A stretch of 30,018 nucleotides of DNA, taken from IMG/VR virus record IMGVR_UViG_3300033233_000133, positions 1 to 30,018 of that record, one strand, 5' to 3'. Positions 1-30,018 of this stretch are shown here, piece by piece. Each line of letters opens with the position of its first letter. The stretch's first letter is position 1. The notes beneath the pieces were generated by a model. It searched no databases and was not told where the DNA came from. It worked only from the letters and a program-made list of their open reading frames with translations. The stretch comes from a virus. The position numbers were made by a program, and so were the translations under genes.

Positions 1-67
1 TCCTTAACAAATTCTTAATCGTGTCTTCGAGTAAAAAAGAAATCTCTTCTTCGTGTTCGAATTCAAA
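1..67. repeat. 67-bp direct terminal repeat, left copy
   Basis: Bases 1-67 are identical to 29952-30018 at the other end of the window. The repeat lies inside one reading frame that continues correctly from one end to the other, so the contig closes into a circle of 29,951 bp. This is most simply an assembly overlap of a circular or circularly permuted genome. A true short physical terminal repeat cannot be excluded from sequence alone. Confidence 0.95.
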
Positions 68-358
68 ACCTCTCTCTTCTAATAGGAACTGAATAAAGTG
101 TCCGAGTTCGTGTGCTAAAAGTTCCGCTGTTGCTGTTTTGTTTACGATACGAATTTCTGTTAGAGGTTTACCTCGCAAAGTCTTTAACCTAAACCCGATA
201 TCTGCTTCTACACCGTCCTCGTCTATCATCTTTTGTGCTTTCTCGCTTTGAATATCTACCCAGACTATTTTTATATACTCGACTTCTTCGGTTTTTGCAT
301 TTTGAGGCTCATTTTCGGGGTCTGTTTTTTTACTTTGATGTATTATACTTTTTTTCAA
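1..358 (-). CDS. HExxH zinc metallopeptidase-like protein (5' part; continues across the contig join)
   Basis: The reading frame begins at a TTG (358-356) preceded by AGGGGGGT five bases upstream. It runs through base 1 and continues at 29951 down to a TGA at 29929, giving a 126-aa product on the circular map. The diagnostic motif is HELGH at residues 83-87, within AELLAHELGHFIQ. An acidic HEEE segment about 15 residues further on could supply the third zinc ligand. This layout resembles small zincins such as the M78/IrrE-ImmA group, but family membership is not certain. The first 25 residues are lysine- and acid-rich and have no signal peptide, so the protein is probably cytoplasmic. The start is 44 bp below the transglutaminase-like gene, and the metallophosphoesterase gene lies beyond its end, all on one strand. 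No ATG exists in frame upstream of the conserved part, so the TTG start is favoured. Confidence 0.75.
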   Translation of the reverse strand, partial: MKKSIIHQSKKTDPENEPQNAKTEEVEYIKIVWVDIQSEKAQKMIDEDGVEADIGFRLKTLRGKPLTEIRIVNKTATAELLAHELGHFIQFLLEERGFEFEHEEEISFLLEDTIKNLLR

Positions 359-401
359 TTTTACCCCCCTGTTTTTGCGTTTAAATGCGTGTTTTTAATA
401 T

Positions 402-1133
402 TCACGGTTGTGAGTTTAGAAGGTTTTTCAAGTCCTGAACTTTTGCTGGTGGAAGAGGAGGATAGATTGTTTTATTTATGTCTTCACCTGTCACAGCGAT
501 AACATCTTTTTCATTAAACTTTACCGCAACCTTATAAAAACTCGGCACTGGTCTAAGTTCTGAGAGCGACTGCCCGAGTGTCGTTTCTAAAAGATATTCT
601 TTCCCATTCGTGTTGACTGTTACCCAAGCGTGTCCGTAGAGACTTCCATTTATAGACACTGTTCCGATATTTACCCAAGCGTCAATGTTATTTGCTCTTA
701 GGAGACTTGCAAGGAGGAAAGAGCCATCTTCACAATCAAGCCATACCTCGCCGTTGTTTTGATGTTTTATAGCAAGTGTAAAGATTGGTAAGTTCCACGA
801 ATCTGCACCGCCTCGCAAGACAATGTGTCCGTTGTTTAAAATCACAAGGTCGTCTTCTTCATAATGATATCCGTTTTCTAACCAATTATAAGTTTTTGTT
901 ATCGTTGCAATCTCATTATCGGTTTTAAACTCCTCCGCTTGTTTTCGTATAGCGTATTGCTCTGGTGTGACCCAAAATCTTATATCTGCTGGCTCTCCAA
1001 AATATTTCTCGTTTATCACATACAGACTACTAAAAATCGATATCCCGCTTGTTCTTGCTTTTACTCCGAGATAAACAAGCCCGAGACTCAAAACAATACT
1101 CAACACGGCGAGGATTGTAATCACCCTTCTCAT
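402..1133 (-). CDS. membrane-anchored transglutaminase-like cysteine protein
   Basis: The 243-aa product has an N-terminal hydrophobic segment (about residues 4-24) that should act as a signal anchor or signal peptide. The core matches the transglutaminase-like papain fold. Cys134 lies in WLDCEDGSFLLASLLR, His168 in YGHAWVTV, and Glu183 in EYLLETT, in the order and spacing of a Cys-His-Asp/Glu triad. Such folds in bacteria and phages act as peptidases or amidases, often on cell walls or peptide bonds; the substrate here is unknown. It follows the lysis and small-membrane-protein genes and precedes the HExxH gene, so it may be a second envelope-active enzyme or a host-modifying accessory. The ATG has two AAAGGAG boxes in front of it, one at the right distance. 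Confidence 0.75.
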   Translation of the reverse strand: MRRVITILAVLSIVLSLGLVYLGVKARTSGISIFSSLYVINEKYFGEPADIRFWVTPEQYAIRKQAEEFKTDNEIATITKTYNWLENGYHYEEDDLVILNNGHIVLRGGADSWNLPIFTLAIKHQNNGEVWLDCEDGSFLLASLLRANNIDAWVNIGTVSINGSLYGHAWVTVNTNGKEYLLETTLGQSLSELRPVPSFYKVAVKFNEKDVIAVTGEDINKTIYPPLPPAKVQDLKNLLNSQP

Positions 1134-1149
1134 CTCCTTTCTCCTTTCG

Positions 1150-1338
1150 TCAAGGTTTGAGCAAATCTTTTAACTTGTCAACTGCACTTTGAGGCAGTCC
1201 AATATTACCTATATTGTTTGTATTTAAACTCTTTATCCCCGAAGGTAACTTGGTACCCCTGAGGGAACTTAATAAAATAATTAGCAAAATCGCACCTGTT
1301 ATGATTTCTTTTAAATAAACTTTATCTCGTCTTACCAT
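1150..1338 (-). CDS. small single-span membrane protein (62 aa)
   Basis: One hydrophobic stretch (about residues 10-25, EIITGAILLIILLSSL) follows a positively charged start, predicting one membrane span with the N-terminus inside. The rest is a short polar tail ending in a lysine-rich helix. The ATG is preceded by CGAGGTGAAAT, and those bases overlap the end of the next upstream gene, so the two are translationally linked. I recognise no family. Position in the lysis region makes a holin, antiholin or spanin-like role possible. Confidence 0.7.
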   Translation of the reverse strand: MVRRDKVYLKEIITGAILLIILLSSLRGTKLPSGIKSLNTNNIGNIGLPQSAVDKLKDLLKP

Positions 1339-1341
1339 ATT

Positions 1342-1500
1342 TCACCTCGATTGAAACATTAAATTAAATAGGTTAATTAAGAATGTGAAATTGAATACTC
1401 GTAAGAGGAGAAGGATTATGATTATCAAAATGAGTACGATTCTTAAAACTAAATATAAGTCGCTCCAGTCTTTTATTTTAAATCCTTCTCCTAATTTCAT
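1342..1500 (-). CDS. small membrane protein (52 aa)
   Basis: A frame of 52 codons runs from ATG at 1500 to TGA at 1342. The N-terminus is MKLGEGFKIKDWSDLY. It is followed by a very hydrophobic segment of leucine and isoleucine (about residues 17-34) and a second moderately hydrophobic stretch to the end. It ends four bases before the start of the next gene and begins immediately after the stop of the preceding one, with no gap in the operon. Length and topology fit a small holin or lysis accessory. There is no recognisable family signature. Confidence 0.6.
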   Translation of the reverse strand: MKLGEGFKIKDWSDLYLVLRIVLILIIIILLLLRVFNFTFLINLFNLMFQSR

Positions 1501-1501
1501 G

Positions 1502-1873
1502 TTATTCCACCTTCGACTTTGTAATCTGTGCCTGCGTTACCTTGATTTCTTTATTCGCTTCAATCCACTCCATAATCGTGTGTGCCAAATTGCCACCAAA
1601 TGAATAAAGAAGTCCTGAAAGAACGGCATCTACATAGATTCCGACATTCGCTCCAAACATTTCTAAAATCTGTGTTTTGTCTGGTGACCAGATGAGAATA
1701 GCCACTGATAAGACCTCTCCCCAGATAATAGAGACTAACTGTTTTACATTCTGTGTCAACGGCGTGTCCTGCTTAAACCAACTCCAATTAGTTGTGATTT
1801 GAGTTAGCAACTGGTCAATAAAACCCAAAAAACCGACTAAAAGAATTCCTGTCAACTTCATTTCTGAACCCAT
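1502..1873 (-). CDS. holin-like membrane protein (123 aa)
   Basis: The start MGSEMKLTG is chosen because GGAGGTGCAAA sits ideally before this ATG. Hydrophobic segments lie near residues 6-22, 44-62 and 74-97, and the C-terminal tail is charged (about residues 102-123). Two to three spans plus a charged tail, in a gene just after the lysin, match the general shape of phage holins. I cannot assign a named holin family. The gene overlaps the preceding small gene by 16 bp. Confidence 0.6.
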   Translation of the reverse strand: MGSEMKLTGILLVGFLGFIDQLLTQITTNWSWFKQDTPLTQNVKQLVSIIWGEVLSVAILIWSPDKTQILEMFGANVGIYVDAVLSGLLYSFGGNLAHTIMEWIEANKEIKVTQAQITKSKVE

Positions 1874-2049
1874 TTTGCACCTCCCGTGTAAGTTGTAGTA
1901 TATGTTTTTGTGTCTTCGTCTTTGCCAAATATAATATTTACCTCTCTTTGCGAAAACTCATAATAATTACTTTTCGTATGAATATACGCTGCAAGAATGT
2001 CCTCGTCTTTTTCTTTACTCAAAAGTTGCAAAAATTGTTGCCAATTCAT
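1858..2049 (-). CDS. hypothetical protein (63 aa) in lysis region
   Basis: A short soluble protein, MNWQQFLQLLSKEKDEDIL..., with a helical acidic N-terminal half and a threonine-rich end. It has no membrane span and no motif I recognise. Its ATG overlaps the stop of the preceding membrane-protein gene as ATGA, and its 3' end overlaps the holin-like gene, so it is embedded in the lysis cluster and probably co-translated. Function unknown. Confidence 0.6.
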   Translation of the reverse strand: MNWQQFLQLLSKEKDEDILAAYIHTKSNYYEFSQREVNIIFGKDEDTKTYTTTYTGGAKWVQK

Positions 2050-2189
2050 TTTTCACCCCCGAATATTGAAACTATTTTAACTATCAACCACCCAATTAAA
2101 AAGGCAAGTACAAGAGGAACTATAACAACGAAAGAGATTTTTAACCAAAAACCGATATAGTCAAGTATGTCTTTAGCCAGTTTATTCAT
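2046..2189 (-). CDS. small membrane protein (47 aa)
   Basis: The frame runs from ATG 2189 to TGA 2046. Residues about 18-42 are strongly hydrophobic (ISFVVIVPLVLAFLIGWLIV), giving one membrane span after an amphipathic start, MNKLAKDILDYIGFWLK. CGAGGTAAAG lies just upstream as ribosome binding site. It begins within 3 bp of the end of the lysin gene and ends in an ATGA overlap with the next gene. It could be a small holin or lysis regulator. Confidence 0.65.
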   Translation of the reverse strand: MNKLAKDILDYIGFWLKISFVVIVPLVLAFLIGWLIVKIVSIFGGEK

Positions 2190-2191
2190 CT

Positions 2192-2920
2192 TTACCTCGA
2201 TTTGTTTATTCTAAACAAAATAACTGCTAAATCGTTTTTTGAAATCTGTTTAGACCAGTAATCGGATGTGAAGTATTGCGGACTTGGTAAATCGCCCTTT
2301 AAAATTCCTGTCTCCATCACCCACTCTTTGGCCTGTGCGTCTTCAGGGAATGTCTTGACTAAACTGCTATGTATAGACAGAATTGACGAAGCCCAGTTTG
2401 TATCGCTTGCATAGTATTTGTTTATAGCATATAACGTCTCACCCGAGTAGTAAGCACCGCCCTTAGTAAGGTATAGATTTTTTAACTGTGTAGCCCAGTA
2501 AACAATCGCTTGCTCTTTAGTCATTTTTGAAATCTTATACGCTTCCGAGTTCCAACCCGAATCTGTAATTCCCCACGAGGCGGGATTGTTGTATTGAGTC
2601 CAGTTTGGAGACTTTCCCCAGCCTGTTTCGTGTATGGATATACAAATTAAATAGTCTGCTCCTATCCCCGAGACTTCCTCTGCTTTGAGAAATGCATATC
2701 CATAGCCGTATAACGGCGTCCCTTTTACAAAGTTGTCAAGATATTTAGCACTTATGAATGAAGGTCTGAGAACCGTAATCGTCTGTGCTAACTGAATCGC
2801 TGTTTTTTCTGGGATATTCACCTCTTTAGACAGATTTTCAATTTTCGTTGTAAGAATTGCAAGAGATACGATTAACACAAAAATGATTGCATAAAGTAAA
2901 ATCTTTTCTGCTTTATACAT
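2192..2920 (-). CDS. membrane-anchored glucosaminidase-like endolysin with SLH-like tail
   Basis: The 242-aa product begins with a signal-anchor helix (about residues 7-24) and continues with a lysozyme-like glucosaminidase domain (about 50-180). The segment ICISIHETGWGKSPNW places a probable catalytic Glu98 in the ETxxGxS context of endo-beta-N-acetylglucosaminidases (GH73-like). The following NNPASWGI is the usual companion motif. Residues about 193-240, with EWVMETGILKGD and NDLAVILFRI, resemble part of an S-layer homology repeat, which binds secondary wall polymers. The protein should cleave host peptidoglycan from the membrane face. It lies at the end of the tail genes and before small membrane proteins, the usual lysis position. 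It could instead be a tail-associated lysin, but the anchor argues for lysis. Ribosome binding site TAGGAGGGG precedes the ATG. Confidence 0.8.
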   Translation of the reverse strand: MYKAEKILLYAIIFVLIVSLAILTTKIENLSKEVNIPEKTAIQLAQTITVLRPSFISAKYLDNFVKGTPLYGYGYAFLKAEEVSGIGADYLICISIHETGWGKSPNWTQYNNPASWGITDSGWNSEAYKISKMTKEQAIVYWATQLKNLYLTKGGAYYSGETLYAINKYYASDTNWASSILSIHSSLVKTFPEDAQAKEWVMETGILKGDLPSPQYFTSDYWSKQISKNDLAVILFRINKSR

Positions 2921-2929
2921 TCTCCCCTC

Positions 2930-5900
2930 CTATAAAATGTTTTTCTCCAATAAATCTATTTTCTGAGCCATTTGTTTAAGTCTCTCTAATAGTTCTGAAG
3001 CGTTCATACCTACGAAAATTGTCTTTTTCCCAGAATCCCAGTCGTAAGAAATTCTGTAAACATAGAGAGTATTTCCGTCGCAATCTACTGCATCACCGAG
3101 TTCGATAGGTGTCTCAATAGATACTTCTTTCCTATAATCATACGCTGGGTCTTTAAAAATATCTAAATATTTTGTAGCAAATAACGTTGCGCTTTCTTTT
3201 GAAGTCCATCCGTCAAGTTTTCTGACATCTAATCTCTCACCATATCTCCTTATGCTTTCATCATCTTTAACAGTTATGTAGTTTGATGTAGGTCGTGAAG
3301 CATAGACATAAAGGTTATCATAGAAATTATCCCCAGTGGCAGTGAGGCTGATTTGCGTAATATTCACAGGCGCTCCAGTCTTTGAGAATTGACTGATGGG
3401 GACATCCACAGAATCCCACATCGGATATGAAGCGCTCCAAACATAATCAATATATTTCCAAACATATTCTGTCGTGACTGTAGTTTTTACTTTTGCAACG
3501 TGAGCGTTGAAATAACATTGACCTTGTGCATAAGTTTCATAATACCTGCTGACTGTATAATAATAATCTGCCCACGCAGTCGCTTGCCCGTTCTGAATCC
3601 GAATTTGAACGGGTACAAAAATATAAGTATCATAATAAGGCAAACCGTAACCATCGGCTGATTTTGTAGGAATTTGGACTTGAGCGAAAGTTTCGTAACT
3701 TTCATTTACATCTAGCGGGGGGACGCTAAACAACCCCAAATTGTTTATTACAAAGTGAATTACTGTGCCTTGTTTCCCGCCTGCGTTATCTCCTATATAA
3801 GGGATATTAAAGTTTGCGATATCATTACTCCAAGTCGTTTGATATGATGTTTGACTCCCCGAAGCCACTTGAGCATATTCTGTAATTTGTAAATTTTGAC
3901 AGTTGACACCATAAGAAGTTCCAACAGGATATAGGTTTTTAAAATGAACCTCCAGAGTATCGGCTTGGATATTGTCAAAGATAAAAATAAACTCATTATT
4001 TAAAGTATTGTTCCAGCCAGTCTCTGAAACAGTGTTCCCGTTTAATTTCAAAACCACTTTTACAGAACAGAAGTTTGAAGTTTTGCCTTGGACATAATGA
4101 ATATATTTAGACGTGAAAGTTATGGTTTTTACGACTTCGTCGCTTGGATTTGCAGAGGTCAAGACAAAGCCTGCACCTTGTGAACCTGCAAAACTTCTTG
4201 TGTAAGAAAGGTAATTAGAAGCGTCAGCCAGTAATTGAATTGTCAAAGTCGTCGAGGTCGTCGGTGGACTCCAATTCAAAGTCAGGTGGTCAAAGTCTGT
4301 AATTTTAAAACTTACACCGCTTCTCGTTATAGTTCCGTTCCCTTTCAGAATGTAAGGCGAACCACTTGGTGCTAAAAGCCCATTTGCTGTTTGTGTTGCG
4401 TTGCTTACAGTCCCAGACCAGTTCGAAGCGTCATAATTAGTCAAAGAGTTCGAAACAACAGGATACTGTTTAATTATGTAGTATTCTTGAATGTAGTTTC
4501 TTATAACTTTTCTATCTTCACTCCAACTCACTGATTTATCTGCTTTCGTAAGTTTATATTTGATATCACTGTCAGTTCTGAAATAAAACTTACCATTTCT
4601 TTCATAGCCTCTTGCACCATTGATAATCAATACTTTTTCTAACAAATCAGAGAGCGTTGCATTGTCATATTGTTGAAGATATAAGTATTCTGTTAAATTC
4701 CCGAATACCTGAGTATTTAAAATAGACTTTAGAAAATCAATAGACTTCATTGCAGTCACAGAAGTCGAAACTGTCTGTTGTAAATCAAAAGAAGATACTG
4801 CACTATAAGAATAACCGCTATTTGTATTTTGAATATTTGTAATTCTGAATTGGTATACTCGTTTTTTATCAGCGTTCATAACGACACTTATAGTTGGACT
4901 CGAGATTAGAGTATCGCTTTCGAAACTAATCTCTGAGACGTTAGGCAAAATATTATCAGTTAAAATAACATTCCACGCATTTATCTTAGTATTATTAGCA
5001 AGAATTGATAAAGACTTATCTGTAGATGCGTAATTCACATTTAAGAAATAATTTGAACTAATTAGCAAAGTCCAGACATTCCCGATTTCGTATCTATAAA
5101 CGTGGTCGCCTTGCTCTAAAGAAATCATTTTTGAAAAAGTATAAGTATAAGGTCCTGAACCTGTTCTTGAAACATAGTCCATCTGATAGGTCTGTCCATC
5201 AATATTGATAACGACATTAGGCATTTTTGTATAAGCATCATTTATGACTAAATTAAAACTTACTTTGTCTTTATCTTGCGAAACTGATTGCGAAATAATT
5301 GAGGGATAACCAATATTCAAAATATTGTCGCCAGGAGGGGTAAATGTAAAAGTCAAATATGTATAATTTACTGTTGCATAGAGTTGCGTTGTGAGTGCCT
5401 GCTGGTCATAATAATTTACTCCTCCATTTGTTATTTTGTGTTGAACGCCTATAAGCAAATCTGTTATTTCTTGCGCAGTCCAAGCCGCACCTGTATAAGG
5501 GTTAGTCGTATAAGTTTTAGTTTTAGTTCCCCAGGCATCTAACGAGGTCTGGTCGTTATCAAGGTACAAGGTATTATGGGTTTTTATAATGCAAGCGACA
5601 TATCCACAAGCGTTTGTCCCGTTGCCCTGATAGTTTTTAGTATATATTCTATATGTTATTACTACAGAAGTAATGGACTGCAAGCCATCGGGTGGGGAAA
5701 ATGAGGTTTTCCCATATAAATCTTGTTGCGTAACAGTAGACGCTCCAGATGTGTATATATAATCGGTTGCATCATTTGCGGTGGGTTCGTCTAATTTATC
5801 ATAGTGTGTAGTTGGAGAAGTAGGATAAACCCCACCGATAGCAATAGAACTATCGCTTGTAGGATATAACTTCTGACTTCCGCTTGATTGCGATACCGTC

Positions 5901-6217
5901 GTTCCATTCCAAACAGTCCAACTCGTATTCGTATAATTTGCATTATCCCAGAAACAAAGTCGATAATAATAAGTCCCCTGACCTGAAGGGATCCAAGAAA
6001 ATATCATTACCCCTTCTGTGTTGTCGTTTATCGGAGTGATTGCAACTTGATTTGAATCGTAAACAGTAGTTCCAAAATTTGGGTCTGTTGAAACCTGAAA
6101 CCTCGCATAAGTTGCTGGTAAATTGTTTGCTTGGTGAAATACAGCGTGGACTTCAACCCCTACACCGGGTATAGGGTAAACCTTTATATTAGTTGGTGCA
6201 TTACTTGGATTTGCCAT
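2930..6217 (-). CDS. large tail hub / baseplate protein with FN3-like N-terminus
   Basis: The product is about 1,095 aa. ATG at 6217 is preferred over the adjacent GTG because GAGGTGA sits at normal distance from it. Residues 1-110 resemble a fibronectin type III domain, and a second beta-rich region follows at about 300-400. The middle, around 450-570, has the look of a siphovirus tail hub or Tal N-terminal domain. The final 100 residues (GDAVDCDGNTLYVYRISYDW, then a coiled-coil-like LLERLKQMAQKIDLLEKN) are typical of hub C-termini. It follows the tape measure and the LamG-bearing protein, as expected for the tail-tip protein that contacts the host. A receptor-binding role is inferred from size and position. 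Confidence 0.75.
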   Translation of the reverse strand: MANPSNAPTNIKVYPIPGVGVEVHAVFHQANNLPATYARFQVSTDPNFGTTVYDSNQVAITPINDNTEGVMIFSWIPSGQGTYYYRLCFWDNANYTNTSWTVWNGTTVSQSSGSQKLYPTSDSSIAIGGVYPTSPTTHYDKLDEPTANDATDYIYTSGASTVTQQDLYGKTSFSPPDGLQSITSVVITYRIYTKNYQGNGTNACGYVACIIKTHNTLYLDNDQTSLDAWGTKTKTYTTNPYTGAAWTAQEITDLLIGVQHKITNGGVNYYDQQALTTQLYATVNYTYLTFTFTPPGDNILNIGYPSIISQSVSQDKDKVSFNLVINDAYTKMPNVVINIDGQTYQMDYVSRTGSGPYTYTFSKMISLEQGDHVYRYEIGNVWTLLISSNYFLNVNYASTDKSLSILANNTKINAWNVILTDNILPNVSEISFESDTLISSPTISVVMNADKKRVYQFRITNIQNTNSGYSYSAVSSFDLQQTVSTSVTAMKSIDFLKSILNTQVFGNLTEYLYLQQYDNATLSDLLEKVLIINGARGYERNGKFYFRTDSDIKYKLTKADKSVSWSEDRKVIRNYIQEYYIIKQYPVVSNSLTNYDASNWSGTVSNATQTANGLLAPSGSPYILKGNGTITRSGVSFKITDFDHLTLNWSPPTTSTTLTIQLLADASNYLSYTRSFAGSQGAGFVLTSANPSDEVVKTITFTSKYIHYVQGKTSNFCSVKVVLKLNGNTVSETGWNNTLNNEFIFIFDNIQADTLEVHFKNLYPVGTSYGVNCQNLQITEYAQVASGSQTSYQTTWSNDIANFNIPYIGDNAGGKQGTVIHFVINNLGLFSVPPLDVNESYETFAQVQIPTKSADGYGLPYYDTYIFVPVQIRIQNGQATAWADYYYTVSRYYETYAQGQCYFNAHVAKVKTTVTTEYVWKYIDYVWSASYPMWDSVDVPISQFSKTGAPVNITQISLTATGDNFYDNLYVYASRPTSNYITVKDDESIRRYGERLDVRKLDGWTSKESATLFATKYLDIFKDPAYDYRKEVSIETPIELGDAVDCDGNTLYVYRISYDWDSGKKTIFVGMNASELLERLKQMAQKIDLLEKNIL

Positions 6218-6225
6218 CACTCACC

Positions 6226-7485
6226 TCACGGATAATAAGTATCGTTTATAGAGATATCCCACTTGCCTGGAAGTCCGTCGAGTAATTGTATCGTGGTTGA
6301 AGTTGAAGGTTGACATTCAAGAGGCGCGCCGCTCACAAGTCCCGTTATGTCGTTCCCGTTCTCGTCGGTTAAGACACCGTTCTGATATGTGATAACTCCC
6401 GCCGTTTTATTTGCAATATAAAGCCCGCTGAAATTCAAAGGGTTAAGCGTAAAGTTATACGATGCCGTAGTCCAATTCGAGACTTGATAATCGTAAAGAA
6501 TAAAGTCAGAAACCGCATCGCCAAGCCACTGTGCCGTTCCAGTCGAACCGATATAAGTAGAGCCGAAACTCAGAGTGAACGCTCCCGATGTCGTTTGAAG
6601 TGTCGAAGTGTCGAATTTCTTATTTGCAGAGTCCCATTTTGCAACCGCTAAGTAAGTATTTGAAGCGTTCCATTGAATACCAATTAAATAGGTGTTCCCT
6701 GCCTCATAAGTTGAGTTTGAATATGAAGCTTGTAAAGTATTTGAGCCCGAAATCAGTTTGATATACCCATTCGTTTTATCGAGTTGTAATTCGAATGAAG
6801 TATTTTTCAATATCGTTCTTGGGCTTCCTGTATTCTGTCCCTTGTATTTGATTTTGAGAAGTAACGTTCCGCTTGTGTAATTCGAAATGTTTAAAGTCGC
6901 TACATCGTTAGAAGTTATAACAAGCCCTTCATCAAAAATCGGTGTATTCGCTGAGTATGAAACACCGCCGTAGGTTTTTGAATTGGAATTTGTCAAGGTT
7001 ATACTTGACCCTGCAAAATCAATTAGGTTTTGAGTTAAAGGAAAATAAAAGCGTGGTGCGTAGTAAGTTATATTTGGATAAGTCTTGTAGTTTCCGTTAT
7101 TTGTTAGACTTGTAGAAGTCAAACCCCACAAGCCAGTCGAACTTCGTAGTGTCCCATATCTAAGAGGTGAAACTATTAATGATGCCGTAAAAGGTATATA
7201 AAACCCACTCGGCACAGTTTGGAAGTCCAAAGTCGAAACAGCGAAAACATTCTGATAAGTCGAGAAGTTATCAAAACTCAATTTGTTTATATTCTGAAAA
7301 GGTATATCGCTTTTAGTTGTTAGAAAACCTGTTAGAGTAATCTCTTGAAGTTTTAAACCTAATGAATTTGCATAATTCAAAGCCGTAAACGGGATATGAT
7401 ATGAATAATAATCAACATCGCTTCTAATTACTGCGTGTCCGTTTAGTGTGTAAACATTACTCGATGTGTCTTGTAGATAAATCAT
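6226..7485 (-). CDS. tail protein with LamG / concanavalin-like domain (distal-tail position)
   Basis: The 419-aa product directly follows the tape measure gene in an ATGA overlap (7482-7485). That is the usual slot for the distal tail (Dit) protein. The N-terminal 130 residues are beta-rich without clear motif. Residues about 200-340 look like a LamG/concanavalin jelly-roll, with patterns such as GTLLLKIKYKG, GNTYLIGIQWNASN and WLGDAVSDFILYDYQVS. Such domains often bind carbohydrate. It is therefore probably a tail-tip component carrying a sugar-binding insertion, perhaps for wall polymers or S-layer glycans. The Dit assignment rests on position; the LamG likeness rests on the sequence pattern. 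Confidence 0.65.
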   Translation of the reverse strand: MIYLQDTSSNVYTLNGHAVIRSDVDYYSYHIPFTALNYANSLGLKLQEITLTGFLTTKSDIPFQNINKLSFDNFSTYQNVFAVSTLDFQTVPSGFYIPFTASLIVSPLRYGTLRSSTGLWGLTSTSLTNNGNYKTYPNITYYAPRFYFPLTQNLIDFAGSSITLTNSNSKTYGGVSYSANTPIFDEGLVITSNDVATLNISNYTSGTLLLKIKYKGQNTGSPRTILKNTSFELQLDKTNGYIKLISGSNTLQASYSNSTYEAGNTYLIGIQWNASNTYLAVAKWDSANKKFDTSTLQTTSGAFTLSFGSTYIGSTGTAQWLGDAVSDFILYDYQVSNWTTASYNFTLNPLNFSGLYIANKTAGVITYQNGVLTDENGNDITGLVSGAPLECQPSTSTTIQLLDGLPGKWDISINDTYYP

Positions 7486-9062
7486 ATCTTACCTCCAAGC
7501 CCTGAGACTGCTAAACTAATTTGCCTTCCAAGCATTGGAGCGGTCTCGTTGTTAAACCTTCGAAGTTCTTTTAACATCTCATAAAAGACTTGATTGTCAG
7601 TCTCTTTTTCTCTCGGAGTTACCGAAACTCTCTCAGCTCCGCTTTCACCTGCTAAGAATAGCGTCGGTCTTGACACTGTGAACTCTCCACCTGTTGCGAA
7701 ACCTCCACCCCATTCGACGTTGCCAAGTGCATTATTTAAGTTTTCGCTTGAAGTTGAAACTGAACTTTTTATTTTGTCTCCAAGTTTTTTAAACCAGTCA
7801 CCTATCTTCTCAAAAAATCCGATTACGACTTTTAATCCGTTTATAAGTGGGTCAAGCCAGGGCTTGATGTATTTTTCATAGAAACCTTCCATTGCCTTTT
7901 TAATAGAATCCCAATGCTTAATGATTAAAATAATGCCTGCAACGACTGCTGCAATTCCCATTATAACTAAACCTGCTGGACTGAATAACATACCGAGTGC
8001 AGGGAGTTCACTAATGACTTTTATAATCGTAATCAACTTTTGAAAAGTCTCAATCATACTTACTATACCCGATACGACTTTAATCATAGTGCCACCAGTC
8101 AAGAGTAAAACCCCGACTAATGTCGTAATCTTAACTATGTTTTCTAATACGATAGGGTTCATATTCGATAAATGGTCTATAAGAGGCTTTAAGTATTTGT
8201 CTATAAGGTCTTTTATAATCGGTATTAAAATGCCACCAACTTTTTTTGCCCAGTCTTCGAATTCTGCTTTTAGAACTGCAATCTGTCCTGATAAAGTTTT
8301 CGCTTGCTCTTCTGCAAGTCCGTTTATAGATGTCGAATGTTCCATAATCGCATTGACAATTGAGGCTGGAGATTGCAAGTCTTCAAGTTGTTTTTGTAAA
8401 TCCTTTTGTCTTTGAGTCAAAATCTCAGTTGCCTTCTGATACTCGCTTGATGAGATTTTTCCCGCTTCGTATTTTTGTCTTAGGCTATCAAGTTGCTTAG
8501 TTGTATCGTCTAGATTCTTTTTGGTTTCGTTTAACTTGTTCTGAAATTCTGTTAAGTTTATCCCGTATCGTCTAAGTGCGTTGTAATTCCCCTCAAAGAC
8601 TTGTCCCATTCGTGCCGCTGCTGTTTCTATATCAACGCCCATCGCAGTAGATAGATTAGCAAGGACAGGCAAAAGATTTTTCGCTTGGTCTGCAGTTGCA
8701 CCGAATTGAATTAGCATTCTTGCCCCGCTTTCAAGTGCGGTGTTGTCAATTCCTGTTTTTGACTGAATAGCATTTGCCATCTCAATAATCGCTTGAGAAG
8801 CTTCTTTTGAGTATTGACCTGTTGCTTTGAGTGTAGCATTCAGTTTTGCTTGTGCGCTTTCTTCATCGGCGGCGGCTTTGACTGCAAAACCTAAAGCACC
8901 TGTGATTGCACCACCTGCTAACATCATACCTGTGCTTATTTCAGAGAAGGTTTTTTTAATATCAACCCCTTGCTCTTTGAGTTGCTTTCGAGCCTCTTCC
9001 ATTCCTTTCTGAAATTCTTCAGTCTCTGCTTTTAGTTTTACAATTAACTCTTCAGCAATCAT
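7482..9062 (-). CDS. tail tape measure protein
   Basis: The 526-aa product sits between the tail chaperone and the tail-tip genes. It opens with a helical coiled-coil region (AEELIVKLKAETEEFQKGMEEARKQ) and a glycine/alanine-rich hydrophobic segment. Residues about 180-250 form a second long coiled coil. Residues about 315-385 contain several hydrophobic segments typical of tape measures that enter the host membrane. The C-terminal section (about 450-500) is glycine-rich with GESGAERVSVTP. It is short for a tape measure, so the tail should be short for a siphovirus. The ATG overlaps the stop of the frameshifted chaperone (9059-9062). Confidence 0.9.
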   Translation of the reverse strand: MIAEELIVKLKAETEEFQKGMEEARKQLKEQGVDIKKTFSEISTGMMLAGGAITGALGFAVKAAADEESAQAKLNATLKATGQYSKEASQAIIEMANAIQSKTGIDNTALESGARMLIQFGATADQAKNLLPVLANLSTAMGVDIETAAARMGQVFEGNYNALRRYGINLTEFQNKLNETKKNLDDTTKQLDSLRQKYEAGKISSSEYQKATEILTQRQKDLQKQLEDLQSPASIVNAIMEHSTSINGLAEEQAKTLSGQIAVLKAEFEDWAKKVGGILIPIIKDLIDKYLKPLIDHLSNMNPIVLENIVKITTLVGVLLLTGGTMIKVVSGIVSMIETFQKLITIIKVISELPALGMLFSPAGLVIMGIAAVVAGIILIIKHWDSIKKAMEGFYEKYIKPWLDPLINGLKVVIGFFEKIGDWFKKLGDKIKSSVSTSSENLNNALGNVEWGGGFATGGEFTVSRPTLFLAGESGAERVSVTPREKETDNQVFYEMLKELRRFNNETAPMLGRQISLAVSGLGGKI

Positions 9063-9510
9063 AAGCCACCGCCTCCGTATTTCTTCATCATTTCAAGTCG
9101 CCATTTTTCTTTAGCATTTCTAACAGTCTTATTTTCACCGTTCAAAACCTGCAAGTCAAACAAAAACTCAAGCGGGGACAATTCCATAATCTCGTGTGGT
9201 AAAATCCCCGTTTGTATCAAGTCTCTTGCGAAGTCGGAGAACCACTCTGGGACTTCCCAAGTTGTCCGAAAAAATCGTTTATTAGGTTCATTAAGTAGAA
9301 ATAATCAGTAACAGGTAACTCTTCAAGTGTTAAGTCCTCAGGAAGTCCCTTTTTAATCAGTTCTAATACATCGTTTGTCTCAGGTGTCTTATTCGAAAAC
9401 TTTAGAATATCTCCAACTGTCGGAAGTAAGAAATCGAATTCAATCCCGCTTGGGAGTTTAACTCTTACTTGTCGTGCTTTCAGTGCAAGTTCTTCAAATT
9501 CTTCCCTCAT
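9059..9510 (-). CDS. tail assembly chaperone, -1 frameshift long form (G-T type)
   Basis: The upstream frame (9510-9217) ends early in the neighbouring frame. A T TTT TTC heptamer at 9274-9268, in the correct phase (GAT TTT TTC), allows a -1 slip. Reading then continues as RTTWEVPEWFSDFARDL and on to a TGA at 9059 that overlaps the tape measure ATG. The long form would be 150 aa, with 81 residues before the slip. A chaperone pair produced by frameshift just before the tape measure is the conserved arrangement in siphoviruses (lambda G/GT). The extension has no ribosome binding site or start of its own, which supports frameshifting over a separate gene. Confidence 0.85.
9217..9510 (-). CDS. 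tail assembly chaperone, short form (G type)
   Basis: A 97-aa acidic protein, MREEFEELALKARQVRVKLP..., is produced without frameshifting and ends with GKSQSGSPTSQET. The family helps fold and load the tape measure during tail assembly and is not present in the virion. AGAGGGATT precedes the ATG. It lies directly downstream of the tail tube gene, in the standard order. Confidence 0.8.
   Translation of the reverse strand: MREEFEELALKARQVRVKLPSGIEFDFLLPTVGDILKFSNKTPETNDVLELIKKGLPEDLTLEELPVTDYFYLMNLINDFFGQLGKSQSGSPTSQET
9268..9274 (-). promoter_or_regulatory. -1 ribosomal frameshift slippery site (T TTT TTC)
   Basis: The minus-strand heptamer TTTTTTC fits the X XXY YYZ rule in the zero frame of the chaperone gene. 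Shifting back one base opens a 70-codon extension that closes exactly at the tape measure start. The following sequence is GC-richer and could pair, but I did not identify a clear stimulatory hairpin. Confidence 0.85.
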
Positions 9511-9517
9511 AATCCCT

Positions 9518-10060
9518 CTATGCTATTGCAGTCTTAGTCTCATTTAAGACTATTGAGAGAATTATCCCGTTTGAGTCTGGTATTGCAACACCTGCAAAGT
9601 CGAAGCCCGAAGCGTTGCCAATTTTAGAACTCAGTTTAAGTGAGTTCGCGGTCATACGGAAGACTGGTATCTTGAAGTGAACATCTGCAGGCGTTGTGTC
9701 AGTAGCACCCTGTAAACCTTGGATAATCGTTGCCTGTCCTTCTAAAGTCCCGATTTGAGTTACACCCGACTTAAGGTCGAGTTCTGAAATCTGATTTGGT
9801 GTTGTCCCTGTGTCTGTAACTACATCGCCTGTAAGTGCTGCAATTGCTTTAACGTCTAAGATTGCAGACTTAACAGTGACTTTTGCGTGTGTCTTCTTTG
9901 AGACATAAGCAATTACACCATCATCACCTTTGACTAATTGCTCATCTCCATCGAAGTCAATATCTATTTCTTCGATGCCTCCGATGTCGGTTAAATTCGC
10001 ACCGATTTTAAACTTTGCGTCTGTAATTCCAATTACTGCTATTTGTTTTGCTAATGCCAT
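9518..10060 (-). CDS. major tail tube protein
   Basis: The 180-aa product, MALAKQIAVIGITDAKFKIG..., is beta-rich, with a pattern of short strands and an acidic loop (IDIDFDGDEQLVKGDDG). This fits siphovirus tail tube proteins that stack as hexameric rings. It lies between the tail completion gene and the tail chaperone, which is the expected position. GGGAGGTATAAAA precedes the ATG. The family assignment is by size, composition and synteny. Confidence 0.75.
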   Translation of the reverse strand: MALAKQIAVIGITDAKFKIGANLTDIGGIEEIDIDFDGDEQLVKGDDGVIAYVSKKTHAKVTVKSAILDVKAIAALTGDVVTDTGTTPNQISELDLKSGVTQIGTLEGQATIIQGLQGATDTTPADVHFKIPVFRMTANSLKLSSKIGNASGFDFAGVAIPDSNGIILSIVLNETKTAIA

Positions 10061-10072
10061 TTTTATACCTCC

Positions 10073-10402
10073 CTAAATAATGTTATATTCCATAACAATA
10101 TGGAATGTGCCGTCGCTCTCTGCAAAAACTCGAGCGTATCTGAGAGCGATATACTTGTTTAATACTAACAAGGCCTGTTGAACGCCTTGAATGTAGTAGT
10201 CGACATTCTGCTTTGTAAACACATCAACAACAACAACGCCTTTTAGAACATTCATTCCTTTGCCATCGCCTTCTATGTCTGTTGCACCTAAGAGATAGAC
10301 TTGACTATACGGAAGTGCAGTTGTGTAAGGTGCTGTAACTTCATAAACCCTTGAACCGAACAAATTAGAAGTCTTGAGAGCAGTTATAACCTCACTTAAC
10401 AC
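10073..10402 (-). CDS. tail completion / head-tail joining protein
   Basis: A 109-aa protein with a GTG start (10402) preceded by AAGGAG at a seven-base spacing. Its pattern of an N-terminal helix (LSEVITALKTSNLFG), a proline-containing strand (YTTALPYSQVYLLG) and alternating strands resembles the gp17-like tail completion proteins that cap the tail tube. It lies between the gp10-like gene and the tail tube gene, where such proteins are found. It overlaps the preceding gene by 11 bp. Confidence 0.65.
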   Translation of the reverse strand: MLSEVITALKTSNLFGSRVYEVTAPYTTALPYSQVYLLGATDIEGDGKGMNVLKGVVVVDVFTKQNVDYYIQGVQQALLVLNKYIALRYARVFAESDGTFHIVMEYNII

Positions 10403-10799
10403 GTTCTATCTCCTTCTTAACTTCCTCAGTTAACTTGTTTATATTCTTGTCAAACGCAGGTCTCAAATACGGTTTTGCAGACATCTTGCGAGTTCCGAAT
10501 TCTACGAAAGGTGCATAGTAAGTTCGAGTGCCGATATAGACTTCAAAGTCCTCAGAAGGCGGAGTTATTACGTCTTCGTCGTTTTTCGGGTTGTTCTTTT
10601 TAACAATCTGGTCTTTAATCGCAACTGCAAGCGAACTTCTAAGCCTTCCTGTATCGACAGGGCAGTTCCAGGTTGCGTCCTCGTGAATCATAAAGGCAAC
10701 ATTTATCATGCCTTGCTTAGTCGCCTCAGGATATTTTTGTATCATTTTGCCTAAAAGACTTTGGAGTTTTGTATCGTCAATCTCAATGTTTAAGTTCAT
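10392..10799 (-). CDS. HK97 gp10-like head-tail component
   Basis: The 135-aa product contains the family signature region CPVDTGRLRSSLAV followed by VYIGTRTYYAPFVEFGT and KPYLRPAFD. These are characteristic of the HK97 gp10 family of head-tail joining proteins. Its ATG overlaps the stop of the connector gene (10796-10799), so the two are translated together. The first 30 residues are helical. Confidence 0.85.
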   Translation of the reverse strand: MNLNIEIDDTKLQSLLGKMIQKYPEATKQGMINVAFMIHEDATWNCPVDTGRLRSSLAVAIKDQIVKKNNPKNDEDVITPPSEDFEVYIGTRTYYAPFVEFGTRKMSAKPYLRPAFDKNINKLTEEVKKEIERVK

Positions 10800-11281
10800 A
10801 CAGGAAATCTCCTATAAGGCAAAAGAAGTTGCTCTACTTCTCTTTGAAGTCGATTGTCCGAAACCTGGTCGCCTTTGATGTCGGTCTGCATTTTAACAAT
10901 ATTCATAGCAGTGAGAATAATTGCAGTATAAATCTCTTGTGGCAAAGTTTGAAAGCCTGCCGTGTAAGTTACAGAGATAGTTGTTGCTTGTTCAAATTCG
11001 TTGTCAAATGAAATATAATAACTCCCAACCGTGTAGTCAGTTATTGTATTACCGTCAACCTTAACCTCAGTTACAGAGATAATCGGAAAGTATCTCGTAT
11101 AGAATATTTTACCTTCAAACTTCACAGTCTCTGTATATGTATTGACTGTAACATCTCCACCAAAGAACGCTTTTATCTTGCTCTCGGCGGTTGTGAGAAC
11201 ACTCGTATAATAAGCATCCTTCGTTGTGTCGCTTGGGTCAACACCCAGAAAGTTCTTGAAATCCGTAAGCGAGACTATCAT
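10796..11281 (-). CDS. head-tail connector (gp6-like adaptor)
   Basis: The 161-aa protein starts MIVSLTDFKNFLGVDPSDTTKDAYYTS at its N-terminus, in the style of gp6-like adaptors: an early helix with LxDxKxxLxV, then helical TAESKIKAFFG. A beta segment with YFPIISVTEVKVDG follows, then a helical end. These adaptors form the ring under the portal. The position after the capsid gene agrees. Confidence 0.8.
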   Translation of the reverse strand: MIVSLTDFKNFLGVDPSDTTKDAYYTSVLTTAESKIKAFFGGDVTVNTYTETVKFEGKIFYTRYFPIISVTEVKVDGNTITDYTVGSYYISFDNEFEQATTISVTYTAGFQTLPQEIYTAIILTAMNIVKMQTDIKGDQVSDNRLQREVEQLLLPYRRFPV

Positions 11282-11288
11282 TTATCCC

Positions 11289-11471
11289 TCACTTGGTTTT
11301 AGTCTTCTTTACCATTTTGTCTTTGTCGGGCTCTTCAATCGCTTTGTCTTCTTCTACAATCTCATAAAAGCCTTGTAACCATTCCGCAAGGTCATTATCA
11401 ATCACATAGACTTCGCCTGCTTTGAAGTCTTGCCCTTTTACGAAAATGTTTGCGTTAAATTTTACTTTCAT
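11289..11471 (-). CDS. hypothetical small protein between capsid and connector
   Basis: A 60-aa protein with a short beta-like N-terminal half (MKVKFNANIFVKGQDFKAGE) and a lysine/glutamate-rich end. CTTGGAGGTGAAAA precedes the ATG. Small genes in this slot often encode head-completion or decoration-like proteins, but I recognise no family. Confidence 0.65.
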   Translation of the reverse strand: MKVKFNANIFVKGQDFKAGEVYVIDNDLAEWLQGFYEIVEEDKAIEEPDKDKMVKKTKTK

Positions 11472-11516
11472 TTTTCACCTCCAAGTTGAGAGGGAGGATA
11501 AACCTCCCTCGAACTA

Positions 11517-12572
11517 CTACGATGCTGAAGTCTTTAATACAACGAAAGTTGCTGGATACGCTACATAGAAGCCAAACCTGAAAGTTGCTTTGAGTTCAGT
11601 TAAGTCTTGGTCAAACTTTACTTCTCTCGATGCGGTAATCTGAAGTTCTTGTCTCATACCAAACATAACGTTTTGTGGGTCACAGAATATAGCAATCGGC
11701 TTTGATGCGCTGAAATCAGAAGGCATAACCTCAACACGTTCAAATGGATAACCTACGAGAGTCTTGGATTCTGGATTTAGAACAGGATAGCCTGTTGTGG
11801 TTTTGAGTTCGAATGCTTTTGCATAGAATGTCCTGTGTGCAACCCAGAACGGATTAAGTTTATAATCGCTTGGAATTGCGTTTATAGCATCAATAAGTGC
11901 CTCGTAAGTTACATCTGAGGTGTGTCCTGTTGCTTCTACAACGTTTGTAATACCTGAAGTGTTTAAAATTCCGTTAAACGGGTCGCCATTAGATGTGTTA
12001 CCAGTCAAGATTAACCTGTCCATTTCCTTGCCAAGGACACGACCTATCAAATTCACAATATACGCATCTACTGCTCCGCCGATTGTAGCGTCTGCAAGAA
12101 GTTCATTTGAAATGTCAACAAGTGCCATTAACTTTTTAATCGGTACGCTGTTTTGATAGACTGTCGGAGTTGTTGGTGTAGGTGCTACGTTTTCGCCTGG
12201 ATAACTTACTGTCACAGGTGCTGATACACCAGTCAAATACACCTGGTTGCTTGCGACTGGAATTCGTGTTACTTTCGGATAAACAACAGATTGCTGAATT
12301 GCAACATCGATAATACGGTTGACGTACTCAGGAGGTACTAAATACCCCCCCGCTGAACCTGTGCCTTCCACCATTGTGCCTTTGGTTACCATTTCTCTAA
12401 TAGATTTTGCAAGTGTGCCAGGTTCGACAGAGTATGTGTCTTTGTTTGCTGCAAATTCCTTCATTGCTTTTACAAGTTCATCATAGGTAACAAACTTTGA
12501 ATTGAGTTCCGATAAAACCTTTTGTGCTGTTTTCTCAATTATTTCGCTTTTTACTTGTTCTACTTCGTTCAT
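11517..12572 (-). CDS. major capsid protein, HK97 fold
   Basis: The product is 351 aa when started at the ATG (12572) that has GGGAGG at normal spacing. An in-frame GTG three codons earlier has no room for a binding site. The N-terminal 70 residues are helical and charged, like the scaffold-like delta region of HK97 capsids. Next comes GTMVEGTGSAGGYLVPPEY, a common entry to the mature capsid fold. Later segments such as SVPIKKLMALVDISNELL and a C-terminal FRFGFYVAYPATFVVLK are typical of phage_capsid family members. It follows the protease gene, as usual. Confidence 0.9.
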   Translation of the reverse strand: MNEVEQVKSEIIEKTAQKVLSELNSKFVTYDELVKAMKEFAANKDTYSVEPGTLAKSIREMVTKGTMVEGTGSAGGYLVPPEYVNRIIDVAIQQSVVYPKVTRIPVASNQVYLTGVSAPVTVSYPGENVAPTPTTPTVYQNSVPIKKLMALVDISNELLADATIGGAVDAYIVNLIGRVLGKEMDRLILTGNTSNGDPFNGILNTSGITNVVEATGHTSDVTYEALIDAINAIPSDYKLNPFWVAHRTFYAKAFELKTTTGYPVLNPESKTLVGYPFERVEVMPSDFSASKPIAIFCDPQNVMFGMRQELQITASREVKFDQDLTELKATFRFGFYVAYPATFVVLKTSAS

Positions 12573-12586
12573 TGTTATCACCCTCC

Positions 12587-13705
12587 CTAAAGTGATTTTT
12601 TAAGTTCTTCTAAAATATCTAAAATTCTGTCAGTTTTTTGAGACACCGCTCCTAATGAAGCGCTATCAGTCTCTACCTCCGACAGGTCAAGCAACTCTTT
12701 TAACGGGTCTTTCAAGTCCGAAAGCTCCTTCTGAAGTTGTGTAATGCCATCAAGGACATTCTTTATCTTTTGCCTGTTTGCCTCGCTTAAAACTCGTCCA
12801 TATTTAACCTCGACTTCTAACCCGCAAGCCTTAAATATTTCCTCATCATCTTTATAGGACTTGTGGAACTCTGGAGGCTCTTTGTCAAAGTCTTTATAGT
12901 GTTTTGCTAAGTGATTATAAACGCCTTCCTTATCGCTGTCTGGAATGTCAACTCCACCTCTCGCACCTAACAAAGCTGCCATTGCTGCTGCAACACCTTT
13001 CCAAACGGCTTTTAAATCGCTTGCTCTGTGATGCGGTAACTTGTAAGAACTCTTGACATCTGGATTTTTCTCATCATACCAAGCACACATCTTTTTAAGT
13101 GCCTCGACATCTGCTTCCTTAACTTCTTTCCCAGCATCCCACGGCTCGCTCTCGTCTGCATTGCCGTAATCGTGATACGGAATTACGCCTTTTACTTCCA
13201 TTTTTGTCACCTCTTTTGTCTTAATTTCTTTAAAAGCCTTTATTAAAGGTTCGTATACTAAATTGTCTTGCACTGCATATGGATTTGCAGGCACTAAGAC
13301 TTGTGAAATTTCAAGAAGTTTGACTTTTGTATAAATTCGCTTTACATTATCACTTCCTGGGACGCTCTCGACAGGTATAAAACCTACGCTATAACTTGCT
13401 AAACCGTTTTGTGCTAATACCCAAGCCCAATCGGCTGTCTCATTGCCTTGACCGACGAAATACTGAATTTTTACATAAAGTCCCTTGTCGTCAGTTTTCG
13501 CTTCGATTACTTTACCCAACGCATTTTCTATTGTCTCGTAGTCGTGAGAATTTATAACGACACCATTATAACCCTCCAAGTCCCAAGCCGTTGGTAAAAT
13601 GATTTCACCATCTCGGTCTACATCTTTCGTGGAAGCATAGGCTTCCACAATGTGATTTTGAACATCAATTTGCTTTGCTACAAAAGACTTAATTATTTTA
13701 TCCAT
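12587..13705 (-). CDS. HK97-type prohead protease with long C-terminal extension
   Basis: The N-terminal 160 residues are a U35/S78-type prohead protease. His54 lies in VVINSHDYE and the likely catalytic Ser106 in LASYSVGFIP. The family matures the prohead by cutting capsid N-termini. The protein is 372 aa, about twice the catalytic domain. Residues about 175-285 form a second domain (IPYHDYGNADESEPWDAG, then PHHRASDLKAVWKGVAAAM and DKEGVYNHLAKHYKDF). Residues about 310-370 form a coiled coil that may act as scaffold. The gene starts one base after the portal stop, with GGAGGGATTAAA before the ATG. Confidence 0.88.
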   Translation of the reverse strand: MDKIIKSFVAKQIDVQNHIVEAYASTKDVDRDGEIILPTAWDLEGYNGVVINSHDYETIENALGKVIEAKTDDKGLYVKIQYFVGQGNETADWAWVLAQNGLASYSVGFIPVESVPGSDNVKRIYTKVKLLEISQVLVPANPYAVQDNLVYEPLIKAFKEIKTKEVTKMEVKGVIPYHDYGNADESEPWDAGKEVKEADVEALKKMCAWYDEKNPDVKSSYKLPHHRASDLKAVWKGVAAAMAALLGARGGVDIPDSDKEGVYNHLAKHYKDFDKEPPEFHKSYKDDEEIFKACGLEVEVKYGRVLSEANRQKIKNVLDGITQLQKELSDLKDPLKELLDLSEVETDSASLGAVSQKTDRILDILEELKKSL

Positions 13706-13706
13706 T

Positions 13707-15689
13707 TTAATCCCTCCTAAATGCGACTGTGCATCTGCAGTTTATTGTGTTCCCTGGGCTTCCTGCCTTGTCTCCTGGGAACATCAATTCCTCTTTTTCT
13801 CCACCTGCTTCTATTGCAACATTAAAAGGCTCGTCTATATTTCTCACTTGTGCGTTTGCTTCAGCGTGTCCTGAGCGAGTTCTTTCGTCAATGGCGGTAA
13901 CCCAGACTTTTTTTCTCATACCTGCCTGCGAACCTGCCTCTAACTTTGCGTAATTCGTTGCTGATATAGTTTCAGTTCTTGCGATTGTCTGACTTCTATT
14001 CTTATAAGTCTCTTCAAAAAGCGTTTTCATTCTATTTGCCAAGTCTGGAATACCTTCTCCGTTCTGTATACCTTCTAACAACTGGTCATAAATGTCCTTT
14101 CTTGTAGTCTGTATGACTTCTGAAGCGGACTTCTCTAAAGACTTCATAAGATTTTCTTGAATTTTCGGCACTTGCAAATTGAAACTTGCAGAGAAGCCTA
14201 ATGAACTCAAAACCTTATCGCCTGCTTGTTGCATAAACGAAAGAATAAACGGCTTGAGATGTTTAATATAGTAATCCTTCCACTCGTCGGGCAAGGTCAA
14301 ATCTACTATATCCTCAAGTTTAATTTTCGTAATAATGCCGTTTTGAGATTTCTTTTTATTCAATTCATTCAGAATGTATTTCTCTTGCTTAGAGAAGATG
14401 TCCATAATCTCTTTCGCTAATCGTTTCTCCATCGGCTCGGTCATTGCGATATAATCTTTTGAAATCAAATCAAAATCAAATTCCTTGTTTTCTTTCACTT
14501 CAAGCCTCTGCTCTATCTTCTCTAATTTCTCAAGTATTTTTGCGGTCTCAAGATTAGGTTGTGGACTTACACTCCCAAGTGGTGTCATATTTAAATTGCC
14601 CCACCACTGATTGCCCCACGGCACAGGGTCAAGCCCGTCTTGTGTGCGTATCTCGTTTATGTATGTCGTGCCGTTTTTGAGTTGTATGTCTCGTATTTGC
14701 TCTAAAATCTGTTTATCTTCAAGCGAAAGATTTTCTGTAAACTTAAATCGAAATTCTGCTTTGTTGTCTAAAAGTTTCGTTGTGATTTGTTCTGCTAAAT
14801 CGTTTGCAAGCGGTTTAGTCACATACTTCTCAAAAATGTATTCTTGCGTTTGTGCGACTGCTTTATTCACGCCTTGCATATCATTGAAAAACACGCTTGG
14901 TATACCGAAAGCAATCATTATTCTTTGTTTAGTCAGGTCGTCTACTTCTTTCATACCAAACTGAAGCGGTGAGTTTCTAATATCTACAACTTTCCAATCC
15001 GAACCACTTAAAAGCATAACCTTCCCTGCATTTGACGGGGCTGCGTATTTCTCTCGTATCTGCTCTTTAATCGTGTCAATTTGTTGTGGAGTTAAATTAT
15101 CCTGCGTTGTGAAAATCATATTCAAAAATGCGCCGTTGTTAAAGATATTCGATAAGACTTCCATCTGGCGGTATTGAAGTTTTGAGTCTTCGAAAACCGT
15201 CGACAGCGGGCTTATATCCTTTATAATTCTTACAAACGGCGACTGGCCTGTGATAAGTGCAACTTCTGAAATATCATAAGTATCAGTCCAGAAAACTCTC
15301 ATATAAAGAACTTTTATCTCGCTTGGAGTTACAAGAAGTGTTATTCTATCGCCGTCCAGAAGTTCGGGCCGTGGGAAGGATTTTCTAATAAATGCTATGC
15401 CTGTAATGTCCCTCCAATATTGTATCTTCTGAAGGAACTGCCTCGGTGTCAAGTTCACAGGATTAGCAAACCACGACATTAACTTCTGGTTAGGCTTGTC
15501 ATCATTCACAATTTCCCACTCTAAGTCTGAAATCGCCTGTGCTCGCAAAGTCAAGGCTCGGTTCACATACGGATTTTTTATAGCGGCGTCTTCCAGCGAA
15601 CTTATATCAGAACTTACACCGCCTGTCAGAAGTCCCGTCCCTACATACGAAAAATTTTTCTGCCTTTTAAAGAAATCAAAAAGTCCCAT
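13707..15689 (-). CDS. portal protein fused to MuF-like (SPP1 gp7) domain
   Basis: The 660-aa protein is far longer than a normal portal of about 400-500 aa. Residues 1 to about 380 fit an HK97-type portal: an N-terminal AAIKNPYVNRALTLRAQ region, and DDLTKQRIMIAFGIPSVFF with the following helices. After a linker and helical region, residues about 565-660 are a MuF/SPP1 gp7 domain: SQTIARTETISATNYAKLEA, then DERTRSGHAEANAQ, and a C-terminal NTINCRCTVAFRRD. MuF proteins are minor head proteins that sit on the portal. Here both roles are on one chain. The ATG overlaps the terminase stop (TAATG). No sign of a frameshift at the junction. Confidence 0.88.
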   Translation of the reverse strand: MGLFDFFKRQKNFSYVGTGLLTGGVSSDISSLEDAAIKNPYVNRALTLRAQAISDLEWEIVNDDKPNQKLMSWFANPVNLTPRQFLQKIQYWRDITGIAFIRKSFPRPELLDGDRITLLVTPSEIKVLYMRVFWTDTYDISEVALITGQSPFVRIIKDISPLSTVFEDSKLQYRQMEVLSNIFNNGAFLNMIFTTQDNLTPQQIDTIKEQIREKYAAPSNAGKVMLLSGSDWKVVDIRNSPLQFGMKEVDDLTKQRIMIAFGIPSVFFNDMQGVNKAVAQTQEYIFEKYVTKPLANDLAEQITTKLLDNKAEFRFKFTENLSLEDKQILEQIRDIQLKNGTTYINEIRTQDGLDPVPWGNQWWGNLNMTPLGSVSPQPNLETAKILEKLEKIEQRLEVKENKEFDFDLISKDYIAMTEPMEKRLAKEIMDIFSKQEKYILNELNKKKSQNGIITKIKLEDIVDLTLPDEWKDYYIKHLKPFILSFMQQAGDKVLSSLGFSASFNLQVPKIQENLMKSLEKSASEVIQTTRKDIYDQLLEGIQNGEGIPDLANRMKTLFEETYKNRSQTIARTETISATNYAKLEAGSQAGMRKKVWVTAIDERTRSGHAEANAQVRNIDEPFNVAIEAGGEKEELMFPGDKAGSPGNTINCRCTVAFRRD

Positions 15690-16864
15690 TAAAGTATCAC
15701 CACCTCTGGTGTTCCTCGTTTTAAATGCGAATACACTGCATATCTAAATGCGTCCATCAAATGGTCATTAAACTTCACAGGCTCTTCTAAAACGTTCCCG
15801 TCTTTGTCTTTCCTGTATGAATAGCCTTGAATTTCTTTTATAAAGTTTACACAGCGTGGGTGTATGTGAATTTTGAAGTTCTTTACAAAGTTTATACCTT
15901 GTATGACATCTTTATCAGTTTTACCTACTGCAAAACCTGCCTCTTGAAGTTCTTTTATACGGTCAGGCTCTGCAAGGTCTGGATAGTATACATTCGCTTG
16001 CGGTTTGTCTTTCAAGAGTTCAATGAGTTCGGAGTTCTTAAGGTGGCTTTGATAAATCTCATCGAAAATATAGAGTTCGTTATCTTTTATCCCAATGTAA
16101 GCAACCGCACTCGGATTGTTAAAGCCGAAGTCCACGCCTGCAATTACCTCATCAAAGTTGAGTTCAAACTCCTTGACGTCCCAATTGTTATAAATGAGTT
16201 CCGATAGCGTTCCCCACTCACCAAGAGCGTAGACTTTATAAAGATTTTCATTTTGTGTTTTCAAACCTTCAAGGACTTCAACATATGGCTGGTCTATGAA
16301 TTTGTTATCCTGGTAGGTTGTTTTGCGAATTTCGGCTCTATTATCTATCGTATCGAAAAAGCGTTTCTTCAACCAATGCAAAGCACTTACAGGGTTGAAT
16401 GTCAGAATAACTTGGTGATACTCGCTTGGGTCTCGAAGTCGTAAGTCTACCTGCATAAAGTCATCTTCACTTAACTCGGTTGCTTCTTCTATCCAAATTG
16501 AAGTTATACCTGCAATTGATTTTAATTTCTCAACATCGTCAAGCCCAGCAAATAGTATCTGATTGCCGTTTTGACACACGATTTTCATTTCAACATCGTT
16601 GATTTTAAATAAGTTTGTTAAGTTCCATTCCGAAATTAAATCTTTTAGAAGTAAGAAACTTGAATTTCGCAATGTCCTTGCAACCTTCCTGACAACTAAT
16701 ATACGGCTCTTTTTTTCTTGTAAAGTCCTGATTAAGATTTTCTGTGCAGCGAAATATGACTTGCCAGCGCCTGCACCGCCGTATAAAATCAAATAACGAC
16801 TCTTATTTTCTAATAGGTCTATATATTTAGGGTTAAACACTTCCTGCTCGATTTCAATCACCAT
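15689..16864 (-). CDS. terL: terminase large subunit
   Basis: The 391-aa packaging motor has an N-terminal ATPase with Walker A GGAGAGKS (residues 29-36) and Walker B with catalytic carboxylates in ITSIWIEEATEL. The C-terminal RNase H-like nuclease shows metal-binding aspartates in AGVDFGFNNPSAV, YYPDLAEPD and NDHLMDAFRYAVY. The pattern fits the PBSX/Terminase_3 type. It translocates DNA into proheads and cuts genome ends. The gene overlaps the small subunit by 11 bp and the portal by 3 bp, so the packaging module is tightly coupled. Confidence 0.93.
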   Translation of the reverse strand: MVIEIEQEVFNPKYIDLLENKSRYLILYGGAGAGKSYFAAQKILIRTLQEKKSRILVVRKVARTLRNSSFLLLKDLISEWNLTNLFKINDVEMKIVCQNGNQILFAGLDDVEKLKSIAGITSIWIEEATELSEDDFMQVDLRLRDPSEYHQVILTFNPVSALHWLKKRFFDTIDNRAEIRKTTYQDNKFIDQPYVEVLEGLKTQNENLYKVYALGEWGTLSELIYNNWDVKEFELNFDEVIAGVDFGFNNPSAVAYIGIKDNELYIFDEIYQSHLKNSELIELLKDKPQANVYYPDLAEPDRIKELQEAGFAVGKTDKDVIQGINFVKNFKIHIHPRCVNFIKEIQGYSYRKDKDGNVLEEPVKFNDHLMDAFRYAVYSHLKRGTPEVVIL

Positions 16865-17324
16865 TTCGCTTAATCCTCACAACGATATTTGCATCGCTAA
16901 TCTCTTGAAGTTCACCTTTGTATTTTAAGCCCATTTCGATTGCTTTAAGTGCTTCTGCTGCGTTGGTGAAACCGTGAGATTTTAAAAACTCATATGCTAA
17001 TTTTTCAAGGTCAGTCACCATTAGAAAGTCATCATGTTTTGCTTTCGCTATGGCGTCGATGAATTGCTCCTCTTTACTTTTATCACTCTCTTCTTTCGCT
17101 ATTGCTTCAGTGACACCTTGTCTGACGCCTTCTTCCCAAAGTTGTTTCCAACCGTATTTTTCAGCCCAATTCAGAATAGTTTTAGGGTCAATCTTGTTGT
17201 GGAACTTTTGTAGAACCTCTGTAGAAATATCTCGTAGACTATATTTATGATTGCCTTGCTCGTCAGGTGTGAGGAACAACTCTTTTACAAAAGCGATAAT
17301 GTCTTCTTTTAGTCTTTTATCCAA
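16854..17324 (-). CDS. terS: terminase small subunit
   Basis: The 156-aa protein begins at a TTG (17324) with GAGGTG six bases upstream; no usable ATG is present. The N-terminal 60 residues contain a helix-turn-helix-like region (YSLRDISTEVLQKFHNK followed by DPKTILNWAEKYGWK) suited to recognising the packaging site. The middle is charged and helical, as in the oligomerising domain, and the end is short and basic. Its place directly before terL supports the call. It is the first gene after the structured leader and terminator, so it should be the first late gene. Confidence 0.8.
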   Translation of the reverse strand: MDKRLKEDIIAFVKELFLTPDEQGNHKYSLRDISTEVLQKFHNKIDPKTILNWAEKYGWKQLWEEGVRQGVTEAIAKEESDKSKEEQFIDAIAKAKHDDFLMVTDLEKLAYEFLKSHGFTNAAEALKAIEMGLKYKGELQEISDANIVVRIKRNGD

Positions 17325-17338
17325 CCATCACACCTCGC

Positions 17339-17380
17339 AAAAAACAGCGGGAGAGTAAAGGAGGTAGGAAACTCCCCCGC
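17339..17380 (-). terminator. intrinsic terminator before terminase genes
   Basis: On the minus strand, GCGGGGGAGT (17380-17371) pairs with ACTCTCCCGC (17356-17347), ten pairs with one G-U, around a 14-base loop. It is followed by TGTTTTTT. This is a textbook Rho-independent terminator in an otherwise AT-rich genome. It separates the early/CRISPR-like operon from the late genes, whose first start codon is only 15 bases further on. Late expression must therefore need read-through or antitermination, or a promoter I cannot see. Confidence 0.85.
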
Positions 17381-17479
17381 ATCGACGTCGCTACTCCTTT
17401 TCTTGTTAAGAGGACAGCCCACCACCGAAAGTCCTCTTGTCCCGCACCCAAAGAGGGTGCACTCCCCAAAAAATTTCAC
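17341..17479 (-). ncRNA. structured leader or small RNA ending at the intrinsic terminator
   Basis: About 140 nt between a TATAAT element and the terminator contain three strong hairpins. The first is GCACCC/GGGTGC (17460-17444), the second AAGAGGAC/GTCCTCTT (17438-17408), and the third is the terminator. A short palindrome CGACGTCG lies at 17390-17383. AAAGGAG at 17400-17394 is complementary to CTCCTTT in the terminator loop (17363-17357), allowing a pseudoknot or an antiterminator pairing. The stretch is much GC-richer than the flanks, and the frames through it have no ribosome binding site. It may be a late leader (like lambda 6S RNA), a regulatory RNA, or less likely a partner of the neighbouring Csf proteins. 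Confidence 0.65.
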
Positions 17480-17485
17480 AACTAT

Positions 17486-17512
17486 ATTATATCGCAATTT
17501 TCAAATTTTCAA
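17486..17512 (-). promoter_or_regulatory. candidate late or small-RNA promoter
   Basis: A perfect -10 TATAAT lies at 17491-17486. Upstream the best -35 match is TTGAAA at 17512-17507, only 15 bases away, or TTTGAA at 16. The -10 is therefore good but the -35 is weak, as in promoters that need an activator or modified polymerase. Start of transcription would be near 17479. The -35 region lies inside the 3' end of the zinc-finger gene. Confidence 0.5.
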
Positions 17513-18011
17513 AATTCAAAAGTCTGGTCAAGGTATTTTTGTAATTTTCGTCTAACAAATCAGCGTCTAAAAATCTCATTACTCTGTCGATGTCTTGGTC
17601 TTGTGGTGGAACTACGGTTTGCCACGCTTTTATGAGAGATTTCAAAAACATTGCTATACGCAAACCTACGATGCTTATGTGTGTTTCTTCGCCGTTCATA
17701 AATGCAATAGCGTCTCGCAAGTCATTTAAATACCTATCAAGCGTAAGGCTTTTGTTTTTCTCTTCTCGCACAACTGAGAACATACTGCCCTCGTTGTGTT
17801 TTCTTCGAAACTCCTTTGAGTGTTTATACTGCTCAAAATCTTGTCTGTCATATTTGTGTAGTCCTTCCCATTCCTTCTTGCCTTTCGTTCTTTCCAAATA
17901 GTAAAGATGCTGATAATACTGAGATGCCTCACTATGACACTGCTTAGAACAAAACTTACGGAACGTCTTGCTTTCAAATTCTTTACCACACCACTCGCAA
18001 GTAAGTTTCAT
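17487..18011 (-). CDS. zinc-finger protein, candidate late regulator
   Basis: The 174-aa protein opens with MKLTCEWCGKEFESKTFRKF, then CSKQC: a four-cysteine zinc finger (Cys5, Cys8, Cys21, Cys25) of FCS/MYM-like style. A basic, tyrosine-rich helical region follows (QYYQHLYYLERTKGKKEW), then a mostly helical C-terminal half. No family is recognised with confidence. It is the last gene before the structured leader and terminator that precede the late operon, the position held in lambda by the antiterminator Q, also a DNA-binding zinc protein of similar length. A late-gene antiterminator or activator role is an inference from position. It could instead belong with the Csf cassette, 11 bp upstream. 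GGAGGCAAAAT precedes the ATG. Confidence 0.6.
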   Translation of the reverse strand: MKLTCEWCGKEFESKTFRKFCSKQCHSEASQYYQHLYYLERTKGKKEWEGLHKYDRQDFEQYKHSKEFRRKHNEGSMFSVVREEKNKSLTLDRYLNDLRDAIAFMNGEETHISIVGLRIAMFLKSLIKAWQTVVPPQDQDIDRVMRFLDADLLDENYKNTLTRLLNFENLKIAI

Positions 18012-18022
18012 ATTTTGCCTCC

Positions 18023-18685
18023 TCAGATATGATTTTTATAACGCCACATTAAAATACCATCGACATTTAGACTGCCTAATCTCTCAAATTCAGGGTCAAA
18101 GAAACTCACAAACCGTGCCTTGTCCCACCCAATCACGGATGCATATTCGTCATAAACGCTCGGATAAGGCAAGTGATGTTGAATAATATACCCCCACACA
18201 TCTTTCCAAGTCCAGTCCTGAATCGGATAAACTTCTCTAATAGATGTATAGAAACTGTTGTTTTTAATACGCATTTTCCTCCTACAAGATTCTTCTTTCC
18301 GCAACCCTATAAAAGATACATCATATCCCTGTTTGCTGAGTTCACTTATACTGGCAAAAAAACCGCTACCTTGAGTATTTTCTCTCTCGGTTCGATAGAT
18401 AACATTTTTAGTACCAATCTTTCTTAAATTAACCATCACTTCTCGCTCTATAACTTTAGGCATAATATTCTCAGGCCAAATAAAGTGAAAAACCGTAATA
18501 TCTGGGGCCTGCTGCAAAACAAGATGTAATAAAACAGTGGAATCCTTCCCTCCAGAAAAAGCAATATATGGCTTCTTGGATTTCGAAAGTGCCTCTCGTA
18601 TAATCTGCTCCGCCTCAAGCAAATGCTTATGATATTCCTCTAATTGCGTATGTATCATAAACATCTTTTCAGTTTGTTTATCCAA
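18023..18685 (-). CDS. cysH: CysH-like PP-loop ATPase (type IV-B CRISPR accessory)
   Basis: The product is 220 aa from a TTG start (18685) that has AGAGGTGG just upstream; ATG codons at 18664 and 18658 are alternatives. The PP-loop SGGKDS lies at residues 44-49, within YIAFSGGKDSTVLLHLV. Later segments FIGLRKEESCRRK and YPIQDWTWKDVWGYI match the PAPS reductase/CysH family, which activates substrates with ATP. The C-terminal ECGLH reductase motif is absent and the protein ends MWRYKNHI, so sulfonucleotide reduction is unlikely. CysH-like genes of unknown role are a hallmark of type IV-B CRISPR-Cas loci. The gene overlaps csf3 by 8 bp, showing it belongs to the cassette. Confidence 0.85.
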   Translation of the reverse strand: MDKQTEKMFMIHTQLEEYHKHLLEAEQIIREALSKSKKPYIAFSGGKDSTVLLHLVLQQAPDITVFHFIWPENIMPKVIEREVMVNLRKIGTKNVIYRTERENTQGSGFFASISELSKQGYDVSFIGLRKEESCRRKMRIKNNSFYTSIREVYPIQDWTWKDVWGYIIQHHLPYPSVYDEYASVIGWDKARFVSFFDPEFERLGSLNVDGILMWRYKNHI

Positions 18686-19403
18686 GCCCCACCTCTGTAA
18701 ATGGGACAGCACACTCTTCTACGTTTCGAATATCCCAGTATGGCGGTTTGGAAGCAATCATAGCAGAATCTTTGTAAAATGACAACATTCGCACAGGTAA
18801 GGGTCTCATAGCCAGCCCGTCTTTTATCCAAGAAAAATCATTGTCTGTGACATTAATTTCAAACTTTCGAATTGCTCCCCATCCAACACGAGTCTCAGAC
18901 CCCAACCCATCCAGTTCGATAAGCAGTTCGTTTATGAATTCCACATCGCCCTTAGCATAAAATCTTACCTTCTCTACGGGGAAATAGACTATCTTCATAG
19001 CATAACTTTTATAAAAACCGCTCCCAACAGGGACTCTGCTTCTTTTTGTTTGCGGTATATATCTATCCTCAAAACGCTTGTATAGAACCTCAATCTTTTT
19101 CATATCTCCATCCAAAATAGATACAGAGGCGTGAAAAACACCGTTAGACTGTTCCAAAGGCACAATCTTATAATATTCTGGGAATACGGTCTCTAAAGGC
19201 ATCTTTGACGGAAGGTTGTAATAATCATCTCCAAGTGCATTTCTCAAAGCAAGATGCGAAACAATTCCATCGAAAAATAACCACGGGTAAGTCAAACTCA
19301 TTGGCGAGGAGAGATGGAAAACAACCTCAAATGGCTTATACGGGTTATTCCTCTGGAGAATCTTCTCTTGGTAGTCCAGTATTTTTTTCTTTATTATTTC
19401 CAT
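18678..19403 (-). CDS. csf3: type IV CRISPR Cas5-like protein Csf3
   Basis: The product is 241 aa, started at the ATG (19403) with AGGTGGG at proper spacing. It reads as a RAMP protein. The N-terminal half begins a ferredoxin-like fold (YKPFEVVFHLSSPMSLTYPW), the middle has RSRVPVGSGFYKSYAMKIVY, and a glycine-rich turn LGSETRVGWGAIRKFEI lies near residue 180. That G-rich turn and the SGFYKS segment match Csf3, the Cas5 equivalent of type IV, which caps the 5' end of the guide in the complex. It overlaps csf2 by 59 bp. It shows no catalytic residues of a Cas6-like nuclease. Confidence 0.75.
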   Translation of the reverse strand: MEIIKKKILDYQEKILQRNNPYKPFEVVFHLSSPMSLTYPWLFFDGIVSHLALRNALGDDYYNLPSKMPLETVFPEYYKIVPLEQSNGVFHASVSILDGDMKKIEVLYKRFEDRYIPQTKRSRVPVGSGFYKSYAMKIVYFPVEKVRFYAKGDVEFINELLIELDGLGSETRVGWGAIRKFEINVTDNDFSWIKDGLAMRPLPVRMLSFYKDSAMIASKPPYWDIRNVEECAVPFTEVGLG

Positions 19404-20223
19404 TTGTCCCACCTATGAAATCCAATACTGCTATAATCTCTTTTTTCTTCTCCTCAATAAAAGACAAATATAAATCTGGACTCATAAACTCAGGCTCGTA
19501 TGAAAAACGAATTTCCCCGTCCCCCTGTGAAGAACGCCCTCCTAAAAATGGAGTCTGTCGGAAAAGATTCATAATGTGACCAAAGCAAGAAAGTTCAACA
19601 TCATTGGGATAATCTAATGCAAAGAAATGGTAAAATAGCGTCCCAGGGATAAAACATTCGTAATCAACCTTCATCTGCACTGCATCTTCGTCCTTGTCCT
19701 GTCTTGGAATCTCCGCCCTACGAGTGATAAATGTATCTCCAGTAAAAAGTCTAACTGACTCCTTCGACTGCTCTACAAATTGTAGTTTTTCTGGTAAAAA
19801 ACTTGCATACTCTTTGCAAATAGGAAAGGCATGTCCAACTTGAAGTTTGCCAGACAAAACTTGATTCCCGATAGACGAACCGAAAATAGCAAGAAGTGGA
19901 AGTGTCTCCCGTATAGTCTTCCTGAGACCCAAATCTATGACACCATAATCTTCCTCGACGCTCTCTAAAACTCCACCAGAATACAAAATATGATGCAGTT
20001 TCAAATTCGGTTCATAGCCCAATCTCGTAAATAAATCCAGAAATGCCAGCCTCCTGAGTTTGCCTCTTATAGAATTGCCAGAAATGTAGGGAACAACCTC
20101 AAATCTCCCCCCGTGGAAAATTGTAATAGTCCTCAAAACAGGAGTAGAACCTGTTTTTTCGTCTCCCCCGTGGAAAATAGGAGTCTTTGCTTCTAAAATT
20201 CCTTCATACTTAACTTTCATCAT
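19345..20223 (-). CDS. csf2: type IV CRISPR Cas7-like backbone protein Csf2
   Basis: The product is 292 aa from ATG 20223 (AAAGGAG upstream; a second ATG follows at once). The start KVKYEGILEAKTPIFHGGDE is the first strand of a RAMP fold. GSTPVLRTITIFHG and VPYISGNSIRGKLRRLAF are the typical Csf2 and Cas7 signatures, the latter a conserved glycine/arginine RNA-binding loop. A second glycine-rich loop, FLGGRSSQGDGEIRF, lies near residue 240. In type IV complexes Csf2 polymerises along RNA. The gene overlaps the Cas11-like gene by 14 bp. Similarity to other RAMPs such as Csm3 or Cmr is possible, but the neighbours argue for type IV. Confidence 0.82.
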   Translation of the reverse strand: MMKVKYEGILEAKTPIFHGGDEKTGSTPVLRTITIFHGGRFEVVPYISGNSIRGKLRRLAFLDLFTRLGYEPNLKLHHILYSGGVLESVEEDYGVIDLGLRKTIRETLPLLAIFGSSIGNQVLSGKLQVGHAFPICKEYASFLPEKLQFVEQSKESVRLFTGDTFITRRAEIPRQDKDEDAVQMKVDYECFIPGTLFYHFFALDYPNDVELSCFGHIMNLFRQTPFLGGRSSQGDGEIRFSYEPEFMSPDLYLSFIEEKKKEIIAVLDFIGGTNGNNKEKNTGLPREDSPEE

Positions 20224-20608
20224 TTCCGTCACTCTCCTTTCTAAAAATATTTTTTGTTTTTCTTGCTTCTCTATACTTCTCAACTCTTAAATATGCAAGT
20301 GCACAAATATAAATATGCTCTTTATAAATCATATCCATCACTTGCTGTTCTTTGGGCTTAAGTTCCTGAATAATCCATACAGCATCCTCTGGCACGGATT
20401 GTATACCAAAATAATTGCATAGTTTAGAGGTAAATTCCTCAAGTGTAGGCTTCCGACTCGCAGCCCTCACGCGATGATTAAAGACATCGTGAATATTCCG
20501 AATTGACTTGAATTTTTTAAAAGGAATAGAAAGATACACTGTCGCGAGTAAATCTGCAATTCTATACTGCAACTCCTCATTTGTAAATAATTTTTGTTCA
20601 CCCGACAT
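20210..20608 (-). CDS. Cas11-like small subunit of type IV complex
   Basis: The 132-aa product is predicted to be almost wholly helical and basic (ELQYRIADLLATVYLSIPFK, HIYICALAYLRVEKYREA). It lies between csf1 and csf2, overlapping both, which is where type IV-B loci carry the small helical subunit Cas11. The sequence of these subunits is poorly conserved, so the call rests on size, helix content and position. GGAGGTGATAG lies nine bases before the ATG. Confidence 0.6.
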   Translation of the reverse strand: MSGEQKLFTNEELQYRIADLLATVYLSIPFKKFKSIRNIHDVFNHRVRAASRKPTLEEFTSKLCNYFGIQSVPEDAVWIIQELKPKEQQVMDMIYKEHIYICALAYLRVEKYREARKTKNIFRKESDGNDES

Positions 20609-21203
20609 AGACTATCACCTCCCATATCGGCATATGTGCTTTTTCTTGCACTCTATTCAAGAGTTCCATCTTGCCTTGTTTCTCTGCCTTTTGGTAAGAC
20701 GTAATCTTGAAAACACCCGTAGACATCTCTGTCTTGCTTAAACCAAGTTCTAATGCCTCGTCATAGAGTTTAAATAAAGTATCTACCTCAGCCTTACTTG
20801 TGAATATCGCACTCTCTGTGAAATCTGTAGAAATATAGAAATGCTCTCTTGACATAGAAACTTTGTTCAAATCTCCTATCCATCCCTGTTTCTGATGCGA
20901 TTGAGTAATATAGAGAAAAAACGGAGGTTCTGGCAAATCATTTAAAACCTGTCTGATTCCCTCTTTTTTCAGAAATTGTATCCCATTAGTTGTAGCGAGA
21001 AAATGTTTCTTCCTGATGTCCTGATTCTTAAAAAACTGATAACAAGAAGGACATAACCCATTACCTGCCTTCATAAAACCCCATCCCACAAAGTTGTCCG
21101 AGAAGGAAAAATCAAAACCCTTCCCTTTCCATCCACACACCACGCAGGTAATTTCCTTGCTTCCCCCTTCTTTAGAAGGATAAATCAATTCTGGTAAATA
21201 CAT
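20598..21203 (-). CDS. csf1: type IV CRISPR large-subunit-like protein Csf1
   Basis: The product is 201 aa, started at the ATG (21203) with GAGGTGGATT before it; a GTG four codons earlier would lie inside that binding site. Cys20 and Cys23 (ITCVVCGWKG) with Cys51 and Cys54 (GNGLCPSCYQFF) form a four-cysteine zinc site, with a glycine/aromatic-rich insert between. This N-terminal finger and the overall length match Csf1, the Cas8-like subunit of type IV. The remainder is mixed helix and strand, with YITQSHQKQGWIGDLNKVS. It is the first csf gene of the cassette. The zinc finger could also occur in unrelated proteins, but the three downstream partners make Csf1 the best reading. Confidence 0.77.
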   Translation of the reverse strand: MYLPELIYPSKEGGSKEITCVVCGWKGKGFDFSFSDNFVGWGFMKAGNGLCPSCYQFFKNQDIRKKHFLATTNGIQFLKKEGIRQVLNDLPEPPFFLYITQSHQKQGWIGDLNKVSMSREHFYISTDFTESAIFTSKAEVDTLFKLYDEALELGLSKTEMSTGVFKITSYQKAEKQGKMELLNRVQEKAHMPIWEVIVYVG

Positions 21204-21211
21204 AATCCACC

Positions 21212-21364
21212 TCACAGGTAGCCACGAAACTTTTTCTTTAAACTCTCAAACTTGAAATGAAGTCCGCTGTCTGTTGATTCCCAAAAAGCATCGATTATCC
21301 ACGAAGCGATAATGATAAAAAGATAAACGATAAGCCAAAAAAGAAGTTGGGTTAAGATCTCCAT
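21212..21364 (-). CDS. small membrane protein (50 aa) before csf1
   Basis: The frame runs from ATG 21364, with GGGAGGAGACG upstream, to TGA 21212. Residues about 5-27 are strongly hydrophobic (TQLLFWLIVYLFIIIASWII), followed by a basic tail ending KKKFRGYL. One membrane span with a cytoplasmic basic tail is expected. Its stop codon lies inside the ribosome binding region of csf1, so the two are probably translationally coupled. Function unknown. Confidence 0.7.
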   Translation of the reverse strand: MEILTQLLFWLIVYLFIIIASWIIDAFWESTDSGLHFKFESLKKKFRGYL

Positions 21365-21382
21365 CGTCTCCTCCCTTTTTGT

Positions 21383-21580
21383 CTACTTTTGATTAGTATA
21401 CTCTAAAGTATACTCTTCAACTCGAAACTCCTTACGCTCTTCAAACTCCTGTTTTTTCCCATTGTTCCAATGCTGGACTGGTCTGAGATACCCCACAGGC
21501 CTGCTCCATACCTCGCACTTTGTCCTTAATTTCTCAGGGATTACAACTCCGTCTTCAATCAAGTCTTTACTCTCTTCCAT
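21383..21580 (-). CDS. stand-alone NrdD-like glycyl-radical-region protein (65 aa)
   Basis: ATG 21580 is preferred because AAAGGAG precedes it; an in-frame TTG ten codons earlier lacks a binding site. The core KCEVWSRPVGYLRPVQHWNN plus GKKQEFEERKEF matches the C-terminal glycyl-radical region of anaerobic ribonucleoside-triphosphate reductase (RxxGYL ... FNxGKxxE). Gly30 is at the radical position. Only one cysteine (Cys22) is present, so the NrdD zinc site is absent. No catalytic NrdD domain is in the genome. Short proteins of this kind are found in anaerobic Firmicutes and often annotated as NrdD; whether they carry a radical is not known to me. The C-terminus repeats EYT LEYT. Confidence 0.65.
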   Translation of the reverse strand: MEESKDLIEDGVVIPEKLRTKCEVWSRPVGYLRPVQHWNNGKKQEFEERKEFRVEEYTLEYTNQK

Positions 21581-21600
21581 TTCGCCATCTCCTTTCTTTT

Positions 21601-21621
21601 TAATTGCCAACTAATTGCCAA
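21601..21621. repeat. tandem 10-bp repeat TAATTGCCAA
   Basis: TAATTGCCAA occurs at 21601-21610 and again at 21612-21621, one base apart, in the gap between two genes. The 11-bp period places both copies on the same helix face. It may be a protein-binding site or the by-product of slippage. Confidence 0.5.
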
Positions 21622-21623
21622 AA

Positions 21624-21881
21624 TCACCAAGTTATACCTCGCTCTTTTTTGTAATCATCTATGACTTGCTGATTGCGTTTTCTAAGAATGTCTAATAGTA
21701 TCCTAATGTCTTCAGGTTTATGTTTTACAACAATTGTGCAGTATCCATCATAATAAACTGACTTGCTCACAATTTCGAAACCTTTTTCTTTTAGAGTTTG
21801 TTCAAGTTCTTGCGGTGCATAATTAAATTCGAAAGTGTCCATATCAATGACACGAAAGTCCATCTTGATGTATTTATCCAT
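21624..21881 (-). CDS. hypothetical protein, paralogue of the 23007-23222 gene
   Basis: An 85-aa protein with segment FEFNYAPQELEQTLKEKGFE followed by CTIVVKHKPEDIRILLDIL. The same plan (FGFIHAPKELEKRLKDEGFE, then YKIVVRLPK) is found in the other small gene about 1.3 kb away on the same strand. The order of a short strand, an APxELE helix and a second strand looks like a small alpha/beta domain. No family is recognised. GGAGGCAAAAA precedes the ATG, and the start overlaps the HNH gene by 8 bp. Confidence 0.65.
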   Translation of the reverse strand: MDKYIKMDFRVIDMDTFEFNYAPQELEQTLKEKGFEIVSKSVYYDGYCTIVVKHKPEDIRILLDILRKRNQQVIDDYKKERGITW

Positions 21882-22314
21882 TTTTTGCCTCCTTCATTTC
21901 TTTTTTAAACTCCTCAAAACTCACACCAGTTAACTTTACGAATTCATTTCTCAAAAGTTCGTTCCAAGCCTGTGCGTAAGTTAAGTTTCGTTTGACAGGT
22001 TGTTTAGACAGTTCAAGCAAATTTTCATAAGTCGGCTCTCCGACTGCGTTCTTGTAAAACTCAATCTTCTCTTCTTCTGTAAGCCGACCGCCATGAATTT
22101 TAAATCTGTGACAGTAATAACATAGACTTAACCCGTTTCGTGTGTCCCAGCGAGTATTCCAGTTATCCCTTCCAATGATGTGTGCCGCCTCAACGAATTT
22201 TGTTGACTTCCCGCACATTCGACAGGTAAAGTTGTCTCGAAGCCTTACGATTAAACTCCAAATCTCGTCATTTTGCTTTACGACTTTTTTCTTCAAGTCT
22301 GTTCTGTTTTTCAA
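21874..22314 (-). CDS. HNH endonuclease-family protein
   Basis: The 146-aa product starts at TTG 22314, with GGGAGGGACGAT upstream. It contains a classical HNH region. Cys31/Cys34 (CRMCG) and Cys65/Cys68 (CYYCH) bind structural zinc, His45 lies in EAAHIIGRDN, Asn60 in TRNGLSLC, and His69 completes the motif. This group includes Holliday-junction-like and recombination-associated HNH proteins near phage replication genes (like lambda NinG-type proteins) as well as free nucleases. The place beside the PD-(D/E)XK nuclease and helicase suggests a role in replication or recombination rather than packaging. Confidence 0.85.
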   Translation of the reverse strand: MKNRTDLKKKVVKQNDEIWSLIVRLRDNFTCRMCGKSTKFVEAAHIIGRDNWNTRWDTRNGLSLCYYCHRFKIHGGRLTEEEKIEFYKNAVGEPTYENLLELSKQPVKRNLTYAQAWNELLRNEFVKLTGVSFEEFKKEMKEAKNG

Positions 22315-22326
22315 ATCGTCCCTCCC

Positions 22327-22370
22327 ACAAGGATAATTTTATGAAATTTTGTCCTTATTACAAGGATAAT
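22327..22370. repeat. direct repeat ACAAGGATAAT in intergenic gap
   Basis: ACAAGGATAAT occurs at 22327-22337 and 22360-22370, 33 bp apart, in the 55-bp gap between the nuclease and HNH genes. A partial inverted copy (TCCTT) lies between. The spacing is near three helical turns, so an operator or control site is possible. Confidence 0.45.
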
Positions 22371-23014
22371 CACCCCTCGCCTCCCAATTGTTTTTGCAAA
22401 TGATAAATCTCGCAAAGCCGTTTAAAAATCTCAAATTCGGTGTCGGTATTTTTTTTAACAAGTTCCTCAAAGCGTTCATTTTCCTCTCGGTTAATTCTGA
22501 CAATCATAACTCGTTCTGGGTTCTCGTAGCCGTTCTCAATTAATAGATTTCTATATGCACTGAGTTGATAAACGTATGAATCATAAATTCCCGAGCCTGT
22601 TTTCCAGTCTGCAAGAGTAAGAATGCCGTCTATCTTTCCGTAAAAATCTAATGTCCCGCCGTATTTGTAGCGTTCCGAGACCAAACTTGCCTCAATCAAA
22701 ATCGGTTCGATTGTCTTGTGTTTTTGCCACTCTAAAAAACTCAAAAAACTATTCTCTGCGAGGTCTATAATGTCTTTTGAATACTCGCTTGTATCGGTGC
22801 GTTGCAACTTCAAAAAATCTAAAATCATTTGATGTGCTAAACTCCCAGCGTCAGCGGTGGAGTTCTTAATCTTGTGTATGTCTTGCCCATTTATGCCTTG
22901 CTTCCAAGCCCATTCGATTAGTTGAGGTTTACTCAAAAGCCCGATAATCGTTGTAACTGATGGAACAATTTCGCCACTTTGTAGCGTATAAACTTGATGG
23001 ATTCTGTTATTCAT
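22370..23014 (-). CDS. PD-(D/E)XK (RecB/Cas4-like) nuclease
   Basis: The product is 214 aa from ATG 23014, which has AAAGGAGGTACATA in front; an earlier start is less well placed. Motifs of a RecB-type nuclease are in order: His61 in AGSLAHQMI, Glu108 in LIEASLVS, Asp123 in GGTLDFYGKIDG, Asp136-x-Lys138 in LADWKTGSG, then VYQLSAYRNLL. It lacks the four cysteines of Cas4, so no iron-sulfur cluster is expected. Phage proteins of this type act as exonucleases in recombination or DNA processing. It lies in the replication operon just after small genes following the helicase. Confidence 0.85.
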   Translation of the reverse strand: MNNRIHQVYTLQSGEIVPSVTTIIGLLSKPQLIEWAWKQGINGQDIHKIKNSTADAGSLAHQMILDFLKLQRTDTSEYSKDIIDLAENSFLSFLEWQKHKTIEPILIEASLVSERYKYGGTLDFYGKIDGILTLADWKTGSGIYDSYVYQLSAYRNLLIENGYENPERVMIVRINREENERFEELVKKNTDTEFEIFKRLCEIYHLQKQLGGEG

Positions 23015-23222
23015 TATGTACCTCCTTTGCAATCTCGATAAGTCTTTGAATTGCGTTTTTCTGGTCTAACTTCGGAAGTCTGACTACGATTTTGTAGTCT
23101 CCACTCAGAAGTTGAAAACTCTGAAAAACCTCAAAACCCTCGTCTTTCAGTCTTTTTTCTAACTCCTTCGGTGCATGGATAAAACCGAAAAAGTTGTTTT
23201 CGATAAAATAGCCTGTTCTCAT
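23007..23222 (-). CDS. hypothetical protein, paralogue of the 21624-21881 gene
   Basis: A 71-aa protein whose segment FGFIHAPKELEKRLKDEGFE is closely similar to that of the 21624-21881 gene. It overlaps the membrane-protein gene before it as ATGA and the nuclease gene after it by 8 bp. The two copies probably arose by duplication followed by divergence. Function unknown. Confidence 0.65.
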   Translation of the reverse strand: MRTGYFIENNFFGFIHAPKELEKRLKDEGFEVFQSFQLLSGDYKIVVRLPKLDQKNAIQRLIEIAKEVHNE

Positions 23223-23437
23223 TTAAGGCCTCCTATAATAACTATCAAAATATATATCAGGGAAAAACATGACACGAAAACATACAACACCCATATGATA
23301 TTAGAAAGAATATTGTCTATATGCTCTCGTCTGCCGCCCCATCTCCAGCCAGGCAAAAAGACATTAAAAAATTGAACCACCGCAAGTAAAAATAAGGCTA
23401 TGATGCCAGCAATGATAGTAAAAAGCATAATTCTCAT
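23219..23437 (-). CDS. small two-span membrane protein (72 aa)
   Basis: Two hydrophobic segments (about residues 3-28 and 43-68) flank a basic loop with WRWGGRREH. GGAGGCGACAA precedes the ATG. Such hairpin membrane proteins in early phage operons sometimes act in superinfection exclusion, but I recognise no family. Confidence 0.65.
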   Translation of the reverse strand: MRIMLFTIIAGIIALFLLAVVQFFNVFLPGWRWGGRREHIDNILSNIIWVLYVFVSCFSLIYILIVIIGGLK

Positions 23438-23455
23438 TTGTCGCCTCCTTTCGTT

Positions 23456-24733
23456 TTAAAAGTCCTCTTTCATTACGCCATTAGGCTCGAGTTTTACTGA
23501 CTTCCAGCCTTTTGTAAGAGCCCCGAGCCCGTAAGTTTGATTTTTTGCAATTGCGTAATAGAATTGTTGCCAATCGTCTTTATCTCGTCTGATTAGAATT
23601 ACTGAGGTCGCACTTTGTTCCAAGCCTCCAGAACCTCGAAGTCTTGAAAGGTCTATTTCTCTGTCCTCATCACTATCGTCCTTGTTGTTCTCTCTGTTAA
23701 ATTGACTTAATATCACCATACATCTTTTTTTCGAGAGCCTTCTAAATTCCCTCGCTGTATATTCTAATTCATCATTTCGTGTCTTCCCGTTCCCGACTTG
23801 GATATTCTGAATGTAGTCTACAAATACAACATCAAACGGGTTTGATTCTATATAGTCTGTGATGTCCTGCAAATTAAAGTAGTCTTCTGTGTAATAAAAA
23901 TTATCAAGTAGTTTTTCATTGTGTGCGATTTGTTTCCCAATTTCCCACCACTGCTTGTCTTGAAAATCTATCTTCGCAAGGCTTTGCCCTGCCTTGTCAA
24001 GTCCTTCACCGAGTTCGTAGTTTAAAATTCGTCTTATGAGTTGCCAAATTCCTATTTCTAATGAAATGTATGAAACCTTCGCACCTTGCTGTGCGAATGA
24101 AAGTCCTAAAGTTATTGCCATTTGAGTCTTACCCTGTCCTGTGCGACCTGCGATATAGATATTCTCTCCAACTGTGAACGGAACTAATTGAGTAAGTTTT
24201 CCAAGCGGTTCAGAAGTCCATTTTTTGATGTCCTTAATTTTCTGAAAATTTTCATCTGTGAAAGTCTCTCGCATTATCTCACCTAATGACTTTGCTTTTG
24301 CACCAGTCGTAATCTCTGATAGAGCCGAACTCAATTTCTTTGCTTCTTCTAAGTCACCAGCAGATACTGTTTCTGATATTTTTTCACCTAAAAGGATTGC
24401 TTGTCTTTTAATCGAGTTGTCTTTTACAATCTTGAGATAATAAGGAAAGTTGACTGTCGTTGGGATTTGCATCGTTAAGTCCATAACATAAGTCACGCCA
24501 CCGATAGCGTCCAATTTCCCACTCTTTGTGAGTTCGTCAGTTACAGTTACGATATCGGGTGGAAGGTTTTGAGAACGGACTGCCTGAATAGCCTTAAAAA
24601 TTTCTTGATGTTCTGGGTGATAAAAGTCCTCAGGCTTGAGTTCTTCACCACCGACGCCGTCGATGAGAATACAACCCAATACAAATTGTTCTGCTTCCGT
24701 AGAGTAGGGAAGCGGTTCGAGTTTACCAGCCAT
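23456..24733 (-). CDS. dnaB: replicative DNA helicase, DnaB type
   Basis: The 425-aa product has the N-terminal DnaB domain (LPYSTEAEQFVLGCILID, then DFYHPEHQEIFKAI) and a RecA-like C-terminal domain. Walker A GRTGQGKT lies at residues 196-203 and Walker B DVVFVDYIQN has Asp306. Motif LSQFNRE and the arginine-rich LRGSGGLEQSATSVILI follow. It should unwind the phage origin as a hexameric ring. The gene overlaps the initiator gene by 11 bp, the usual initiator-helicase pairing. No primase or DNA polymerase is encoded, so host enzymes must complete the fork. CAGGAGGCAAG precedes the ATG. Confidence 0.93.
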   Translation of the reverse strand: MAGKLEPLPYSTEAEQFVLGCILIDGVGGEELKPEDFYHPEHQEIFKAIQAVRSQNLPPDIVTVTDELTKSGKLDAIGGVTYVMDLTMQIPTTVNFPYYLKIVKDNSIKRQAILLGEKISETVSAGDLEEAKKLSSALSEITTGAKAKSLGEIMRETFTDENFQKIKDIKKWTSEPLGKLTQLVPFTVGENIYIAGRTGQGKTQMAITLGLSFAQQGAKVSYISLEIGIWQLIRRILNYELGEGLDKAGQSLAKIDFQDKQWWEIGKQIAHNEKLLDNFYYTEDYFNLQDITDYIESNPFDVVFVDYIQNIQVGNGKTRNDELEYTAREFRRLSKKRCMVILSQFNRENNKDDSDEDREIDLSRLRGSGGLEQSATSVILIRRDKDDWQQFYYAIAKNQTYGLGALTKGWKSVKLEPNGVMKEDF

Positions 24734-25730
24734 AATTTCTTGCCTCCTGTTTTTGTTGTTTCTCTTGTTCTTTAGAGAGCCAAACGTGTATAAGTTTTTT
24801 AACGCTTTCTAATGTAGGTATCATATGTTTTGGGTCTTTTTTCTCCTTCTTGTATTCTTCGATACCTATTTTTACAGCTTTTACGATATCATCATAAGTA
24901 TACATTGAAAGAAGCGATGACGCCGCCCTTGAGTTTTTACCCATTGCGTCATCATCGTTCCAAACAAAGCCCATAATTTCATAAAAGGTTTTGACGAGTT
25001 TGAAAATCTCTGTACCAGAAACTTTGCCAGTCTTTTTCGCTTTTTTCGGCTTCGGCTCTTGCCCGCCACCCGCCGCAATAGATGTGTTTTTGTCTTTTTC
25101 TTTTTCAGTTAGAGAAGGATTTAAAACCTCCCCCTCCATTGTATCTTTAGACACAATTATATTATTATTCTTTAATTCTTTAATTCTTATATTCTTAAGC
25201 GTGTCTTGAGCCTGCATTTCATCTATATTTGTTTGAGTTTCGATTTGGATATGATTTGGATATGATTTGGGTGTCTCACTATGTTGCACCGCTTCCGCCT
25301 TATCAATATTAGTTTGAATGTTTTTGATATGATTTGGGTCAAACTCTGTTTTACAATTTTCACTTGACAAATTATTTTGGTATTTCTCATAATTAAGGAC
25401 TGTAATGACTTCTCCACGCCATACCTTTCGCCTTTTAATCATTCCCTCTTCTTCTAACCACTTTAGACACCTATACCATATATCATTTGTGATATCAAAC
25501 GGCAGGGCTTCGTATTCTACACCTCTGAAATGTGCTTCACCTTTTTTATATGAGTTGTTATTTACAAAACTGACTTTTAATAAGATGTATATCCAGCATA
25601 CGACCCAACTTGATGGTTTTGTCTCCCAGATTTTGCTTTCGGTGATTTGTCTATAGAGTTTTATCCAGCCACCGTAAGACTCTTGCGGTTCTTTGACTTC
25701 ATTGACTTCGCTTTGATTGTTGTTATCCAT
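24723..25730 (-). CDS. replication initiator, winged-helix / DnaD-like
   Basis: The product is 335 aa from ATG 25730 (MDNNNQSEV). An open extension of 21 codons upstream would run through the 5' hairpin and is rejected. Residues about 20-115 are a phage replisome organiser-like winged helix (GWIKLYRQITESKIW, WIYILLKVSFVNN, WYRCLKWLEEEGMIKRRKVW). The low-complexity middle (about 120-215) is encoded by iterons and an AT-rich tract. The C-terminal domain (about 245-335) has a DnaD-like helical end with YDDIVKAVKIGIEEYKK. It should bind the origin within its own gene and load the helicase encoded next. A repeated protein segment, PNHIKNIQTNID and PNHIQIETQTNID, results from the DNA repeats. Confidence 0.82.
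   Translation of the reverse strand: MDNNNQSEVNEVKEPQESYGGWIKLYRQITESKIWETKPSSWVVCWIYILLKVSFVNNNSYKKGEAHFRGVEYEALPFDITNDIWYRCLKWLEEEGMIKRRKVWRGEVITVLNYEKYQNNLSSENCKTEFDPNHIKNIQTNIDKAEAVQHSETPKSYPNHIQIETQTNIDEMQAQDTLKNIRIKELKNNNIIVSKDTMEGEVLNPSLTEKEKDKNTSIAAGGGQEPKPKKAKKTGKVSGTEIFKLVKTFYEIMGFVWNDDDAMGKNSRAASSLLSMYTYDDIVKAVKIGIEEYKKEKKDPKHMIPTLESVKKLIHVWLSKEQEKQQKQEARNYGW
25152..25340. other. candidate origin of replication: iterons plus AT-rich tract
   Basis: Three tandem 11-bp units, GATTTGGATAT, GATTTGGATAT and GATTTGGGTGT, lie at 25242-25274. A fourth site at 25326-25339 shares GATATGATTTGGGT with the array. The 11-bp period is not a codon multiple, so selection at DNA level is likely. On one side lies a very AT-rich tract (25152-25198) with repeated TTTAATTC, a natural unwinding element. 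Iterons beside an AT-rich tract within the initiator gene is the arrangement of lambda ori in gene O. Confidence 0.7.
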
Positions 25731-25748
25731 TCTTGCCTTCCTTCCTGG

Positions 25749-25795
25749 GAGTGGGGAAGGGGGAAGGAGGCAAGTCCCAAGCCCTTCCCTCACTC
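25749..25795 (-). promoter_or_regulatory. GC-rich 5' leader hairpin of the replication operon
   Basis: GAGTGGGGAAGGG (25749-25761) is complementary to CCCTTCCC-T-CACTC (25782-25795), 13 pairs with one bulged base and a 20-base loop. It has no U-run, so it is not a terminator. It starts two or three bases after the predicted transcription start and ends just before the purine-rich ribosome binding site AGGAAGGAAGG of the initiator gene. It could stabilise the mRNA or control initiator translation. Confidence 0.55.
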
Positions 25796-25803
25796 TTACT
25801 TAT

Positions 25804-25831
25804 ATTATACATAAGTTTTCTACAAATCCAA
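25804..25831 (-). promoter_or_regulatory. candidate promoter for the replication genes
   Basis: A perfect TATAAT lies at 25809-25804. At a 16-base spacing the -35 is TTGGAT (25831-25826), three of six matches. It sits in the gap between the small HTH gene and the initiator gene, where an independent promoter would be useful. The weak -35 leaves it uncertain. Confidence 0.45.
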
Positions 25832-25837
25832 TACCTT

Positions 25838-26044
25838 TTACCTATCATTTTCAAAATTCTTTAAAAATTCCTCTAAGTCGTCTTTTTTCACAAACCACTG
25901 CCAGCCAATTTTGACTGCCTTGAGTTTTCCACGATAAATGTGGTATTTGATTTTCGACTCTCGCATTCCGGTAAGTTTTACGATGTCCGTAATCGATAAG
26001 TAGTCTGTTAAATCAATCGTTTCATTTCCCCACTTCATTTCCAT
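25838..26044 (-). CDS. small helix-turn-helix protein (excisionase/MerR-like)
   Basis: The 68-aa protein has DYLSITDIVKLTGMRESKIK followed by YHIYRGKLKAVKIGWQWFVK. This is the winged-helix pattern of excisionase-type and MerR-like DNA-binding domains. It may act as a regulator of the early operon or as an origin accessory factor; no integrase is present, so excision is unlikely. Start choice between ATG 26044 and 26038 is open; AAGGTGG fits the second slightly better. It is the last gene before the candidate second promoter. Confidence 0.8.
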   Translation of the reverse strand: MEMKWGNETIDLTDYLSITDIVKLTGMRESKIKYHIYRGKLKAVKIGWQWFVKKDDLEEFLKNFENDR

Positions 26045-26340
26045 TCACCACCTTTTATACGCTTTAAATTCTCCTTATATACACTCAAAAATTTCTGATA
26101 TGCTTCTGGTGATTCGTTTATATCGTTTATATCTGCTTCTATGCATATGTGGTCTGTTATTATTGTTTCCATCAGCATATCTCTAAAGGTTTGTGCTCCA
26201 TCTGTAAACCCTTTTATAAAATCTTTCGTTGCATAATTAACGAATTGGTCTTGTTCGCTTAAATTTATAACCTCATCATATACGCTCTTAATCTTTTTAG
26301 CAAATTCGTTTAATATTTCGTGTTTTTCTTGTTTATTCAT
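26035..26340 (-). CDS. hypothetical early protein (101 aa)
   Basis: A mainly helical, acidic protein, MNKQEKHEILNEFAKKIKSV..., with no motif I recognise. GAGGAGGTTAAAA precedes the ATG. It overlaps neighbours by 8-10 bp on each side, so it is part of the early transcript. Confidence 0.65.
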   Translation of the reverse strand: MNKQEKHEILNEFAKKIKSVYDEVINLSEQDQFVNYATKDFIKGFTDGAQTFRDMLMETIITDHICIEADINDINESPEAYQKFLSVYKENLKRIKGGEWK

Positions 26341-26527
26341 TTTTAACCTCCTCGCTACCTTCTTCTCTTACCACCAACGCTCCACCAAGCAACTTTCCGA
26401 AGTTCAGTGCATAGAATTTTGCAATCTCCTCTACATCTGACGCTGGAATTGTGAGAACGAGTTTTGCCTCGCCCTCTCTGTCGATTTTAAGATTCTCAAG
26501 ACTGCAACTAAAGACTACATTCTTCAT
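26333..26527 (-). CDS. hypothetical early protein (64 aa)
   Basis: A small alpha/beta protein with an N-terminal strand region (KNVVFSCSLENLKIDREGEA) and helix (VEEIAKFYALNFGKLLGGAL). The ATG overlaps the stop of the preceding gene in ATGA. No family is recognised. Confidence 0.65.
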   Translation of the reverse strand: MKNVVFSCSLENLKIDREGEAKLVLTIPASDVEEIAKFYALNFGKLLGGALVVREEGSEEVKNE

Positions 26528-26922
26528 TTTTCACCTCCGATTAAATTCTTGAAAGTTTCATAAATGAATTGTATTTCGTCTAAACACTGTTGAATTGTTG
26601 TCTGCTCTTTCGTTTTCTCTAAAAGTGCAATCTCTAGGTCTTTTGCATAACTTAATAGCATAGCGTTTGTGTTTACCACCCTCGAGCCTCCGAACGATTT
26701 ATTCTCTTTCGGAAATTGGATATAAAACCACTTGCTTGCATTCCCCTGCGAGTCTGTGGTGTCTTTTTCTTTAATGTCAACCTCAATCTCGTCACCGACT
26801 TTTTTCTCACCGATTTTCGTGTCAAAGCAATAATAAGTTGTGCCATTTGACTTCACAACCCAATAAGGTCTCCCATCTTGTTTCGCCTTCTTCTCAAGGC
26901 TGTCGATTTTCATTTTAGTCAT
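26524..26922 (-). CDS. OB-fold-like protein, possible single-strand DNA-binding protein
   Basis: The first 80 residues of this 132-aa protein form a strand-rich pattern (RPYWVVKSNGTTYYCFDTKI, then KVGDEIEVDIKEK and SKWFYIQFPKE) that fits an OB fold of the kind used by small phage ssDNA-binding proteins. The C-terminal 50 residues are helical. It lies in the early operon upstream of the replication genes, which suits a DNA-binding role. No invariant motif allows a firm call. The first ATG has GGAGGTGCAAA before it. Confidence 0.55.
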   Translation of the reverse strand: MTKMKIDSLEKKAKQDGRPYWVVKSNGTTYYCFDTKIGEKKVGDEIEVDIKEKDTTDSQGNASKWFYIQFPKENKSFGGSRVVNTNAMLLSYAKDLEIALLEKTKEQTTIQQCLDEIQFIYETFKNLIGGEK

Positions 26923-27151
26923 TTTGCACCTCCATGCGCCCTTCTTTTATTAGAATGTTTTTTACTACTTCCAATGCTTCTTTTAGACTTTCCTTGTGAG
27001 TAAAAGCATAAGCATAAAGTCTTGACCCATAATACACCGTCCAGCCACCAGCAATTTTTTCAATCGTAAGATTACAAACATCGCCTTTAACCCGCTTGCC
27101 TTTTACCTCAATCTTCTCTGGTAGTTCGTTTAATAATTCCTCAACTTCCAT
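26915..27151 (-). CDS. hypothetical early protein (78 aa)
   Basis: A small basic alpha/beta protein: a helix, two to three strands (NLTIEKIAGGWTVYYGSRLY) and a C-terminal helix (SLKEALEVVKNILIKEG). GCAGGAGGCAAGAA precedes the ATG. It overlaps the OB-fold-like gene by 8 bp. Function unknown. Confidence 0.65.
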   Translation of the reverse strand: MEVEELLNELPEKIEVKGKRVKGDVCNLTIEKIAGGWTVYYGSRLYAYAFTHKESLKEALEVVKNILIKEGRMEVQND

Positions 27152-27181
27152 TTCTTGCCTCCTGCGTTTAAAGTCCGCCGA

Positions 27182-27280
27182 CTATTTATTTGGTTTTAAA
27201 ACTTCTACTATGAAAGCGTAAACTATGAAAATGATTACTGCCATTTCTAAAACTCTTAAGATGAAGTCTATAAGTCCCAT
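27182..27280 (-). CDS. very small membrane protein (32 aa)
   Basis: A frame from ATG 27280 to TAG 27182 encodes MGLIDFILRVLEMAVIIFIV and a further YAFIVEVLKPNK, one hydrophobic helix covering most of the chain. GGAGG lies ten bases upstream and GGAAG closer. It overlaps the 3' end of the preceding gene by 13 bp and fills what would otherwise be a gap in the operon. Function unknown. Confidence 0.6.
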   Translation of the reverse strand: MGLIDFILRVLEMAVIIFIVYAFIVEVLKPNK

Positions 27281-27714
27281 TTCTTCCAAGCCTCCTTCAA
27301 AGTTGCGTAAATCTCGTCTAAAATCGGGTCATAAGTGCCGTCGGGTTTTTTAAGTCCTGCTAACCAGAGAATATAATCTGAGATTGTCCCGTCTGCTCTA
27401 TATAATGCATAAGAACTTGCAAGTTTTCTATTTTCCCAGGTGTCATCAATTATCTTAAGGTGTGTGTCATAGACTATAATCGTAAAACTTCCAATCTCGT
27501 CATGAGTTTTGAATCTCATTAACTCGGTTGCAAAGTTTTCTTCGATGACTTCAAGCATTTCTGGCAGTCCATACATTCTATACAAAACCACGAAATTGCT
27601 CGCTCCACCTTTGATTTCCTGATTTACTAAATATAAATCAGGATAATCAAAAAGCGTTGTTATGTCTATTTTATCAAGAATTTGCTCTGTGATTGTTGGT
27701 CTGCTTTCTTCCAT
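27268..27714 (-). CDS. hypothetical early protein (148 aa)
   Basis: An acidic alpha/beta protein with ITTLFDYPDLYLVNQEIKGG, YRMYGLPEMLEVIEENFATE and a C-terminal helical part ending KEAWKKWDL. No membrane segment or catalytic motif is seen. AAAGGAGGTAAAC precedes the ATG. It could be a host-takeover or anti-defence protein by position only. Confidence 0.65.
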   Translation of the reverse strand: MEESRPTITEQILDKIDITTLFDYPDLYLVNQEIKGGASNFVVLYRMYGLPEMLEVIEENFATELMRFKTHDEIGSFTIIVYDTHLKIIDDTWENRKLASSYALYRADGTISDYILWLAGLKKPDGTYDPILDEIYATLKEAWKKWDL

Positions 27715-27725
27715 GTTTACCTCCT

Positions 27726-28010
27726 TTAAATTTGATAATTTTTATTGATTATGATATAGTCTGCAATACTCTCGATGTCTGCGTCGTCAAGTGCCGCCTC
27801 AATGAGTTCCCTTCTAATGTCGTCTTCGAACTTTTGAATTTCGTCATAAAGATAGTCTGAAAGTTCATCGATAAATGCGTTTCTTGCATAGTCCCGAATG
27901 TTGTCTTCGTTCTCCTCGTTCTCTCTCGCTTCTATGACTGCCTCTTTCCAAAGAAGTTCGACTGCCCTTTCGTCTAACATCTCAACTACTTTAAGTTCGA
28001 AATTTTTCAT
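27726..28010 (-). CDS. hypothetical acidic early protein (94 aa)
   Basis: The protein is highly acidic and helical (EARENEENEDNIRDYARNAF, YDEIQKFEDDIRRELIEAAL). Strongly acidic small early phage proteins sometimes mimic DNA, but this is only compositional. The ATG overlaps the stop of the preceding gene in ATGA, with GGAGGTGAAAA before it. Confidence 0.65.
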   Translation of the reverse strand: MKNFELKVVEMLDERAVELLWKEAVIEARENEENEDNIRDYARNAFIDELSDYLYDEIQKFEDDIRRELIEAALDDADIESIADYIIINKNYQI

Positions 28011-28243
28011 TTTTCACCTCCGAATTTTTCTTCTAAAATCTGCTCTCTTGTGAGTTTTGCAAGTCTGAGTTGCAAAGGAATGCAAAAAATATGCGTATGC
28101 TTCCAATGTTGTCCTTGGCAATATACCGTTCCAGTTAGTTTGACCCAGCGGTTTTGTCTATCCCACCTCGCCTGTGTAAAATGTGCGATGGTGGGAGCGG
28201 GGTCGGTTGCTTTTCCTAAATTTACTTTGATGTTTATTTTCAT
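28007..28243 (-). CDS. hypothetical early protein (78 aa)
   Basis: A small basic beta-rich protein (VKLTGTVYCQGQHWKHTHIF) with two histidines and two cysteines but no clear zinc motif. GGAGGCATAAAA precedes the ATG. It follows two bases after the stop of the first early gene. Function unknown. Confidence 0.6.
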   Translation of the reverse strand: MKINIKVNLGKATDPAPTIAHFTQARWDRQNRWVKLTGTVYCQGQHWKHTHIFCIPLQLRLAKLTREQILEEKFGGEK

Positions 28244-28245
28244 TT

Positions 28246-28854
28246 TTATGCCTCCTTGTCTATTTCTCCCGCTTCAAACCTTTCCTCGGGAGTTCTTTGT
28301 GTATCGAACTGCTTTTGTGCGTTTCTTTCGATTTCTTCTTCCTCTGCTAAAAACCTTCCGATTTTCCTACCCTGTTCTTCCTTTGCCTTGTATTCACCTG
28401 CATATCTGGAGTTCCAAAAGACTAAAACTTCTGCTCTTGTAAACTCCTTTCGACCAGTCACTTTTTCCATCTCGTTTAAAATCTCTTTCACTTTGCCTTC
28501 TTCAAGAATTTCACCATTCTTATCCTCGATGAATGTAATCCAACCAATTGGGCTTCCTTCCTCTGTCCAATCTTCATATTTATGCCCGTATTTATCTTCT
28601 GTTCGAACTTTCCTATAAACTCTTTCCTTCTTCGGAAGTGCCTCAACCGCGTTCTTAATCGCCTCGTAGTCTTTTGCGTTCAAAATCGCTATCGGATTGC
28701 CGTCTGTTTCAATTCCAAGCCCCTTACCAAGGCGTCCCTCATAGAGGTTTGCCTTGTAGGTCTGTCCGCTGACTACAACCTCGATTTGTGGTTGGTTGCT
28801 GTAGCCAGCAACCTTGACTTCCATTTCCTTTCCTTTTACTGTTCTTACTTTCAT
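28246..28854 (-). CDS. first gene of the early operon, hypothetical (202 aa)
   Basis: The start is ATG 28854, with TAAGGAG at 28867-28861. A longer frame reaching 28893 is excluded because it would begin one base from the -10 element, before the transcript starts. The N-terminal half is beta-rich (KGKEMEVKVAGYSNQPQIEV). The C-terminal half is charged and helical, with EVLVFWNSRYAGEYKAKEEQ. I recognise no family. As the first gene after a consensus promoter it should be made early and strongly. Confidence 0.75.
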   Translation of the reverse strand: MKVRTVKGKEMEVKVAGYSNQPQIEVVVSGQTYKANLYEGRLGKGLGIETDGNPIAILNAKDYEAIKNAVEALPKKERVYRKVRTEDKYGHKYEDWTEEGSPIGWITFIEDKNGEILEEGKVKEILNEMEKVTGRKEFTRAEVLVFWNSRYAGEYKAKEEQGRKIGRFLAEEEEIERNAQKQFDTQRTPEERFEAGEIDKEA

Positions 28855-28893
28855 TTTTGTCTCCTTATCTTTTATTTTTTTTACTTCTAACAT

Positions 28894-28922
28894 ATTATAA
28901 TATACAATATGAAACTTGTCAA
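28894..28922 (-). promoter_or_regulatory. consensus sigma-70-type early promoter
   Basis: TTGACA at 28922-28917 and TATAAT at 28899-28894 are separated by exactly 17 bp: both hexamers and the spacing are perfect. Transcription should start near 28887 and enter the early operon. Immediately upstream is an A/T-tract region with AATTTTT/AAAAATT (28937-28952) that could serve as an UP element or operator. Confidence 0.92.
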
Positions 28923-29094
28923 GAGGGTATACAAAGAATTTTTAGAAAAATTGAATTGTTAAGACGTAAAGGACATAATAACAACCTTATCGCAATGGAC
29001 TTTTCTAAATTTTTCTTAATAATTGATATTTTTTGGAATATAGATACTTACTTACTTCGTTTAGCAAGTCATTAAACGCCGAGAAAAATGCGGG
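28923..29094. other. intergenic control region upstream of the early promoter
   Basis: About 170 bp without a supportable gene. It contains AATTTTTAGAAAAATT (28937-28952, a 7-bp inverted repeat with a 2-base centre) next to the -35, and a second inverted repeat, CGTTTA/TAAACG, near 29059-29079. No U-run follows, so I see no clear terminator after the metallophosphoesterase gene. The region is where lysogeny genes often sit in temperate phages; none is present here. The plus-strand frame through it has no ribosome binding site. Confidence 0.6.
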
Positions 29095-29880
29095 TTAGTA
29101 ACTTATATGCAAGTCTTTTTTCGTTCCGTCCATACGAAGTCTTACCGCTCCTGTGGTGCTTGGAGATAACATCTGCATTTCCGCATATGAGTTATCATAT
29201 TCAAGAAAACTGCCACAATCTATATATGCAATTCGTTTATATTTGATTGTTGCTTTACCATTTCCGCTTTTAGATAGATACGCAATTGATTTTTCACCTA
29301 AGATTTTTGCGTGTGAATGCCCTATGAGGTACGCATCCGCTCCTTCAAATATCTCTTCGAGTTTAACTGAGCGGTTTAACTTTCCACCAAGTGTGCTGCC
29401 GCCCCCAGTCGAGTGATGCGAAAATAGGAGGTACTCAACCAATGGTGAAATCATACCGCTTTTGCGTTTTAAAGTTCCTATTCTAAACCGTATAACTGCA
29501 CTATAACCTGCATAAGGTATCTCGAGAGCCTCGCAAAAAGTTTGTAAAGGATTGAAGCCTGCGTATTTCTCTAACCTCTCCTCATGGTTGCCACTTATAC
29601 CACCGAGAATTCTATCTTTTATCGGACTGAACAAATCATATGCAAACTTAATTGCTTCGTTTAAATTCATTTCTTGATAGTGTGGATTTGACGCCGATGC
29701 GAGGGTTGCGACATCCCATATGTCACCCATCAAGAAAGTATACGCACTTGGTGTGTTCTTTATCCAGTCTATGTAGCCTTTGAGTTTAGCGATGTCAACT
29801 CCTCTTGCACCGAGATGAATGTCTCCCAACGGCACGAGGTAAACTTTATCTGAATAATCAACTTTTTCAATTAACTTCAA
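29095..29880 (-). CDS. calcineurin-like metallophosphoesterase
   Basis: The 261-aa product starts at TTG 29880, with GGAGGTGACAA in front. All five metal-site motifs are in order: VPLGDIHLGA, FLMGDIWD, GISGNHEERLE, LLFSHHSTGGG and LIGHSHAKI. These bind two metals and hydrolyse phosphoesters; the substrate may be nucleic acid, nucleotide or protein phosphate. No membrane segment is present. It stands apart as the last gene before the early promoter and follows the HExxH gene on the circular map, 48 bp away, so it may be transcribed with the late genes by read-through. Confidence 0.88.
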   Translation of the reverse strand: MKLIEKVDYSDKVYLVPLGDIHLGARGVDIAKLKGYIDWIKNTPSAYTFLMGDIWDVATLASASNPHYQEMNLNEAIKFAYDLFSPIKDRILGGISGNHEERLEKYAGFNPLQTFCEALEIPYAGYSAVIRFRIGTLKRKSGMISPLVEYLLFSHHSTGGGSTLGGKLNRSVKLEEIFEGADAYLIGHSHAKILGEKSIAYLSKSGNGKATIKYKRIAYIDCGSFLEYDNSYAEMQMLSPSTTGAVRLRMDGTKKDLHISY

Positions 29881-29928
29881 TTGTCACCTCCATTGTCAAT
29901 ATTTTTACTTTACTTTGATTTTGATTAT

Positions 29929-30018
29929 TCATTTCAAATTGTAAAGTTTTTTCCTTAACAAATTCTTAATCGTGTCTTCGAGTAAAAAAGAAATCTCTTC
30001 TTCGTGTTCGAATTCAAA
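29929..30018 (-). CDS. HExxH metallopeptidase-like protein (3' part, repeated at the window end)
   Basis: This is the C-terminal end of the gene whose start is at 358. Bases 29952-30018 duplicate 1-67, and the frame continues to a TGA at 29929-29931. The encoded tail is IKNLLRKKLYNLK. The agreement of frame across the join is independent evidence that the sequence is circular. Confidence 0.8.
   Translation of the reverse strand, partial: FEFEHEEEISFLLEDTIKNLLRKKLYNLK
29952..30018. repeat. 67-bp direct terminal repeat, right copy
   Basis: Identical to bases 1-67. It should be counted once when the genome is closed. Confidence 0.95.

Follow-up and report, generated by a model that had tools for sequence, protein, structure and literature searches.

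A conserved two-hairpin leader RNA and terminator between a putative late promoter and the terminase genes of a small tailed phage: a candidate read-through gate

The window analysed here is a stretch of 30,018 nucleotides of viral DNA (positions 1 to 30,018 of IMG/VR record IMGVR_UViG_3300033233_000133). Early and late genes run in the same direction, the early ones starting at a consensus promoter located at around 28.9 kb, and a zinc-ribbon gene is the final gene ahead of a putative late promoter. Behind this promoter lies a leader RNA of about 128–140 nt, running from approximately 17478 to 17339 on the minus strand and ending in an intrinsic terminator. The first late gene, terS, starts with a TTG codon at 17324. 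The features are listed in Table 1.

Table 1. Features at the boundary between the early and late genes of the window
Feature	Position	Strand	Remarks
Type IV-B-like CRISPR-Cas cassette	18023-21215	-	csf1, cas11, csf2, csf3, cysH (CysH/PAPS reductase); no array in view
Zinc-ribbon gene, late-regulator candidate	17487..18011	-	174 aa; ORF and translation
Direct repeat TGAAAA-N2-TGAAAA, 8-bp period, possible regulator site	17498..17511	-	Upstream of the -10, within coding sequence
TATAAT, -10 of putative late promoter, no good -35	17486..17491	-	Invariant in both promoter variants
Leader hairpin 1, 7-bp stem, 5-nt loop	17443..17461	-	Stem invariant, loop variable in 9 sequences
Leader hairpin 2, 8-bp stem, 15-nt loop	17408..17438	-	Stem invariant, loop variable in 9 sequences
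Linker AAAAGGAGTAG, complementary to terminator loop	17391..17401	-	GAAAAGGAGTA invariant in 9/9
Intrinsic terminator, 10-bp stem, 14-nt loop CCUACCUCCUUU, U-tract	17339..17380	-	Kept in 9/9 sequences
terS, first late gene in this phage	16854..17324	-	Weak Terminase_5 and PHROG terminase-small-subunit matches; adjoins clear terL
terL, large terminase	15689..16864	-	PF04466, E 1e-57

Searches with the zinc-ribbon protein, terS and the RNA itself brought up eight further IMG/VR contigs that carry this leader (L002, L003, L004, L016, L017, L018, L019 and L021). All nine phage contigs share the order zinc gene, promoter, leader, terminator. The succession of zinc-finger gene, weak promoter, leader, terminator and terminase genes from which a Q-like late switch was originally predicted is thus present in the window and kept in its relatives.

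The 174-aa protein consists of a CxxC...CxxxC ribbon followed by a helical C-terminal part. A homologue occupies the same position in all eight related contigs, and across the window and these relatives the protein comes in two variants that are 34% identical. Pfam, PHROGs and NCBIfam contain no family matching it past the zinc ribbon, which is common with HNH nucleases; neither a Q-family match nor a RinA/ArpU/Ltr match was obtained from these databases. Relatives in cultured genomes were not found either, in a search run without a positive control. Structure models of the protein reach pLDDT values of 54 and 67, a low to medium confidence, and fold searches gave no significant match. In the second-look rows of these searches the C-terminal half aligns best with bL17 ribosomal chains, with Z values up to 6.5 that are too weak to use, and a sequence search of solved structures returned weak eL24 matches only, to the ribbon.

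The stop codon of the zinc-ribbon ORF falls inside the TATAAT. As had been predicted, this -10 is combined with a poor -35: read by eye, the hexamer at 17-bp spacing in the window is TTTTGA, and both promoter variants carry the TATAAT while having no -35 at 17 bp, as would be expected if initiation requires a regulator. Upstream of the -10, each zinc-protein variant has its own sequence; from the TATAAT onward the two groups come to resemble each other. In the initially transcribed region, both variants further share a TTGTGAA with A/T-rich sequence after it, a poor match to a -10. An exact 9-nt repeat upstream of the -10 is found in the window and L004, and the TGAAAA pair can also be read in L002 and L003. 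The pair is absent from variant-2 promoters, and the short promoter repeats, which are confined to variant 1, are not clearly above coding bias. The promoter is presumably active and dependent on the zinc protein. The protein is probably a late regulator acting at the promoter that overlaps its own gene, either in a RinA/Ltr-like or in a Q/AlpA-like manner.

The stem of the terminator spans 17380-17347 and is followed by TGTTTTTT up to 17339. The predicted strong intrinsic terminator 15 bp before terS is indeed found, with a dG of -16.7 kcal/mol and a z-score of -4.2 against shuffles for the 46-nt fragment. A simple terminator scan had missed it on account of its 14-nt loop. When the whole window is shuffled by dinucleotides, a hairpin of this class ahead of a T-run turns up about 0.1 times per 30 kb. 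The pyrimidine-rich loop is kept in 9/9 sequences, and in L003 the stem has changed from GGGGGAG/CUCUCCC to GGGAAAG/CUUUCCC, so that pairing survives. Within three phages of approximately 30 kb (the window and the relatives behind L002 and L018), it is the sole strong canonical terminator on the coding strand, the others being weaker or irregular. As the only strong co-directional terminator, with early genes reading towards it from about 28.9 kb, it marks the boundary between early and late genes. The late promoter would then lie on its upstream side, and late polymerases would have to pass it. Beyond it, the late operon contains no strong terminator, so there is no need for antitermination that acts processively over a long range.

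The same position would suit an insulator that merely blocks early transcription from entering the late genes, with late transcription starting elsewhere, as no other strong terminator separates the early promoter from the late operon. An insulator would have no need for two invariant hairpins, however, and the conserved promoter sits upstream of the leader, with just 15 bp separating the terminator from terS, which makes this reading very improbable in our view. Promoter consensus matches in the late operon (71 sites in 18 kb, against 42 expected) cannot settle whether other promoters are absent from it.

In other phages, terminators directly before terS are weakly enriched, with 9/47 compared to 13/172 for downstream late genes (p = 0.03); some terS starts were misplaced by the gene caller in these phages, making the per-phage distances rough. 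Three contigs with a related TerL (L098, L091 and L109) have a similar layout upstream of terS in a different sequence, with a TATAAT-like or TAAAAT -10 located approximately 90–170 nt before one or two terminators that directly precede terS.

The leader was originally described as structured. This holds for its parts: in hairpins 1 and 2, none of the 30 stem positions varies among the nine sequences, compared to 12 of the 20 loop positions (Fisher p = 1e-6). Taken over its full length, the leader is no more stable than its shuffled versions (z -0.96), so that evidence for structure must be comparative. The proposed comparison of related phages for conserved pairing thus yields invariant stems in all nine sequences, but formal stem covariation is not above shuffles, the nine-sequence alignment being too shallow. 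We infer that the terminator functions in vivo and that the hairpins contribute to its control. The linker GAAAAGGAGUA does not vary, and in each of the nine sequences it is complementary to the loop of the terminator. As an antiterminator pairing this was rejected, since composition accounts for it: although the pairing is kept in all nine, shuffles reach it at 0.20, which is not significant. The 5' GGGGAG can pair with the 3' arm of the terminator (shuffles 0.03), which is to be taken as a lead only. Together, the two pairings could form an antiterminator, which in these sequences does not clearly exceed chance.

Several other elements were considered and dismissed. A helix between the 5' end of the leader and the segment after hairpin 2 is, on inspection, broken in about half of the sequences. 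The boxA-like CUCUUAACA belongs to a motif class that is not enriched (7 sites against 4.8 expected). A leader peptide after AAAAGGAG has no start codon in L003 and its frame, by reading, is not conserved.

No Rfam 15 family matched at the gathering threshold, the best sub-threshold hit having an E of 2.6. With a covariance model, the RNA was recovered in overlapping stretches of these contigs, and no convincing hit was obtained elsewhere. Searches run without a positive control gave no leader RNA in phage or plasmid records, nor in 299 genomes (the genome searches covered several hundred of one phylum), and no relatives of the RNA were found outside this phage group. Judged by sequence comparison, the leader with its terminator is a real, conserved and unclassified RNA element, belonging to none of the known families tested. 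With about 150 bp, it is small and testable, and a candidate for a new RNA family.

The strong terminator would yield a discrete RNA of about 140 nt. The leader might therefore act mainly as a separate small RNA, of which the C-rich terminator loop (CCUCCUU), kept in 9/9, pairs with ribosome-binding sites of other mRNAs while the late genes are expressed by leakage. Yet the invariant AAAAGGAG linker would hide that loop, and in every case the RNA adjoins the start of the late operon, immediately followed by the first gene's ribosome-binding site. We therefore regard such a role as quite unlikely.

The leaders of seven relatives are 81–94% identical to that of the window (blastn), and the leader of L021 reaches 95–96% over hairpins and terminator. 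Between the window and L021, identity is 45% for the zinc gene, 96% for the hairpins, 95% for linker plus terminator, and 38% for the next gene. More generally, the half containing regulator and promoter has 43–46% nucleotide identity between variants, and the downstream gene 32–38% where it differs. Because the RNA is kept while both flanks are exchanged, it belongs to neither flanking gene. All relatives except L003 (7/8) come from one metagenome, and recent recombination could therefore explain part of the conservation. Among the relatives, the first gene after the leader is one of several terS alleles or an unrelated gene. L004 has a queuosine-precursor transporter gene (3662-4378) in place of the first late gene, and L021 a ParB-like/methyltransferase gene (3177-4505). 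These replacements suggest that the slot behind the leader takes accessory genes.

Late-gene control in Gram-positive phages is usually attributed to promoter activators. The best reading of the present locus is read-through control of the late genes, which the original prediction had considered likely and which holds as probable, given the sole strong coding-strand terminator and an arrangement kept in relatives. More specifically, we propose, with a probability of about 0.5, that the locus is the gate between early and late expression of a small tailed phage, made up of a regulator-dependent promoter, a conserved leader and terminator read-through. The proposal is built on the anatomy of the locus, the conservation of the RNA independently of its flanks, the invariance of the stems and the uniqueness of the terminator. 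Transcription of the late operon would start at the perfect -10 without a -35, overlapping the end of the early regulator gene. The polymerase would then make the conserved two-hairpin leader of about 130 nt and meet the strong terminator ahead of the first late gene, and the late genes would be on only once it passes. The zinc protein would most likely act at the promoter, either activating it or loading onto the polymerase like Q and AlpA, while the leader RNA would be the cis-acting element that sets read-through.

Read-through of this kind might be regulated on the Q/AlpA plan, a Q-like mechanism being possible, or by an attenuator that follows a promoter in need of an activator. Both Q and AlpA engage at a promoter and take the polymerase through a single terminator further downstream (PMC6606751, PMC9371919). 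AlpA and the Q systems of lambda, 21 and 82 share with the window a regulator gene just upstream, a late promoter, a short leader, one intrinsic terminator and a target operon (PMC9371919, PMC6606751). As in Q systems, the intrinsic terminator lies between the late promoter and the late genes. In contrast, the zinc protein does not match Q in sequence, and Q promoters have a -35 which is missing here; compared to both AlpA and Q, the conserved structured leader RNA and the lack of later strong terminators set the locus apart. For an activator, Ltr provides a documented precedent, the regulator gene standing immediately ahead of its own late promoter (PMC13123087). The zinc gene, immediately followed by the TATA-only promoter that heads the late operon, is placed like the genes of RinA and Ltr. 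Here, the zinc protein differs from RinA, ArpU and Ltr in lacking a sequence match and in having a zinc ribbon, and the structured leader and terminator after the promoter are not described for Ltr in PMC13123087. The closest named relative by TerL (58%), phage THSA-485A, has a RinA-family gene two genes ahead of terS-terL.

It had been proposed that the zinc protein itself is the antiterminator. It would then be a novel factor, Q-like or binding RNA, that alters the polymerase at the promoter or on the leader so that the terminator is passed. In its favour, the locus follows the Q and AlpA systems in the order of promoter, leader and terminator (PMC6606751, PMC9371919), variant-1 promoters have the 8-bp-period repeat upstream of the -10, and the TTGTGAA lies where Q systems have a -10-like pause element. 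The binding element of lambdoid Q proteins is likewise a repeat, located between the -35 and the -10. The weak resemblances to eL24 (ribbon) and bL17 (C-terminal half) would fit RNA binding as well, but neither likeness can be relied on. Against it, the protein matches no Q family, the TGAAAA repeat is coding and absent from variant 2, and there are no later strong terminators to bypass. The leader is common to both protein variants, and the hairpin-1 loop types UCUUU and UGCGU are each found with both of them, giving no sign of co-adaptation between protein and RNA. A RinA/Ltr-type promoter activator would account no less well for the position of the gene and the lack of a -35. We consider the proposal doubtful.

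Purely RNA-based antitermination as by the put RNAs of HK022 is possible. These are likewise promoter-proximal RNAs with two adjacent stem-loops (PMC9378689), but they differ in sequence and size, need no phage protein and act over at least 10 kb, whereas here the terminator directly follows the hairpins. Because early transcripts would contain the same leader, a bypass driven solely by the RNA would affect them too and could not provide timing, for which a factor tied to the late promoter or the regulator would be needed. It is conceivable, though on balance unlikely, that protein and RNA form a two-part antitermination module, in which the zinc-ribbon protein and the two-hairpin leader jointly pass one gate terminator and the regulator-promoter and RNA halves are exchanged separately between phages. 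If the two cooperate, the arrangement would resemble conAn of pLS20, where a protein (ConAn1) and a cis RNA (conAn2) head a long operon (PMC8955417). Unlike in conAn, the zinc gene lies upstream of the promoter instead of in the operon, and the several internal terminators that conAn bypasses have no counterpart in the late operon, which has no other strong terminator. Returning to the gate with a regulator-dependent promoter, a conserved RNA and terminator after a late promoter would show read-through control on the lambda plan, with different parts, outside the lambdoid phages.

The CRISPR cassette is located between a small ORF (~21375-21215) and the zinc gene. It is common to L003 (Csf2 96% identical) and absent from L002, which has an uninterrupted junction. 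A function of the leader RNA as guide for the type IV-B-like complex was rejected on these grounds, the RNA and zinc gene occurring without the cassette; since the leader RNA exists without it, the cassette is a separate insertion and does not belong to the switch. Only one of 50,697 phage records, Skermania phage SPI1, has a detectable Csf2 relative. The small ORF (21215-21375, minus strand) encodes a membrane-like protein of about 50 aa just before the cassette and in L002 stands directly before the zinc gene. A 75-aa protein (21383-21610, minus strand; L016 5032-5262) resembles the C-terminal end alone of the anaerobic ribonucleotide reductase NrdD (NCBIfam TIGR02487, E 8e-9), as if it were a stand-alone glycyl-radical segment, and is kept in relatives.

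Follow-up and report, generated by a model that had tools for sequence, protein, structure and literature searches.

A complete type IV-B CRISPR effector gene set, almost certainly identified as such from profile and fold comparisons, is carried without an array by a small tailed phage, in which, judging from alignment with its relatives, the cassette is optional cargo and all five of its genes are under purifying selection. Considered as a whole, the observations are best explained, albeit tentatively, by a counter-defence ribonucleoprotein that would load RNAs not encoded by the phage itself. Virus-borne type IV-B has already been published (PMC10848311, PMC11656645), and the cassette is a further case of this known arrangement, the value of which lies in its testability.

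A type IV-B operon in a probably complete phage genome

The window, by which we mean the whole stretch of DNA analysed (30,018 nucleotides of IMG/VR record IMGVR_UViG_3300033233_000133), has 67 identical bases at its two ends, which can be joined to a circle, and probably represents a complete tailed-phage genome of about 29.95 kb.

1..67, plus strand: direct terminal repeat, copy 1 (67 identical bases)
29952..30018, plus strand: direct terminal repeat, copy 2 (identical to 1..67)

No integrase is recognisable in the phage genome, and its helicase is DnaB according to the profile scan. An exonuclease at 22370-23032 is matched best by general phage exonuclease families and is present in cassette-free relatives too. 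Among GenBank phages there are no direct DNA relatives; the nearest terminase, that of Thermoanaerobacterium phage THSA-485A (58% identical), gives just a hint to the host.

Between 18023 and 21203, flanked by replication genes and late genes, five overlapping ORFs form a single operon on the minus strand.

20598..21203, minus strand: Csf1 (type IV large subunit, Cas8-like; CxxC...CxxC, zinc-finger-like); PADLOC Csf1_0_IV 3.6e-27, NCBIfam TIGR03114 1.1e-5 (under its cut-off)
20210..20608, minus strand: Cas11 (small subunit); PADLOC Cas11_0_IV 2.1e-32
19345..20223, minus strand: Csf2 (Cas7-like backbone RAMP); PADLOC Csf2_0_IV 1.2e-67, solved IV-B Csf2 7jhy 1.6e-13
18678..19412, minus strand: Csf3 (Cas5-like RAMP); PADLOC Csf3_0_IV 1.7e-52, NCBIfam TIGR03116 1.4e-20, AF2 model nearest type IV-A Csf3 8rc3_F (4.5e-14)
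18023..18685, minus strand: CysH-like PP-loop protein (SGGKDS, GLRKEESCRR); Pfam PAPS_reduct 1e-18, model nearest FAD synthase PAPS domain 8rom (1.5e-7), motif invariants in 24-28 relatives

Gene starts were set by comparison with a separate contig, L002: the Csf1 ORF spans 20598-21215, with the ATG at 21203 as its likely start, and the ORFs of Csf2 and the CysH-like protein are open from 20283 (19345-20283) and 18712 (18023-18712), with likely starts near 20223 and 18685, respectively.

The preliminary description of this DNA had proposed five overlapping genes making up a complete IV-B set in a virus, and this proposal holds: all five ORFs are in place, the four Cas subunits each give strong matches to type IV profiles, and the operon also encodes the CysH-like PP-loop protein with its PAPS_reduct match and SGGKDS motif. 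The small helical protein is Cas11 by its profile, and both putative RAMPs fall where they had been placed, Csf2 being related by sequence to the solved Csf2 (with a Pfam RAMPs match of 5.5e-5) and the AF2 model of Csf3 (mean pLDDT 88.8) adopting a RAMP fold, with type IV-A Csf3 subunits as its top three PDB matches and other RAMP proteins following. Csf1 and Csf2 profiles of type IV-A match the cassette proteins more distantly in PADLOC. For the four-cysteine Csf1-like protein, the identity was borne out, as was the cysteine pattern in the window (CVVC/CPSC), but across 24 relatives only the first cysteine is invariant. A role of Csf2 as an RNase was considered and rejected: the loop aspartate (GGDEKTG here) is N, E or another residue in relatives, so that cleavage of targets is not conserved.

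The cassette as optional cargo under selection

The cargo extends from the stop of a 50-aa gene to the start of a 174-aa gene.

21212..21364, minus strand: membrane-like gene (50 aa) bordering the insertion site on the left; conserved in cassette-carrying and cassette-free phages alike
18012..21211, minus strand: whole cargo segment; absent from relatives, with empty sites in L075/G003, G047, G002, G004 and G046
17487..18011, minus strand: zinc-finger-like gene (174 aa) bordering the insertion site on the right; directly after the 50-aa gene in cassette-free phages

The empty site is exact in five close relatives, with capsid proteins 93-98% identical, so that the cassette is self-contained cargo. 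The same operon occupies the same place in L002, and dN/dS values estimated with YN00 between the window and this contig are 0.17 for csf1, 0.03 for cas11, 0.02 for csf2 and 0.08 for both csf3 and cysH (large terminase subunit, 0.04); with this shared position and values of 0.02-0.17, the operon does not appear to be a chance assembly. The GC content of the cassette (0.387 versus 0.385) and its codon use resemble those of the rest of the phage, and composition is therefore uninformative on recent arrival.

With a single peptide pattern, csf1-csf2 was detected in at least 39 other IMG/VR records, most of which contain the whole set, and the set is also carried by Skermania phage SPI1 (KR011061), where Orf40-44 are recorded as 'hypothetical protein'. 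In a Csf2 tree, the taxa of which did not include type IV-A or IV-C sequences, the window protein groups with other csf1-cas11-csf2-csf3-cysH loci, including that of Thermococcus nautili (97/94). The absence of the cassette from several sister phages might suggest a non-functional passenger; with five intact frames, dN/dS values well under 1 over the two contigs and the five-gene set retained in most of the 39 viral records, such a reading is very remote, and the selection analysis has already largely refuted it.

Sources of guide RNA

The window has no array-like repeat, in agreement with the array-less locus described earlier; a repeat at 25251 lies inside an ORF and is not an array. In a search validated by positive controls, Cas1 was absent from 46 of 46 records, and profile scans of most ORFs (all but a few shorter than about 165 aa) gave no match to dinG, cas6/csf5 or a Cas10/HD large subunit. 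The segment at 17340-17490, adjoining terS, combines a promoter with a three-hairpin, terminator-like structure that is conserved between the window and L002, both sides of the third stem having changed. As a guide of the cassette this segment was rejected: it is also present in relatives without the cassette and has an unremarkable folding energy (z -0.89). Rfam yielded no match.

These results bear on the possibility that the cassette is a weapon in inter-element conflict, in which crRNAs from a host array (or a rare mini-array) would silence rival phages or plasmids without cutting, as in type IV-A. Such a role has precedents in the suppression of plasmids by type IV-A through crRNA-guided inhibition of transcription (PMC11656645, PMC12669027) and in the mini-array of the IV-B locus of a Bathyarchaeia Fuxivirus (PMC10848311), and it fits the location of the majority of IV-B relatives on mobile elements. 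Nevertheless, the window and its relatives are without an array, Cas1 or a recognised crRNA-processing enzyme, a DinG-like helicase is missing, and lasting silencing would be of little use to a phage without a recognised integrase, superinfection exclusion excepted; on balance, we consider this role unlikely.

The CysH-like protein and nucleic-acid modification

In alignments of 24-28 CysH-like proteins, SxGK(D)S, GxRxxES and R136/R191 are conserved, whereas no cysteine is conserved among the 28 aligned, including the C-terminal catalytic cysteine of PAPS/APS reductase (CysH), and all NCBIfam CysH models score under their cut-offs. The nearest solved folds are those of FAD synthase, CysH, CysD, LarE, GMP synthase and TtuA, of which FAD synthase and CysD are AMP-transferring enzymes. 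AMP transfer is thus a serious, if still tentative, candidate for the chemistry of this protein. The protein shares with CasCysH, for which AMPylation of a substrate has been proposed (PMC8175902), the PP-motif SGGxDS (SGGKDS in the window) and the absence of the catalytic cysteine.

Genes for DNA methylases or for 7-deazaguanine-type DNA modification, both of which are anti-restriction functions, were found in five of the six cassette-free relatives examined, a distribution that fits a counter-defence role of the cassette; the exception is the nearest cassette-free relative, G047, in which neither methylase nor DpdA-like genes were found. Within the genus, a modification gene occurs in 0/2 cassette carriers (one genome being partial) and 5/6 of the others, numbers too small to carry weight (Fisher-type probability, calculated by hand, about 0.11). 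The cassette as a plain substitute for a DNA-modification gene is unsupported in general, given these small numbers, the lack of either kind of gene in G047 and the fact that 15 of 38 other IMG/VR records contain methylase genes as well as csf2.

A related alternative holds that the CysH-like enzyme adds AMP or another group to nucleic acid of the phage or host, the Csf complex supplying the targeting or the substrate, and that the module thereby shields the DNA or RNA of the phage in much the manner of the methylase and DpdA modules of sister phages. The intact PP-loop site, the proximity to BrxP and DndC in PADLOC, the recognised modification modules in most sister phages and the AMPylation proposed for CasCysH are all consistent with this alternative. 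Phosphorothioation, however, is unlikely with the catalytic cysteine of CysH/DndC absent (PMC8175902; alignment as above), and cassette and methylases are found together elsewhere, so that we rate protection by modification as a minor possibility.

A proposed counter-defence role

Some role in counter-defence or inter-element conflict is fairly probable, and counter-defence in particular is suggested by analogy and genome context. We propose that Csf2, together with Cas11, Csf3 and Csf1, would assemble on short RNAs that the infected cell already contains; crRNAs of the host, along with further small RNAs, are the obvious candidates. This use of the cell's own RNAs is suggested by the failure of the phage to supply guides. 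By doing so, the complex would hold back or divert the RNA-guided defence of the host, and counter-defence by this route, through capture of host small RNAs, is possible but somewhat doubtful. The CysH-like partner, with its intact PP-loop site, would cleave ATP at its alpha phosphate and may activate a nucleic acid or nucleotide held by the complex, by AMP transfer or in another way; sulphate reduction would not be its role. The fullest version, a guide-less Cas7 filament that captures any small RNAs of the cell and links them to a CysH-like enzyme whose ATP-dependent AMP transfer marks or inactivates host-defence nucleic acids, would constitute a new kind of counter-defence machine and, taken as a whole, seems improbable. 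The likelihoods given for identity, role, capture and chemistry are rough estimates.

Capture of this kind has a parallel in the IV-B complex of Mycobacterium, which binds heterogeneous non-CRISPR RNAs, in a recombinant setting from which natural RNAs may differ (PMC7937560). Sequence-independent binding could equally serve host takeover, with host mRNAs or sRNAs bound non-specifically and host expression dampened early in infection, and the position of the operon between replication and late genes would suit this. Yet close relatives, presumably with similar hosts, do without the cassette, which is thus dispensable for infection, and the near-constant CysH-like partner would be left unexplained; host takeover is accordingly rated as a quite improbable reading.

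Comparison with known systems

To our knowledge, type IV-B has had no settled function since it was first described, and the majority of the cases reported reside on large plasmids in hosts that are hard to use. Because the present cassette is common in viral records as a gene set, the question shifts from plasmid biology towards phage biology, and a phage of about 30 kb with near relatives on either side of a 3.2-kb gain or loss, a local difference, offers a natural comparison.

The IV-B complex of Mycobacterium sp. JS623 (PDB 7jhy, PMC7937560) has the same subunits, with Csf2 homologous over 237 residues, and as published is without array-derived guides, like the array-less window; it is encoded on an actinobacterial plasmid, whereas the present set is in a tailed phage, and actinobacterial Csf2 relatives are about 26-30% identical to the window protein. 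The 'Fuxiviridae' of Bathyarchaeia (PMC10848311) likewise encode csf1-csf2-csf3-cas11 with an adjacent CysH-like gene and no adaptation module, and a PD-(D/E)xK (Cas4/RecB-like) nuclease gene is present as well, but these archaeal viruses have a two-repeat mini-array, in contrast to the array-less bacterial-type phage described here. The Thermococcus nautili locus on THER333_p (NZ_OX281346) has the same gene order, with Csf2 39.8% and the CysH-like protein 42% identical, but resides on an archaeal plasmid of 103 kb. Type IV-A, in which Csf proteins act with DinG and Csf5/Cas6, has the Csf3 fold in common with the cassette and differs in possessing dinG, cas6 and an array, none of which was found in the window, where a CysH-like gene is present instead. 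FAD synthase, CysD and CysH share their fold and nucleotide-binding motifs with the CysH-like subunit, in which the catalytic and iron-sulphur cysteines are not conserved. Finally, Skermania phage SPI1, a 55.7-kb actinobacterial phage with a Csf2 about 26% identical to that of the window, matches the cassette in all five genes and their order, with Csf1, Cas11, Csf2 and Csf3 confirmed by PADLOC, and, as a sequenced phage of a named host (Skermania piniformis) with an unannotated module, makes the role of such cassettes testable.

Phage genome and cassette genes

The window spans an entire IMG/VR record. Because its two ends share 67 identical bases, it most likely represents a complete genome of about 29,951 bp, circularly closed or permuted; the gene truncated at the left end reads across the joined ends to a stop codon. 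The genome encodes terminase, portal, protease, capsid, tape measure, tail and endolysin, along with a DnaB helicase and a DnaD-like loader. Neither a tRNA gene nor Cas1 was found in the window, and a profile search, in which the controls worked, detected neither a tyrosine nor a serine recombinase. The phage may nevertheless have had a temperate past, since it encodes an excisionase-like DNA-binding protein of 68 aa. The minus-strand gene at 402-1133, with relatives up to 99.6% identical, encodes a protein that has a hydrophobic stretch at its N-terminus and a domain resembling transglutaminase (DUF553, 2.8e-5).

Five overlapping genes occupy the minus strand at 18023-21203.

Cassette genes and their profile matches
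Minus strand, Csf1: PADLOC type IV profile, 3.6e-27
Minus strand, Cas11: PADLOC type IV profile, 2.1e-32
Minus strand, Csf2/Cas7: PADLOC type IV profile, 1.2e-67; Pfam RAMPs
Minus strand, Csf3/Cas5: PADLOC type IV profile, 1.7e-52
18023-18685, minus strand, CysH-like protein (fifth gene): Pfam PAPS_reduct, 1e-18

These PADLOC and Pfam matches bear out the preliminary description of a five-gene type IV-B set in a phage, and the NCBIfam type IV models agree with PADLOC, yet fall below their own strict cut-offs. The cassette is array-less, as had been proposed: a repeat search of the window found no CRISPR array. The identification of Csf2 and Csf3 as Cas7- and Cas5-family RAMPs also stands because, in addition to the type IV profile matches, Csf2 matches the sequence of the solved IV-B Csf2 (7jhy, 1.6e-13), and the best matches of the AlphaFold2 model of Csf3 (mean pLDDT 88.8) are three solved type IV-A Csf3 structures, followed by other RAMP proteins.

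Empty sites and selection

Relatives were collected by a 19-base search, which found three, and then by a capsid-protein search, which found more. In five of these (G002, G003, G004, G046 and G047), with capsid proteins 93-98% identical to that of the window, the cassette is absent and the 50-aa gene of its left border is followed 8 bases on by the 174-aa gene of its right border. They include the closest relative overall, G047 (portal 98%, small terminase 99%, endolysin 91%). On one side of the cassette border is a stop codon with its ribosome-binding site, on the other the following start codon, and no transposase or obvious target duplication was seen at the borders. The cassette is cargo; gain here appears simpler than loss elsewhere, with two carriers among many.

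The second carrier, a 7.4 kb contig (L002), has the same operon in the same place. For this one pair, YN00 yielded dN/dS values of 0.17 (csf1), 0.03 (cas11), 0.02 (csf2), 0.08 (csf3) and 0.08 (cysH), compared with 0.04 for the large terminase subunit. In this single comparison, the constraint on Csf2 and Cas11 equals that on a core packaging gene, and the cassette is maintained by selection.

Two other minus-strand features were noted.

22370-23032, minus strand: PD-(D/E)xK-type exonuclease (phrog_298, 1.2e-30), also weakly matching a CRISPR-associated family
17340-17490, minus strand: three conserved hairpins downstream of a promoter-like site (TATAAT near 17487), just before the small terminase gene

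The exonuclease was rejected as a cassette member because it is common to cassette-free relatives. The promoter and hairpin segment, also found in such relatives, may be the leader of a late operon or a small phage RNA; the stem of its third hairpin resembles a terminator and differs between the window and L002 on both sides. Separately, G004 and G002 are highly identical to the window and G047 in capsid, terminase, lysis and replication genes but differ almost entirely in tail genes, an apparent tail-module swap inside one phage group.

Modification genes in cassette-free relatives

Several relatives encode putative DNA modification enzymes.

G002: ParB-methylase fusion (phrog_498, 1.3e-96)
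G004 and G049: DNA methylase (phrog_67, 1e-70; Pfam, 8.6e-35)
G003 (L081:3662-5772): Vut_1/YhhQ-type transporter (5.2e-40) beside a queuine-transferase-like (DpdA-like) protein (phrog_887, 1.1e-51)
G048 (L187:11597-14171): Vut_1 transporter and DpdA-like transglycosylase, with QueF (2e-14) in between

DpdA, QueF and YhhQ belong to the known 7-deazaguanine DNA modification, which shields phage DNA from restriction (PMC6884629). In G047, no methylase or 7-deazaguanine-type genes were found, only a DUF559-like nuclease, and no methylase was found in either cassette carrier, the window or the partial L002. This pattern is compatible with a counter-defence slot in these phages, but the counts are low, the modules occupy different positions, and in the wider set methylase genes and the cassette occur together in 15 of 38 records.

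Distribution of the csf genes

A single peptide pattern from the Csf2 alignment occurs in 39 IMG/VR records and 22 genome contigs. By a home-made iterated profile scan, csf1 adjoins csf2 in all 39 IMG/VR records, and 32 contain csf1, csf2, csf3 and the CysH-like gene, although the CysH profile may pick up other members of the PAPS family as well; several others stop at a contig border. A terminase profile matched 15 of the 38 csf records examined; these, at a minimum, resemble tailed phages, and others may be plasmids or provirus pieces. The Csf2 tree requires at least 10 label changes for 'virus', indicating repeated movement of the csf set between viruses, plasmids and chromosomes. In this tree, the window lies closest to a pair of short MAG contigs, two viral contigs and one Thermococcus plasmid.

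Variants were also observed. A single ORF in a viral contig (L025:7386-8675), with a Cas11-like helical domain apparently inserted in Csf2 before the VPVISGNSIRG motif, appears to be a natural Cas7-Cas11 fusion. In two haloarchaeal plasmids (L006:7704-10524 and L007:6364-7795), a DUF3440 PAPS-family protein downstream of the csf genes replaces the usual CysH-like one; in L007, it adjoins a ParB-like gene, a pair that we take to be IbrA/IbrB-like. In Bacillota MAGs, array-like direct repeats with a spacing of 66-74 (L072:10636-10931 and L071:3361-3519) lie beside csf2/csf3-like genes in another gene order; these loci are not IV-B but perhaps another type IV or III variant.

The CysH-like protein

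Across 24-28 diverse relatives, the CysH-like family conserves the PP-loop (SxGK, mostly D, S), GxRxxES and two arginines, and the alignment contains no conserved cysteine. The structural model (mean pLDDT 83.8) has the FAD synthase PAPS domain as its nearest match (1.5e-7), followed by CysH, CysD, LarE, GMP synthase and TtuA, and the phmmer ranking agrees. Because the TM-scores reach only 0.5-0.6, these matches suggest a common superfamily rather than a common reaction. AMP transfer is the chemistry of FAD synthase and CysD; LarE, GMP synthase and TtuA likewise use ATP, at the alpha phosphate, to activate their substrates. The retention of the motifs without a conserved cysteine and the ATP-dependent activation of substrates by the structural neighbours support the view that the enzyme no longer works as a reductase but may still act as an AMP-transferring ATPase (PMC8175902); elsewhere, it is termed inactivated (PMC11656645).

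Possible mechanism and relationship to known systems

The phage supplies an RNA-binding effector without a guide, and a published complex bound mixed non-CRISPR RNA (PMC7937560). Beyond the observed anatomy, selection and cargo behaviour of the cassette, we infer, as the simplest reading, that the complex would load RNAs present in the cell beforehand; host RNA-guided defence might pay the cost of this RNA use, and the CysH-like enzyme could act on the nucleic acid bound by the complex.

Skermania phage SPI1 (55.7 kb, from wastewater) carries this five-gene set in identical order as Orf40-44, all annotated 'hypothetical protein'. PADLOC confirmed four of these as type IV subunits, and the alignment of the CysH-like family includes Orf44. 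The SPI1 genome matched no integrase or resolvase profile, and no paper mentioning this phage was found in the literature searched. Published type IV systems already include those of plasmids, prophages and certain lytic phages, and IV-B is on record from Bathyarchaeia viruses (PMC10848311, PMC11656645), so the cassette adds to a known kind of system. To our knowledge of the non-subscription literature, the comparison of empty sites inside a single phage group, the outcome of the selection analysis, the IMG/VR count and the SPI1 carrier with a named host are new.
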